Origin: Ganoderma boninense | Taxonomy: Eukaryota; Basidiomycota; Agaricomycetes; Polyporales; Polyporaceae | NCBI GenBank assembly: GCA_002900995.3 | Contig: CM035305.1 | Span: forward strand, 1,178,001-1,242,000 | DNA: 64,000 bases | Direction: 5' to 3' | Shown here: in pieces, positions 1 through 64,000 of the stretch | How positions within the stretch are numbered: the stretch's first letter is position 1 | Layout of the letters: every line of letters starts with the position of its first letter | Notes under the pieces: model-generated | Told to the model about the DNA's origin: nothing | Databases searched by the model: none | What the model saw: the letters and a program-made list of their open reading frames with translations, nothing else | Program-made: the position numbers and the translations under genes

Positions 1-217
1 CGCCAGGCCCCCCGCGCCGCGAGCGCGCGGGCTGCACGCGTCGCTGCCGCGTCGAAATGCTCTCCGTCGACTCCAACCCCTGTGCCTTGGCCGCCGCCGC
101 CCCGCCCGCCGCAGAGGCGGAGCGACGTGGTTGAGGAGGCGCGGGAGAGGCAGGGTGCTGGCTGCTCCCTGAGCGCGACTTGCTGGCCGCGGCCTTACCG
201 TTGCGGGCGCTGACCAT
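1..217 (-). CDS. N-terminal part of an unidentified gene, cut by the window edge
   Basis: An ATG at 217 on the minus strand opens a frame that runs about 72 codons to the left edge without a stop. The translation begins MVSARNGKAAASKSRSGSS and is rich in Ala, Ser, Pro, Arg and Gly, like a disordered N-terminus. No domain is visible. The gene would be read in the same direction as NAF1 and start about 290 bp beyond the NAF1 stop. The region is very GC-rich, where chance open frames are common, so this is only a candidate start of a larger protein. Confidence 0.35.
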   Translation of the reverse strand, partial: MVSARNGKAAASKSRSGSSQHPASPAPPQPRRSASAAGGAAAAKAQGLESTESISTRQRRVQPARSRRGGPG

Positions 218-510
218 GGCTGGGTGTGGCTAGGGTGGCGAGGGTGAGCTGGGGGGAGAAGAGAGGGAGGGTCGAGCTCGGCGGCGTCGACTCGGATTGT
301 TGGTCTGCGGGGCCGCCATGCCTTTGGCGCTCGAACACGAGAGGCGTTCATCCCAAATCCGGTTTGTTAGAGGCCATCGCCCTCGTCCACTCAACGCCCG
401 CGCCGCTCGCGGGATTGCATGACGTCACATAAGGTGGTCCATGTAAGTACAACAGGTAGCGGATACATGTTTCGGACAACAGGAGAACGATATGCGCTGT
501 CTACAGTGTG
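218..510. promoter_or_regulatory. Intergenic region with a perfect CRE palindrome
   Basis: No gene is seen. TGACGTCA at 420-427 is the palindromic site bound by ATF/CREB-type bZIP factors. It lies about 200 bp upstream of the presumed start of the partial left-edge gene and about 85 bp past the NAF1 stop. Function is inferred from the consensus only. Confidence 0.3.
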
Positions 511-2421
511 TCATGCATTTTGGTTTCCGCCTTCCGGATGGGGAGGCGCTTGCCCGGGAGGACCCCACTGCTCTTCCCCACCCCATCCGCCAGCTGCATT
601 CGGAACAGAGTATCCAGAGGCATCGTGGCTGCCAGTTGGGCCAGATGGGCCACCATATCCCCCATAACCCATGCCCATGCCTGCCATCCCGAAGTTGGCA
701 GCAAAGCGGGGGTTGATGTGGGGCTGAACATGAGGAACCTGGTAGCCAAACGAATAATCGAACGGCTGCTGCATCTGCTGCTGCATCGGATACTGCTGGT
801 AGCCCCATCCACCACCCATGCCCACTGCGGGGTCGTACTGGGCATCCATAGCCGAACCATCAGAATACTGACCAGTAGCTCGAGCAATGGCGAGCGAAGT
901 TGGCGAGAGGGCCCGAGGTGGTGGAGGCTCAGGAGGGCCTTGCCTCCCAGACCAGCTGCCGGAAGAGTGCCGATGGTCGCCACCGCGCCCGCGTCCTCGC
1001 CCGCGTCCACGACCGCGATCTCCATGGTGTCGGTCGCGGCCACGGCCCCTTCCTCGGTCTTGGAATCCTCCCCGTCCTCGACCGCGTCCGTGGCCCCTAG
1101 GAGAGCTGGGAGGGGACGCCAGAGGTCTTGGCTTTTCGATCTTTTCTTCCTCCATCTCGGGAGGCGGTAGGCCATACGAATCTGAGTATGGGTCGTCGTA
1201 GGGAATGGGAGCAGGCCGCGAGGGCCCCGCGCCATAGTCCAAGTCGCTATATGAGAGCGTTGGAGAACGGTCATACGTGGCGGATGTTCCGCCATACGGA
1301 TCGTCGATCATGTCCTGGTCCTTCATGAAAGAAGGAACAGGTGTCGCATGTCGGGACGAGACCACTGAGCCGGAGCGGGACCGCTGCTGCTCTCGTCTAA
1401 TCCAAGTATGATATGCCCAAGCTCACGAGACATCGAGAAAATGGGGGACGAACCTCTGAGTCTGTGATCTCTTGTGTGCCGCCTCCGCCTCATCGTCGGA
1501 GAACTCGAGTTCGTCTTCCCCAGGCTCCTCGTCATGCACATTGCTTGCGTCACTTCCTTTCAGGTGCCGGAGTTGTTGAACGAAGACGTAGTGGCTCTTC
1601 TCTGGAACATGGAACACGGGTCGGCCGACTTGGACTTTCTCCTCATCGAGTGGCCATTTTGAGTTGAATTTGATTTGATAGAGAGGTTCGCTGGTAGGAC
1701 CGAAAGTCTCGAAGATCTATGGGGCCAGTTGGAGTTTAGCCCCTAGGTGTAGAAACGCAAGACGCACATATCCCAGGACGTTTCTGTCATCGAAGACCAA
1801 CAGTGTCTCAGCGTCGAGGGCTTTTTCAGAACCACGGTTCGCGATGGGAGAAGGAACACCTTTCACAATAACGACATTGTTCACGATGCTCATGACTTCT
1901 CCAACCTTCTCCAAGCGTTCGTCGGGACCGACTTGTGAAACTTCTGGTACCAGAATGTCGAGGTCTACTAGTTCGTTCTTCGTCCGCACTTGCGCCTCGG
2001 AAGCTACTGCTTGGTCTCCATCTTCATCATCGTCATCTGCAACACGTCTTTTTTGTTTTGGTCGTTGTGTACCAGGTGCCTCCCCTTCCTCAGGTCCCGA
2101 GTCGGACTCGTCGGAGGAGTCTGAGTCGCTTGTGGACTCCGAAGGAGCGCTGTTCCTGTCAGAATTAATACAAAGCATGAAATGTTCGCAAACGCACCCA
2201 TTTCCATCCTCTACATCACCAAGAATGTCTGCCTCCACTTCCTTCTCACTATCAGTGTCGCTGTCCGTCCCGTGCTCATCGTCCGAGGAAGTCTGTTCTT
2301 GCAATGCCTGCTGAACTTTTTGGGGGACGTGGGTCGATGCGAGATCTCCGAGAATGTCTTGTATCAGTTGAAGGTCCTGTGGGATTGAAGAAGGGACCGC
2401 GAAGGAAAAATCGGTAGTCAT
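511..2421 (-). CDS. NAF1: H/ACA ribonucleoprotein assembly factor NAF1
   Basis: NAF1 is a nuclear factor that holds the place of Gar1 during assembly of H/ACA pseudouridylation snoRNPs. The spliced protein starts MTTDFSFAVPSSIPQDLQ (ATG at 2421), passes an acidic Ser/Asp/Glu stretch, then the Gar1/Naf1 beta-barrel core (LEKVGEVMSIVNNVVIVKG, then FDDRNVLGY joined to IFETFGPTSEPLYQIKFNSK). The family signature SDASNVHDEEPGEDELEFSD follows, and the C-terminus is rich in RGG-like and Gly/Gln/Pro sequence. Introns are predicted near 1718-1768 and 1383-1437; a 42-nt in-frame intron near 2163-2204 is possible. The frame stays open 30 codons above 2421 but has no earlier ATG, and an E-box lies there. 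It shares a divergent promoter with oxygenase copy A. Confidence 0.9.
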
Positions 2422-2692
2422 GGATGTGGAGGGCAGACCGAAGGCATCTTGCTGGGCTCCAGTGGGCGGCTGACTGTGGAATAATTTAGACGCCTGAAAC
2501 GCCACGATCACGTGCCAAACTCACGCGTTGCCAATCGGCGCCTGCCAGTCAGCTGCAGTCGCGTCGGGAAGCCTTGTCCTCGACCGTCATGGTCTCAGAT
2601 CCCCGTCCTCAATCGGCGTTCACCTCTCTTCCTCCCACACTCTATTCCGCTTAATTGACAATACCGTGTGATACATCTGCGGTAACTACAAC
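2422..2692. promoter_or_regulatory. Divergent promoter NAF1 / oxygenase copy A, with E-box
   Basis: The 271 bp between the two start codons must hold both promoters. CACGTG at 2509-2514 lies within GATCACGTGCCA, 179 bp upstream of the copy A start. The same 12 bases occur upstream of copy B, and another CACGTG lies upstream of copy C, so the site probably belongs to the oxygenase genes. bHLH factors are the known binders of this palindrome. Confidence 0.4.
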
Positions 2693-2907
2693 ATGGTACG
2701 GACAAAGGTACGTGCGTCTCAGTGCCGCGCCTTTGGAGTGTCATGTATATAGGAATGCTCATGCCTTCAAACATAGCAAACTGCTCGGAAGAGCAGTGGT
2801 GGTGAGCACTTATGCACACTGTCATTTTCGACGGCTGCCCATAGGGATAACCAGGCGTCGCCCCTCGCAGGCACTTAGGATTTGGTCTTGCCTCTCGCAA
2901 GTCGTCG
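2693..2907 (+). other. Histone H3 tail-like coding segment (exons 1-3 of copy A)
   Basis: ATG GTA CGG ACA AAG (2693-2707) joins at AAG/gtacgt to CAA ACT GCT CGG AAG AGC AGT GGT G (2777-2801), which joins to GC GTC GCC CCT CGC AGG (from 2855). The result is [22 protein letters not shown]. Histone H3 reads [21 protein letters not shown]. Residues 2-10 are identical, K4 and K9 stay in register, and A1 and K14 are replaced by Val. A second piece, ASRKSS (2890-2907), resembles the AARKSA around K27, shifted by one residue. Phases match across both introns (2708-2776 and 2802-2854). Initiator Met before Val is normally a substrate for removal. Confidence 0.75.
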
Positions 2908-5900
2908 AAGCAATACATCTCTAGTAACAGCTCAGATATTGATGAAGAAGTGACGGAACAGACGCAGTTTATACGGGTCTGTTATTATTCCAGCCTCGAT
3001 GCAGTCGCATTTATCCCACTAATCTCTCGTTCCACAGAATTCCCTACAAAACATATTTAAGCAAGACCTCGCGTTCACAGGATCGTTCTCATTCCATCGT
3101 GCTTACCCCGAAGCCCCCAACCCTTGCATTAACGTGAAGAGCATCGGCACGATCGGTCTGCCCTTACACGTGCGAGATGCAGAAGCCATCAAGGCTCGCG
3201 CCTCACAAGCTCCCTTCGGCAAAGCCACCAAGACAGTAGTGGACAAGTCCGTACGCGATACCTGGGAGATTGATGGCAGAGAGGCAAGTTCTTCTTCGCG
3301 ACTGATTTTCACGATCTACTACCCTAAACCTACAAGCTGACCAACTATCGTTTTCAGGTCCAGTTCAATAATAGAGCTTGGGCACCATTCCTAGACCAGG
3401 TCGTGCGCACCGTATGCGATACATTGGGTGTGAACTACGACGCTAGTCGACCTCGTTGCGACTTGTACAAGCTCTTGCTGTACGAGACGGGTTCTCAGTG
3501 CGTGTTTTCATGTCGTTGAAGGCGGTACGGGGCGGTTTAAATGGCTTCCAACCACCAGTTTCAAGGCTCACGTCGAGTACGTACATCTTCCTTCGAGCAT
3601 CTACGTATCTCATCAGTTTGCAGTACCGAGAAAGCGAATGGCATGTTCGCTACAATCGTCATCTTGCTCCCCTCGAAGTTCGGTGGGGGTTCAGTCCACG
3701 TCTCACACGGGGGCTCCTCGAAGGTGCTGGACTGTAGCCCGAATAGCGACACCGACACGACCGTCCTAGCCTGGTACACCGATGTGGAACACGAGGTGAA
3801 GCGTGTCACGAGCGGATATCGCCTGGCTCTCTCTTTCAATCTCGTCCATACAACAAGGTCGCTGCGACCTGCCCTTCCGACCCAGTCCAACACTGCTTAT
3901 CGCCTCCGCGAGATTTTGACATCATGGAGAGATGGAGATGGTGGTCCAAGCAAGATCATCTACCTACTCAACCACAAATACTCTCAAGCCAACCTCAGCG
4001 GAAGTGCACTGAAAGGTGCAGACGCTCACCTCGTTTCCACACTAGAAGCCATCTCGCATCCTCTCGGTTTCCATCTGGGTCTCGCTAACCTCATCTGCAC
4101 GGAACACGGATACAGTCACGTCGTGTCGGAGTGGGAAGAGGTGACGCTGGACCAAGTCGAGGAGACCACAGTCGAGATCGAGAACCTCGTCAACCTTGAT
4201 GGAGACCTCATCCAGGATACTTTCGAGTTCGACGTGGGGACGGACGTGATCCCTGACAAGTTCGCGCGCGAAATCACCTCTGGTGAGTATGATGATCAAG
4301 ATGACAATGGGGGTTACACTGGAAACGTGAGTCGCTGTCGTGCAAACATCAAGTGCTCAGACTTCTCACGAGACTCTGTTCTAGGAAGGTGCTACCGTTG
4401 AGAGATGTAAGCGAATATGCACCCCTTTTGATCCATCATACCGTCGCTGAGTTGACAAAGTCTATCATCGCACCGTGGTGGCTATCTGGCCCTCATGGGC
4501 ACATTACGACATCGTCTATGGAGAAGAAGCACTCTCGCGTGCCTGCATGGACCTGCATTCGTCCAAGACCACCACTCCGACTTCGGAGGAAGAGCTCCTC
4601 GTACAATTCATCCTCACACGTCTGGATGTAGATGACGGCGACGTTGATTATGATGAAGTCTTGCAGCATGTGCCGCCCGTAGCGTGCCGGTGGAAAGACC
4701 TGGCGATGTGGACAAAGACGATGGACAAATGCCTCCCTCAGGTCGGCATCTCAGCCTTGTTTGTAGAGGGGAGCATCAACACGGCCGTGAAGACTTTCGG
4801 ATTCAAGGCGGTCGAGCCGTGGTCAGTCACGCTCACTTGGCATCGAGATCATTGCATCCGCTCACTACCAATTGTTGTTTCCAGGATCGACGCCGCGCTC
4901 AAGGCAGACATGTCTGATCTTGAAGCTTTGAATTTCCTGGACCGCTTCGAATCTTGGATTACAGACAATTTGGCAAGCAAGACTGCGAGAACCATCAATG
5001 AGTGGATTCATGCTCATCGAAATCTTCGGCTTGAGCACCTGACCCAGCCAAGTACCGGCAACTGCATGCTATTTGTCGACCTCATCCTCAAATACAACGA
5101 CGCCGATTTCTTTGAGAAAAGGTATCAACGAGTTCAGATCATTATCGGTAATACGTTCTGACCTCTAGGCTTCAGGGTATTGCCTCAGTTGAAGGTGCAC
5201 TACGAGCCTTCTAGCGCTGCCGCAACTCGCAGAGTCTCTGTACAATCGAACAACTATCCCTGAAGCGAGTCGGACTCGGATGGCGCAAGATCTTCTAGCT
5301 GTTGCAGTTTCGAAGGTCGACTTCCACAGCTACACCAGTCGTCGTGAATATCGAACACCGAGCGAGGTGGCCATCTCTTTTGTAGAGATATGTCTTCGCT
5401 GTCGGTGCGACGACCTCCTCCCCGCGGTCCTCAATCGTCTAATGCAACCAGATCGTGGAACGTACGGCATGGATACCATCTTGCCAGTCCTCGCGTGTCT
5501 TGGAGAGGCCTCCCGTTCACGTTCTGGGGGCAAGCCCTTCCACGACGTGACTGCCTTTGCGCAGTGGGCATTGTCGTCTTACACGGCAGTCGTTGCTGCC
5601 TCTCCAGAAGACGTTTCCGCAAGCGAAATCATTTCCCTGTATGGAGCTCTGGAAGCCATCGGACAGGGGAAACTTATCGAGTCCCAGTAGGTGTGGCAAG
5701 CTCTTCCCACTTTCGACTTACTGATCTCGTTCGCGGCTAGACTTCTTCCCAAACTCGACGCAGCGCAAATGCCTTCGCATACGCTACAAGCTTTGCTCAG
5801 TGGACTCAATGCCAAACGCGACACTATCCGTCTCAACGAAGGACCAATGAAGTCCCTCATGACGCGGCTCGTGAGGAAGTATGCCACGATCGTCGACTTC

Positions 5901-6825
5901 CGCCCTGCTAACGCAAGCTGGGGATACGTCCCTGACGAGAAGTCCCGAGTGCAGGCTGGAGTTGAGGCACTCACCTACTGCGTCGAGATGGGAGTTTTAG
6001 ACTCGTGCGCTGAGGTGTTGCGGCGGTTCTTCACCAAGCCGGGCGGACTCGACGTGCGCTTCCTTCAATCCAATGTCCAGCCACTCTTGAAGAAGCTACG
6101 TCCACTACTGAAGAGACACAAGCTGTCAGTCGCCACGGATGCCGTCGCAGCTCCACTGCGCTCTCTGCTCTTCGACTGGGTGGGCGAGGTGATGGGTCCG
6201 CGACCTTCTGATGCAGGCCTCGCTCCCCTCCGCGCGCTGCCAGAGAAGTGGACGTGTACTTGCCAGCACTGTATCCCGGTCCGTCAGTGGCTCATAGAGT
6301 CTGCACTTGCCAGTCGCGTATTCTCGAACCTGGGTGCAGTGAATCGGAAGCACATCGAAAAGTTCCTCAAGGCGCATGCATCGAACATCGCGACCTGGGA
6401 CACGGTAGAGTCCAGGCCTCAGGGACTTATGGTATGTTGATTCTCTTCGCTGACGACCGCGTGACAGTCCGTTGAGCGCACGGGTTCTCTCCCTCCTTCA
6501 GGTCACCAAATCGAAGGAGATTCTCAGGCCCATGCAATGGAAGGAGAACCAGGCTGAGGGCCGGAAGTTGCTGGATGCTATCAGCACCGATGTTCGAGAG
6601 CTTCACGCTATCCTTGGCCCCGACTATATGATGGTCGCGACGCAACTGGGAATCAACGTTGTCGCCTCGATGCCTGGGCAAGCGATGCCCTCCGGACAAG
6701 CCAACCCAGTGGCTGGACCTTCCAAGTCGAGCAAGAAGGCTACGACGGCTACGACAAAGAAGAAGCGTCCGAAGGAGACGGCAGGCGGATCTCCGTCGCG
6801 CCCACCACCTAAGCGTCAGAAATAG
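2693..6825 (+). CDS. 2-oxoglutarate/Fe(II) dioxygenase-domain protein with histone H3-tail-like N-terminus (copy A)
   Basis: Thirteen exons are predicted: 2693-2707, 2777-2801, 2855-2976, 3038-3283, 3358-3497, 3559-3576, 3624-4326, 4385-4406, 4461-4821, 4885-5121, 5207 (or 5176)-5686, 5741-6431, 6502-6825; about 1,127 residues. Residues 1-31 mimic the H3 tail. A prolyl-hydroxylase-like double-stranded beta-helix follows, with iron ligands H187 and D189 (AHVD) and H245 (VEHEV) and the 2-oxoglutarate-binding R255 (SGYR). The remaining ~750 residues look helical and contain a CxCxxC motif; the tail is basic (KKKRPKE, PPPKRQK), suggesting a nuclear protein. Intron 3284-3357 has a GC donor. The exon after 5121 is in doubt: the acceptor at 5175 matches the paralogues (VLPQL) but then needs a one-base shift near 5207, whereas an acceptor at 5206 keeps the frame. 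Substrate unknown; hydroxylase or demethylase activity is inference from the fold. Confidence 0.75.
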
Positions 6826-7249
6826 GGTCGAACGGGTGAGGCTCCAGATGTGATTGATTTGACTTGAATAGTGTGTCAATCATGTTCCGTCGTACCTCGG
6901 GCTATAACGAAGTCGGGGTGGCTTGAGTGCATTTACTCCGGTGGTTTCATTGTCTTGCGTTGCAGTTATTGAATGCCGGGGGATCAGGACGCTGTTTCTT
7001 GCGCGCCAGAGTTTCAGACAGAGAACTTGAAGGCCCCCACTGGTACATTCGCAGCAGCCCGCGCGATGGAAGAGGGCGGTGGCTGAGGTCATCATCGGTC
7101 GCGATCACGTGCCACTGACGAAAGGGGGGACGCCGCGGACGCGTCCGGAGTCGCGAGACAGCTCTCCTCGTCCACTCTCACTTTCACTGCCTTTGTCCCG
7201 TTCTCTGCTGCTGAATCTCGCATTTGGCACTATACTGGTGCACGTCATA
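6826..7249. promoter_or_regulatory. Intergenic region and promoter of copy B, with E-box
   Basis: No gene is seen. GATCACGTGCCA (CACGTG at 7106-7111) lies 139 bp upstream of the copy B start and matches the site upstream of copy A base for base. A pyrimidine-rich stretch (about 7160-7205) follows. Confidence 0.35.
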
Positions 7250-10200
7250 ATGGTGCGTCCTATGAGCACAATGTGCAAATCACTTATTAACCTTAGCATA
7301 CAAGAGCGCCGCGCCCACGGGGGCTTTTGCTACGCCCACCCAGCCGACGGGTCTGCCAGATAACTCCACACCGAGCGGCGTGAACCCGCTCCCGCCTGCT
7401 TTACCTAACGCTTCTGGAAACAGCAGTAAGTCATGCAATTTGTCATATGCGTGATGACAGTGTATACCGGCATCCAGCGCTGACCTCGTATTCAAGGCGC
7501 TGGTGTTGCCGAGGGAAGCTCTGACCATGACAGGGTTGCGAACGAAGGGAATGGCGAGAACCTTAATAAGCGCGATGAGGTAGCTTGCCAGGAGGAGCAA
7601 GACGATGATGAAGAGGAAGAGGAAGAGGAGCAAGAAGATATCGATATACGCGTGAGTCCCAAAAGTGTCGTGTGAATATCATCCATTTCTTAGTGGTCCA
7701 CCTTCAGGAAGAGCTCGGCGACATCTTAGAGGGTGGTCTGGAGTTTACAGGCGCAATTTCCTACCACAAGACATTCCCCACGGCTCCCAATCCCGTCCTT
7801 GATATTGAGGGGCTAGGCACTGTGGGCTTGCCTCTCGGCTCGAGGGACGCGGCAGCGATTAAGACCTGTGCAGAACAAGCTCCGTTCGGCATGGCCGACC
7901 AAACAGTGATTGACAAGACTGTGCGCGACACATGGGAAATTGATGGACGCAAGGTATGTTCTAACCACACTGCTTATATTCGGTTGTGCCTCATCTGATC
8001 TCCGTTTACCACGTCAGGTCAACTTCGGGAATGCGGCATGGCACCCCTTCCTCGAGGGTGTCCTTCGGGACGTCTGCCAGGCGCTTGGTGTCAACTTCGA
8101 CGCGAGTAAGCCACGATGCGAGCTCTACAAGCTGCTCCTTTATGAGACCGGTTCTCAGTGCGTCTACATGTTTCACAGAGGGTTATACAACATGCTGATG
8201 ATATAAATCCAGCTTTCTACCTCATGTTGAGTGAGTTTTCAACAGTCTTTTGCCAAGCCCCATTGCTGACGTGCCGCAGCACCGAGAAGGTAGATGGCAT
8301 GTTCGCCACGATTGTGGTTGTGCTCCCGTCCAAATTCACAGGCGGCGCGGTCCACGTCTCTCACGGGGGTTTCTCCGAGACCTACGAACACAGTGCTCGT
8401 AGTCAAACCGAGACCACGGTTCTCGCATGGTATACGGACGTCGAGCATGCAGTGCAGCCTATCATGAGCGGATATCGGCTCGCGCTCTCCTTCAACGTTA
8501 TCCACACAACAAACTCCCTCCGTCCGGTCGTCTCCAAGGCCAGCGAGGCTGCCGTTCGACTTCGCCGTGTCCTCCAATCTTGGGCAGAGGATGACTACGA
8601 CGCACCTGACAAGATCATCTATCTACTCGATCACAAGTACTCGCAGGCAAACATGAGTGGCAGCGCACTCAAGGGTTCCGACGCACACCTGGTCGCGATG
8701 CTTGATAGTGTCGGAGGATCTCTTGGATTCCATCTCGGCCTAGCGAACCTCACCTGCACTCAACGCGGTTCCGCAATGGACTCCGGCTGCGGTTATAGGG
8801 GGTACGGTGGTCGGAGGCGACGTGGCGGATGGGGTGGTTGGTATGACGATGAAGATGACGACGATGACGATGAATTCGTCGAGATGGAGGAGGTGGACGA
8901 GACAAGCGTTGACATCGAACATCTCGTTGACATGGATGGCAAGCTCATCCGCAAGACGATCGACTTCGACGTGGAGACGGACGTCATACCCCAAGAGGTC
9001 GCAGAGGAGATCACAGCAAGTCACCATGATGATCAATCCTATGAAGGTTATATGGGCAACGTGAGTCTTCGTCCTGTGCTTATGGTCCAAAACTGGAGCC
9101 CTGACGTTGATTCTGCCGAAACAGTATGCTGGATCCCTTGAGCGCTGTAAGCCTTTGAATTCACCATTCGATTCCTTGTACTGATCACCTCCGCAGTCTA
9201 CCGGCGGACAGTTCTCGTCATATGGCCTCCATTCGCTCATTTCGACATAATTCACGGTGGGCGGGGCTTGGAGTATGCTTGCGAAAAAGTGCGCGCCTCC
9301 ACTGGTTCTCGCCCTACTCAGGAAGAACTCGAACTCGTGAACATCATTCTCTCCCGATACCGGGGCCGCACCACGGAGATCGTCTCAAGTGTGTGCCGTG
9401 CAGCGTTCCGGTGGAAAGACATTGCACTGTGGGTCAGGGCAGTCCAGACATGCTACCTGTCTGTCGCAGCGCTCAAGGGCGATCACATACACGAGGTTGT
9501 CGCGACCTTTGGTTTTGCGCAGGTGCAGTCCGCGTGAGTCTGGCTATTTACATCGCTTTGACCATACAATTGATTTTCTAATGTCCCTACAGTTTGGAGC
9601 TTGCGGTCCGTATGGAGAACTCGAACGTCCACGCGATCCAATTCCTCGACAACTTTGAAAATTGGGTGGAACATCAGCAGTCCGAAGTACTGACTGCCTC
9701 CGCCGTACCATGGATCGAAAGGCAGCGAACGATAAGATTTTCTGAGCTGAAGGGGACGACGTTCGATAGTCCAGGCCCCCTGATCGCGCTCATCCTCAAA
9801 CACAAAGACGTTGAATTCCTTGAGAAGAGGTGCGTCATAGTCTGTCACTGCAGCGTTTGGCTGTAGTGTAGAAAATTTGATATTTATAATTGCTTCAGTG
9901 TTCTTCCATTGGCTAAGTCGGACCAGAACTCGCTGGCTTTGAAGCGTTGGGCGACCGAGCTTCACAACGCCGAGGCCATCCCAGCCGACGTCCGCGCAAG
10001 GATAGTCAAGGACGTTCTCAGCGCTGCGATGTCCACGGTGGACTTTTGGAAAGTGCTGAAGCCTTTGGCACTTTCCGCTTACTCTTCTGTTTATCACCGG
10101 CAGACTGAGGTCCCCGAAGAGCTGAAGCGGGCCCAAGAGTATGCCCAAGCATGTGTAGATGTGAACTGCGAAGATCTCTTCGCTTTGGCGGTCCCAAAAC

Positions 10201-11762
10201 TGCTTGCCTTCGAAGGTCTTCAGGATAACATGATACAGCTTCGTGTGAAGGAGGTCATTATGCCACTCATCGCCTATGTATCAGCGGCCGCTCGCTCCCG
10301 GCCTGTTGCCGGCTTGAGCGAGTTGTCTGAAAAGGCACTCGCTTTGCATCTCAAGGCCACCCTTGCCGATTCTCGGAGTATCTCGCAGACAAGCATAGCA
10401 GGGATGATCCAGGCCGCCACAACGTGCGGACAGCCAGATTTGTTCTTGACTGGGTAAGTTCGTGTGTTCTGGAGGTGGAGAGTCATTCTAAACAGGGTTT
10501 GATCTCCCAATGACAGCATCATTCCGAAACTCGAGGCGTTGAATCTTCAAGACACACAACTCCGTGCGATCATGGATGAAGTGCACGCAAATCGCGCTCT
10601 CCTCGACCCATCAGACATCAAAGTCCAACCCGTCCTCTTGCGTCTTCTCAAGAAATGGGTCTCCATTGTGAACCTAACAACATACGCCGGAACATCTTAC
10701 TACGGGCACCAGTCCCCCAAGCCTGCCATCCCGGTCCTCGAATTCTGCCTTACGCTCCGTCTCCCGGAAGTGTGCACCATCGTCGCGAAACGCCTCCTTC
10801 ATCCTACCAGACTGGACGCGGAGTATATCAAAAACCAACTGGCCCCGCTTCTCCCTGGTCTCAGCGCTCTCCTCGGGAGACAGAAGCAACCGCTTACCTC
10901 TCCTACGTTCGCACCGCTCTTCCGCGCGATCATGCTCCTCTACACGCAGAAGGTTCTTGGTCCCGTCCTGCCGATACCTTGAGCAAGCATCTGCAAGCCC
11001 TCAACAGGTGGACGTGCAGCTGCGAGGTGTGCCCCTCCGTCCGCAAGTTCCTGACCTCGGGGGCAACTGAGCGCATGGAGTGGCACAGGATCGGGGCCCC
11101 GAAGCGGCGCCACGTCGAGCAGTTCCTCGACTTGCATGCCCGATCGTTGGCGACCTACACTCTGATCCGGACCACACCTCAGGGATTGACGGTACGTGTC
11201 GCTGAGGTTGTTCTATGGTGATGCAGGAAGCTGACGGCACGGTGCAAAGGTCACGAAGGCGAAGGAGCTCGTCGCCCCAGCGCGGTGGGTGGAACACCAG
11301 AAGAAAGGCCTGGAAATGCTCAAGACATCAGTGCCGACCCTGCGGTGGTCAAGGCGGTGCTTGGTGAGGACCACGCGAGGATCTCAGCGCTGCTCCTTGG
11401 TCGACCATATGTCAATGCCCCGCCCCAGCTGCTGCTAGTACTGCAGCTACGGCTGGTGCAATTCAAGCTATATCCGCGCAGCCACTTGCAGGCCCTTCAC
11501 ATGCAGGTGCCCCCGTCGCGCCGCCGGGTGCTGTGATGGCGGGGCATCAGCGGCGGCGAACGTAAATAAACGGCCGTACAGTACCGCCGTGCCGGGCGTC
11601 GCACAACCGTATACTGCAAACTCCATACCTGGAGGCACTCCGGCGTCCACGAGTGCGACTGCAGGCCCTTCCAGTGTTGCTGCACCTCCGGTCAAGCGTA
11701 GGAAGACGACGTACGATGAGAAGGACGTCATCGACCTACCTGATATGTCCACCCTACGATAG
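7250..11762 (+). CDS. 2-oxoglutarate/Fe(II) dioxygenase-domain protein, copy B (frame-broken near the 3' end)
   Basis: Exons: 7250-7252 (the start codon alone), 7305-7425, 7497-7651, 7708-7953, 8018-8157, 8213-8230, 8280-9060, 9125-9146, 9197-9533, 9593-9829, 9899-10453, 10517-11191, 11250-11762. The N-terminus is low-complexity then strongly acidic, with no H3-like sequence. Iron ligands are H226/D228 (PHVD, in the 18-nt exon) and H284 (VEHAV), with SGYR after. A Gly/Arg/Trp-rich and poly-Asp loop (8780-8890) is absent from copy A. The C-terminal half is collinear with copies A and C and has the motif WTCSCEVC. Single-base shifts are needed near 10970 (C run), 11313, 11430 (C run) and 11540 (G run) to follow the paralogue through KRRKTTYDEKDVIDLP to the stop. 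It is therefore either a decaying gene or one with sequence errors. Confidence 0.7.
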
Positions 11763-12212
11763 TCCCTTTATTGTACCTTACTATTGCTAGTGTCTTCCCT
11801 ACTACTTCGTATCTGTGTTGTAAAATGATGTTTCTAGCGTAAGGAGGTAGCATTATACATACTGTAAATCTTTGCTGTTAGTGTTTACTTGTAAACGCTC
11901 ACCTACTACTCATTACCGGTAGTCTCCGGACCAAGTCTTTCACAAAGTCTTGTTCTTTTACCTAGTAATAATATGCAAGAATGTACCTTTCCAGAACCGC
12001 GGTTTCTGGGTTGTCCCGAGCTACGGCTTGGGAAGTGCAGGAGCAGTAGTACCGAGCGCGACCACGTGATGGTTATTTCTCGCGTGTCGCAGTCTTGCGG
12101 TTGCTTGCGCTTAAACTTGGTGGTCCTGGCCATTATTTCAGACTCTCTCGACTCTCGCACTGAAATTTCCACGACTCGACATGTCCCAGAAGTGACGATC
12201 CTCAGGCTCGTT
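11763..12212. promoter_or_regulatory. Intergenic region and promoter of copy C, with E-box
   Basis: The first ~250 bp are AT-richer and probably hold the 3' end of copy B. CACGTG at 12063-12068 (GACCACGTGATG) lies 145 bp upstream of the copy C start, close to the spacing in copy B. No other gene is seen. Confidence 0.3.
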
Positions 12213-15200
12213 ATGTCTTTGATAACTTCTCCTTCTGCTCAGGTGAGTCGTGGAGTATGGCCCCGACACAGTGAGACCCTGGCAGGCTGACGGGGCTTGA
12301 ATTGGAAACGATAGCCCTTCCAGCCAGCAACCAGCTTTAAAGCCCGCGAATCATCGGGCGAGGTTGATGTAGAATGGGATGATGGTACGCTCGTCTTGTC
12401 AGGATGTGACTAACTATTTGGCACGCTTATAATACCATCGCAGCTCCCATCGACTGCGACGGTACAGACAGCCCCACTACTCCCTCAGGCAATGAGATGC
12501 TTGACGGGAACGGTGTGGATGGACTCACAGAGGAGGAGTCAGAAGACGGTGAGGGGCTTCTCAGATCCGCACGGGCCTTGGAAATATCCGAGTGAGTACG
12601 TGAATGATACTGCTGTCTTGCTCCGTGCACCTCGTCTAATTATTATGCATAGGATGATCTCGCGACTATTTTTGAGGGCGACCTGGACTTCAATGGCGAG
12701 TTTTCCTTCCATCGCGCTTATCCTTTGGCCCCAAATCCTTCCCTGAACATCAACGATCTCGGAACCATTGGCCTCCCTTTGAGTCTGAGAGACGCGGCTG
12801 CAATCAAGCACTCTTCGGACCAAGCACCCTTCGGCAAGGCCGACCAAACGATCATTGACAAGTCCGTTCGTGACACATGGGAAATCGACGCGCACCAGGT
12901 AAGTATTTCTGCCATGTTTATTGATCTTGGACCATTCGCTGACAATCCCATGAAACACAGGTTCATTTCGAGAACCCAGCATGGCAGTCGTTTCTAAACG
13001 ACACAGTGCGCGACGTTTGTGAAGCGCTTGGCATTAACTTTGATACCAGCAAGCCGCGTTGCGAATTATACAAATTACTCCTGTACGAGACCGGATCGCA
13101 GTATGTTCAATGGGCTCCTTTCAAACACGTACGTGCTGATATTTTACATAGCTTTCTGCCGCATATCGAGTAGGTTTTTTGTTTTTTTGTGAAGTCGTCC
13201 AAACCTCAAGATAACTCTAGTACAGAAAAAGCCAACGACATGTTCGCGACCATGGTCATCGTTTTGCCGTCAAGGTTCACAGGCGGTGCAGTGTGTGTCT
13301 CACATGGCGGTACTTCGAAGGTTTACGACCACTGCGAGAACAGCCTGAACAAGATTACCGTGTTAGCCTGGTATACCGACGTCAAGCACGCTGTAAAGCA
13401 TGTCACAAGTGGCTATCGCGTCGCCCTTTCCTTCAACCTTATCCATACGACGAGCTCTCTCCGACCAGCTGCATCCGAATGCAGTATCTCCTCTGATCTA
13501 CGACATATCTTGCTCTCGTGGAAGGATGCCGGAGGTGATGAGCGAGCTCCTAAGAAGATTGTTCGCCTGCTCGATCACAAGTACTCCGAGGCGACCCTCG
13601 GACGCTCTGGCAGCCAGGCTCTCAAAGGGCCAGATGCACACTTACTCACCCTCCTTCGGGACGTCGCGGCTCCGCTGGGTTTCCGGATAGGCCTGGCCAA
13701 CCTCCACTTTACGCAAAGTGGGCACGGCGCTGAGCCTACAGGTGGATCTAGTCGGAATCGTAACAGGGGATGGCCGGGGGGTCGATGGGGCTACGGTCAA
13801 TGGGATGATGATTTTGAACCAGATGACTCGAACGTCCAGATGACGAACGTCGAGTCGGAAGTCGTCAAGATCAAACATCTGGTCGACTTGGATGGAGATT
13901 CCATTCGACATTCCCTGGAATACTCGCCTGAAGAGGTCATTCCCGATGGGCTTATCGAGAAGATCACATCTGGCGACTATGATGAGCAGGCCTATGAAGG
14001 ATACATGGGGAATGTGAGTCCAACCGCCGATGCGTAAGGAACGATGAACTGACCGTCTGTCAAACTCAAACAGTATGCAGGCTCGCTGGAGCGCTGTACG
14101 AACCCAAACATTTCTTTGGCGTCTGAGGTGGCTGACTTGCTCTCTAGATTATCGCCGAACTGTCCTGGTAATCTGGCCGAAATGGGCGCACTTCGATGTC
14201 GTTCATGGCTCCAAGGCTTTCTCGTTTGCTTGTGAGGAGCTTCGCTCATCGACTAGCCTGGAGGCGACTGAAGAAGAAGTGGAGCTCATTGAGATCATCC
14301 TGGCACGGTCGAATGCGTCCAACTCAAAGGATGTTGTCTCGAGCGTTTGCCGTGTTGCTTTAAGATGGAAAGACTTCTCTTTGTGGTTTAGGGCAGTGAG
14401 AGCGTGCGACGCGGAGAAGTCAATAGGCGCACTCCAGGTCAACAACATCTTGCAAGCTGTTGCCACATTTGGATTTGACGAGGCACAACCCTGGTAAGTG
14501 ATTACCCGTTGTCATATGCCAGGACACCCCCTGATGGTCGCTTGCAGTCTAGAGCGCACCATCGAGAGGGATCCCTCCAACTCTCGGGTGTTCAAGTTCT
14601 TGGAGCGCTTTGAGGAGTGGGTCGCAAGCCAGAAGTCGGAAGAGCTGACGGCACTCACCGCGTCGTGGTCTGAGATAGTTAGGGAAAACCGACTGGACGA
14701 CCTGAAGTCCATCGCCCACGATAGCCCGGAGCTACTCGTCCCGGTGGTACTCAAGTATCGGGGACTCGAGTTCCTCGAACAGACGTGAGTGCTGATTATT
14801 TTATGGGAGATTCAGGGCTGACCTTCATGCACTCTGCTGGCAGCATTCTGCCTCTCGTCCATCAGAGCTCAGACTGCATGCTTTTGTTGACTCACGCTGT
14901 CACGCTATACGGCGCCGATGGAGTCCCTGCAGAAACTCGCACACGCATGGCGAAGGACGTCCTTCGGGAATGTCTCTCCAAGATGGACTTCTATCCGACC
15001 ATCCAACACAGACGACGATCACACCACGGGCCCATGTACGGACAGGAAGCTTCGGATGAATCTCAACAACTGGAGAGGGCGAAACCATACCTGAGGGCAT
15101 GCATTGCCCTCGATTGTGCAGAGCTTTTCCCGATTGCTGTGGAGAAGCTTCTGGCCCTTGGCTACCGGGCAGAAGATCTTGTCTATCGACGTGTCAAGCA

Positions 15201-16651
15201 TGTGGTCTTACCCATCGTGGCGTACGTTGGAGAGCTCGCTCGCTCACGACCAGGGGGTCAACAGGTTCCTGGCTTGCGCATGCTGTGTGAAGAGGCGGCG
15301 ACTCTCTTCTTACAACACTTTGCGCCGAGGCCACAGAGCTTGAGTAAGACAGACATTTCATTCCTTATCAAAATCGCAGTAGAGGGTGGCCAGTTTGACT
15401 TGGTTCTCACTGGGTGAGTCCTGAATTTGTTTGACGCCACGCTTACTCACTCGCAAAGACTTACAGGATCGCTCCAAAGCTCGAGGTGTTGAATCTCAAA
15501 GACGCACAACTACGGGAAGTAGTGGAACAACTACACGCGAAGCGTACCGATGTCGATTCCTCGGGGACAGGCCTTAACCCGGTGCTCCTCCGCCTGCTTG
15601 GGAACTGGATCGGCACCACTTCTCTGACCACTCCAGCACAATTGACGCACTACGCCTACGGGACTCCTTCTGCAAACCGGGCTAAACCCGCTATCGACGT
15701 TCTCGATTTCTGTCTGAAGGTCAGCCTCCCGGAAGCATGCGACGCTATCCTCAAACGGCTCCTCAACCCGCCCGTCCTCAACGCTGAGTACATCAAAACT
15801 CAGCTTGCACCACTCTTGCCCGACCTTCGTGCGCTTATTCTTGAGCACAACCAGCCGCTCACTTCTCCGGTTTTTGCTGCTGTGTTTCGGACCATCATGC
15901 TCTATTGGACCCAGAAGGTTCTTGGGCCGCGTCCCCTCAGCCCGTCGCCCGAAACACCTCGAAAAGATCGGAAACTGGCAGTGTTCATGCGACCTGTGCC
16001 CCGCCGTACGCCAATTCTTGACGTCTGAAGCCGCAGAAGACAAGGAATGGCAACGCATCGGTGCAGTCAAGCGAGGACATGTCGAGAAGTTCTTGCAGGC
16101 GCACGCACGCGAGGTCGCCACGTACAGTACGATTCGCACCACCCCACACGGGCTGAAGGTATGCGCACTCATTCTGTCTTGGGCGACGGTATCGGCTCAT
16201 GCCGTCGATCGTCGTATAGGTCACGAAGCTACCGGTTATCGTTGCGCCAGGACGGTGGGTCGAACACCAGCGCCAAGGTCTCGACATGCTCAAGTCCATC
16301 AGCCCCGATCCCTCTGAGGTCGAAGCTGTACTAGGGTCGAAGCACGCAGAAATATCCGCCCTTCTACAAGGTCGTGGTTCAGTCGAGGCTACTAGACCTG
16401 ACGTTGATACGGCTGTCCCTTCTACCAGCTTCCCTGCACCTGCGGATGCACAACGATTCGGTGCTCGCAATGTCTCCGCGACGATTACAGCGAGCTTGAA
16501 CAGCTCCGAACAAATATCCGCGGCAGACGCGAGTCATGGGAACCAAGAACGTAGTGCGCAATCACGGAGAGAGAGGCCCCTTGAAACTAGCCGGCCAGCG
16601 AAGTGCAGGAGGACGACCTACGATGACAGAGAAATCATTGATCTCACATGA
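12213..16651 (+). CDS. 2-oxoglutarate/Fe(II) dioxygenase-domain protein, copy C, with C-terminal SUMO-interaction-like motif
   Basis: Exons: 12213-12242, 12315-12384, 12444-12591, 12653-12898, 12961-13100, 13152-13169, 13221-14013, 14074-14095, 14148-14493, 14548-14784, 14844-15413, 15467-16158, 16220-16651. The N-terminus (MSLITSPSAQ...) is acidic and unlike those of A and B. The 18-nt exon supplies PHID (iron ligands H and D); the third ligand is in VEHAV and the 2-oxoglutarate arginine in SGYR. Exons 4, 5, 6, 8 and 10 have the same lengths as in A and B (246, 140, 18, 22, 237). The C-terminus ends CRRTTYDDREIIDLT, a basic patch plus a hydrophobic-acidic SUMO-interaction-type motif. Frame breaks are inferred near 12556 (one base missing in GGGG) and near 15935-15950 (net one extra base, or two C missing). 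Likely nuclear; substrate unknown. Confidence 0.72.
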
Positions 16652-17861
16652 CGCTGGGCTCTACTCATCGCAACGGAGGTACTACAGTGTTCATGACGGT
16701 TCAATTATCCCTTGGATAGCGTCGCTTTGCCTGCTGCGTAGTCTACTTCCTTCTCTACAGGTGCCCGTGTAGGCTCTTAGCACCCACGAAGATGAAAATT
16801 TACGTCGACTGCATCCTCTCTCTAATTTCACAATTACCGCAGACGGAGAAGTCGGCCGAGGAGACGCGAACGGCGGACAAGATATCTCAAATGGCGCGGT
16901 GGAGGACGGAGAAGTACAGAAGATCAGCCAGCTCCAAGCGTCCGGCTTCCGTCCATCGCGACGGATCTACTCAGAAGGTTTGCCCGGAGCCGAGATTGGG
17001 AGCCGATAAGGCCTCCGTGTGGAATATGAATCACTCATGGCCACGTTGATATCCTTCCTCCGACTCTTGGCTCTTCTCGACCTCAACACCAGTATGCCTC
17101 CCATCCCTGGCAGCGAATAAACCCGCTCGGCCGAGGAAATTTCAGAAACTTCGCCATTCTTCGAGAGGCTCCACCTCGCTCATGGTTGGACTCGGGCCGA
17201 TCAAGCTGAGAATGTTTTCGGGGCGCTGGTCATGGTTTCATTCCGAAACTGAGCCAATACCGTTCTTCATATCAAGGAGGCGACGTACATAACACAGGTA
17301 CGGTTAGATATATTACATTCTGTCCGCTGGAAGCCACTCAGTTCCGACAAAAGCCTTCGTGAGGACTGCCGTGTTTCGGACTTGAATAGCAGGCATAGTT
17401 CCAAGTGTTGTCCGCGCCATGGCGGCATAGAAACAGCTTGGGTGTATTCATTATCTTTTCTCCCGGCGAAGATGCCAAGTTTAGTGCATAAAGTGACGAC
17501 TTAAATGCTGCTTCTAGATCCTGTCTACTCACCGCGCCCTCGAACGACGCGAGCTGCCATCATCCGACACTGAAGTCTGAGACCTCCCTTGCCTTCCTTC
17601 GAATCGATCTGTCCCCTCGTACGGGCACTCACGACATATTCCTACTCTCCGTGACTTATACCGTTCCAGTGAAGCTTCAACTTGCTTCTAAACCCAAGAT
17701 GCGGACATCTGACACGCGGTCTCCAGGATCAAAGTAACGACTGAGCGACTACCATGCTAAGTTTCCTGCACATAGTATATGAAGGACCACTATGGACTCC
17801 GCGCCAGCTTGTACCCTCCCAACTCCTAACCTCGAACCTCTCTCCCTGAAGATAGTCCAGT
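16652..17861. other. Gene-poor stretch downstream of the oxygenase cluster
   Basis: About 1.2 kb without a gene I can support. Some frames are open between 16790 and 17110 on the plus strand, but splice sites, motifs and agreement with the neighbouring paralogues are lacking. It could be a degraded remnant or plain intergenic DNA. The promoter of the next gene must lie at its right end. Confidence 0.4.
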
Positions 17862-20005
17862 ATGGCGCCGCTCGATGGAACGTAAGTCTCCAGCTTTTAT
17901 GCAATATTATCATCGTCTCGGTCTAATGCGGTTCAGAATGGGACCACTACTCATCGGAGTTATCGTATGCGCGGTGTACGTCGTTTGTCCATTCATCACC
18001 AAGAACGAACCATCGTACCTGAGAACGTTGAACGTGACAAGCTTCTATGGAGGTATGGATGCAATGTTCCATGGGCTGTCTTCAGCTGCTAAGTATGTTC
18101 TGTAGTTTCCGTGTCTCAAGTGTTTTATTATTACACCCGTTACCAACACGACCCGGTGTACTTGAGGCTCCTCGTGAGCAATCCGCGAGCTTCGGTCATA
18201 CTCTATCTGGCTTACATGGATTCAGGTACTCGCAGTGTTGATTACAGACACCATCCATCAGGTCAGTCTGTCTAGGTCTCGCACGCATGCGAGAGACCGT
18301 TAACTGGCGTTATTATGCAGGCTCTGATATCGCACACTGGTCAGTAGTCAATGTCCTTACTTCTTTCTTCTCGCCATTCATTGCTTCACAGTCTACTGGT
18401 ACTTCGTCACAAGCTATGGAGACCCGGCGGCCCTCGGTCGCCTTTCACCGTAGACCTGCTTCCACTAGAAGCATGTTTTCACATCGCTGATACTTTCTTT
18501 CAATGCAGTACCATCATCGTCGAAGTATTCTTTAACGTAGGTAAAACATTTTGATTTTCGATCCACCTGGACTGAGATAGTATCTATCTCAGGCGTTCAC
18601 GGCGTTGTTTGTTCAATGGTATGCTCGCAGCTTTCCAGTGGCGTGTATCACTAGCACTGCGCTTACCATCATCAAGCTTCTTCGCAATCCGGATATACAG
18701 ATGTAAGAGCCTCACTCCTCGCATATCATTGCACTTATATAATTCCCCCGTCAGTGAGCGGAAAGAAAACTTGGCTTGTGGTCCCAGTCGTACGAGTTCC
18801 GTTCAGAGTCGTGGAACTCGTCTTCTACTAACTCACTATAAAGGGTCTGTTGATCGCTGCTGAATTTAGTGCGTTGTTCATCTCGCACTTATAGCATTCC
18901 TGGACTAAAAACATCATTCCTGTAGGCATCATCATGTGTGAGTCCACTCTACAGGCAGTCACCGACAGCGATCACTCATATCCGTCTTCCTTCAGCATAT
19001 AGCATCGAGGGGTAGGTATGTTTTACGGTCCTGGAGCCTGTCGACTGATCTCGTTGGATAGAACGGCCTTCGAAACATGGCTCGACCTCACCACGCTCAA
19101 GGTATACAGAAAGCTTTTTCTCTCGAATAATGCTCACTTTGCCTAGGCGCTTTCCGTCACCGTCAACGCTGTCGCCGCTGCTGGAGATGTTTGCATCGCT
19201 GCCATCCTATGCACAATCCTTCAAACTTCAAAGACTGGCTTCCAGAGGTATGTATTCTCATGAATGTGCTCTCCAGTTCGCCAGAACCATTTATCATTGC
19301 ATAGGTCGAACCTTATCATCAACAAACTGCGAGCATCATTTTATGCTGAGCCACTATGCCGCTGACCCCCCGCTCCTAGATGTTCTTCTCTGTCAATACC
19401 GGGGTTGCTAACTAGGTAGGGAATGCTCTAGTATGGCACCTTACTCCGATTCTTTCGCTTACACACCTTCAATAGCATTTGCGCATGCATGTCTCTCATC
19501 ACCATCCTCGCCCTACCGAATACGTCCGTTTACATCTGCTTTTTCTTCCTGATGGGCCGCCGTGAGTCCGAACCTCCCCACTGCTTCGAATAGGGTCCTG
19601 ACGATATTCTCATAGTCTACTCTAATTCTCTCATGGCGACGCTGAACGCCCGGAAGGGTCTCCGGGACGCGTCTTCCTACGTCCGTGACTCTACGGTCTC
19701 ACTCCAGAACATGCCTCCCACCGACCGCTGCAACCCGGCCCAATTGGGGGTAAGGTATGTTTTTCCGTTCCTTATGCCGCAGAGTGAGCTCAGCCTTACA
19801 TCGGTTCCGTCCCGGCAGAGAAGCGACGCCAGTATTGCCATCCGGATCGACACAATCAAGGACACGCAGCGTGATCCTGACTACGACGTGAGTCTGCTCG
19901 ACAACTCGTGATGTCAACTCGGGGCTCTCCAGCAATGCTCACTCGACGCACCAGTTCCAGTCTGCGAATTACGAGGGCGACAAGTGTCCGATGGAGGAGG
20001 TCTAG
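17862..20005 (+). CDS. Multi-pass membrane protein, DUF6534 family
   Basis: The start MAPLDGT joins to MGPLLIGVIVCAV (exon 17862-17881 spliced to 17937), the typical opening of this basidiomycete family of seven-helix proteins. Later exons give VSQVFYYYTRYQHDP, VLAVLITDTIHQ (from 18226, after the intron 18174-18225), ALISHTVYWYFVTSYGDP, QCFFAIRIYRLSGKKTW and, near the end, YSNSLMATLNARKGLRD, all at expected places. The last exon ends ...KCPMEEV at 20005. At least ten short introns are needed, and some boundaries between 17970 and 19620 are approximate. The role of the family is unknown. It acts in a membrane and lies alone on the plus strand between the oxygenase cluster and TRM6. Confidence 0.75.
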
Positions 20006-20382
20006 ATCCCCCTCCCCCCCCATCTACTTGGAGCAAGAGGACGTCAGGCACTTGCCTTAGATCCAGTGTGCTTTCTGTACTCCTGTGCTTGAGATTGCGC
20101 GACCTATAACTCAGTTCCGGCCCCTAGTTGGTTATCACATCCACGCTCTTTTACTCCCTCCTTCTCTGTCGCAGCACTGTAAAGTCAATTTAATAATTCT
20201 CGTGCATTTCTCGGAGCTGTGCTAGGGCAGGACAATGATGCTCGGGATATGGCTCCAAAGAAGTATACCATGGAATGCTACATTCAAGACGCTCATCATC
20301 ATAAGTCGGCAATGTTTACCCATAGCCATACATAGCGCTTACAAACGACATTCCACGTCGTACACCTACCAAACTTTCATGG
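20006..20382. other. Convergent 3' intergenic region
   Basis: This lies between the 3' end of the DUF6534 gene (plus strand) and the 3' end of the small minus-strand gene. It is AT-richer than its surroundings. No gene or RNA is recognised. Confidence 0.4.
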
Positions 20383-20823
20383 TCAATCAATAATCTCAGG
20401 GAACTCGATCTCATCGACGTCTTGGCCCGCACTCGCGGCCTGCATAGCAGCAGCGCGGACGGGAACTGTGAACCTGAGGTCCCGGTGCCCCGGACGCCTC
20501 AGCAAGCATGTCTGCCCGTCCCTGAGCAAGAACTTCTCCACGCCAGGCACGATGTCCTCGTCGCGGTTGCCATAGACCTTCTCCAGTGAGTATACACGCA
20601 TCGACATCCCCCCACTGAGCCATGGCGTGGTGGTGCTCGGCACCGTCCACAGCTCGAACTTGAACGGAGAATTGACCGGCTCTCCTGTGCTCGTGCGGAC
20701 GCCTCGTTGTCTCTCATCCTCACGTGTTCAACCCGGTCCGTGTCTCCACCACAACAAAGAGCGCTTGGAATCATGAATGGAACTCCGGGCGTCACTCACT
20801 GCAAGTAAAACCTTCAACGACAT
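20383..20823 (-). CDS. Small unidentified protein, two exons
   Basis: ATG at 20823 gives MSLKVLLA. A predicted ~90-nt intron (donor gtgagt, acceptor ggatgag) then joins in phase to RQRGVRTSTGEPVNSPFKF, and the frame continues through ELWTVPSTTTPWLSGG, VYSLEKVYGNRDEDIVPGVE and LLRRPGHRDLRFTVP to an acidic end (DEIEFPEIID). The protein is about 120 residues with no membrane segment or known motif. Its composition looks like a real folded domain rather than a chance frame. It lies 98 bp downstream of TRM6 on the same strand. The first exon is the weak point; the main exon may instead belong to a longer transcript. I do not recognise the family. Confidence 0.45.
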
Positions 20824-20921
20824 AAGGCCGCGATGCAACGCCTCTATGAGGGGGTCGCTAGCAATGTTCCAGACGCAGAGTATTGTGATACAAGCAAATA
20901 CACATCACCGTCGTCCCAGCC

Positions 20922-22809
20922 CTACAATGTCCGCATGTCAACATCCTCAGTCGCCACGTCCGCTGTCGAAGCAGTGGCCGTTTGCGCGTCGTCATCTTTT
21001 CCTTCATCTGGAGTGGCCGTTGCAGACGCCTCCTCACTGTCCAGCTTCGCCTTCTTGCGATGCCGATGCTGCATAACCGACACCGCCGTCTCGTCATCGT
21101 AGCTACATCCCTGGGTGTAAGTCGAATGATGCGTATCACCAGTGGGGGTGCGCACATTTTTATGACGTGCAGGATGAAACCGCCAGAGCCCGACGCGTTC
21201 ATCATCGGATGCGTGCGTCCAGGCAGCACCTGGTAGCGGCGCAAAAACCCTTCCGATACCGCAGGCCCCAAGTACCCTGGTCGATCTCGCAGCTGATTTT
21301 GGAGGTTTGTAACAACCTGCAAGGACATTGATGAGTGCACTTTCGCGCGTTAGGCTGACTAAGAGAGGCTATACCTGAACGTATGGACTGTGCACGACAA
21401 TCGATGCAGAGCCGCCGAGGTATGGGAACACCTTCTCCAATATTGAGTATGGGTCGTATTGAGTGGCCACAAGCAACCTGCGATCGCCGTTGGCATGGAC
21501 ATTCTCGCCTCAATTCAATGGACGGCCTCACCCATCAAATTCACCAGCAAAGAGCTCCTCCCGAGTTTGCATGAGAAGGTCTGAAGTGACCTTTCTCTTG
21601 CTGAGCCTGGTTTTTTGACCGTCAGACTTGTATTTTCCGGATGACGGTTCGCTCGACGCAAGGACTGTCTCATGGTCAATAGGTCATCAGAGAGGGTGAA
21701 ACAGTTTGCGCACTGGGTGTGTAGTCCTCATCCGCCGTTGCCCAGTTCAACGAGGACATGATATTCGTGACTTCCTTGCGAAAGTTCATTTGGGTCATGA
21801 CCGGGTACGCAGGAGGCGAATCGACGTCGCAGATGGTGATCAGGCGTCCTTGGCCTGAAGGGACATTTGTTCATATGCGGACAGTCGGAAGATATATGGG
21901 TTGTGCTTACCTCCGAGCCTATCTAGGACGGCGGAGACTACCACTCCTGATGCATCGTCAACTACAAGATATCTCCCTCCTGGTCGAACGTTGGCGAGAT
22001 TAAGCATTTGCGCGAGACTGTCAGGTCGTATATCCCGGAGCCGGTTCTGGTCTTTGTTGAACCAGTATTCGCATACATTGAACATAGTAGGCTCTACGAC
22101 CGAGAAGGACTTGGAGTACCTGGGCGCCCACGTCAGTCAGGAAGCAGCTGCAGCCATTGGGGCCAGAGGACATCGCACTTCATCTCTTTGCGCTTCTTAT
22201 ACTTCTCCTTGCTGTACTCGGTTTTGAGAGAGTAGTTGGCGTGCTGTTCAATCTGCTTTTTGATGATTTCCTGCAACAACCCCACGTCATAAGAATGCAT
22301 GACTTGCCTAGGGTGGATGTTCTCCTCACCGATGCATGCAGCCCGGACTTCTTCAGAGTCTCGATCTCCTCCAACGTCAAGGGTTGGACAAATTGGCCGT
22401 CATTGATGAGCTCGTTTGTGGCATCGGTATCCTCTACTCGTGGCCGTCAAGATATGAGAGTAAAAGAAGGGCGAGGCTCATACCTACTTCCTGCATCAGA
22501 CGGGGAGGCAGCACCTTCAACTTCTTGTCCACGATCTCGTAGGCTAGGCCGAATGGTTGGCCGACGAGCTCGGTCGTGGGGAATGTCCCGAACTTCCCGA
22601 GATTGACAGACCTATATAGCGATGGTCAGACGAGACGGGAGAGGCGGAAGGTGTCGTGCGTACGCATTGCTCTCGAGCTTAATAGTTCGAATGTCTCCCG
22701 TCGGGATCTTGAGCAGGACGGTGTGTCCGAGTTGGATGGCCTGCTCGCGAGTGTTGAGAGCATGGCGAGATTGGGGTTGAGACTGGGAGGGACCTTCGCC
22801 GAGGTCCAT
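20922..22809 (-). CDS. TRM6: tRNA (adenine-58-N1)-methyltransferase non-catalytic subunit TRM6
   Basis: TRM6 (Gcd10) binds tRNA and forms a heterotetramer with the catalytic TRM61 that makes m1A58, notably in initiator tRNA; it acts in the nucleus. The spliced protein starts MDLGEGPSQSQPQSRHALNT (ATG at 22809) and contains GHTVLLKIPTGDIRTIKLE, VNLGKFGTFPTTELVGQPFG, QIEQHANYSLKTEYSKEKYK, DSLAQMLNLANVRPGGRYLV, GRLITICDVDSPPAYPV and SLNWATADEDYTP. The C-terminal part has RRYQVLPGRTHPMMNASGSG and GGFILHVIKM, and the end is acidic, stopping DVDMRTL at 20922. All of these are hallmark TRM6 segments in the right order. At least seven introns are needed. The first ~25 residues depend on the choice of ATG. 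Confidence 0.88.
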
Positions 22810-23083
22810 GGGGCCGAGCGGGAAGACGAGAACAGCGAAACAGATCCAGATCTGCACTCAAAAGTGTGCACAAACACGTGCATACAAGGTGTTCTCTCCA
22901 GCGCTCGCCACTTCTCCTCGTTCAACTCCCTCGTTTTCCTCGCCAGGCCCTGGCCGGCTACTGTCGCCTGCGACAACAAGAGAGACATCGTCCGCAATAC
23001 TACCAGCAAGACAAGGCTAATCTACTACAGCTGTCGGCGAGGCCCTCAGCATCCCCTGGAAGCACTCAGTCTGGGTCCTCTGG

Positions 23084-24193
23084 ATGTTCGCCACTATGCG
23101 CCTCTTCATTCTCTTCTGTCTCTTAGCCCTAGTGAACGCATCTTCTGCTCTCCCCCCGAGGAACCTAGCCGCTCATCAGCTCGGTTTCACTGGGGAAACT
23201 TCTGCTCTGGATGACCTTGGCTTGCTGAAGGGCCTTACAGCCAACCCTCATACACAGACTTCGTCAGCTACGAACCTCGTATCCCCCACTACTCCTGGAC
23301 TTGACGACGAAAAGAGGGCCGCCACTAGCTCAACCTCGATTACTGTCCCAACTGGCACCTCCTTATCCGTCAAAGACACCATCGGCCCTGTTTCGTACGC
23401 TGTCCAGTCCTCTCCTAGCGTAACGTCAGCCTCTTCTGCCCCTTCTCAGTCCTCGACTACGGCATCTCTATCCCCAACCCAACAGCCCTCCAACTCCACC
23501 GCATCGTCCTCCAGCACGGGCGAGTGGAAGATCATCGGCGTCGCGGTCATCGCATTCAGCGCTGTCGCCGCCATCCTTCTCCTCGCCGTCTTCTTCGACC
23601 AGTGGTGGCGCTTCATCCGCGATCTCGTCTGGCGCCGCCGCAACAAGGCGACCGAAGAGGAGCTCGTGCCCGACTGGGAGAAAGCGCAATGGGAGCTTCG
23701 CCTCGCTAAGGACCCGGAACTCGCCAGATACCCGTCTTTCGCATCCTTGCCCTCGTCACTGCCATCCGTTCCGGTCGTCCCCACTCTCCAACGCGAACCG
23801 TCGACGTTGATGTTGCAGGGGGTGACCCCACTCCCGTCGCAAAGTCAGGTTGCGCTGGGACGGAGCGCATCGAGGAGGGACGCGCAGAACAGGGCTCTGG
23901 AGAGAGGGGTCGGAGAACGGCAAGAACAGGTGCTGGCAAGACGTGCGTCGGTCTCGAGACGTCAACACACTGGGACGGGCGCTGGCATCGCTGGTGTTGG
24001 CGTCGGGCTGGGACTGGGGCGCGTTGAGAGCGTGAAGACTTTGAAGGGAGAAGAAAGACCATGCGCGGGGGCCATGTCGCCGAGGGCTCCGCTTCCAACT
24101 GGGCACGCGAGTGGGGCTGCGAACGAAGATCCATTCTGCGACCCGCAATCAGCTCCGTGTATGCCCGAAGATGTATACGGAGGTATCGAGTGA
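23084..24193 (+). CDS. Single-pass membrane protein with secretion signal and Ser/Thr-rich ectodomain
   Basis: An uninterrupted frame of 369 codons starts MFATMRLFILFCLLALVNAS; the second ATG at 23096 is an equally good start. It has an N-terminal signal peptide, about 120 residues rich in Ser/Thr/Pro (likely O-glycosylated), one transmembrane helix (IIGVAVIAFSAVAAILLLAV) and a basic stop-transfer patch (VWRRRNK). A cytoplasmic region of some 190 residues, partly low-complexity, follows. The layout is that of a type I cell-surface protein such as a mucin-like sensor or adhesin, but no named family is recognised. It diverges from TRM6, with about 275 bp between the start codons. Confidence 0.65.
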   Translation: MFATMRLFILFCLLALVNASSALPPRNLAAHQLGFTGETSALDDLGLLKGLTANPHTQTSSATNLVSPTTPGLDDEKRAATSSTSITVPTGTSLSVKDTIGPVSYAVQSSPSVTSASSAPSQSSTTASLSPTQQPSNSTASSSSTGEWKIIGVAVIAFSAVAAILLLAVFFDQWWRFIRDLVWRRRNKATEEELVPDWEKAQWELRLAKDPELARYPSFASLPSSLPSVPVVPTLQREPSTLMLQGVTPLPSQSQVALGRSASRRDAQNRALERGVGERQEQVLARRASVSRRQHTGTGAGIAGVGVGLGLGRVESVKTLKGEERPCAGAMSPRAPLPTGHASGAANEDPFCDPQSAPCMPEDVYGGIE

Positions 24194-24337
24194 GTGAGGG
24201 GGATTGGGTGGATGATGCCGGAATTTGGACTGGCAAGCACATTGTACTATCCACACATTGCTGTATTTCTAGCGCAATGCAACCTCACAGTCGTTTTGTG
24301 GACACTGACTTGGTGGCGAGAGCGTGTGCGCCAGTAA

Positions 24338-24661
24338 TCATACAGAGCTCGAGGGTGGGGAAGAAGGCTGGGATGTCTGCGCCGCGTCTTTAGGCGCAGG
24401 GACGACCTTCTCCAGCTGGTCGGAAGCCCATACGCCCGCAGCAGCGAAGGCGGTGAGAGCGAGGGAGACACGCAAGCGCGTCTTAGCTGGCAGCACTGCG
24501 ACGAGGGGCTCCTGAGCCTTCTCGCAACTTGCAGGTGATGACAAAATCAACGCACCAGCCCACGACTCCCATATTGACCTCTCACCAACAGGTTTCGTAC
24601 GGAACCTGAAGTCCGGTTGTTTCTGCCTAGACTCCGAGGACAGCTTTGGTGGACGAGACAT
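24338..24661 (-). CDS. Small putative membrane protein
   Basis: Minus-strand frame from ATG at 24661 (MSRPPKLSSESRQKQPDFRF) to the stop at 24338, about 107 residues. A probable transmembrane helix is encoded near 24410-24470 (LRVSLALTAFAAAGVWASDQ), followed by a short Pro/Ser tail. A short intron between about 24530 and 24595 is possible but not needed, since the frame is open throughout. The size, basic N-terminus and single C-terminal helix would suit a small mitochondrial inner-membrane protein; that is inference. It is convergent with the one-pass membrane protein gene. Confidence 0.45.
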   Translation of the reverse strand: MSRPPKLSSESRQKQPDFRFRTKPVGERSIWESWAGALILSSPASCEKAQEPLVAVLPAKTRLRVSLALTAFAAAGVWASDQLEKVVPAPKDAAQTSQPSSPPSSSV

Positions 24662-24847
24662 GACGTGTGGTGGTGGTAGCAAGGAGCAAAGACAAGAGCC
24701 GCGCCAAAGTGCCGTGTAGCGCGCGTATTACATCTCGCGCATGGCGCGACCGGCCTCGCTCGCTGCTCGCAGACTCCAGCTTGTTCACCTACTGCGACGT
24801 CGTTCGCATTCCAGGTCCCTCCATTTCAGCTCAGAGACCATAGCAAA

Positions 24848-25793
24848 ATGTTCACAGGTCTGGTATGCGGTCCAGCACCATCGCCATTGCCCTGCTGACC
24901 CCATCGAGCGTCTTCTATATCCTGCTTGCGCATCGCGCACCTACAGATCGAGCACCTCGGCACCGTCACGGAGATCGTCCATGACGAGGGCGGGTGCACG
25001 CTCACGATCGGGGACTCTGCGCCCATCCTTGTCGACTGCCATATCGGCGACTCGATTGCGGTCAACGGCGCGTGCCTGACGGCCGTCGAGTTCGACAAGG
25101 AGGCGCGGGGCGGGTGGTTCAAGGTCTGGCTCGCGAACGAGACTCTGGACAGGACCGATCTCGGTGCGCCGTCGTCATCCTGCAAATGGGCACTTTCGGG
25201 CGCGTGACTGACACGGGCACATGCGCGTGCGCCGCAGGGGAGCGGAAGGTCGGCGACCAAGTGAATCTGGAGAGGGCGATGGGCGCGCACGTCCGGTTCG
25301 GGGGGCACTTCGTGCAGGTGCGGTGCGGACGGCGAGCTCAGACTGGGCTGCTGTGGAACGTGCGGTCGCTGACGTCGACGACCTCGAATAGGCCCATGTT
25401 GATACGACAGCTACGCTGGTTGATAAGACACCAGATGGCGACTCGCTGCGCCTCCTGTTCCAGCTGCCCGAGCCGACCCCGGAACGCCCGTCGCTGCTCC
25501 CGTACCTTATCCCGAAAGGTTACGTTGCTATCGACGGGACGTCGCTGACACTAACGGTTGTGGACGACGCGCATCGGACTTTCGGGGTCATGCTCATCAA
25601 GCACACGCAGGAGAAGATCACGCTAAGCAAGAAGCGGGTTGGGGCGAAGGTAAACATCGAAGTGGACATGGTCGGCAAATTTGTCGTCAAGAGCGTTCAT
25701 GCTGCGCTTGGCGGCGGTGGCGGCCCATTGCGGGATCTAGTAGAGAAAGTTGTTGAGGATGTACTGGTAAAGAAGGGCGTTGTACCACAGTAA
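24848..25793 (+). CDS. RIB5: Riboflavin synthase
   Basis: This enzyme dismutates two 6,7-dimethyl-8-ribityllumazines into riboflavin and an amino-uracil, the last step of vitamin B2 synthesis in the cytosol. Exons 24848-24862, 24947-25163, 25238-25317 and 25392-25793 join in phase to MFTGL-IEHLGTVTEI, then GDSIAVNGACLTAVEF, GDQVNLERAMGAHVRFGGHF and, in the second repeat, GYVAIDGTSLTLTVVDDAHR and GAKVNIEVDMVGKFV. These are the two lumazine-binding repeats expected for a protein of about 230 residues. The motif usually written GHVD reads AHVD here, after the splice at VQ. The C-terminus carries a Gly run and ends KKGVVPQ. Confidence 0.92.
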
Positions 25794-26041
25794 TAGCGGA
25801 GCAAACGAAGATAAAAGAGTGTGTTGTAGGATGGGATGGCGGATGGCGGTCGGAGTAGCAGCTCGGGTAATTGGAGTAGGCGATCAGAGTGGGCCTACCG
25901 GAAAAGGCAATCGGGTATTTGACGGGTGTAGTCGCCTGGAGCAGTCTTGACCCGACCTTCCGACCTCCTCCTTCCAACTTTCCGCCGCCATCCCCACCTC
26001 TCAACTCCCTTCTCACCACCTTCAACTCTCTGGTCTCATGG

Positions 26042-27959
26042 ATGGCCAGTTTCGATCGAAGGTTAGCTCTGCAGAGTCATCGAGCACCTGTAGAATATGC
26101 TCAGGCCACACTCCAGGTCACAGTGCGAGTCGATCGACCTCGTCCCGCATCCCCACTCAAGTCACCTGCAACGTCCCTCTCACCACCGTTGATCCGGCCA
26201 AGGGCTAAGGTCAACAGTAGTGCTACGATTCAGACACGTAAACCCGCAAGCATTGTAACAACCGCACCCTCCGTTCGTAACAGCACCAACCCCGCACCGA
26301 ACCGCTCCCCGTCCCCATTCAAGCCACCAAATGGTCGCAGCCCGAATCCTCCTTCCGCGCCAGCGCAACCAGTCAGGTCGCGTCTCACGGCACGTACGAA
26401 CGGGAGCAACTCAACATCACCATTACCTGAGCCCCGACAACGACCCTTCACAGCGGTGAACCCGGCACCCTCCTCGTTCACCCGTACCCGGAGAGAAAGC
26501 ACGTCGTCATCCGTCCTCCTTTCTTCTCCCCCACATACAGCGATAAGCTCCGAGTCTTCCCCAGCCCGCTCAATTTTGGCATTACCATCGCAACCCGATG
26601 AGAACACGCCTGCGTCCTCACCGTCAACTCTGGGTGTGCGCGTCAAAGCGAAGGTGTCGAAAGTGGCCACGCAGGGACATGGCGTGCACAGTCCGCCGTC
26701 GCTGCCCGCTTCTCCGCGTATTGCCACCCGCCCGGCGCGCATCCCGTCCATATCGAACCTATCCCTATCCCCGCCCCTGACGTCAAGCAAACCGGGCGCA
26801 TATAGTCCATCTTCGACAGCGTCGTCCCCGGCGCCCCACCATTCGCGATTCGGCAGTACGAAAGAGACGAAACACCACTCACACCAGCCGCTCCCCAAGG
26901 CCTTCCAGTCGTTCGTCCACAATGACGACACAGCGATCGACTACGGCTCCCGTGGTCCCTTCAAAGGCACGGCGAAGGTCGATCCTGAATGCATCCCTCT
27001 TCCGCCCCAGTCCCCGCCCACTTCAGCAGTGTCGTTTTCCTCGCGGTCTTCAGCGTCACGCTCGTCGGCGTCGTACGAGACCCACAACTCGAAGAGCAGC
27101 AGAAGCACCGCTCCAACGCCGAACTCGCACGTCAACGATAACGGACATGCGCGACAGCCCAGCAAGTCTTCGCAGCCACGGCGGAGCGTCGATAGTGGTC
27201 TTGGCATCCGTACCGAGCCTATCAGTCGCGAGCCATCCATGAGTGGGCTGGAGTTGTCTGACGAGGAGACGGATGCACATTCGCGGGACGCTGATCCCAA
27301 CGATGAGGAGCGCAAGATGAAGGCGGCGGCGAAGTCCGATCGCAAGGTGTGTGTTTGTTGCGCATATACCCACTCTGTTTCGTTTCCCTGTTTTGCATCC
27401 GTCCGATCATGATCACGATCCCAACTCTGATACCCCATTGCGCATTATCCAGATCGCAGACCTTGAGATCACGAACCAATCTCTCATGGCCATCAACGCG
27501 ACACTGGAAGCAACGAAGAACAGACAGGCTAAGGAAATCCGCGAACTCCGGCGCAAGCTGCGCGAGTCGCGCCTCATCCTCCCTCCGCCTGCATACCGTG
27601 CAGTCAAGTCGTCATTATCGCCCGAAGACTTGGACGATGAGGATGATGATGACGACGAAGAGGAGGAAGAGGAAGAGAACGGCTCTGGCGTATTAGGAGA
27701 CAAGGTGGACGAAGCCTACCGCCGCGTCAGGTCCGTTATCGACACTCTCCTCGAGTCCGGTCGCGCCGCGCTCGAGTCGAAACCCGAAGACTTCGTAGGG
27801 ACGGGCAAAGGCGGAGCGAAGGTGCTGACGGCAGAGGAAGTGCGAACATGGAGGGGCGACGACGACAATACCGAGACGCGATCCAACTTTGGTATGGATG
27901 CGGATTCGATCTTTGCCAGCTCTCGTCCCCTGTCGCCCTCGCGCGTTCGCGGTCCCTGA
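26042..27959 (+). CDS. Basidiomycete Ser/Pro-rich protein with C-terminal coiled coil
   Basis: Two exons. The first (to 27346) encodes about 430 residues of Ser/Pro/Thr-rich disordered sequence; its first in-frame ATG is at 26042 (MASFDRRLALQSHRAPVEYA), although the frame is open upstream and an earlier exon is possible. After an intron at 27347-27452, KAAAKSDRK joins IADLEITNQSLMAINATLEA and QAKEIRELRRKLRESRLILP, a clear heptad coiled coil. An acidic run (DDEDDDDDEEEE) and a helical end with KVLTAEEVRTWRGDDD follow. The pattern recalls a conserved but uncharacterised family of basidiomycete coiled-coil proteins. A cytoskeletal or polarity role is a guess only. Confidence 0.65.
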
Positions 27960-28613
27960 TAGCGACGATAGACTCGAGAGCGAGGATGAAGTGGAAGCCT
28001 CATTACTCGAGCCCGATACACCGCCATTGCCCCCCATCAGAATTACGCCCTCTCCTTGAGCACAGTCTTCGCCGTTCTTGCCTCCCCCATAATATTTGCC
28101 GTCCTCAACCCAGTCGCTCCTTCCTGATGTTGTTTACGACCTCTGCATGCATCTCGCTCCATGTCTCCATCGCATTCTCTCTGTACTAGAAGTTTCTCAA
28201 TCTGTGTGCACAAGGCCATACTCTTATCGATACCTTCCCAGCATTCGCCACTGACAGCCTCTCATTTCGTTTCTGGACTGGATTCCAAACACATACCCCA
28301 TGCTCGCCCAGCGCCGCATTTCGCTCGCTCTTCCCTCCATTCATGACCTGGACCGCACAGAAGTAGAAGCAACTGAACACGCACCATTGTCTAATAGTAA
28401 TCAGGACAGGTCTCCCTCTTTCATCCAGCTAATCTCGCCCATACACACACGCCACGTCCAGGTATCAGATAGGCCTACCTTATTTCATACATATGTCCAG
28501 CAACCATGCATGCATGTTATGAGACCCGTTTGCGTTCTACTTAGAGCGGTCGTTTGGTACAGATGAATTCTAAAGAAAGGTGCCAAGTCAATTCCACCTA
28601 CGCGCTAGTCCGT
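27960..28613. other. Convergent 3' intergenic region
   Basis: This lies between the coiled-coil gene (plus) and the 3' end of the myosin gene (minus). It is pyrimidine-rich on the plus strand and presumably contains both 3' untranslated regions. No gene is seen. Confidence 0.45.
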
Positions 28614-31600
28614 TCATTCATCCTCTGCGATACGTTGTGCACGCTTGGCCAGCTGCGATAGGGGTGAAGTTAATTCCGATGTCGAAAGCAAAAAAAAATA
28701 TGCAGAGAAATAAAACGACTTACCGCTGCTGCTAGATCCATCTGGCCCCCAATTGCTGGTGGCTTCGCCACGCCTCCGATCTTGGGCTTGGGTGCACCCA
28801 CTCCGGGACGAGGCGCGGTTGGCACAGGCGGCTTCGCGCCCACCTTCGGCGGAGCACCTAGGGAAGGCTTCGCTGCGACTGGCGGTGGCGGCTTCGGTTT
28901 CGCGGCGAGAGGTGGCTTGGCCGCGGCCGCGCTCGCCGGTCGTGACGTCGCAGGGGTGCTGCCGTTCGACGAATCGGCCGTAGACGCTGTCCGTTTCCAC
29001 GGGGCAGCCGTGCCGTTCCCTGCTGCCATCCCCGGGAATACAGCCACGGGCTTCGCATGGGGATCGGCCGAAATGGACTTGAGTCCCACCTTGGGCGGTG
29101 CGGCAGCCGCAGAGGCCGTAGGGGTTGGACGCTTGGCTCCTGGCGCGGGCGGAGGCGGAGGCGGCGGGGGTGGAGGAGCGGCAGCGGCCTTCGGCTTGGG
29201 AGGGATCAGCTCCAGGTAGTTGTGTGGTGCCCAGCCCTCTTTCCCGCCCATCTTGACGAGCCACCAGCCGTTGTCGTCCTTCTCGACCAGCTCGACGACA
29301 TCGTCCTTCTTCAGCGTCATCTCGCCCTCTTGGCCCTCGAATGGGAACTTCGCCTTGTACATCTCCACATCAGGCTCAGGTGGCGGAGGTGGAGGCACGG
29401 AATTGCGACTGGGCGGCGGCGGCGGAGCACGGGTAACGGTGGACGATTTTGTCGGCACGGCTGCTGCAACTGGGGGGTTTGGGCGTTGGAGCAACGGCTG
29501 CCTTTCCAGGCAGTGGTTGCGACGCAGGCTTCGGCCGAGATGCAGCAGGCTTTCTGGCAAAAAATGAGCAAGCAAACGAAGGAACGCGAGTGTTCACCTA
29601 CGGCTGACGGGCCACCTTTACGCAAAAGCTTCCCTTGCGTGATTGGCCGTACAACACCCTCCTTCTTCCTGGGCACTGGACGCGACTGGCTTGACGGCGA
29701 CTCGCCTGAAGGAACGTGTACAGTATGACTCTTGTAGGTGTCATTCCGAGGAACGGTTTCATCCTTGATGAACTTGATTTGCGCCTTCTTCTCTTTCTTC
29801 TTATTGAAGTCCACGCTGTGAACGAGTCAGCTGGTCTTCCATGCTAACAAAACCACATGAACCCACATAGGCCCAATCACAACGTTGATGCTCCCTTGAG
29901 TCAACTTCAGCATATGCGTAACCAGCTCCGTCTTGAAGACACAGCTAAGAATTGGATCTCCCTCTTCTGTTGCGCCCAAGTTGAGAGCCTGGCCAGCAAC
30001 CCTGTCAGTGTTACTTTTCACAGACGACGTAGTGAGTTCGTACCAGCCAGTCGTCTCTCAAGTTTGACATCGAGACGCTCTTGATTGTTACGAGGTTGAT
30101 CTTACGCTCCAAGATGGTGACCGCCTGGCCATTCACCAAGTTTGTAACAGCGATATAGAACGCCTTGTCGGTCTGTCGTGACGGGATTGAGTGGCTGCAG
30201 GGGTTATCTATTCGAACCAAGACATACCACGATGAGGAAACGCGGACTCGGTTTACTTGAACGACCGAGCTTCGAGACGAGAATCTGTCCACGGCAGCTG
30301 AACGTGACCGTGTCCCCTACACACGATGCATCTGGTCAGACCGCGAGCCAAAAATCACATCAAACTAACTCACGTCCGAGGCTACAAGCCTCAATTAGCT
30401 CCTCGCCTAGCGCGCTCTTGCCATTGAGGTCCAAGTAATCTCCCATGAAGCGACGGTACCCCAGCAGACTGAACCGCCTGCGCTCCTTCCTGCTGGCGAG
30501 GACCTGGTGGCCGTAGTCGCGGATCTTGGCGTACTCAATACCCTCCTTGTTGTTCTTCCAGAAGCGCTGAATGCGACGGGCGCATTCGTGCTTGTAGCGC
30601 ATGTAGTTACGCCATGCACGCTGAATACGACCGGCCATATTGTGCCAATAGCGATCGCGCATCGTTTCCAGCGCGAAGAGCTATATAGCCGTATGAGCGG
30701 AGAATGTTCATGCACGCCCGTGTCGACATGACGAATATTCTTACCGTCTCTGGATTCTTGATGAAAGCCTTTGTGACACCCATCTGCCATTCCTCGCGAG
30801 CAATACCCGTGTCGGTCAAGATCCGTTCGCAGCCAGACTTCGAGTCGCCTTGCCAGATGTAATCACCAGCGTACGACGTCGCGGGAGAGAGCAGGTAGAA
30901 GCGCTCGACCATCTTCTCGAACGTGTTCCGGTACGCGAAGCCAGCACGCCGGACACGGATGTTCTCCTGGAGACCGAGATACTTGACCTGGTGCAAGACT
31001 GCCTTGGTGTCATACTCGCTCGAGCTACGGTTCTGGTTGGGCTTGATGGTACGGATATACGAAGGCTGCGCGCGCATGAGGTTCTCGACGAGCGCTCCAG
31101 CGGAAGACTGCCAAAGCGTTTGCAAATCGTCAATGGAAAGCGTTTGGGTTAACCACTAACCTTGATCCTGTCGCTGGCAGTCGGAGGCCGCTTCTTGCTG
31201 TTAGGGTCAGGACGATCGGGAAAGAGACCTTGCAGGAACTGGTTGCCACTGCTGCCAATGAGGTCCAACAAGTCCTTCACGAGCACGTCCTTGTTCTTAT
31301 CCGTCATACCCGACACGTTATACATCACGTCGCCGGCATAATGCTTGACCAAGAACTGCGCGCCTCGAGCCTCGAAGTGCGGGTTACTCGCTAGTGCTGC
31401 CGTGCGCTGGACGAACGAATTATCGGCGGCTGTCGGGTCAGCGTGGGCAGTCGCACAGGCATCGTTGAGCGCGGCGAAAACACCAGGGGGACGGCGCTCC
31501 TCGATAAGATCGCACACAATCTTGTTGTTGAAGTACTTGATGGGCGTCCACTTGATCTGTTCGCGAACGTACTCCTCCTGTTCGGTCTTGAGTGTGAGCT

Positions 31601-33383
31601 CAATGAAGATCTGCTGGAGCTTCTCGTTGACGTAGTTAATGCAAAGTTGCTCGAAGGAGTTGTCCTATGAAGTGTATCATGTGAGAATCAAGCGTAAGGT
31701 TGTCGTGTCAAGCTGACCTCGAAGATCTCGAAGCCGAATATATCCTACACAAAAGAGTCAGCGGTAGCCTTGATATAGAAGCATGTAAGGACGTACAAGA
31801 ATACCAATCAGCTGGGCAGTAGCCTGGCGGGCCTTCATCGAGACGTTGATCTTGGACACAATCCACTCGAAAAGGTTGTTATAAATTGCCTTGGCTAAAG
31901 CATCGCGTCCGGAACCTGCCTGAGCAGGGTTTAAAGGCACATCGTATACGGAACCACGACGACCGCCACGCTGTGTCTCCATAGTGCGGGTAGTCATAGC
32001 CTTCTGCGCCTGAGCGGCATCGACCTCCAAAAGGTACGCAACGAAGTCCGTGACGCTCGTGTCGGCGACATCGGCGTTCCCGTCGTCTTTCTCGGAGTAC
32101 TGAACGTTACCGAGCCAAAGAATCACCGCGATCATTCGGAAAATCTCGCTCTGCTCGTAGTCGCTCAAACCGATTACCTGCATCGCTTTCTGCAAGACGT
32201 TGGTTCAGTCGCTCACGGGGCACGGCAAGCACGGCAAGGAACTTGCTTACGATCGTGTCGGCGAAATCCTGCGAGTCATCAATACCAGGGACGTCAAGAC
32301 AATTACTCAGACTTGTGTACGCGTAGGCTTCCGGACCCTGCAGTCCGTAGGCCTCTACAATGTGACATTAAACATCAAGACGACTCGCAGCCACCAGAAG
32401 TATCACTTACCTCGTTGCGCGTCGGATGCTGCCTTCGTGAACTGGTAGAATATGTGGAAATTCCGCTCATTCTCGACCTGGCCCACAACCCGACCCTTCT
32501 CCAAGAGGTAGTTCGTGATTTGAGCACCGATCGGCTCCCCGTGGTCGTTGAACATGATTTCCAGATATTTCCCCTGCGCGAGTGGTAAGGCGGAGGCGGG
32601 AGCGCACGCATGCAGTACGTACATGTCGACTGGAGTTGTTGTTCCGCAACGTCTTTGCACATCCGAAACTCTCTAATAGCGGGTTTGTGGCGAGGACCAT
32701 GTCTTTGATCTCCTGGATGCTGCTGTCCTGGCCCCCTGAGACGGCGGCAATGTACTGCATGATCTGCTTGGCCGCCTCCGTCTTGCCCGCGCCCGACTCG
32801 CCCGAGATGATAACGCATTGGTTCTCGTGATACGCATTCATGTTGTAGTACGCGCCCTCGGCGATGGAGAACACGTGTGGTGGTACCTCCAGCCTGTTCT
32901 TGCCCTTGTACCTTTGAAGCACTTCATCCGTGTAGATGCCAAGATCTAACCGGTGCACGGGCATCGGTTCGTCTACTGCAACTTAGAGGACCGGAAAGGA
33001 ATACACGCACCTCGGAAAGGGTTGACAGATATGAGCACAGAACCAATGTAGGTGTAGATCTCGGCGTTCTTCCACCGTTTATCGAGGTTCTCATTGATGC
33101 TTTCGTTCGTGATCGTGGTAAGGAGCGTCATATCGGACACGCCGACCTGCTTCTTCTTGAAGCCCTCCTTCCAGTCTGCCTACAGTTCGCAGTCCGACTC
33201 TCAATATCATACGGCACGAGCGGGAAGTATGCACAGCGACGCACCTTGGCAACCTTATTAGCCCCGCCCTTCTTGGGTGTAGCCGCGGCGCCACCCTTCT
33301 TGCCCGCCTTCTTAGAGGGAGCCTACATATCATTATTGTTGAGTGAGCAAGCCGATACATCATTATTCTGGATTGCTTGCCAT
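28614..33383 (-). CDS. MYO1: Class I myosin
   Basis: An actin-based motor of cortical patches and endocytosis. The predicted start is ATG at 33381-33383 followed at once by an intron (33323-33380, GC donor), giving [12 protein letters not shown], the usual opening of fungal class I myosins. The motor domain has the P-loop GESGAGKT (about 32779-32802), NPLLESFG, a TEDS-site serine in [12 protein letters not shown] (about 31940), and [20 protein letters not shown] with the converter after it (about 30700-31110). IQ-like repeats ([20 protein letters not shown], about 30570-30640), a TH1 tail (30000-30560), a Pro/Ala-rich stretch, an SH3 domain ([14 protein letters not shown]...GWWLVK, about 29210-29365) and more Pro/Ala follow. 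The end, [12 protein letters not shown], is only weakly acidic. It has more than ten introns. Confidence 0.92.
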
Positions 33384-33744
33384 CGTGCAAGTGAGGGGTT
33401 AGAGGCGCAGATGGAGACAAGCGATAGGAAGCGCTGCAATGAGGCTAGGGTATGGTCTTGTGGAAACGGATGCGACCGTAATGCGCTTCTAGCTGGTATG
33501 CCGTCGCCGGGGTATCCAGAGTCGGGACCACCAGACAGTTTGTGAACGAGAAGAAAGCAAAGAAGAGAGTGGACGGGAGACTGCGGGTAAGCAGGTCGGT
33601 GCAGAGTGCGATGCTGCGTCCTGAGCATATCTGCCACTGGTCCCGCCTCGGCTGCGCGCGCCGTGGGCGCTTGAGTAACTGGCACCCCCAATTAGACGCA
33701 GCTCCGGGTCGCCCTCGGCGGGCAGTCGGCCATGGCCCGCTGCC
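33384..33744. promoter_or_regulatory. Shared divergent promoter of myosin-I and UCS chaperone genes
   Basis: The 361 bp between the two start codons must hold both promoters and both 5' untranslated regions. A pyrimidine-rich leader is visible on the myosin side (about 33540-33600, minus strand). No clear factor site is recognised. Confidence 0.4.
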
Positions 33745-35876
33745 ATGTCCTCCTCCTCCTCCCCCTCATCTGATACACCTGCTGCCTTCGACGTTATCCT
33801 CAGGAAGACGCAAGACAAAACTTGGCTTTCATTCGCTCCCGATGAGCTGGTCTCCTTGATCTCCGCATTCACCCCAGATCGCCCGGCGGCCATCCACACT
33901 AAAGGCTACCTTGTCCTCTCAGCCTTCTGCCAACGTCGTCGCGCGGAGGCATCGAAACCCGAGGATGGCACCGAGTCGATATGCGCCACGTTCAACGCGC
34001 CAGTTTCGTCGCGGATAGCGGACACTGAAGAGGCCGAGGCACTCGCCGGGCTTACGTTCCTCTCCTCGCTCTTCGATGTCGACCACTTGGCTGGCTCCGC
34101 CATCTTCACGAGGGATGGCACGCTCGAGGCAGTCATGGATGCCCTGGATCTCTTCCCCAAATCACGGGCCATTGATCTCGCCGTCGCGCACCTTCTAGGA
34201 CACGCTGCGGCACACAAGAGCTGTCGTGCACTGCTTGGTACGGACCACCGGAACTGGCTGGAGTGGAAGTCGCGCCAGACGGACGATGCGGAGCTCCGTG
34301 CAGCTGCCGCTGTTGCCCTCGTCAAGCTCGGACGGGGTTCCAAGGCGGACGCGGCAGAGGTGGGCGGCACACCCGAGAAGAATGCCATGGAGGACGACGA
34401 GCTTGCCGCGCTCATGAAGGGGCTCGTCGTGGACTCTCGCGAGGCTTCTTCGCTCGGCGATGCGGTCGAGGGGCTTGCGTACATGAGCACCGGCCCGACC
34501 GTGAAGGAGACGCTGTCGAAAGACGCGGCGTTCCTCGCGCGGCTGTTCACGCTCCTCCCGAAGCGCAAGGGCGCGGCGGCCGAGCTCCTCGGCGACTCTG
34601 CAGCCTCGCCGCTATACGGCACCGTGGTGATTATTGCGAATCTATGTGTCTACCGTCCCCGCTATCCGCCGAAGAAGCCCAGATTGTCAAGCTCAGACAG
34701 ATGGCGAAGACACCGAAGGGTCCCGGGCCATCGCAGGCCCAGCAAGAAGACGACAATGAGCCGCTCGACGATGACGAGCACGTCAAGGAGCGCGGTCGGA
34801 GGTTGCTCAAAGCAGGCGCCATGGAAGCTCTGACATCGGCCGTCCGCGCGACTGACAGTCGTGCCGTGCACTCCGCCGTGGGGAAGGCTATACTCAGTCT
34901 CGTGGAGGAGAAGGAGAACCGAGGAAAGGTGCTCCAAGCCGGCGGCGGGAAAGCCCTCCAAGCCATCATCCAAGCCGCACTCCCAGCTTCCAAATCATCC
35001 GAGTCCACCAGGCCCCCGGAGATGGAGAAGGGCGACTTCGACTCCATCCAAGCCTTGGCTAAACTCGCCATCACCGCCGCACCCGTGCAGGTGTTCGGCC
35101 CCAACGAAGGCGCGATCTACGACGCGATACGCCCACTTGCCCTCATGCTCACGCACCCCACCGCGTCGCTCCTCCAGCGTTTCGAGGCGATGATGGCTCT
35201 GACCAACCTCTCCTCCGTGTCCGCCGAAGCGGCGACTCGCATTGCGCGCGCCGCGGGACTCACGAACAAGGTGGAGCTCCTGATGCTCGAGGACCATACG
35301 CTCGTCCGCCGGGCCGCCACGGAGCTTGTCTGCAATCTCATCTCGGGCTCCGAAGATATCTTCAACAGGTGGGGTGGCGACCGCGATGCCGCCGCCGGGG
35401 GGAAGCTCCAGGTGCTCGTCGCGCTCTGCGACGTCGACGACCTCCCGACACGCCTTGCCGCGTCCGGCGCGCTCGCGACGCTCACCGCGTCCCCGGATGC
35501 GTGTCAGGGCCTGGCGGAGCTTGAGCGCGAGCGGCATCGCGTCCTGCCGATCTTAGGGCAGCTCATCGACCCGAGCGTGGTGGCGCGGCCTGCAGCGGAC
35601 GAGGGCGCCGAGGAGGACGAGCAGGACTCAACGGAAACTGATCCCGGACTTGTCCATCGGGGGATCGTCTGCGTGCGGAATTTGTTCGTCGGCGTTCAGG
35701 GAAGGAGCATGTCGGAACAGGTGGAGCTGGCTTCGGTGGCGAACCGGGTGGGCGTCGTGCGCGCACTTGTCAGTGCTGTAAAATCCTGTACGGACAACCC
35801 GAGCTCGCCGATCTTACGACCCGCTGCGGAAGCGTTGAAGTGGTTGCTAGAACACGGGGTCGAAATTCCCCTGTAA
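33745..35876 (+). CDS. UCS-domain myosin chaperone (She4/Rng3/CRO1/UNC-45 type), frame-broken near 34652
   Basis: UCS proteins fold and stabilise myosin motor domains in the cytosol. Reading starts MSSSSSPSSDTPAAFDVIL, with armadillo-like helical repeats throughout (LARLFTLLPKRKGAAAELLG, then VFGPNEGAIYDAIRPLALML, RFEAMMALTNLSSVS, LVRRAATELVCNLISGSEDI and ALCDVDDLPTRLAASGALAT); the last three are typical UCS segments. Total length is about 710 residues, ending EALKWLLEHGVEIPL at 35876. The frame shifts at CGTCCCCGCTATCC (about 34650-34662): one more C in the run would read NLCVYRPPLSAEEAQIVKL and rejoin the downstream frame. Because the rest is intact and the gene is normally important, a sequence error is likelier than a pseudogene. 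Confidence 0.85.
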
Positions 35877-38035
35877 GCTGATTCAGAAACGGAGTATCTA
35901 CGGTGCGCAAACCTGTCTCCCATCACATCACATTGAGCCGCAAATGTACAAGTAGCATAGGATTTCCATGGACGTTTCCCCCAGTTGGTGAATCGATGGC
36001 ATGCGTCGGAGGTCCCTACCAGGATACGTGCGGAACGTGTATTCTGTGCCGCACCTTACGGGCGTCTTCCGAACCACCACGTTGCAGAGCGATCTGTGGC
36101 TTTCTCATGTGCTCCTTGCGCCGGGCTTGCAGCCCCGCGTATCTCTTTCCGGAAATCAGGAACCCAGGAGGAAGCCTGGCAATACATCCGTCAAGACGTT
36201 TGGAAATGGCGCCGTATCCGTGGTGCTTCATCGGCATGTTCCCCGTGCCTTGCATCATGATACTAAGTACACCCCCACACCCAGCGTCGAGGATGGCAAA
36301 CAGTGAGCCGCGTGTCGGAAACTAAAGCCCTCATCCCCGTATTGTCCCTGAACCTAAGTGCTCGCCGCCACCATCTGTGTCTCTGCATCTCCGAACACCC
36401 CATAGTCCCATCTGCTCGCCTCCACACTTTCCATCTGATCGTACTGCTCGTCCTTGTCCGCATCCCATGCTCCTCCGCATTCCGAGCGGACATCTTGGTC
36501 TGCCTCCGGCGCTCCGCATCTTAAGCCACATCTTCTCCCCACTCCGGTCCTTGTCCAGGGCAAGTTCGACCACAAACCTAAACCTAGATCCAACCAACTC
36601 CGCTTCCTCTTTCTCCTCACGTATGTCGTCCAAGGATCCTGAGCAGGCCTTGTTCACGCTTGAAATTGTCTTCGGCACCGCAAGTTGACTCTTGCGCTCT
36701 GTCGGCTCAGGAAGACGAGATGGAAGTGTCCACGGTCCATGACTGCATGCCTCCGCGTTCCCGGTACCGATATCGCTATCTTCCGCTAAATTCCGACGAC
36801 CTGACATGGTATCCTGTCCACTTGTCCTTGGGAGTCTGAGGACGTGGGGCCCCAAGCCGTAGGTACCTACCGCCCGGCAGTCCCACACCTTCCTGATCCG
36901 TGGGTGGTGTGGCCAGCTCTGTCGCCGCCATGTCTCCGAGTCGTCGCAGCTGGACGATACATTTCCGGTCGAACGATGGGGACGATGTGTACTGGCTCAG
37001 CTTGGGGTTTCTGACCGGCCGGCGAGCAGGAAGGTGGCGTCCTGTAGCTGGATATTCAGTGGTACTACAAATCAATGACGTCATGGGAGGCGATGCCAGC
37101 ATGCTGCGTGGCCGAACTCGCAAACTCAGTTGCATCCTGGGCGGCGGCAAGCTTCCATGCAACGCGAGATCGGACTTGATGACAAGTGTGAATTCGCTTC
37201 CCTCTCTCTCGACACTCCTGGATGGCTCACAAGCTCGCCCCCAGGTTCTTCGTGGCATCCTTGGCATCAAGGCTCTTTGCGACAGTACATCTTCTGTGAA
37301 CAGTGCGCTCACAGTTACATCACATTTGCGAGAAGAGTTGAAGTAAAGCTCTACACGAAGCATTGTTTCCGCCACTGAAGTTGCGGATGCCCGACACCAC
37401 AAGTTCTGTACGGTGGCAAGACCAGTACCCAAGCCCTGCAAAAGGGCTGAAGTCGCCGCCACCTTGAAGGTTCGGATGCACATAGAGGAGCTATACACGG
37501 AATGGCGTGAATGGATGGACATCTCCGAGGCGAAAGGGATAGAGGACGACTGCAAAACGATCAGCCCTGCGCAGGTTGGCAAACATGCCATGCTTCTCGG
37601 ACTCCGGCCGCGGGAGAGTGGAGTGACGTCATCGCAGGTGGGCTGCGAAGCCACTGCGAAGCCGCCGGGCCCGCTTAGCGCCAAGGGGGAAACGCGAGAC
37701 TCATAAACTGACCTCCCCCACCGACCTGCTGGATATGTACCAGCACTGCGCACCCCATTCCGACGTTCCTTCGCCCTCTTCGTCATCATGCACTCCCCGC
37801 TCCAGCGCCCCCCCTCCCCACTGCCCTCTTCCCTTCTGCCGTGGGCACTCAACAGACCACCGCCATGCTGAGGCGCCTAATGGCATGCACTCATGCCCGG
37901 TCAGCAACACATCGTCAACGCGGATGTGATCGCGTGGCCATGGTGCCAATCTTGTCGGCCATTGGTGCAGATCCTCCTGGGTCAAGGCACCGCGTCGATC
38001 GCGGGACAGGGGCCGACGTCCACGCCCGCGGCCCC
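35877..38035. other. Gene-poor 2.2 kb region
   Basis: No gene can be supported firmly. The stretch is GC-rich with several long overlapping open frames on both strands (for instance minus 36776-37852), none with splice signals, domains or membrane segments. A perfect TGACGTCA lies at 37076-37083. See the separate entry for one possible small frame at 36016-36258. Confidence 0.4.
36016..36258 (-). CDS. Possible small exon of unknown protein
   Basis: A minus-strand frame from ATG at 36258 reads MMQGTGNMPMKHHGYGAISK and ends KVRHRIHVPHVSW at 36016. The frame stays open upstream to about 36320, where ctttag could be an acceptor. The composition (His, Arg, Lys, Gly) is protein-like, but I recognise no family and no upstream exon is convincing. 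It may equally be a chance frame. Confidence 0.2.
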   Translation of the reverse strand: MMQGTGNMPMKHHGYGAISKRLDGCIARLPPGFLISGKRYAGLQARRKEHMRKPQIALQRGGSEDARKVRHRIHVPHVSW

Positions 38036-38990
38036 ATGGGCGCTCTCTTCTCCTTTTCCGGAGTACGTGTGCGTGCCCGCGCTCGTCCATCGATCGCAGC
38101 TCGGTATGCTATGACGTCATTCTTCCCAGGTGGTCAGTCGCTTACCTGGTCCTGCAACAGCGCTCTTCGCCCCCAGCGTTCAACAACCCCCAAGTCCTAC
38201 CCTTCCTCCACAAGAGCAGACGGGCATGGGGGCCCCAAGCAACGGCGCCAGCCTGAGGCAGCGCAAAGCCCGCGGCGTGAAGATTGCTGTGTGTCCTCTC
38301 CGCACCAGCTCCTCGTTGACTCCGGATGACTTATTGAACGTAGTGTACAAATTGTCGCCTGGCGAACAAGAAGTGCGACGATGGCCGGCCCTGCGAGCGC
38401 TGCAAGAAGAATGGACTTGCACACTCATGCGTTAGCGCGGAACGCAAGCAGCGGAAGCGCCGAATGCGCCAAACGGAGACGACAACAATGACCGTTTCCG
38501 CAACTCAAGTGTCCATGGAGAGGTCGACGCTCTCGAAAGGTATGTCTCCTTCATCTACGAGGATTCCCATCCCTCTGCTCGAAACCGTTCCTCACAGACT
38601 ATATGCACAGATGATCCGACGACGACGACGACAGTCCACATCGCCGCCGGCACGTACGTCGATGATATCCAAGAGCCCACTGACGCTGTCAACCACAGCT
38701 CTCCCTCCGGAAGCTCTATGACCGCCGGCGACTACGACACCCAACCCGACGCACCAGCACTTGCTCCCGCTGGCTACGCCGCCCTCCACGCCAACCTCTG
38801 GGCATCATACCCAACTCCCGGCTCGGATGTGCAATTATCCAACTGGAACTTCACCCAACAGGGGCATCCGGGTTTCTTCGACAACGCCATGTCTCCGACC
38901 GCAACTAGTGTCAGCGACTACCACGGTCTCTCACCCACTGGACTCGACGGGAACGGCGCTTTCCCGCCGACTGCTGGTCGACACTTCTAG
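38036..38990 (+). CDS. Zn(II)2Cys6 transcription factor
   Basis: Exons 38036-38062, 38130-38288, 38344-38539 and 38611-38990 splice in phase. Exon 2 ends RQRKARGVKIA and joins CTNCRLANKKCDDGRPCERC, continuing KKNGLAHSC. The spacing CX2CX6CX5CX2CX8C fits the fungal binuclear zinc cluster, followed by the usual basic linker (ERKQRKRR). The rest is short, rich in Ser/Thr/Pro and Tyr/Asn, and ends PTAGRHF; about 252 residues, typical of small basidiomycete regulators lacking the large middle homology region. Using the acceptor at 38610 rather than the one ten bases earlier is what restores frame. The first exon is the least certain. A CRE palindrome sits in intron 1 (38112-38119). Confidence 0.75.
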
Positions 38991-39560
38991 ACACCCATCT
39001 CCCTCGCCACCATCCTCCCCTTCCCTGGAGTCTCCGCTATCTATCTCTTGCTCCAGCCTCTGCATCCTATACAAGTTTGCTGGGAACCTCCACTCTATAC
39101 CAGTTGTGTGGCGGGTATCCCTCGGTGCTCACGAAACTCTAATGCCTCCTACACGCTGTCGTCGTCAATGTAACAACAGGATACACATACACAACATACA
39201 ACATACATACCAACCGCCTCTATATATAATATGTCTCACAACCTTAACTTGTATATATCCATCTTCCCCAAGGCAGACACACCACGCGCTCGCTAGAGCA
39301 ATGTATTGTATGAAATACAGAAGTAAGTGACAGTGGTACACAATGAATGCAGGAACAAAGAGTGTATAGAATACGTGTCTCAGTGACCAGCGTATCCCGA
39401 GCATCGCCGAACGAAGGAGCTAGCTGTCAGTAGCCTCCGCACACCTTTGGCTGTCGAAAGGCCCAATCCCACCATCGTCTCAAGAAGCAAATTAGGGTAT
39501 CAATCGTTCCCATCCTATCCCCCCCCCATCCACATCCCGGCAACAGCAACCCCAAGGCAC
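38991..39560. other. Convergent 3' intergenic region
   Basis: This lies between the zinc-cluster gene (plus) and the glucanase gene (minus). AT-rich microsatellite-like sequence (cacatacacaacatacaacatacatac and nearby tatata runs) lies at about 39183-39235. No gene is seen. A last glucanase exon reaching to about 39430 cannot be excluded. Confidence 0.4.
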
Positions 39561-41344
<1,784 letters not shown>

Positions 41345-42785
41345 CGTCGTCACGAGTCCGAGACCTAGAGAAACTTTCGGGGGGACGAGAGCAGAAGCAT
41401 GAGGACGGATGCCGGGAGTTCTTAAACCGAGGATGCGCGTTTATCGACATGAATATTCTTGTGGCGGGAGAAGTGCCACTCTATTGCTTCTACCATCATC
41501 GCTGGCGAAGACGGATCCGACTGGCTCTGGATCCACGTGTCCGCACCAAGGCCCCGCTCCCCTTCGCTGCATGCATGCAATGGCCCTGTTTAGGGCTCTC
41601 GTGAACTTCGGTTGAACGGAATAGCTACTCACCGCATCCGATCACCTTTGATGCTGAGGCTAAAAAGACTCCTTCACATTAATATTCGCTCCCACAAATA
41701 AAAATCCGTTACACCTTGGTACGAACTCCAAGGACACAAATATCGACCTGTCAGTTGCGCTTGTGATCACGGCGGCTTCAACTGTACCTGAAAACACAGG
41801 GTGGGGTTGTAGATGCGTGATAAGAAGACGATGAGCAGAGGTCAAGAGGATATTCCGGGGGGCATGGCGCCTACACCAAATGCACAGGTGACCACAGCAA
41901 ACGCCTGTGCGAACCGGGGCGAATATTTTAGTTGGTCTCTTCAGCCTTGCCGCTCCAGTGTGTTGTCCATGTGGGATGTCCGCCGTTGACTGGCAGTTGA
42001 GCGGTCCCCACGTCTGATATAGAACCAGAAGACCTAGTTTTCTCTGGAAGAAAATGGTACCTGTCAGGACGGTACCAAGAAGAAACGAAGAAGGTACTTC
42101 CCTTGTGGACTCCCGCAGGATCACAGCCTGCTTGCTCGGGGGATGTCGAGCATATTAAGCACCGGCAGTGGTCCATCTCCGGTAGACAAGGCGTCGTCTA
42201 CGCGAGAAGTGCGGAGATGACGGTGGCAAGACAACGAGCAGATGCTCACGCAAGGACTCGTTTTCAAAGGATTCGCATAAGCATATTGGGCGTGCATCCC
42301 AAGCGCATCCTAGCGGTCCCTCAGCTTGAGGTTCAGGGCGCGAACAGTTGCATGCGACACAGGGAAGCCAGGTACAAGAATCAGTGGAACCAGTAACACT
42401 GATAGCGCAGGTTGGACGACCGAAAGCCCGAGGCGGGTGACACTTGGTTCCGCGAGCTCGAGGCCTACGCAACGTGTCCCCATCGACTGCGGCCGCTCTT
42501 CCTCACCTCCCCACTTGTCACCGTCAGTCGCCCTCCCCGAGCTAAGCGTTCTGATCCATAGGATGCACTATGGCCGATTGGGTCAGCTCATCAACCGGTC
42601 TTCACCGAAACTCGCGGCGGGAGATGGAAGATGGTGATGGTTACAGTCCAAGAAGGCGAACGTGCTTGAACCCGCGCCGTCGCAGATTTGGCGGTGTACG
42701 AAGACCGAATTCTCAGAGCGGCCATGGACAGCCCAGCACAGGCCGAAATGTCGAAGTTGGGGACCCTTGCGAAGAGGGCGACAAG
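41345..42785. other. Intergenic region, no gene seen
   Basis: About 1.4 kb between the glucanase promoter and the inverted-repeat element. Open frames are short, overlap on both strands and lack splice or domain support. The left end must hold the glucanase promoter. Confidence 0.4.
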
Positions 42786-42873
42786 AGGGGTGCTCAATTC
42801 TTGTCGCTCGCTCACTTCGTTGCGCGCCTACAGGGGCGCTTGCCTTACAGGTTCAGGCTCCGACCACAGCCAC
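42786..42873 (+). repeat. Left terminal inverted repeat
   Basis: About 88 bases matching the right terminus in inverted orientation; one G more in the GGGG run and a few mismatches after base 50. It ends near CCACAGCCAC. Confidence 0.7.
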
Positions 42874-43204
42874 TGGAATAGGCGCGCATGCGAGTTGGCG
42901 ACGCGTGTGCTCGCCAGCGGACCAGCAGACAATCTGGAAAACAACGCCTCGGGACGACGTTAAGAAAACGAGTTGAAGAAACTGGCTGTTTTCCATGCAC
43001 GCAGAGAGCCTGGGCGCTATTTGGAGGCGCATGCGGGGTAACGTTCAACTTGAAGATACCTGAGTCCCACTCTGACCAGCAATACCACCCTAATAAATTT
43101 CCGATCCAGCCAAACCTTCAATCGAAGGTACTTACTGGGCTATCTATGAGACAAATGAGAACACGAGCAGCACAGGAGCAACATGCGCTCGCTCTGCCTG
43201 CTCT

Positions 43205-43292
43205 GGTGGCTGTGGGCGGAGCCTGAACCTACGAAGCAAGCGCCCTGTAGGCGCGCAACGAAGTGAGCGAGCGACAAGAATTGAGCACCCCT
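43205..43292 (-). repeat. Right terminal inverted repeat
   Basis: Inverted copy of the left terminus, running from GTGGCTGTGGG to GAATTGAGCACCCCT. Confidence 0.7.
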
Positions 43293-43565
43293 AAGCGAGC
43301 GCAATGTGAATCGAAGACAACAGCCACGCCGCCCGGCAAAGCGATGAGCTGCCTGCGCGTGCGTCGGAGGCGGCGACTTCCGACCAGGGTGCGATTTACC
43401 AGCTCGTCACAGTTAAGTACCAGTCCCCTCCTTCTGCTCTTCTTCTCCGTCCCCCGCCCCTCCCATCCACCACCACAAACGCGACCGACGTCTTTCTGTT
43501 CTCCTTCGTCTTCATCCTCGTCTGCTGTCGACCATTTAATTCGCATTTCTACCGTATCCACCACT

Positions 43566-45118
43566 ATGTCTACCGATAATCTCCGCCAACGCTACGAATC
43601 TGCGGGCCAGGGCCACGTCTTTACCTTCTGGGACTCCCTCTCTGAGCCCGAACGCGACAAGCTCCGCACCCAGCTAGAGGCCCTCGACATTGAGCGCGTC
43701 AACCGCATCTACAAGAAGGCCGTCTCCGCCGAGAAGGAGTCCCAAGAGCACGCTGGCAAGGACACCATCGAGCCCCTCCCTGAGGACGCAGCGGACTCCA
43801 TCATCGGGGTGGCAGGGAAGGAGAAGGAGTGGCGCGCTACCGGTCTCCAGGCCATCGCGCGGGGCGAGGTCGGTGTCTTGCTCATGGCGGGTGGGCAGGG
43901 AACTCGGCTCGGCAGCTCTGCGCCCAAAGGATGCTACGACATCGGCCTGCCCTCGCACAAGGCGCTCTTCCAATACCAGGCAGAGCGCATCGCCCGTCTG
44001 CAGACGATCGCCGCCCAGTCTGCAGGCAAGCCTGCGGGTTCTGTCGTGATCCCGTGGTACGTCATGACCAGCGGTCCGACGCGCTTCGAGACCGAGGCGT
44101 TCTTCAAGAAGCACAGTCACTTTGGCCTGGACGAGAAGAACGTCATCTTCTTTGAACAGGGTGAGTCTTGTTATCTCCATTTCCCGGGTTATATGCGCGT
44201 AATCTCATCAAGGGTGCGTCCATATGACGTATAGGAACCCTTCCATGCCTCAGCATGGACGGCAAAGTCTTGCTTGAAACACGTTCGCGCGTCGCTGTCG
44301 CGCCTGACGGCAACGGCGGCCTTTACGCTGCCCTCCGCCAGCCCCTCTCGCCCTCCGACAAGTCGCACACCGTCCTCTCCGACCTTGACAAGCGGAAGGT
44401 CCTCTACGTGCACTCCTACTGCGTAGACAACTGCCTCGTGAAGATCGCCGACCCCGTCTTCCTCGGGTACTGCATCCAGAAGCAAGCAGACTGCGCCGCC
44501 AAGGTCGTGCCCAAGGCCTACCCCACCGAGTCCGTGGGCGTCGTCGCACGCCGCGGCGACAAGTTCTCCGTCGTCGAGTACTCGGAGATCTCCAAGGAGC
44601 AGGCCGAGCGCCGCACGCCCTCGGGCGAGCTCGCGTTCCGCGCGGGGAACATCGCGAACCACTTCTACACGATGCCGTTCCTGCGCGAGGTCGAGGCGTT
44701 CGAGGACGAGCTCGCGTTCCACATCGCGCGCAAGAAGATCGCGCACGTCGACGTCGCGTCCGGCGCGTCCATCAAGCCCGCGAGCCCGAACGGCATGAAG
44801 CTCGAGATGTTCGTCTTCGACGTCTTCCCGTTCACCCGCCACTTCGCCGTCCTCGAGGTTGCGCGCGCGGAGGAGTTCAGCCCGCTCAAGAACGCACCCG
44901 GCACGGGCTCGGACGACCCCGAGACGAGCCGTCGCGACCTCCTCGCGCAACATCGGCGGTTCCTCGAGGCGGCCGGTGCAACGGTCGCGGAGGGCGTCGA
45001 GATCGAGCTCTCGCCGCTCGTCACGTACGCTGGGGAGGGTCTCGAGTCAGTGAAGGGCAAGACGTTCACGAAATCCGGGGTCGTGAGCTCTGTCGAGGAG
45101 CTCGACGCATTAGTGTAA
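43566..45118 (+). CDS. UAP1: UDP-N-acetylglucosamine pyrophosphorylase
   Basis: Makes UDP-GlcNAc from UTP and GlcNAc-1-phosphate in the cytosol, the last step to the precursor of chitin, N-glycans and GPI anchors. Exon 1 (43566-44160) starts MSTDNLRQRYESAGQGHVFT and holds the nucleotide-binding loop LLMAGGQGTRLGSSAPKGCY; PWYVMTSGPT follows. A 74-nt intron joins EQ to GTLPCLSMDGKVLLE in exon 2 (44235-45118), which has GNGGLYAALRQ, YCVDNCLVKIADPVFLGYC, GVVARRGDKFSVVEYSEI, FRAGNIANHFYTMPFL and MKLEMFVFDVFPF. About 490 residues, as usual for the family. The upstream inverted-repeat element lies close to or inside its promoter. Confidence 0.95.
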
Positions 45119-45502
45119 AAGCCGCACCGCGCGTGCAGTAATACTCCGTGAGACGCATGGACTCCGACTAAGTTAGTACTCTGTACCACCATCGTATATC
45201 CCGTCGCTGTCGTCTCGTTACCTATGGTCTCTTTCGTTGTTTTTCCTTTTGGCAACCACGAATACGAATAACTGGAATCGCCCTCTCTCACCTTGTGCCT
45301 GTGTCGAGGAAGGAAGCTAGAGCATCGGGTGTGCACGTAAAGTCCCATCGATGGCCTCAGGCCATGGTGCTTCTTGCACGCGCACGGCGGGAAGCCGCTA
45401 ATCTCGGTACCAGAACGACGATGTGTGCTGAGCGTGCAACGAACGAAGTACAGTCTACACGTAAAGAGCTGGACTGGCCACCACACGCTCGCCACGTCGC
45501 GG
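45119..45502. other. Convergent 3' intergenic region
   Basis: Between the UAP1 stop and the taxilin-like stop. Presumably two 3' untranslated regions; nothing else seen. Confidence 0.45.
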
Positions 45503-47790
45503 TCACGAGCCGTCCGCCTTGCGGCTGCCATTAGTGGCCTTCTGATTCTGCCCTTCCCCAGGACTGCCGTGCTTGTGCGGCTCGTTCTTGGGATGGAGGG
45601 CCCCGTGTAATGATTGGAGGAACTGTCGCGTTCGTTCACTGTCGGGCTGCTCGCGGAGTAGGCAGGGTCAGCAGCCGCATCCATGCGATCAGGCGGATAC
45701 CACACCCGCAGCGTACATGCGGGTCCGCATGCATGTAGCCGGGGAACGCACCTCGTTACAACACGACAGCAGCTTATTAATCAGGATGGTTTGCTGCTCT
45801 GTCGCGTCTTCGAGCTCTTTCCGTAGCTGCTTGCCCTGCAACTACAAGTTAGAAACGCTCGTGCGGGGAAAGCGTATTGAAAACACATACCTCATCCTCC
45901 GTTTTGTCCGCCCGAGCCTTTTCGGCGTCGGCGAGCTGTTTCTGTTCTGCGGCGCGTGCGCGCGACAGGAGGACCTCGAGCTCCTTCGACCGCACGACGC
46001 ACTCAAAGTGTCGTTCTCTGAGCTCGTACTGCCGCAGGACCTCCTTCAGACGCTCGCGAACGCTGGAAGCCAAGCAGCAGACAGACGTCAGTCGAACTGA
46101 GGCAGCGGTTGTCGTAGCAAAGATAGCACACGTACACTCCGTCAAAGATACTTTGCAGAGTCTTCCGCGCTCTATGAAAGAATGAGTCTCTCCTGCAGAA
46201 GCAATCCCGACCGCGTCGGGGATTACTCACTCTGTTGGATCCTCCACCCACTCCTTCCTCAGCTTCTGCCTCACCGGCTGGGGCCCGTCGTCCAGCTCCT
46301 CCGTCCCAGCCCCATCGGTCAAGTCCATCAGCTCGACCGCCAAAATGACGTCCCCGTCCTCGATGCCCGCCTCCTCGGGCGTCTGGTCCGGCTCGAGCGT
46401 CCGCCCGCTGTGCGAGAAGATGAACTGCATCGTGCTCGCGCTCCCAGCCCCGCTGACCGACCCACTCGAGCTGGTGCTCCCAACGATGGTCCCGTTCACG
46501 AGCGGGCTCACGCCCTTCTTTCCGGGGGCAGTGGACCCGACGTTCGTTTCCATGCGCTCTGTCCAGGCGTTGAAGAGCCGCGTGAGCTTCGTCTTGCGCG
46601 AGATCTTGAAGTAGAGCTCCGCGCGGTACTTGCAGACGACACGGACGACGATGTCGGGCATCTCGCGGTACTTGGACTCCTGGATCTTTGCCCTTTCCGC
46701 GCGCTTCTCCATGTCGTCCTTCATTCGGTCTCTCTGCGCGTGGATGGGTGGTTAGGCACAAGGGAGAGGTGGTTAGGTGGTTGCGGGGACATACGTCGTC
46801 CTCCGCCTCCTTCGCACGTGTTTCTAGCCGTTTGCGGTCCTCCTGTAATCGAAGTCTATAAGAACTTGAATGGAACCTACGCGGTAGTCTAACCGACCCG
46901 TAGCTTCTTGTTATCCTGAGAGAACTGTGAAAATCAAAATCAAGACGTATGGTGTCGGGTACGCACCTTCTGCAGTTCCCGAGCAAGGTTCTCCATCTTC
47001 GTCTTGGTTTGGTTCGCCTTCGTCAACTGGCCCTTGGCTGTGAAATGGGGGAGCATAAACGCCCCATCTGCACGGTTTAAAGGGCACAAGACGCACCGGC
47101 ATCCTTGTCCTTCACCAACTTCTGCTTCTCCTTCGCATGATCTCGCTCCAGCCGTTTGAACTCTGCGAACTAGGCACACGAGGGCAAAATCCAAAAGTTC
47201 ATCTCCCGTCTCTCCTTCCCGTGTAAGAACAGGGCAGCGGTGCACGCACTAGTTCGATGTACTTGGCGTGGATCGCCGTCTCCGTCATCCCAGACACACT
47301 CTTCTGCGCCTCCTCCGCTGCGTTCCCGCAAAGCGCACCCAATTCCACCACGTCAGTATACCGATACACACACCTCCCTCTCCAAAAAACCACGCAAAAA
47401 CGAAACCGATCGGCGAGGTCGTATGGCATGGCATGACCACTCACCGAACCGCCGCTCCTCCTCCTCCTCGTGCACCTCCTCCTCCTCGAGCGCCGCGATC
47501 CGGTTCTTCAACGTCTCGTACATCTGCGAAGGGTCGACCGGCTGCTCGGCCGCCTTCTTCTTCCCCTTCTGCGCGGCGGGCGCATGCGTCCCGTTCACGG
47601 CCGTCCCGTTCGTCTGCCGCGCGGGTGCTGCTGCAGGCGGGGGTGCCGCACTCGCGTTCGTGTTCGTGTTCGTGGTGGTGTTTGCTGCTCCCGCTGTGTT
47701 CGGTGGTACTGGCGGCGCAGCGGCGGGAGCAGGCGGGGTGGGCCCTGCGGGGGCGGGCCTGCCGTGTCTCGCGGGCTGGACGCCGTTCAT
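45503..47790 (-). CDS. Taxilin-like coiled-coil protein with internal SUMO-like domain
   Basis: ATG at 47790 starts an Ala/Pro/Asn-rich segment with a (TN)n run and KGKKKAAEQPVD. A first coiled coil follows, with taxilin-type sequence: AEEAQKSVSGMTETAIHAKY, KGQLTKANQTKTKMENLARE and MKDDMEKRAERAKIQESKYR. At about 46240-46700 comes a beta-grasp segment resembling SUMO: DIVVRVVCKYRAELYFKISR, KTKLTRLFNAWTERME, a Gly/Ser linker, MQFIFSHSGRTLEPDQTPEE and AGIEDGDVILAVELMDL. The coiled coil then resumes (ERLKEVLRQYELRERHFE) to LRKELEDATEQQTILINKLL and a short tail ending SRKADGS at 45503. Taxilins bind syntaxins in vesicle traffic. About seven introns are needed. No diglycine end is present, so the ubiquitin-like part is not a free modifier. 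Confidence 0.75.
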
Positions 47791-48965
47791 GGCAAGTGAT
47801 GGGAGGGGTTGGTGTCTTCACCAGGGCGCGCGGAGGCGGGTATCTTCCTCAGGCAGCAGCAGCGGGGAAAATGCGAGACTCAGAGCTAGTGGGGCGAGCT
47901 GGGTGGGGTTTGGGGTGAAGAGACGGAGGGAGGAGAGGGAGGATGTGAGGTCACGATGCAGGGCGAGTCGAGGTCGGAGGGCGCCAACGGAAACCTCTTG
48001 ACCTGCCGCGCATGCATCCATGGCCATTTGTCACATCCTATCATCCTTGTCTTCCCGCCGTTTCAACCTCGGTTTGTCACGCTCGCCCTTGCTTTCCCGC
48101 TCCTACCTCGGCATAGGCTGCGCTGGCGCGGGCAGTCACGGTTTGCCACTGTAGCTCGGTGCTTTTTGCTCACAAAGTTGAATGGACCAATCGGCATTCT
48201 CCTCTGACTGCCCAAGAACCCTCTGTCTCCGACGTGCGTCCTGTGATCTCCCATCCTTGCACCTTGCAAGGCAGTCTTGCTCACTCGCGTCCTCTATCTA
48301 CCTCCAAACAGGGCGAAAGTACCATTACGTCCAAGAAGCTCGGCCCCGCCAAGGTGTGAATGAGCCCAAAGGATTGGCGAACAATCATGCCTACCAATTA
48401 CGTACCCTCATTTCCACCTCGCGGCAACGCGGCCACTTGGACTGCCAATGAAGACTGTCCCCGCAGATGGGCATATAACCATACGGCGCGCGCGAGCAAG
48501 TTGGATTACCCTCGAACGCGTTGAACTCTCTTTGACGGGCCAGACGGCGCTGAAATCGATTTGCTGTGGCATGATGCTGGACACGAGCTTGCTTTGGCCG
48601 GCATGTTCAGGAGCGTGCGGAACGGAACAGCTCTCCGCGGCGGAAATCTTCCACCCCGATCGTTTCCGCGATAATCTTCCCATGTTCGTGTGAGGTGCAC
48701 ATCCTCGGGCATTTCGTCCGACTTTACAGTGGCACGGACATGGCGTTGAGTAGTGATGAATGTGATATTCTGGCTCCAGATTAGTGTAGTGCAGTAATTA
48801 TACTTGTCGTAACGTAGTGGTGGTCTGTAACACGGAGAACGAGAGTTAGCAAGAGCCACGAGGATAACTCGTCGGGAAACCTTCATCGTGCACTGCAAAA
48901 CGCGTACGAAAAGGGGACCAAACTCACCTAAGCAAGCATATAGCGGTGTCCGAAATCTGGAAGTC
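47791..48965. other. Intergenic region, no gene seen
   Basis: About 1.2 kb. The right part of the taxilin-like promoter lies at its left end. Short open frames on both strands have no supporting features. Confidence 0.4.
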
Positions 48966-50045
48966 TCATGAGCTCTCCGTGCTCTCGAGGGGCTCCCCAA
49001 CCGACCACTTCTTGAATTCCACCATCGCAACCGCGCCGTCATCCGAGCCTCCCCTCCCCATGCCATTCCGCTCCGCCCAATTCTTCAGCTCCTCCAACAC
49101 CGTCTTCCCCGACGCGTTCATGAACATGTCCGACGGCTGACTATACAGCGCCTCGGCATCCTCCTCGCCCGGCCGCCCGACCCTCCTCACGGGGAACCCG
49201 ACGATCGTCCGCCCAAGAGACCGCTGGAGGGCCCCGAGCTCCGTCTGGAATTTCTCGTCCGCGACGAGGTCCTGCAGCCCGTTCGCCTGGAACGCAAGCA
49301 GCCCCAGCGCGCCCTTCGTCCCATTCGTCGGCACCGTCACGGCCCCATGGAGGTACGGGAACACCCTCAAGCCGAGGTCGCGCTCGTGCCTCGGCAGCGG
49401 GTTGCGCGCGACGCCGACCGCCCTGCGGAGCGTGATCTTCTCGCCGACCTTCGTCACCAGGTCCCGCACCGCACTCCCGATGGTGTTCGTGTGCGCGCTG
49501 AGCCTCCCCGCGGGGCTCGTCCCAGCGCCGAGCGGGTCGATGTGGTCGAGCAGCGGCGCGTCGGAGAGCGCCTCGAGGTCCACGTCCCGGATGAGGCCCT
49601 CCGCGCCCTCCGCGGCGACGTGCGGCTCGGCGAGGAACGCGGCCGTGTGCGCGATGTCGCCCAGGAGCTTGTTGAACAGCTCGTTGCGCGCGACGAAGTC
49701 CGTCTCGCAGTTCAGCTCCACCATCGCCGCGCGCACCGCGCTCCCGCTCGCGCCCGTGCGGAGGCCCGGGGACAGCACGTGCACCCCGATGAGGCCCTGC
49801 CCCGCGACGCGGTCCGCGAGCTTGGCGACCTTCGCGGCGCCGGTCGCAACGCGGTCGGCATCGAGCCATGTGAGGGCCGCCTGGAGGTCGTTGTTGCTGG
49901 CGGCGAGCGCTTCGCGGGCCTTGGTGAGTGAGACACCTTCGGTCATTTTGCGGAGCTCGGCGATGAGCTTCACGGAGGGCTTGACCGGAGCAGAGGTCGA
50001 GTAGAAGCGGGGAGCGGAAGTGGCTGCTCGACGGAGGGCGTACAT
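48966..50045 (-). CDS. TSF1: Mitochondrial elongation factor Ts
   Basis: Guanine-nucleotide exchange factor for mitochondrial EF-Tu. Single-exon frame of 359 codons. It starts MYALRRAATSAPRFYSTSAP, a typical mitochondrial presequence. The N-terminal UBA-like domain (LIAELRKMTEGVSLTKAREA, then LQAALTWLD) follows, then the core signature MVELNCETDFVARNELF. A second dimerisation half includes VGEKITLRRAVGVARN and, near the end, GKTVLEELKNWAERNGMG. Length and order agree with fungal EF-Ts. It is the only clearly intronless long gene on this side of the window apart from the membrane protein at 23084. Confidence 0.93.
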   Translation of the reverse strand: MYALRRAATSAPRFYSTSAPVKPSVKLIAELRKMTEGVSLTKAREALAASNNDLQAALTWLDADRVATGAAKVAKLADRVAGQGLIGVHVLSPGLRTGASGSAVRAAMVELNCETDFVARNELFNKLLGDIAHTAAFLAEPHVAAEGAEGLIRDVDLEALSDAPLLDHIDPLGAGTSPAGRLSAHTNTIGSAVRDLVTKVGEKITLRRAVGVARNPLPRHERDLGLRVFPYLHGAVTVPTNGTKGALGLLAFQANGLQDLVADEKFQTELGALQRSLGRTIVGFPVRRVGRPGEEDAEALYSQPSDMFMNASGKTVLEELKNWAERNGMGRGGSDDGAVAMVEFKKWSVGEPLESTESS

Positions 50046-51375
50046 TGTGTGGAGGTGAAGGGGGGAGGGAGCACGGATTCGGAGGAGGTGGTGGTACTCA
50101 GGAGGAAGACGATGTGGCAGTCATCGACCGCGAAATTGGCGCGCCAGAGCGCGCTAAGCGCTGGTCATGTCGAAACTCCCTCGCCGATCGTTCTCGGATT
50201 GTCAAATAAACAACATAGAAAATCGACTGACGAGTCAAATCTCGCCAATTATAATATTGCACAGTTTGTTACGCATCCAAAGTGTATGATTACATGACGG
50301 CAGTACTGAGGAGGCTCCCGTTCCGAGAGGTGCAGACACCACATAGTATCATCCAGTCCTCGACGATTTGTATGCAGCACACATCGCCGAAGTGTTACTC
50401 TGGACTATGCCTTCGGACCTACCTCTCATGGCTAGGGGAAGTGGCCCTTGCATGCAATGACGCCGTGGTTATTTCAATTTTACGCAGAAGTCGCCAGTAG
50501 TTTTCGGACCTCGTACTTGTTCAACACGTGCACGTTGGAGGAAATCTTGAAGCCCTTCGTGGTCCTTAACACTCTCAGTTCGGCAGCATGCGTCCCGGCC
50601 TATTATAACGCATGAGTGTTATATGCGAGTCAAGAGCATCGGGGAGTTGTTGAGACACGGGTGAAGCATGTACGGACATTGAAGCCGACATCTCGCACAG
50701 AAATCTTGCTGGGGACCACTGGCGGCCTGGGGTATAGGTAATTGTGGACCCCGCAAACTCGTTTCTGGCGAGGCGGTCGGGGTTCGGGTGCACTCGATAG
50801 GGTCACAGCTAGAGAGATTCTCCAAGAATATTGTTCGTGTGATGAAGATCGTAGGGCGAAGAGACGGAGGGAACTGCACTAGACTGGAGAGTCGAGTGGA
50901 CAAAAACAACCGCAAAGTTCGCCGGATGGTGCCGATCCGAGCTGACACGGGTGGTCACAAATCCCGTGGTTGTGACTCGAGCGTTTCCAGAAGCGATGCG
51001 CGTTGCTTCCGTTTCATCGCTATCGCTCGAAGATCACTTTGTTACTTGGAACTGCCGGCGGGAATGTGCAACATGTAACATTGTACCACGATCCATAGCA
51101 ACGTCAAAGCATCCACCTCATGCCAGGGTTCGCCCGCCGTCTGTATTCCCCTATGCCCATTGCCCAAGATGCAAAACATCTCCTTGAAACTGACAAAAAA
51201 CGGTGAGCAACTGCGGCTTTACCGTTTGTAAACATGCACGTACGCCATGCTGACTTCAGCTTCAATCTACGCTTCTACAAGTCCCGCAAGATCACAACGT
51301 CCGCCTGCGGTGCAATCATAGTCAGCATTTCCGAACGCGTCAACTTGATTTTGGGAGTTGGAATACTTGCCAGGA
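50046..51375. other. Intergenic region, no gene seen
   Basis: About 1.3 kb between the EF-Ts start and the first secreted-peptide gene; no convincing gene. AT-rich around 50200-50300. Confidence 0.4.
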
Positions 51376-51582
51376 TCAAGATTCCGGCAAGAGCGCTGAC
51401 GCAAGGGAGAATCCGTCATCGACCGCGCCCTCGGTAACCTCGAAGCTGAGGTCGGTGTAGGTCTCGGCCTCCTCCAAGGCGTCTGCAAGAATATCCCGAG
51501 GCAGGCGGCTCGGAGAGGCGGCGGCGGCGACCAACATCGCGAAGAGCAAGGTGACGCAGAGAGCGGAGCGCTTCGAGAACAT
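51376..51582 (-). CDS. Small secreted peptide 1
   Basis: 68 codons starting MFSKRSALCVTLLFAMLVAA, a clear signal peptide. The predicted mature part is about 45 acidic residues (AEETYTDL-like stretch, ALEEAETYTDLSFEVTE) without cysteine. A TATA-like ATAAAA lies about 85 bp upstream on the minus strand. Same strand and overall design as the four following genes; its leader is less similar to theirs. Function unknown. Confidence 0.55.
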   Translation of the reverse strand: MFSKRSALCVTLLFAMLVAAAASPSRLPRDILADALEEAETYTDLSFEVTEGAVDDGFSLASALLPES

Positions 51583-52596
51583 GGTCGGAAGGAAGGCTTG
51601 TGCGAGGGGTGCAGGGAATGCAAGTTGCGAGGCGGGCTGAGGCTGGTGGGGCTCCGAGGTGAGGGTTTTATGTCGTCGTTTTGTGAGGCGGCGTCGGATC
51701 GCAGAGGACCCTCGGCATGACGCATTGAGGGCCCGCGGCGATCCATCGGACAGACTGCCAGGAAGAGCATGGATATTGAATGGCAGAAGCAGGACGCTCG
51801 GAGTGCGATGCCTGTCGCGTTGCTGTGGCGGGCTTCGTTGCAAGCGCATTGGCTGTCCGGATGCTTGGTGGCGACTCGGGACGGCTGCCTCTCCCGAGTG
51901 GTCGTCTTCTTGCCACCTGGGATAGCCACCACTGCTCTCGAGATCGGACGTCGAAGCTCGCACTTTGGCACGCGTCCACCGCTCATGGAATGTGATGGTG
52001 ATACATTCCTGTGGAGGTGTCCATGCCGCCCCGTTCATACTTGCCAGGTTTGCAGTGAAGCTACGGCATGCAGTTTCATATACCCGCAATTCAATGCGTT
52101 GCGCTTCCTTTGCGGTTTGCAGTGCGCTTCTTGGCACTGATCGTCAGGTGAGTATCAGGCAGCCCCACTGTCGACCATGTGAGCTTGGTGCTAACGCCGA
52201 GACATCTTCCAGGGATCGCGGACGCTCTGACTGAAATCACGTCCATACATCTCATTGTGGGCATACGCGGATCCAACAATACTGTTCAACGTCACATAAC
52301 GGCTGCCGCTCGCAGCCTCGATCAAGAAAAGCTAAAGTCTGAAACACTTGGCCGTCCAATGGCCGTTCTTCGGCATGTTACGGTGTCCCCTGTACATATC
52401 CAAGGCGGACGCGCGAACATCAGCGTCAGTGGTGTGGATTTCACCTTCAAGGTAGTCGACTGTTCACGTACTGCGAATGTTATTCGCTAAGGCTATGCAA
52501 GCCTCCATGGAGTCACGGCAGCCTTCAAGACCCTGCGAATGGCCAGTGTCCGGTCAGAATGCCAAGACTTCACGGTTTCAAGTACACCTACAGGCA
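51583..52596. other. Intergenic region between peptide genes 1 and 2
   Basis: Contains the promoter of peptide 1 at its left. No other supported gene. Confidence 0.35.
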
Positions 52597-52806
52597 TCAC
52601 ACAATGTCGCCCAACACTTCGTTGATAATGTCGTCTCCATTGAGGGCCCCAGAAAGGCCCCCAGAAAGCGTGAGTGTCCCTAGACTCCCGCTCCCCGTAA
52701 GACCCCCGCTAAGGTCCCCATCCGTGGACCTCGACTCGTGCGGGAGCATAGCAGCACTTGTCACCGAAAGCAGGGTGGCGAGGGCCAGATAGACCTTGAA
52801 GAGCAT
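52597..52806 (-). CDS. Small secreted peptide 2
   Basis: 69 codons: signal peptide MLFKVYLALATLLSVTSAAM, then a Gly/Ser/Leu-rich mature part (SGGLTGSGSLGTLTLSGGL) and an end INEVLGDIV that resembles the ends of peptides 3 and 5. No cysteine. TATAAAGG lies about 78 bp upstream (52879-52886, minus strand), followed by a leader with CAAGCTACCCTGCCTCATCT and AGAAACCAACC before the ATG. Function unknown. Confidence 0.6.
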   Translation of the reverse strand: MLFKVYLALATLLSVTSAAMLPHESRSTDGDLSGGLTGSGSLGTLTLSGGLSGALNGDDIINEVLGDIV

Positions 52807-54310
52807 GGTTGGTTTCTGTGTGTCGAGAGATGAGATGAGGCAGGGTAGCTTGACGAACGTTGAGCAGACCGGGTGCGTCCTTTATACCTATCGTCTCGTG
52901 CAACATTTGCTATCAACGAGCCTAGATCCGATACGATACAGGGGTCCTGCGATTGTGCTTCGATGGGTCGAAGAGTGGCCAGACACAGTGAGAACTTCAA
53001 GTTCTCCATCGAATGCTCCTCGCGCACCTTACTCGGAAACGATTTTACCCTCGACGAGCAAAGCTCATAATGGAGGGTACAACGCCAGTTTCCGAGATTA
53101 CCATCATGGTATGGCCTGGGACCTGAAATTACATCGCCATCCTCGTCGTCTCCTGTCTGGCTCAAGTCGCGCATGATGACAGGTGCGGCTGCTCCGGTAC
53201 ACGTAAGGATGACCATACCTCGGTCAATCTTTATCTTTTCGAATGCAACCGGTACCGACAGAATGAAGAACACGAGTACGCTTTCATCCGATCCCTTCCA
53301 GCCCTCGGGAACTCTTCTAGGCGATTCTTCATAACTTCATACAGGGTCTCGCGCGTGAAAGCATTACTGATCGCGATGAATCCATAGGGAGCGGTATGAA
53401 CACCATGCATCCTCGGGGCGATCCACCATGCTCGCCTCAAGTCTGCTCTCTCCTTGGTCCGCGGCCATTCCCTTGACATGCGCACGTCGAGGAGCCTTCC
53501 AAGCGTCGGGCTGGCTGGCTGGCTGGCCGATGGCCCGATTCGGGACAACTTGGCGACGACCGCCAATGTCACAAAGAGGCTAGAGCACGGACGTGATGAC
53601 AGCTCAGAGTTTGGAGATTGTGGCTGGTTTGTCTGGGATGCGGTGTGTCCTTCATTCCTTGTGTTGCCTTCGGTAACATTCACACCTGCACCACCACCAC
53701 AGAGCTGATCTTATGGCGTTTCATATATTTGTGATAGGCATCGTGGGAGCTACTCCCTGTTATAACTCTATGCGGCCTCATCCATCGGTCCGTTCACCTC
53801 ACCCGCCTATGGCTGACGCAACGAACGTCATTAGCACCAACCCGGCTGCAATGGTTTCGCCACGTCGAAGGCCTCGGACCCACAGAGTTCACAGGATCAA
53901 AACTCGAGTTACTGGTTAGAACCATCCAGTCTTTCGCCGAATTATCTTGACGTGTAAAGTGCAGCTTGCGTTGTTTATGCAGTCTAAGGTTCTGATCAAC
54001 ATATCTTCCTAATAGAGCATAAAGAAGTACATGAAGACAGGTCGGTTCTGAAACGAATCTCGACCATTCCTAATCGGCGACTGAACGTGAAGAATGATGT
54101 GGTGACTCCTGTGAGGGGGTCGAACGACGAAGCTTAGCAAATACTGTCTTTGGAGGTCACGGGTTCGTTGCAGGCGTACCGGATCTGGACACGCCTCGAG
54201 TCACGCGGGCCCCGTGAAATCACTACGACGACTTTGTTCCCTGCGAATGATGGTCAGTGTCTCCCGAGGACCTGGCAGCTGTCCGTGTGCGCTCACAGCT
54301 GGTTATAGCC
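52807..54310. other. Intergenic region between peptide genes 2 and 3
   Basis: The promoter of peptide 2 lies at the left. A minus-strand open frame at 53231-53683 was considered and not accepted. No other gene seen. Confidence 0.35.
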
Positions 54311-54460
54311 CTACAGGTCAAGGTCACCGAGTAGTCCCTCGACGAGGCTCCCAAGCCCCGCATCTGAACCTGAGTCTTGGGGGGCGGGCACGGCGGCGAC
54401 CATCATCGCGAAGAACAGAGCGGTGAAGGCGAAGGAGTAGAGTCTCGACTGAGAGAGCAT
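54311..54460 (-). CDS. Small secreted peptide 3
   Basis: 49 codons, ATG at 54460: MLSQSRLYSFAFTALFFAMM, signal cleavage probably after VAAVPA, then PAPQDSGSDAGLGSLVEG and the end LLGDLDL. The mature peptide would be about 25 acidic residues without cysteine. TATAAAAGG lies about 78 bp upstream (54532-54540). Its leader (CAAGTCGCCCAACCTCATCT...CCAGAAACCAAACC) is closely related to that of peptide 2. Confidence 0.6.
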   Translation of the reverse strand: MLSQSRLYSFAFTALFFAMMVAAVPAPQDSGSDAGLGSLVEGLLGDLDL

Positions 54461-55553
54461 GGTTTGGTTTCTGGATGTCGACGATGAGATGAGGTTGGGC
54501 GACTTGCTGTAGTGCAGAAACGGGGTTGCCTCCTTTTATACCCGTGGCAGCATTCACTGACTTGGTTATTTCGTATTTCGTTAGATTACGAGCATGGTGC
54601 GACTGTGCACCCATGCTCGGACCCGAAGAAGAGCGACTCGCAGACGGCGCTGAACAGAGTTCTCCGTCTCCATCCACGTGCATGCTGTGGACCTCTTCTG
54701 CTCAATGGATTGTCGGTTCTTCTTTTCGGCTGGCTTGAATGAGAGCTTCCTCCACTCTTGCCAGACGTCATGGGAAGTACGAATAATGTTCAATTTGCAA
54801 GCATATACTCAGCATCGGAATGCTAAGATGGTTTGGTGCATGATGTGAAGCAATAACTACGGATTAAGAGGGTGGCTGCAACGATCCTAGCCTCATAAGT
54901 AGGCGAGTACGCCATTCCTCGCCATTGTAACTGCTTAATGCAACTATCACTAAATATTGATACGACGCCATCGGCTGCCGTCTCTTCACTCCAGTCATGT
55001 TGCAGCCTCAGTAAAGCATACTTGTGCCAACTAGGGAACTCCACTTACAGATCCGACTGATCCAAGTTCAGTCTTCCGCAGTTAGGTTAAGCTATATTGT
55101 TCAGTACGTCGAACTTTAAGGACTTCATTCACTGTGGCCACATTTGACCAATACGTCTGCAGAACCAGGTGCTGGCACATGTACGCAGAAAGCCACATCG
55201 GAATGCAGCGACTTTGAAACGCCAATTCCAGCAACTCCAAATCGGTCCACTAGGCAAGCACTACATCATCCCCACTCGGTCCTCAACAACCCCTACAGAA
55301 TGCTCCTCAAACACGTTCCCCCCTCCCATCTAAGCGTTGCTCAACTCGGTGCATGCTACATTAACCTCATTCTCAGCGAATCTGAGGATGCTCGGAAACG
55401 GTGCGCTTGCTCATTCGGTCTAGTAGTAGCGACGGGCCTCCGCAGCGCACCAGGTCTCCCTGGATCACAGTATGCTTGGCCCTACAGACCGTCAGTATTC
55501 CTTGGGAACTTGCGAAGTGACCACAAATCACTCACAGCCATAGTAGAGAGAGA
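54461..55553. other. Intergenic region between peptide genes 3 and 4
   Basis: The promoter of peptide 3 is at the left. No further supported gene; the open frame around 55144-55557 has no features of a gene. Confidence 0.35.
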
Positions 55554-55763
55554 TTAGATAGAGCCAGGCTCGCCGCCGAATTGACTTTCGAGTTCGACAA
55601 CAAATGGTTTCGAGACCGTCGACCGTGCTTTCGACGAGCTCTCTCCGAAGTTCCCGTTGAAGAGACCATCGTTGTCAGAATCGTCCGCGGATGGCGTGGA
55701 AGCATCGATCATCGTGGCAAAGAGCAAGGCGGCGAAGACGACGGAGTAGAGCCTGGAGAGCAT
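55554..55763 (-). CDS. Small secreted peptide 4
   Basis: 69 codons: MLSRLYSVVFAALLFATMID, very like the signal peptides of 3 and 5, then an acidic segment (TPSADDSDNDGLFNGNFGES) and a neutral end (SQFGGEPGSI). No cysteine. The leader contains CAAGCAAGCCGCTCCACTTC and ACTAGAGACCAGCC directly before the ATG, related to the other members. No clear TATA box. Confidence 0.6.
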   Translation of the reverse strand: MLSRLYSVVFAALLFATMIDASTPSADDSDNDGLFNGNFGESSSKARSTVSKPFVVELESQFGGEPGSI

Positions 55764-56698
55764 GGCTGGTCTCTAGTAGGTGTCGGGGACGCTCATGAGA
55801 TGAAGTGGAGCGGCTTGCTTGAGCCTGATGCTCAAGCAGACAGGACATGCTCCTTATGCTCTCTTTCATCGGTAGTGTTTCACTGATATGCTTAATTCGC
55901 TACAGTATAGGTATTATGCGTTTGCTCCCCAAGCCGTGGCCCAGGGAAAGGTGGCAAGACGCTGAGTAAAACCGCCTCGTCGGCGAGTACGAATTCGAAC
56001 AACGTCCAACTTGCGAGCATTGTGTCATTGCGATACTCAGTGGGCCGGATCGTGGCGCAGAACGATAATAGTTGGCCATGCAAACCCTGTTTTATGTTGG
56101 GTGCGCACAAGGGCTATAATCGAGGTCAACATGCCATCCTTCGGTCGCATCTACGAATTCTATATGATACTGACAAATAGATGTAGCAGATACGCCATAC
56201 GCTGCGATCATTTCGCATAACATGACACACGTAAAGAGCCCTTCGACTCGAAGAACTCAAGCTACAGATAGAAACCCGAATCGCGCCCTCAATATTTCCG
56301 CATTCCAGACGTAATGACGTGTAAGTCGCAGCTTAACGAGCCTCGATATAATAAACGGTGTATCTCGAGAACTAACTACCGAGTACCAAATGCGAAAGTG
56401 TCGGCAGACGGTGCAAGAACTGTATAATCCTGATTCTGACGCCTTGAGATTGTCTCTAGGGCACATTTGACAATCTCACCCTCCAACCTTATCTAGACTG
56501 CTCTTCAACAATGGCTCGCCTGCGAAATATGTCAGGATCTAGCAGCAGGGCTGACAAGTCTATAGACGCACCATGATTCAGATTCGCTCCAGCTCGGGCA
56601 AGCCTTCGTGGATACACAGTGATCTTGCCTCTGAGAATGGTCAGTTTGGAGAAGTCGCAAAATCGTTAGTGCCCCGGTCACTCACAGACATTGTCGAT
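55764..56698. other. Intergenic region between peptide genes 4 and 5
   Basis: The promoter of peptide 4 is at the left; the rest is AT-rich with no supported gene. Confidence 0.35.
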
Positions 56699-56863
56699 CT
56701 ACAGGCCAAGGTCGTTGAGTAGACCTACGACACCAGCGAGGACTTCGTCGACGTCCGCCGGGAGCCCGCCACCTGCAGCTGAGTTTTGGGAGGCCGGGAG
56801 GGCAGTGGCTACTACCGCAAAGAGCAGGGCTGTGAGTGCGACGGAGTAGAGCTTGGTGAACAT
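56699..56863 (-). CDS. Small secreted peptide 5
   Basis: 54 codons, ATG at 56863: MFTKLYSVALTALLFAVVAT, then ALPASQNSAAGGGLPADVDE and VLAGVVGLLNDLGL. The signal sequence resembles peptides 3 and 4 (LYSxxxTALxFA), and the end LLNDLGL matches LLGDLDL of peptide 3. No cysteine. TATAAAG lies about 93 bp upstream (56951-56958), and the leader has CAGCAAGCTGCCCTGGC and ACTAGAAC. Confidence 0.6.
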   Translation of the reverse strand: MFTKLYSVALTALLFAVVATALPASQNSAAGGGLPADVDEVLAGVVGLLNDLGL

Positions 56864-57222
56864 GGCTGTGTTAACGTTCTAGTAGGCGTCGGCGATGAGG
56901 TCAGGTTGCCAGGGCAGCTTGCTGAAGAAACTTGAACACGTTTGGTGCGTACTTTATACGAGTTATCTTCGGCATCATGCATGCTCATTTCACTAGAGTG
57001 TAGGCATTTTGCCGTTGTACTATCCCAAGTCCCGGAGAGTGGCAAGGCATAGAATTCACAGTCTGCATGCTCTACTCAGCCATCTGCGGGGGCGCAAAAC
57101 GATTGCAATTCTGTATACAATGTCAATGTAATGCCGGCTTATATTGAATACCATTACATAACCGGATTGCCGATTTGAAGTTTGTATTGGTATTACAAAG
57201 GAGTGGTTATTAACGGATTGGC

Positions 57223-57300
57223 AAGGTATACCGTGTATTGCATTGCAAACCTTCGCGCGGTGCATTGCAAACCCCAGCCGCGCAAGGTAACAATATACCC
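57223..57300. repeat. Dispersed repeat, TGCATTGCAAACCCC type, copy 1
   Basis: Contains CATTGCAAACC twice (about 57241 and 57263) and GGTGCATTGCAAACCCCAGC at 57259-57278, within GGTATACC...GGTAACAATATACC. The same core recurs at 58571-58590 in the same orientation. Confidence 0.45.
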
Positions 57301-57999
57301 AGTGCGGAGGGAGGAATTTAACATTGGTACGCATACAAGCAGGTTGAATAGTGGAAAAGATGAATTTTATTGACAACTACTAAGAAGGCACAAAACGCCT
57401 GGAAGCGTGGGTACTAGTGTATGCAGTAGAGGGCAGCACGTCGGGAGGATGAGGAGATGGCTCAAGGGAGAAATGTATGGAACAGGAGGCGGATTGGAGG
57501 CAAAGACAAAGGCGTACACAGTGAAAATCGAGAACCCACCTCTTCTAGTGATATGAGATTGAAACACAATACAGGGGTACGTCGTGAAAAAGGCAACAGG
57601 AGGTGGAGGAAGGATCACGACGAGAAGAGCCGGCACATAGATGGAATCATGGCAGGGTGACCGAGAATAATCAACTCACCTTCTCGAGGGCCGAGGCTTC
57701 CGAAGTCAGATAGCAGACAGTGTCCAACGAAGGGGTGGATTGCAAAAAGAGACGCATATAGTCGTCTTTGAGGGACGAGGACGAGGTAGAGTACGAGGAG
57801 GTGCATATAAGGACTTACTGGGGGGCGTTGAGGTCATGTCGGCATTGTAGATCCTGCGGGAGAATGGTCATCAGTACCACAACTTTGGGGATATGTCGCG
57901 AAACCCCGGAACAAAAATGTAGAACTCAATATCGGATGGATAGGTGATGGTGGGCGAAAAGGAAGAGGTTTTAGGAGGAGCGGCGGGGAGGGAGCAGTT

Positions 58000-58284
58000 T
58001 TACAAAGGGCAGGATATTCGAGTGACAGGTATTGAACTTACAGCTAAGGCTGAGCCCGGGACCCGTGAAAACGCGGCCATCCAACAATGACAAATCACCC
58101 ATATGTAACCATCGCAGCTGCCTCCTCTCTGCAGACGTAGCTCGGCTTGCTCGCCCTTGAGCGCGAAGGGGGCGGGGAAGTCGTTCGCCCAGCAGACGGC
58201 GTGGAAGTAGAGTTCGCGGAGGGCGGTGAATGCGGAGAGGAAGGCGACGACGTCGCGCGAGGCGTTGAAAACTATCTCAAAGAG
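58000..58284 (-). pseudogene. Fragment resembling an F-box/LRR-type protein
   Basis: A minus-strand frame without ATG reads EIVFNASRDVVAFLSAFTAL and RELYFHAVCWANDFPAPFAL, then loses protein-like character before a stop at 58000. The pattern (AFLSAF-ALREL-FHAVCW) recalls the leucine-rich repeats of the large basidiomycete F-box-like families. No F-box, start or flanking exon is found, so this looks like a gene fragment. It lies between two copies of a dispersed repeat. Confidence 0.3.
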
Positions 58285-58564
58285 GAAGACAGGTCACATA
58301 GCTCCAGGGGAAGAGAGCAACGATGATGAACCAAGTGGAGTGACGACAGTGGTGGGGAGAAGACGAGCGGAATGGAATGAAGCGCCGAAGGCCTCCGGAC
58401 TCGAGTCCGACTCGGAGAACTCCCGCCCGATTTTCCCGAGCTATCGGACAGATTACAAGGTTATTGACGACCAAATCCTTGACGACTTTATGACAACACA
58501 ATGCCATTGAATATCGTAGCCCTGGCATGCTGATTACAACCTCGTCAATTCCAGGTTTGCAGCT

Positions 58565-58635
58565 ACAAGGTGATGCATTGCAAACCCCACCCGCCCCGTT
58601 ATGGTATGCAAACCTGGGCAGGCGTGGTAACTGCA
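58565..58635. repeat. Dispersed repeat, TGCATTGCAAACCCC type, copy 2
   Basis: GGTGATGCATTGCAAACCCC (58571-58590) followed by ACCCGCCCCG and a second GGTATGCAAACC (58605-58616). Same orientation as copy 1. Confidence 0.45.
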
Positions 58636-61600
58636 TTTCCACGGGTTAGCGCTTTTGCTGATGGCTGGCGTTGAACCGAGCCTCGTCCCGGAAGTCAATA
58701 TTCTCCCAATTCCCAGATACCTGAGTCAGCGAGATGCAACCTGGCCATGCGCCTGGTCTATGTCAGTGTTTTCTCGACGTCTTGTTTTTGTCACCACCCC
58801 TGGTAACTTTCTAAGCAGCTTTCCGCTGTCGTCAGGTGCTTAAGGAAGTCCGTCCTCGTTGATCGGACATTTCTGTTGGTTGATTGACCTTGTGAGCATG
58901 CCGCGATTGCCACATGCCAGACTGGTAGGTATGGTCCATGCCGCGGCGAACGGACGACGGTAGTACGGTCGCTTTTCTTGTCACCACAACCGCACATCAT
59001 AACGACTTCTCGTGACCCCTGCTGCTCTTATATAAATAGGCGTGCCATGCTTCGGTCTGCCTTCAAGTGAAGGCCGCTATTTCGGGCGAAATGGTACGCC
59101 TTTATCCGCGTGCTCCCTGACTGAACTCGATCATGTTGCAAATATCCATAGGAAGGTTCAGAAAACAGCTCGCCATCGAGCGACATGACTTGCAACTGAT
59201 CCGCCACCCGACGCCCCAGCTATCTTGGCGAGTAGACCGAAATACTGCGGGCCAATAAACTTCACATTGACATGTCCGATGAGCTGACTACTTACCGAGT
59301 ACGCAAGGAAGCCGAAATAGACGACAGCCCAGGACCAAGGAACCGAAGTTCCACCCGTGAGGCCTTGAGGACGCGGCTGGGCATGGCTCTCAGTGGGGCT
59401 GCTGGTCAGCATGCTGATGCCCCCACAGCTTCCTGTCCGACACTGAGTTCACCATCTCCAAGTCCTCGAGGAATATCGCGATCTAATCCGTGGTCCAACG
59501 CTCCCAACGCTCTTCCGGATCCTCCCTCTATGAATGCATGAAGTTTGAGGATCCGTTGTCGTATTCACCGTCCATTGGAGAGTTTAGAACGGAACGAGAA
59601 GAGGATGCGAAGATACGTCAAGCCTCCCGACATCGCGAACTTCTTATGTGAGTCGGACGCCTCTCACCTTTTCCACAGCAGAATCCGGTGTAAGCTAGAA
59701 CGATGGGACAGAGTCTCGCATGAGCGCTTGGCAGTAATTGCAAGGACGCAGCCTAATATGATAGAAAAAATACCGTGCGTTACCTCCAGTCTCCTCCGAT
59801 TGGGTGGCTCTTCGAATCCAGAGGAACATATACGGAGACTAAGACGTTCGCTGAGGGTGATCACAAAGAGAATGGAGTTCAGTTTGAGACGGCCGACGTG
59901 CCACCTGCTGTGTCTGCGAACTTGTAGTTAGTATCGAAGCCTGAATAGAATAGCGAATGCACAATGAAGTTACCGGTTGCTAGACCAAAGTCTAAGTAAC
60001 TTGAGAGGTCATCTGAACAGAGGGGATCACTAGAGAAATGGGCTAAAAGAGCTAAGCATGACGAACCACATCGGGTGGTTAAGCGCTAGCTCAACTTTCG
60101 AATCTCCCAACCAACAGGTGGGAGCAGTGTAGCACAACATCACAGAACAGGCGATCCCATGGGGTCCTCTCAAACCAGAGGAGCCTCAGGGTCTTACTAG
60201 GGATGCACGAGGAACCATCATGGCGGCCGTGGTTCTTCGAGTTCTCGATGCGGGCAGGGGTACAATCTGAATCAGCACTGCCCTGTCCGCGAATAGCCCC
60301 GCAGAAGGCGGGAGATGTAAGCGCGAGCGGGGGTAAATGCGATGGAGCAAGGTTTGCCATCTCGAGAACTCACGACTTCTGCGGGATGACGGCATTAATT
60401 GAATGGTCCACTTCACTTCGGTCTCTGCATTGATATTGCCCGGTAGCGGGGCCCGCGCAGTCAACGAGGCGATGCTGGTGTGAGCTAGCTGCATCCGCGA
60501 TCGCCTTCGAATTCACTCACATTTTACGGTCATCTTGCAAGGCAACGCAGGTCGGCTCTGTGAACTTTCACAGTGCACCCAAGCCCATGTGACGATTTCA
60601 CCTACTGATACTAATTGCCGTGGGCGTACGTGCAACCGCAGGTAAACGTGAATATCTATATCTCGGTATAACTCGTTCACGGTGATCGACATCCTCCGAA
60701 AAAAGTTTTAGGACGGAGTGGGGCCCCTGCAATTATTACAAATACCTTGGAGTGAGTACTTACTGAAACGCGCTCCCGATACCTATAAGCTTCGTCAGGC
60801 TCATCTCGATTCGCAGTAGCTTCGAAAAATACCAGCCGCCACCTGCATGGAGCCTTTTCGTTCATGGCCTAGCCCTGAGCCCCCTCCCCCTTGTGAAAAC
60901 GAAGTTTCTGACAGCCCGCGAAGATTGCAGAAATTGGGGCCCCAGACCTCAAAACCTCGAGATCGGCGACTGAGACGATGGAAGGCTTGACCCCATTTAT
61001 GTCGACTTAGGGGGCAAAGCCAGCACGGTGAGCATACTGTGAACTAGGTTTTCTTGGCATGCATCTTATCAGCGCTTCCATGCGAATAGCCAGTGCCCGT
61101 GATAACTAGCTCTCGTCTGGTGGTCGACCGCATATATCCCATGACGAGGAGCAGCCTGGAGCTTCGATTTTATCGTCATGGCAGGCTAACAGCGGACGCA
61201 AGAGGCGTCCACATGTGACCGGGGTTGGAGGTCGTGTAAGTTCTCTTCCACGCCATCTGAGGGGTCCAAGACGTCCACAACAGGATAGAAATCAGAGCGG
61301 AAATGGACCATAGAGAATCGGACTACACCATACATGGCCATGCATATGGCCGTCGGGCTCCAGGAAAACTCGGGCTTACCACAAGCTTTTCGAATTCCTG
61401 CTTGGAATTGATATGACGATATGCTTGCTCGACTGATTGCCTGCGCACGATGGTGCTGCGTTCATAAACCGGTGCGTGCCAGTCCGCGCCGACGTCTGGG
61501 CTGCTTCGAGGAGACGTAAACTTGAAGTAGAGTAGAGCGGGGATCCGGGGTGAGACCGAGATCAACTGTCCGTGCGGATCGTCGCTGCGCCAGGATGAGT

Positions 61601-62049
61601 TGCGGGGAGCATTTCTCGAGCTTTTAGAAGAACATGGGGACACCCATGGGGCCTGATGCAAAGAGGGGGAGGAGGAGAGACGACCGCTTCGAGGTTGATC
61701 ATGACCAGGGAGAGCTGGACGAAGGCAAATTGGGGAGTGAGGCATGTGATTCCAGTCGAGGAAGGATCGCCTGCTTCTCGCCTCCTGGGACCGCGTCTGT
61801 GGTCCCTGCATTCGCAGTCTCGCGGTGTACAGCCTGGGCCTCTCTGCTGAAGACGCTGTGTTTGGATGGCAGACGACCGAGCATCTCCGCCCCGGACAAA
61901 GCCCGCGCGCGGACGTCCGAAGATAGAAAACCGCACACGTCCGATGGCTCCCCCTCCATAACCCGCATTGCGTAATGTCCTCACTTTTGCTCTTTGACCC
62001 GTCTCGTTTCTCCTTTTTCTCCTCCCTCGACATCCCCCCTCCGACCCCC
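58636..62049. other. Gene-poor 3.4 kb region
   Basis: No gene is supported. Open frames (for example plus 59272-59541 and 59545-59931, minus 61323-62225) overlap on both strands, lack splice sites in phase and show no domains. The right end holds the pyrimidine-rich promoter of the ceramidase gene. Confidence 0.4.
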
Positions 62050-63350
62050 ATGGCCCTCAACACCACCACAAACGCTCTCCTCGCTGCCCATGCTTTTTGG
62101 GGCCCCGTCACCGCCACCCTCGACTGGTGCGAGGTCAGTCCCGTTCCGCTTTTCCCCCGCCAAGCCTCCTCGGCTATTCGTCCCGTTTCTCCCGCCCGCC
62201 CGCAATGTTGACTCTCCTCCCACACTCCTCCGCTCCCAGGTCAATTACCAGTTCTCGCGCTACATTGCAGAGGTCGCGAACAGCTTCTCCAACCTTTTCA
62301 CCATCGGACTCGCTGTCTATGGAGCCGCACAGTCGGTCACTGAGAACCTTCCGCCAAGATATCTTGTGGGCTATGCCGTACGTCATTCTCGCTTCTCAAT
62401 CTCATCCTTGCGTTTACGCGTCCGCTACTGCACGCAGGGCTTCGCCCTCGTCGGATTAGGAAGTTTTATCTTCCATGCCACCCTCCTTTTCGAAGCGCAG
62501 CTCATGGACGAGCTCCCCATGGTCTACGTCGCAAGCTACTGCTGTGCCATTCTCTTCGACACAACCCATGGTTTCGATTTGCGCAAGTCCAATGCGTCGC
62601 AACTCGGTCTTATCTTCACCGTGTTCAACGTGTTGTTCACCTGGTCATAGTGCGTCCTTTTTCTCCCTTTTCAACCAAATTATGAGACCATAACGTGCGG
62701 GGGCCAGTTATATCTCGCGCAATCCCGTCTACCATCAAGTTGTTTTCGCGATATTGATGTTTACCACCACATTCCGCACCGTATACCTCCTCCGTAACGG
62801 CGAGGTTTCGGAGCGGTTGCCCCAGGAGCAGCGCTCTACAATCGCCCGTCTCTTCTCTTCGGGGGCAGCAACGTTTGCGTTCGGGTTCCTGATCTGGAAT
62901 TTGGACAACGTCTTCTGTTCCAATATTACGCGCTGGAAGCAGACCGTCGGCTGGCCTGCCGCATTCCTTCTCGAGGGTGAGCCAGACTGCGATCCTTTTG
63001 TGAGAGCCGCTGCTGATACATTACATCAAGGTCACTCATGGTGGCACATCCTGACGGTTCGTTGCCTTCCCGTCAAGTTGAGCTTGTCAGAGATTGACGT
63101 ATTTTCCAGGCAACGGGGACCTACTTGATGCTGATAGGCAATACTTGTGAGTCTGGCCCCTGGTCTCTTGTTCTCGTTGTTTTGCTGAACGTTTCTTTAG
63201 ATCTGTGAGTCTCATCTCCAAAGGTATGACGATCATTCCTAACGATTTTGCAGCACCTTGTGCATCAAGGACGACCATAACAACTACACGGTTACGAAGA
63301 AACTTGGAATACCGCGCATACAGCGTGTTCAGAAGATCAAAGCCCAGTGA
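62050..63350 (+). CDS. Alkaline ceramidase
   Basis: A multi-pass endoplasmic reticulum or Golgi enzyme (Ypc1/Ydc1/ACER family, CREST superfamily) that splits ceramide into sphingoid base and fatty acid. Exons 62050-62133, 62240-62377, 62438-62649, 62708-62976, 63031-63056, 63110-63146, 63201-63204 and 63254-63350 join in phase. The protein reads FWGPVTATLDWCE-VNYQFS, SNLFTIGLAVYGAAQ, GFALVGLGSFIFHATL with LMDELPMVYVASYC (metal-binding Ser, His and Asp of the family), FAFGFLIWNLDNVFC and GHSWWHILTATGTYLMLIGN with the C-terminal metal-site histidines. The ending TYLTLCIKDDHNNYTV needs a 4-nt exon. About 288 residues with seven predicted helices. Confidence 0.9.
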
Positions 63351-63847
63351 TTCTCCACTGGAACGTACCCCTCTCAACTATCCCTATCCTATTTAGATTC
63401 ATTCTCTATGCATCTCCGAGCTCATGACCATCACGTTTTGCAACCCATCCTATCTATCATTCGGATTTAGAACTCACTCCCTTTAACCACGGCTTATATC
63501 GAGGACTTTGGTGGGCACATATCGCGGTGCATATGAGCATCTGTTGTATAGATTGTAGTTATGTCGAATACATTCCGTCCTTTGCTAGACGTCGACTCGC
63601 GGTGACCTCGACTCGGACGAGCTCGGACGCGTTTGATACAGGCGCCCAATCCTTGTGGTGACAACGATAACGTGACGAGGCGCGTAACGGCGGGTCGCGT
63701 TTGTGGCACGCGGCTTCGCATACAACCACGATCATTGCTGCTCTTCTTGCGCCCACTCTCCGACTCGCCCACAGACCGCCGGAGGATGCGTAGGTCATGT
63801 AAGCCTGTCTTTCTGTGTGCATCAACGAGTGGCTGAGTGTCATCCAG

Positions 63848-64000
63848 CTGAATCCCCGGAACCTGGGAGCGCCCACAAACGACAGCGACTATCTTCCCCC
63901 ACATACGACGAATTCTTCCCCATCACGCAGGAAGACATGCATGCATTCGAAGAGATAGACAAGCAGCTATCTCAATGTGCTCATTCCGGATCCTCTAAAA
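63848..64000 (+). CDS. Possible 5' exon of an unidentified gene, cut by the window edge
   Basis: After a possible acceptor (catccag, 63841-63847) the frame runs to the right edge: ESPEPGSAHKRQRLSSPTYD, EFFPITQEDMHAFEEIDKQL, SQCAHSGSSK. The basic cluster HKRQRL followed by an acidic helical stretch looks like the N-terminal part of a nuclear protein. No start codon or upstream exon is established; ATG at 63937 is in frame but late. The family is not recognised. Confidence 0.3.

Follow-up and report, generated by a model that had tools for sequence, protein, structure and literature searches.

A Ganoderma boninense gene predicted to encode a 2OG-Fe(II) oxygenase begins with exons that match a histone H3 gene in both residues and intron positions. 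We read this gene, referred to here as gene A, as an intact oxygenase gene that took over its 5′ end from an H3 gene and whose tail would serve mainly as a ligand of proteins that read the H3 N-terminus, a reading, drawn from sequence, to which we give about even weight. The gene was found in a 64,000-nucleotide stretch of contig CM035305.1, here called the window, and its features are listed in Table 1 with those of its neighbours and of a second gene family discussed below.

Table 1. Gene A, its neighbours (window positions) and the loci of the H3-tail/zinc-finger family (contig positions)
Feature	Position	Strand	Description
Gene A, exon 1	2693–2707	+	ATGGTACGGACAAAG; M-V-R-T-K; H3 residues 2–4 identical, A1 replaced by V
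Gene A, intron 1	2708–2776	+	Phase 0; GTACGT...ACATAG; at the position of intron 1 of the C2 H3 gene
Gene A, exon 2	2777–2801	+	CAAACTGCTCGGAAGAGCAGTGGTG; Q-T-A-R-K-S-S-G-(G), corresponding to H3 residues 5–13
Gene A, intron 2	2802–2854	+	Phase 1, within the G13 codon; GTGAGC...AACCAG; the C2 and C8:3220 kb H3 genes share position and phase
Gene A, exon 3	2855–2976	+	(G)-V-A-P-R-R-H-L, H3-like to about residue 20, then a Ser/Asp/Glu-rich linker; without in-frame ATG
Gene A, exons 4–7	3038–4326	+	2OG-Fe(II) oxygenase catalytic domain, PF13640; H187-x-D189, H245, R255
Gene A, exons 8–13	4385–6825	+	C-terminal half; basic end KKKRPK...KRQK
Divergent neighbour, first coding part	1717–2421	-	Gar1/Naf1-like; PF04410 below cut-off
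Paralogue B	7250–11762	+	Start uncertain; without H3-like start
Paralogue C	12213–16651	+	Start by eye; without H3-like start; frame apparently broken by 1 nt near 15935
Zinc-finger family loci	C1:3128.7k, C2:171.5k, C9:2979k, C12:2290k, C13:436k		
Zinc-finger family loci, continued	C13:457k, C22:30k, C1:1925k, C12:2961k		

Direct reading of the window placed the H3-like start at 2693–2976, with both introns where the original prediction had put them, and bore out its run of nine consecutive residues identical to H3 (RTKQTARKS, residues 2–10). By a rough estimate with assumed residue frequencies, such a 9-mer would arise here by chance in about 1e-11 of proteins. Over the first 20 positions, Met included, 15 residues are identical to the genome's own H3, and 41–44 of the 60 nucleotides in codons 1–20 are shared with the H3 genes; beyond residue 10 the tail has drifted (T11S, K14V, K18R and Q19H). 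A further likeness that had been claimed, between ASRKSS and the K27 region, was dropped, as by eye too few residues match and a one-residue gap is required. In gene A, V-R-T-K stands straight after the initiator Met (MVRTK), in keeping with the A/V-R-T-K start by which N-terminal H3 mimics of the PAF15 type are recognised. A genome search with M-A/V-R-T-K followed by GT-R-N-G, a pattern that misses the H3 gene on C2 (donor GTCAG), returned gene A as its single match in 55.6 Mb and nothing in the reversed control. Initiator Met before Val is usually removed, and the free V-R-T-K end that had been proposed for the protein is plausible.

The model of gene A, with splice sites placed by eye, runs from 2693 to 6825 and comprises 13 exons and 12 introns (11 GT-AG and one GC-AG, at 3284) that encode 1131 residues without an internal stop, the H3-like exons joining the oxygenase frame in phase. 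A model with a 38-nt intron at 5195–5232 was replaced by one with an intron at 5122–5194, which keeps the frame and a stretch resembling paralogue B, and the alternative acceptor removes an apparent frame break near 5200. As far as its sequence goes, gene A is an intact gene. The next in-frame Met after residue 1 is residue 196, inside the catalytic domain, and the open frame of exon 3 begins only at 2851, behind a TAA, and contains no in-frame ATG, so that the sequence offers the catalytic frame no visible start other than the H3-like ATG. Exon 3 ends at a phase-0 splice site, and paralogue B has one there too.

The gene A protein matched 2OG-FeII_Oxy_3 (PF13640) over residues 174–261 with 31.6 bits against a cut-off of 27 (E 3.3e-7), in a search that used an earlier gene model identical over these residues. 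H187, D189, H245 and R255, which we take to be the metal triad and the 2OG-binding Arg, are invariant in all four aligned proteins (A, paralogues B and C, and a bacterial relative), and the same domain and H-x-D...H...R arrangement are found in fungal and bacterial oxygenases of the PF13640 family. By sequence, gene A is a member of this family and a predicted oxygenase. When the whole protein was searched against Pfam at E values up to 1, PF13640 was the sole family, with no histone fold and no JmjC or Tet_JBP domain; one ORF of paralogue B gave Tet_JBP below the cut-off (E 0.061). The N-terminal 54 residues of gene A were weakly similar to Pfam's PAF15 (PF15715; 16.6 bits against a cut-off of 23.4, E 0.013), and a PDB sequence search with the oxygenase returned no matches. 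The basic C-terminal end presumably resembles a nuclear localisation signal.

Paralogues B and C were confirmed on the sequence to lack an H3-like start, as had been stated, and so does the bacterial relative, leaving gene A as the only one of the four with such a start. An apparent 1-nt frame break occurs near 10965 in B, which has more frame changes near its end. The breaks in B and C (window 10930–11060 and 15890–16030) fall at C-runs near the same conserved LGP site and may be sequencing errors or decay. The C-termini of both paralogues (window 11690–11762 and 16600–16651) have basic residues, which in B read KRRK, together with VIDLPD / IIDLT, and we take these to resemble a nuclear signal and a SUMO-interacting motif. 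On the other side, about 270 bp separate the likely ATG of the Gar1/Naf1-like neighbour from that of gene A.

In an oxygenase search of the genome 26 places matched, nine of which fall in A, B and C; among the 26 loci, some of which may fall short of the true gene start in the part scanned, an H3-like start was seen only where a locus overlaps the start of gene A, as three do. Elsewhere we noted QTSRRS (L051 and L056, the same string) and QTARRT (L059), with the rest of the H3 start absent. Distant oxygenase relatives are clustered at C3:7–284 kb, near the contig start, and at C5:3.70–3.76 Mb. In the bacterial and archaeal collection, 73 pattern matches yielded one confirmed relative, on contig JAJEAY010000182.1 (titled Rhodobacter MAG; L076:4854-7175), with 36% identity in the best segment. 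Its ORF is a single uninterrupted frame, cut by the contig end, that starts without an H3 tail and also matches PF13640. None of the seven pattern matches in the viral collection was a relative.

Four ordinary H3 genes were read in the genome (55.6 Mb, 74 contigs), at C2:858.8 kb, on C5 and twice on C8. The C2 gene has introns of 72 and 77 nt, one after the K4 codon and one in phase 1 within the G13 codon, and gene A has introns of 69 and 53 nt at both positions and in both phases, its first exon likewise ending after the K4 codon. This comparison with the organism's own H3 genes agrees with the proposed origin of the gene A exons at both sites of the C2 gene. The H3 gene at C8:3220 kb has only the G13 intron in common with gene A, and both introns are absent from the C5 gene and from the second gene on C8. 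Because two intron positions within 13 codons are common to both, the sequence argues for descent of the gene A start from an H3 gene and not for convergence; a route via another H3-derived gene, instead of direct descent, is possible. As only 41–44 of 60 nucleotides are shared with the H3 genes, the sequence also says that the capture is not recent. A short-word BLAST comparison of the gene A 5′ region with the H3 and zinc-finger loci, which is insensitive here, gave no match even for the exons.

Gene A is not unique in this genome, a point that had not been foreseen: eight of the nine loci found of an unrelated zinc-finger family also start H3-like. Four H3-start patterns gave 8, 16, 1 and 10 matches in the genome, against 1, 5, 0 and 0 in the reversed controls. 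The 16 matches comprise 4 H3 genes, gene A, 6 zinc-finger family loci and 5 unrelated places, and the 10 comprise 3 H3 genes and 7 family loci. Gene models drawn by eye put the H3-like tail first, then a linker that closes with EPTGPLNYDETSD or a similar sequence, and next a zinc finger (FCFICQNGGNLITC...), followed by a middle domain without any Pfam match and a zinc ribbon; finger and middle domain each find at least nine loci. At the ninth locus, C12:2961 kb, no H3-like start was seen in the 1.1 kb upstream. Like gene A, the other eight begin with the H3-like stretch at residue 1. Their bodies, however, are unrelated to it, their tails run uninterrupted over the K4 and G13 codons, and they carry a PHD/ADD-like finger of their own. 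K4 is kept in 6 of the 8 tails; at the K9 position five have R, two have Q and one has K.

Against the PDB, the family finger is weakly similar to PHD fingers of TRIM33, CHD4, TRIM24, NSD3 and others (best E 0.012), and against Pfam's DNMT3 ADD it gave E 0.0067, below the cut-off. Several of these PHD fingers bind unmodified H3K4, and the sequence suggests that the family's own finger resembles such readers. The exon gap between tail and finger is about 7 kb at C22 (L029, with gag/aspartyl-protease-type sequence) and about 5 kb at C13:457 kb (L028/L073); these long gaps are apparently insertions. That the C22 H3-like start might be part of a retrotransposon was rejected, as the family finger exon follows on that strand some 7 kb further downstream, and the locus is best read as one family member carrying an insertion. 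A TAG in the finger matches of C12:2961k and C22 was likewise not taken as decay, since it immediately precedes FCY, at the expected place of an intron acceptor. The middle-domain match of the C13:435 kb copy contains two TGA codons, which are introns or breaks.

A zinc-finger-family origin of the gene A tail is not favoured, as all eight copies were read without the two introns that gene A shares with H3; the tail does resemble the C22 and C1:1925k copies in V14 and L20-G21. More broadly, the H3 tail may be a portable N-terminal module acquired at least twice, with introns in gene A and without them in the finger family, forming a network of mimics and readers that competes with nucleosomes for H3-tail readers, a tentative extension that we consider somewhat unlikely.

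In the RTKQTARKS stretch, comparison of gene A with any one of the four H3 genes shows 6–7 nucleotide differences, spread over 5–6 of the nine codons and all synonymous. Under random substitution, the probability of no residue change is 1.6e-4 to 1.8e-5; this test also takes in changes within the H3 genes, which are known to be under selection. Restricting the count to the five sites at which gene A departs from every one of the four H3 genes gives about 1e-3. Both values rest on nine codons, a simple mutation model and one genome. Because the codon changes are all synonymous, with a probability of about 1e-3 or less under neutrality, they point to selection on residues 2–10 of the tail peptide, its conservation being inferred from codons in a single genome.

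In the mechanism that we propose, an H3 gene with its first two introns gave gene A its 5′ end, and gene A would be transcribed and spliced over the H3-like exons. Removal of the Met would leave a free V-R-T-K end on a protein that is presumed to be nuclear, and PHD/ADD-type readers of the H3 N-terminus would bind this tail and either bring the oxygenase to chromatin complexes or compete it off. Acetylation of an N-terminal Val may occur and would block readers of the free end. Candidate readers are present in the genome as the PHD/ADD-like family.

Published passages describe such binding for PAF15, whose N-terminus is named VRTK (PMC8034647). The UHRF1 PHD finger binds PAF15 residues 2–11 with a Kd of 2.2 uM, against 1.5 uM for H3, and binding is abolished by R3A or T4D and little affected by K5A (passages of PMC7060239). 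The ATRX ADD domain tolerates A1V, as a V-peptide with K9me3 is bound at 4.3 uM and ARTKQTARK(me3)ST at 7.6 uM, and binds unmodified H3 1–8 poorly, at 100 uM at least (passages of PMC7181051). Because the latter peptide is poorly bound, some readers of this kind may fail to bind a tail that is unmethylated at K9, and by analogy K9 methylation of the gene A tail may matter for some of them.

We rated reader binding first, methylation-dependent recruitment second and inert capture third. Under the second, the tail would be mainly a substrate of writers, its K9 (in ARKS) and K4 being methylated by H3 methyltransferases and the mark recruiting HP1-type or PHD/ADD proteins, as in the G9a mimic. Such methylation of K4 and K9 is possible from the sequence, and gene A is the only one of the nine non-histone H3-like starts (gene A and eight family members) in which K4, R8, K9 and S10 are all intact. 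A Pre-SET exon, presumably SUV39-type, was found at C10 by a search that gave no match in the control genomes. A Chromo_shadow search had no match in the genome, but it also had none in the control genomes, so it is not evidence of absence. H3K9-like motifs in non-histone proteins are described in the published passages (PMC10611923). We nevertheless consider a mainly writer-directed tail unlikely. Inert capture, in which the H3 exons merely contributed a start codon, perhaps with a promoter, and the tail has been retained through inertia, appears slightly less probable still: gene A requires a start codon, the H3-like one is the only in-frame one before residue 196, and the tail has drifted at T11, K14 and K18, yet residues 2–10 stayed constant while 5–6 of nine codons changed, and the share of nucleotides in common with H3 genes speaks against a recent event.

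Two further explanations carry little weight. The exon joins rest on sequence with splice sites chosen by eye, and the H3-like exons could be an H3 relic that lies beside the oxygenase without being spliced to it. This is improbable, given that both introns keep the frame, that exon 3, open from 2851, lacks an in-frame ATG and reaches a phase-0 splice site matched in paralogue B, and that the catalytic frame would have no visible start if the H3-like exons were removed. Least probable of all is that the tail acts as an internal pseudo-substrate or autoinhibitor of its own active site. Only a short Ser/Asp/Glu-rich linker separates it from the catalytic part, but the domain is 2OG-FeII_Oxy_3 and by Pfam neither JmjC nor TET, and it also occurs without any tail in B, C and the bacterial relative.

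The rest of the PAF15 sequence is less H3-like than gene A, and mimic motifs of the G9a/WIZ/LIG1 type are short and internal, whereas the gene A tail lies at the true N-terminus. For G9a, a paper is cited by title in the reference list of PMC8541646. PAF15 (PCLAF) has V at position 1 followed by RTK, an H3-like end as in gene A, and the passages of PMC7060239 and PMC8034647 limit the shared extreme N-terminal peptide to VRTK; gene A differs in having nine H3 residues in a row and the introns of an H3 gene, and in being an enzyme gene. G9a, WIZ, LIG1 and other H3K9 mimics share with gene A an H3K9-like motif in a non-histone protein (passages of PMC10611923). N-terminal and internal H3 mimics are known already, as PAF15 and the H3K9 mimics in those passages (PMC10611923). 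An exact search for the tail peptide returned PMC7181051, in whose passages the peptide is a test ligand, and PMC8163883. A limited search of the open-licence PMC literature returned no oxygenase with a captured H3 start and no report of H3 mimics in fungi.

The H3 mimics known to us and in published passages are short look-alike motifs. In gene A, by contrast, an enzyme gene appears to have received a genuine segment of an H3 gene together with its introns, which places K4 and K9 where they stand in H3. Should the predicted protein be produced, it might also be detected by antibodies to H3K4me or H3K9me, and, if the reading is true, gene A would be a natural test of how a detached H3 tail acts in the nucleus. 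The parallel zinc-finger family suggests that capture of the H3 tail may recur in this lineage.
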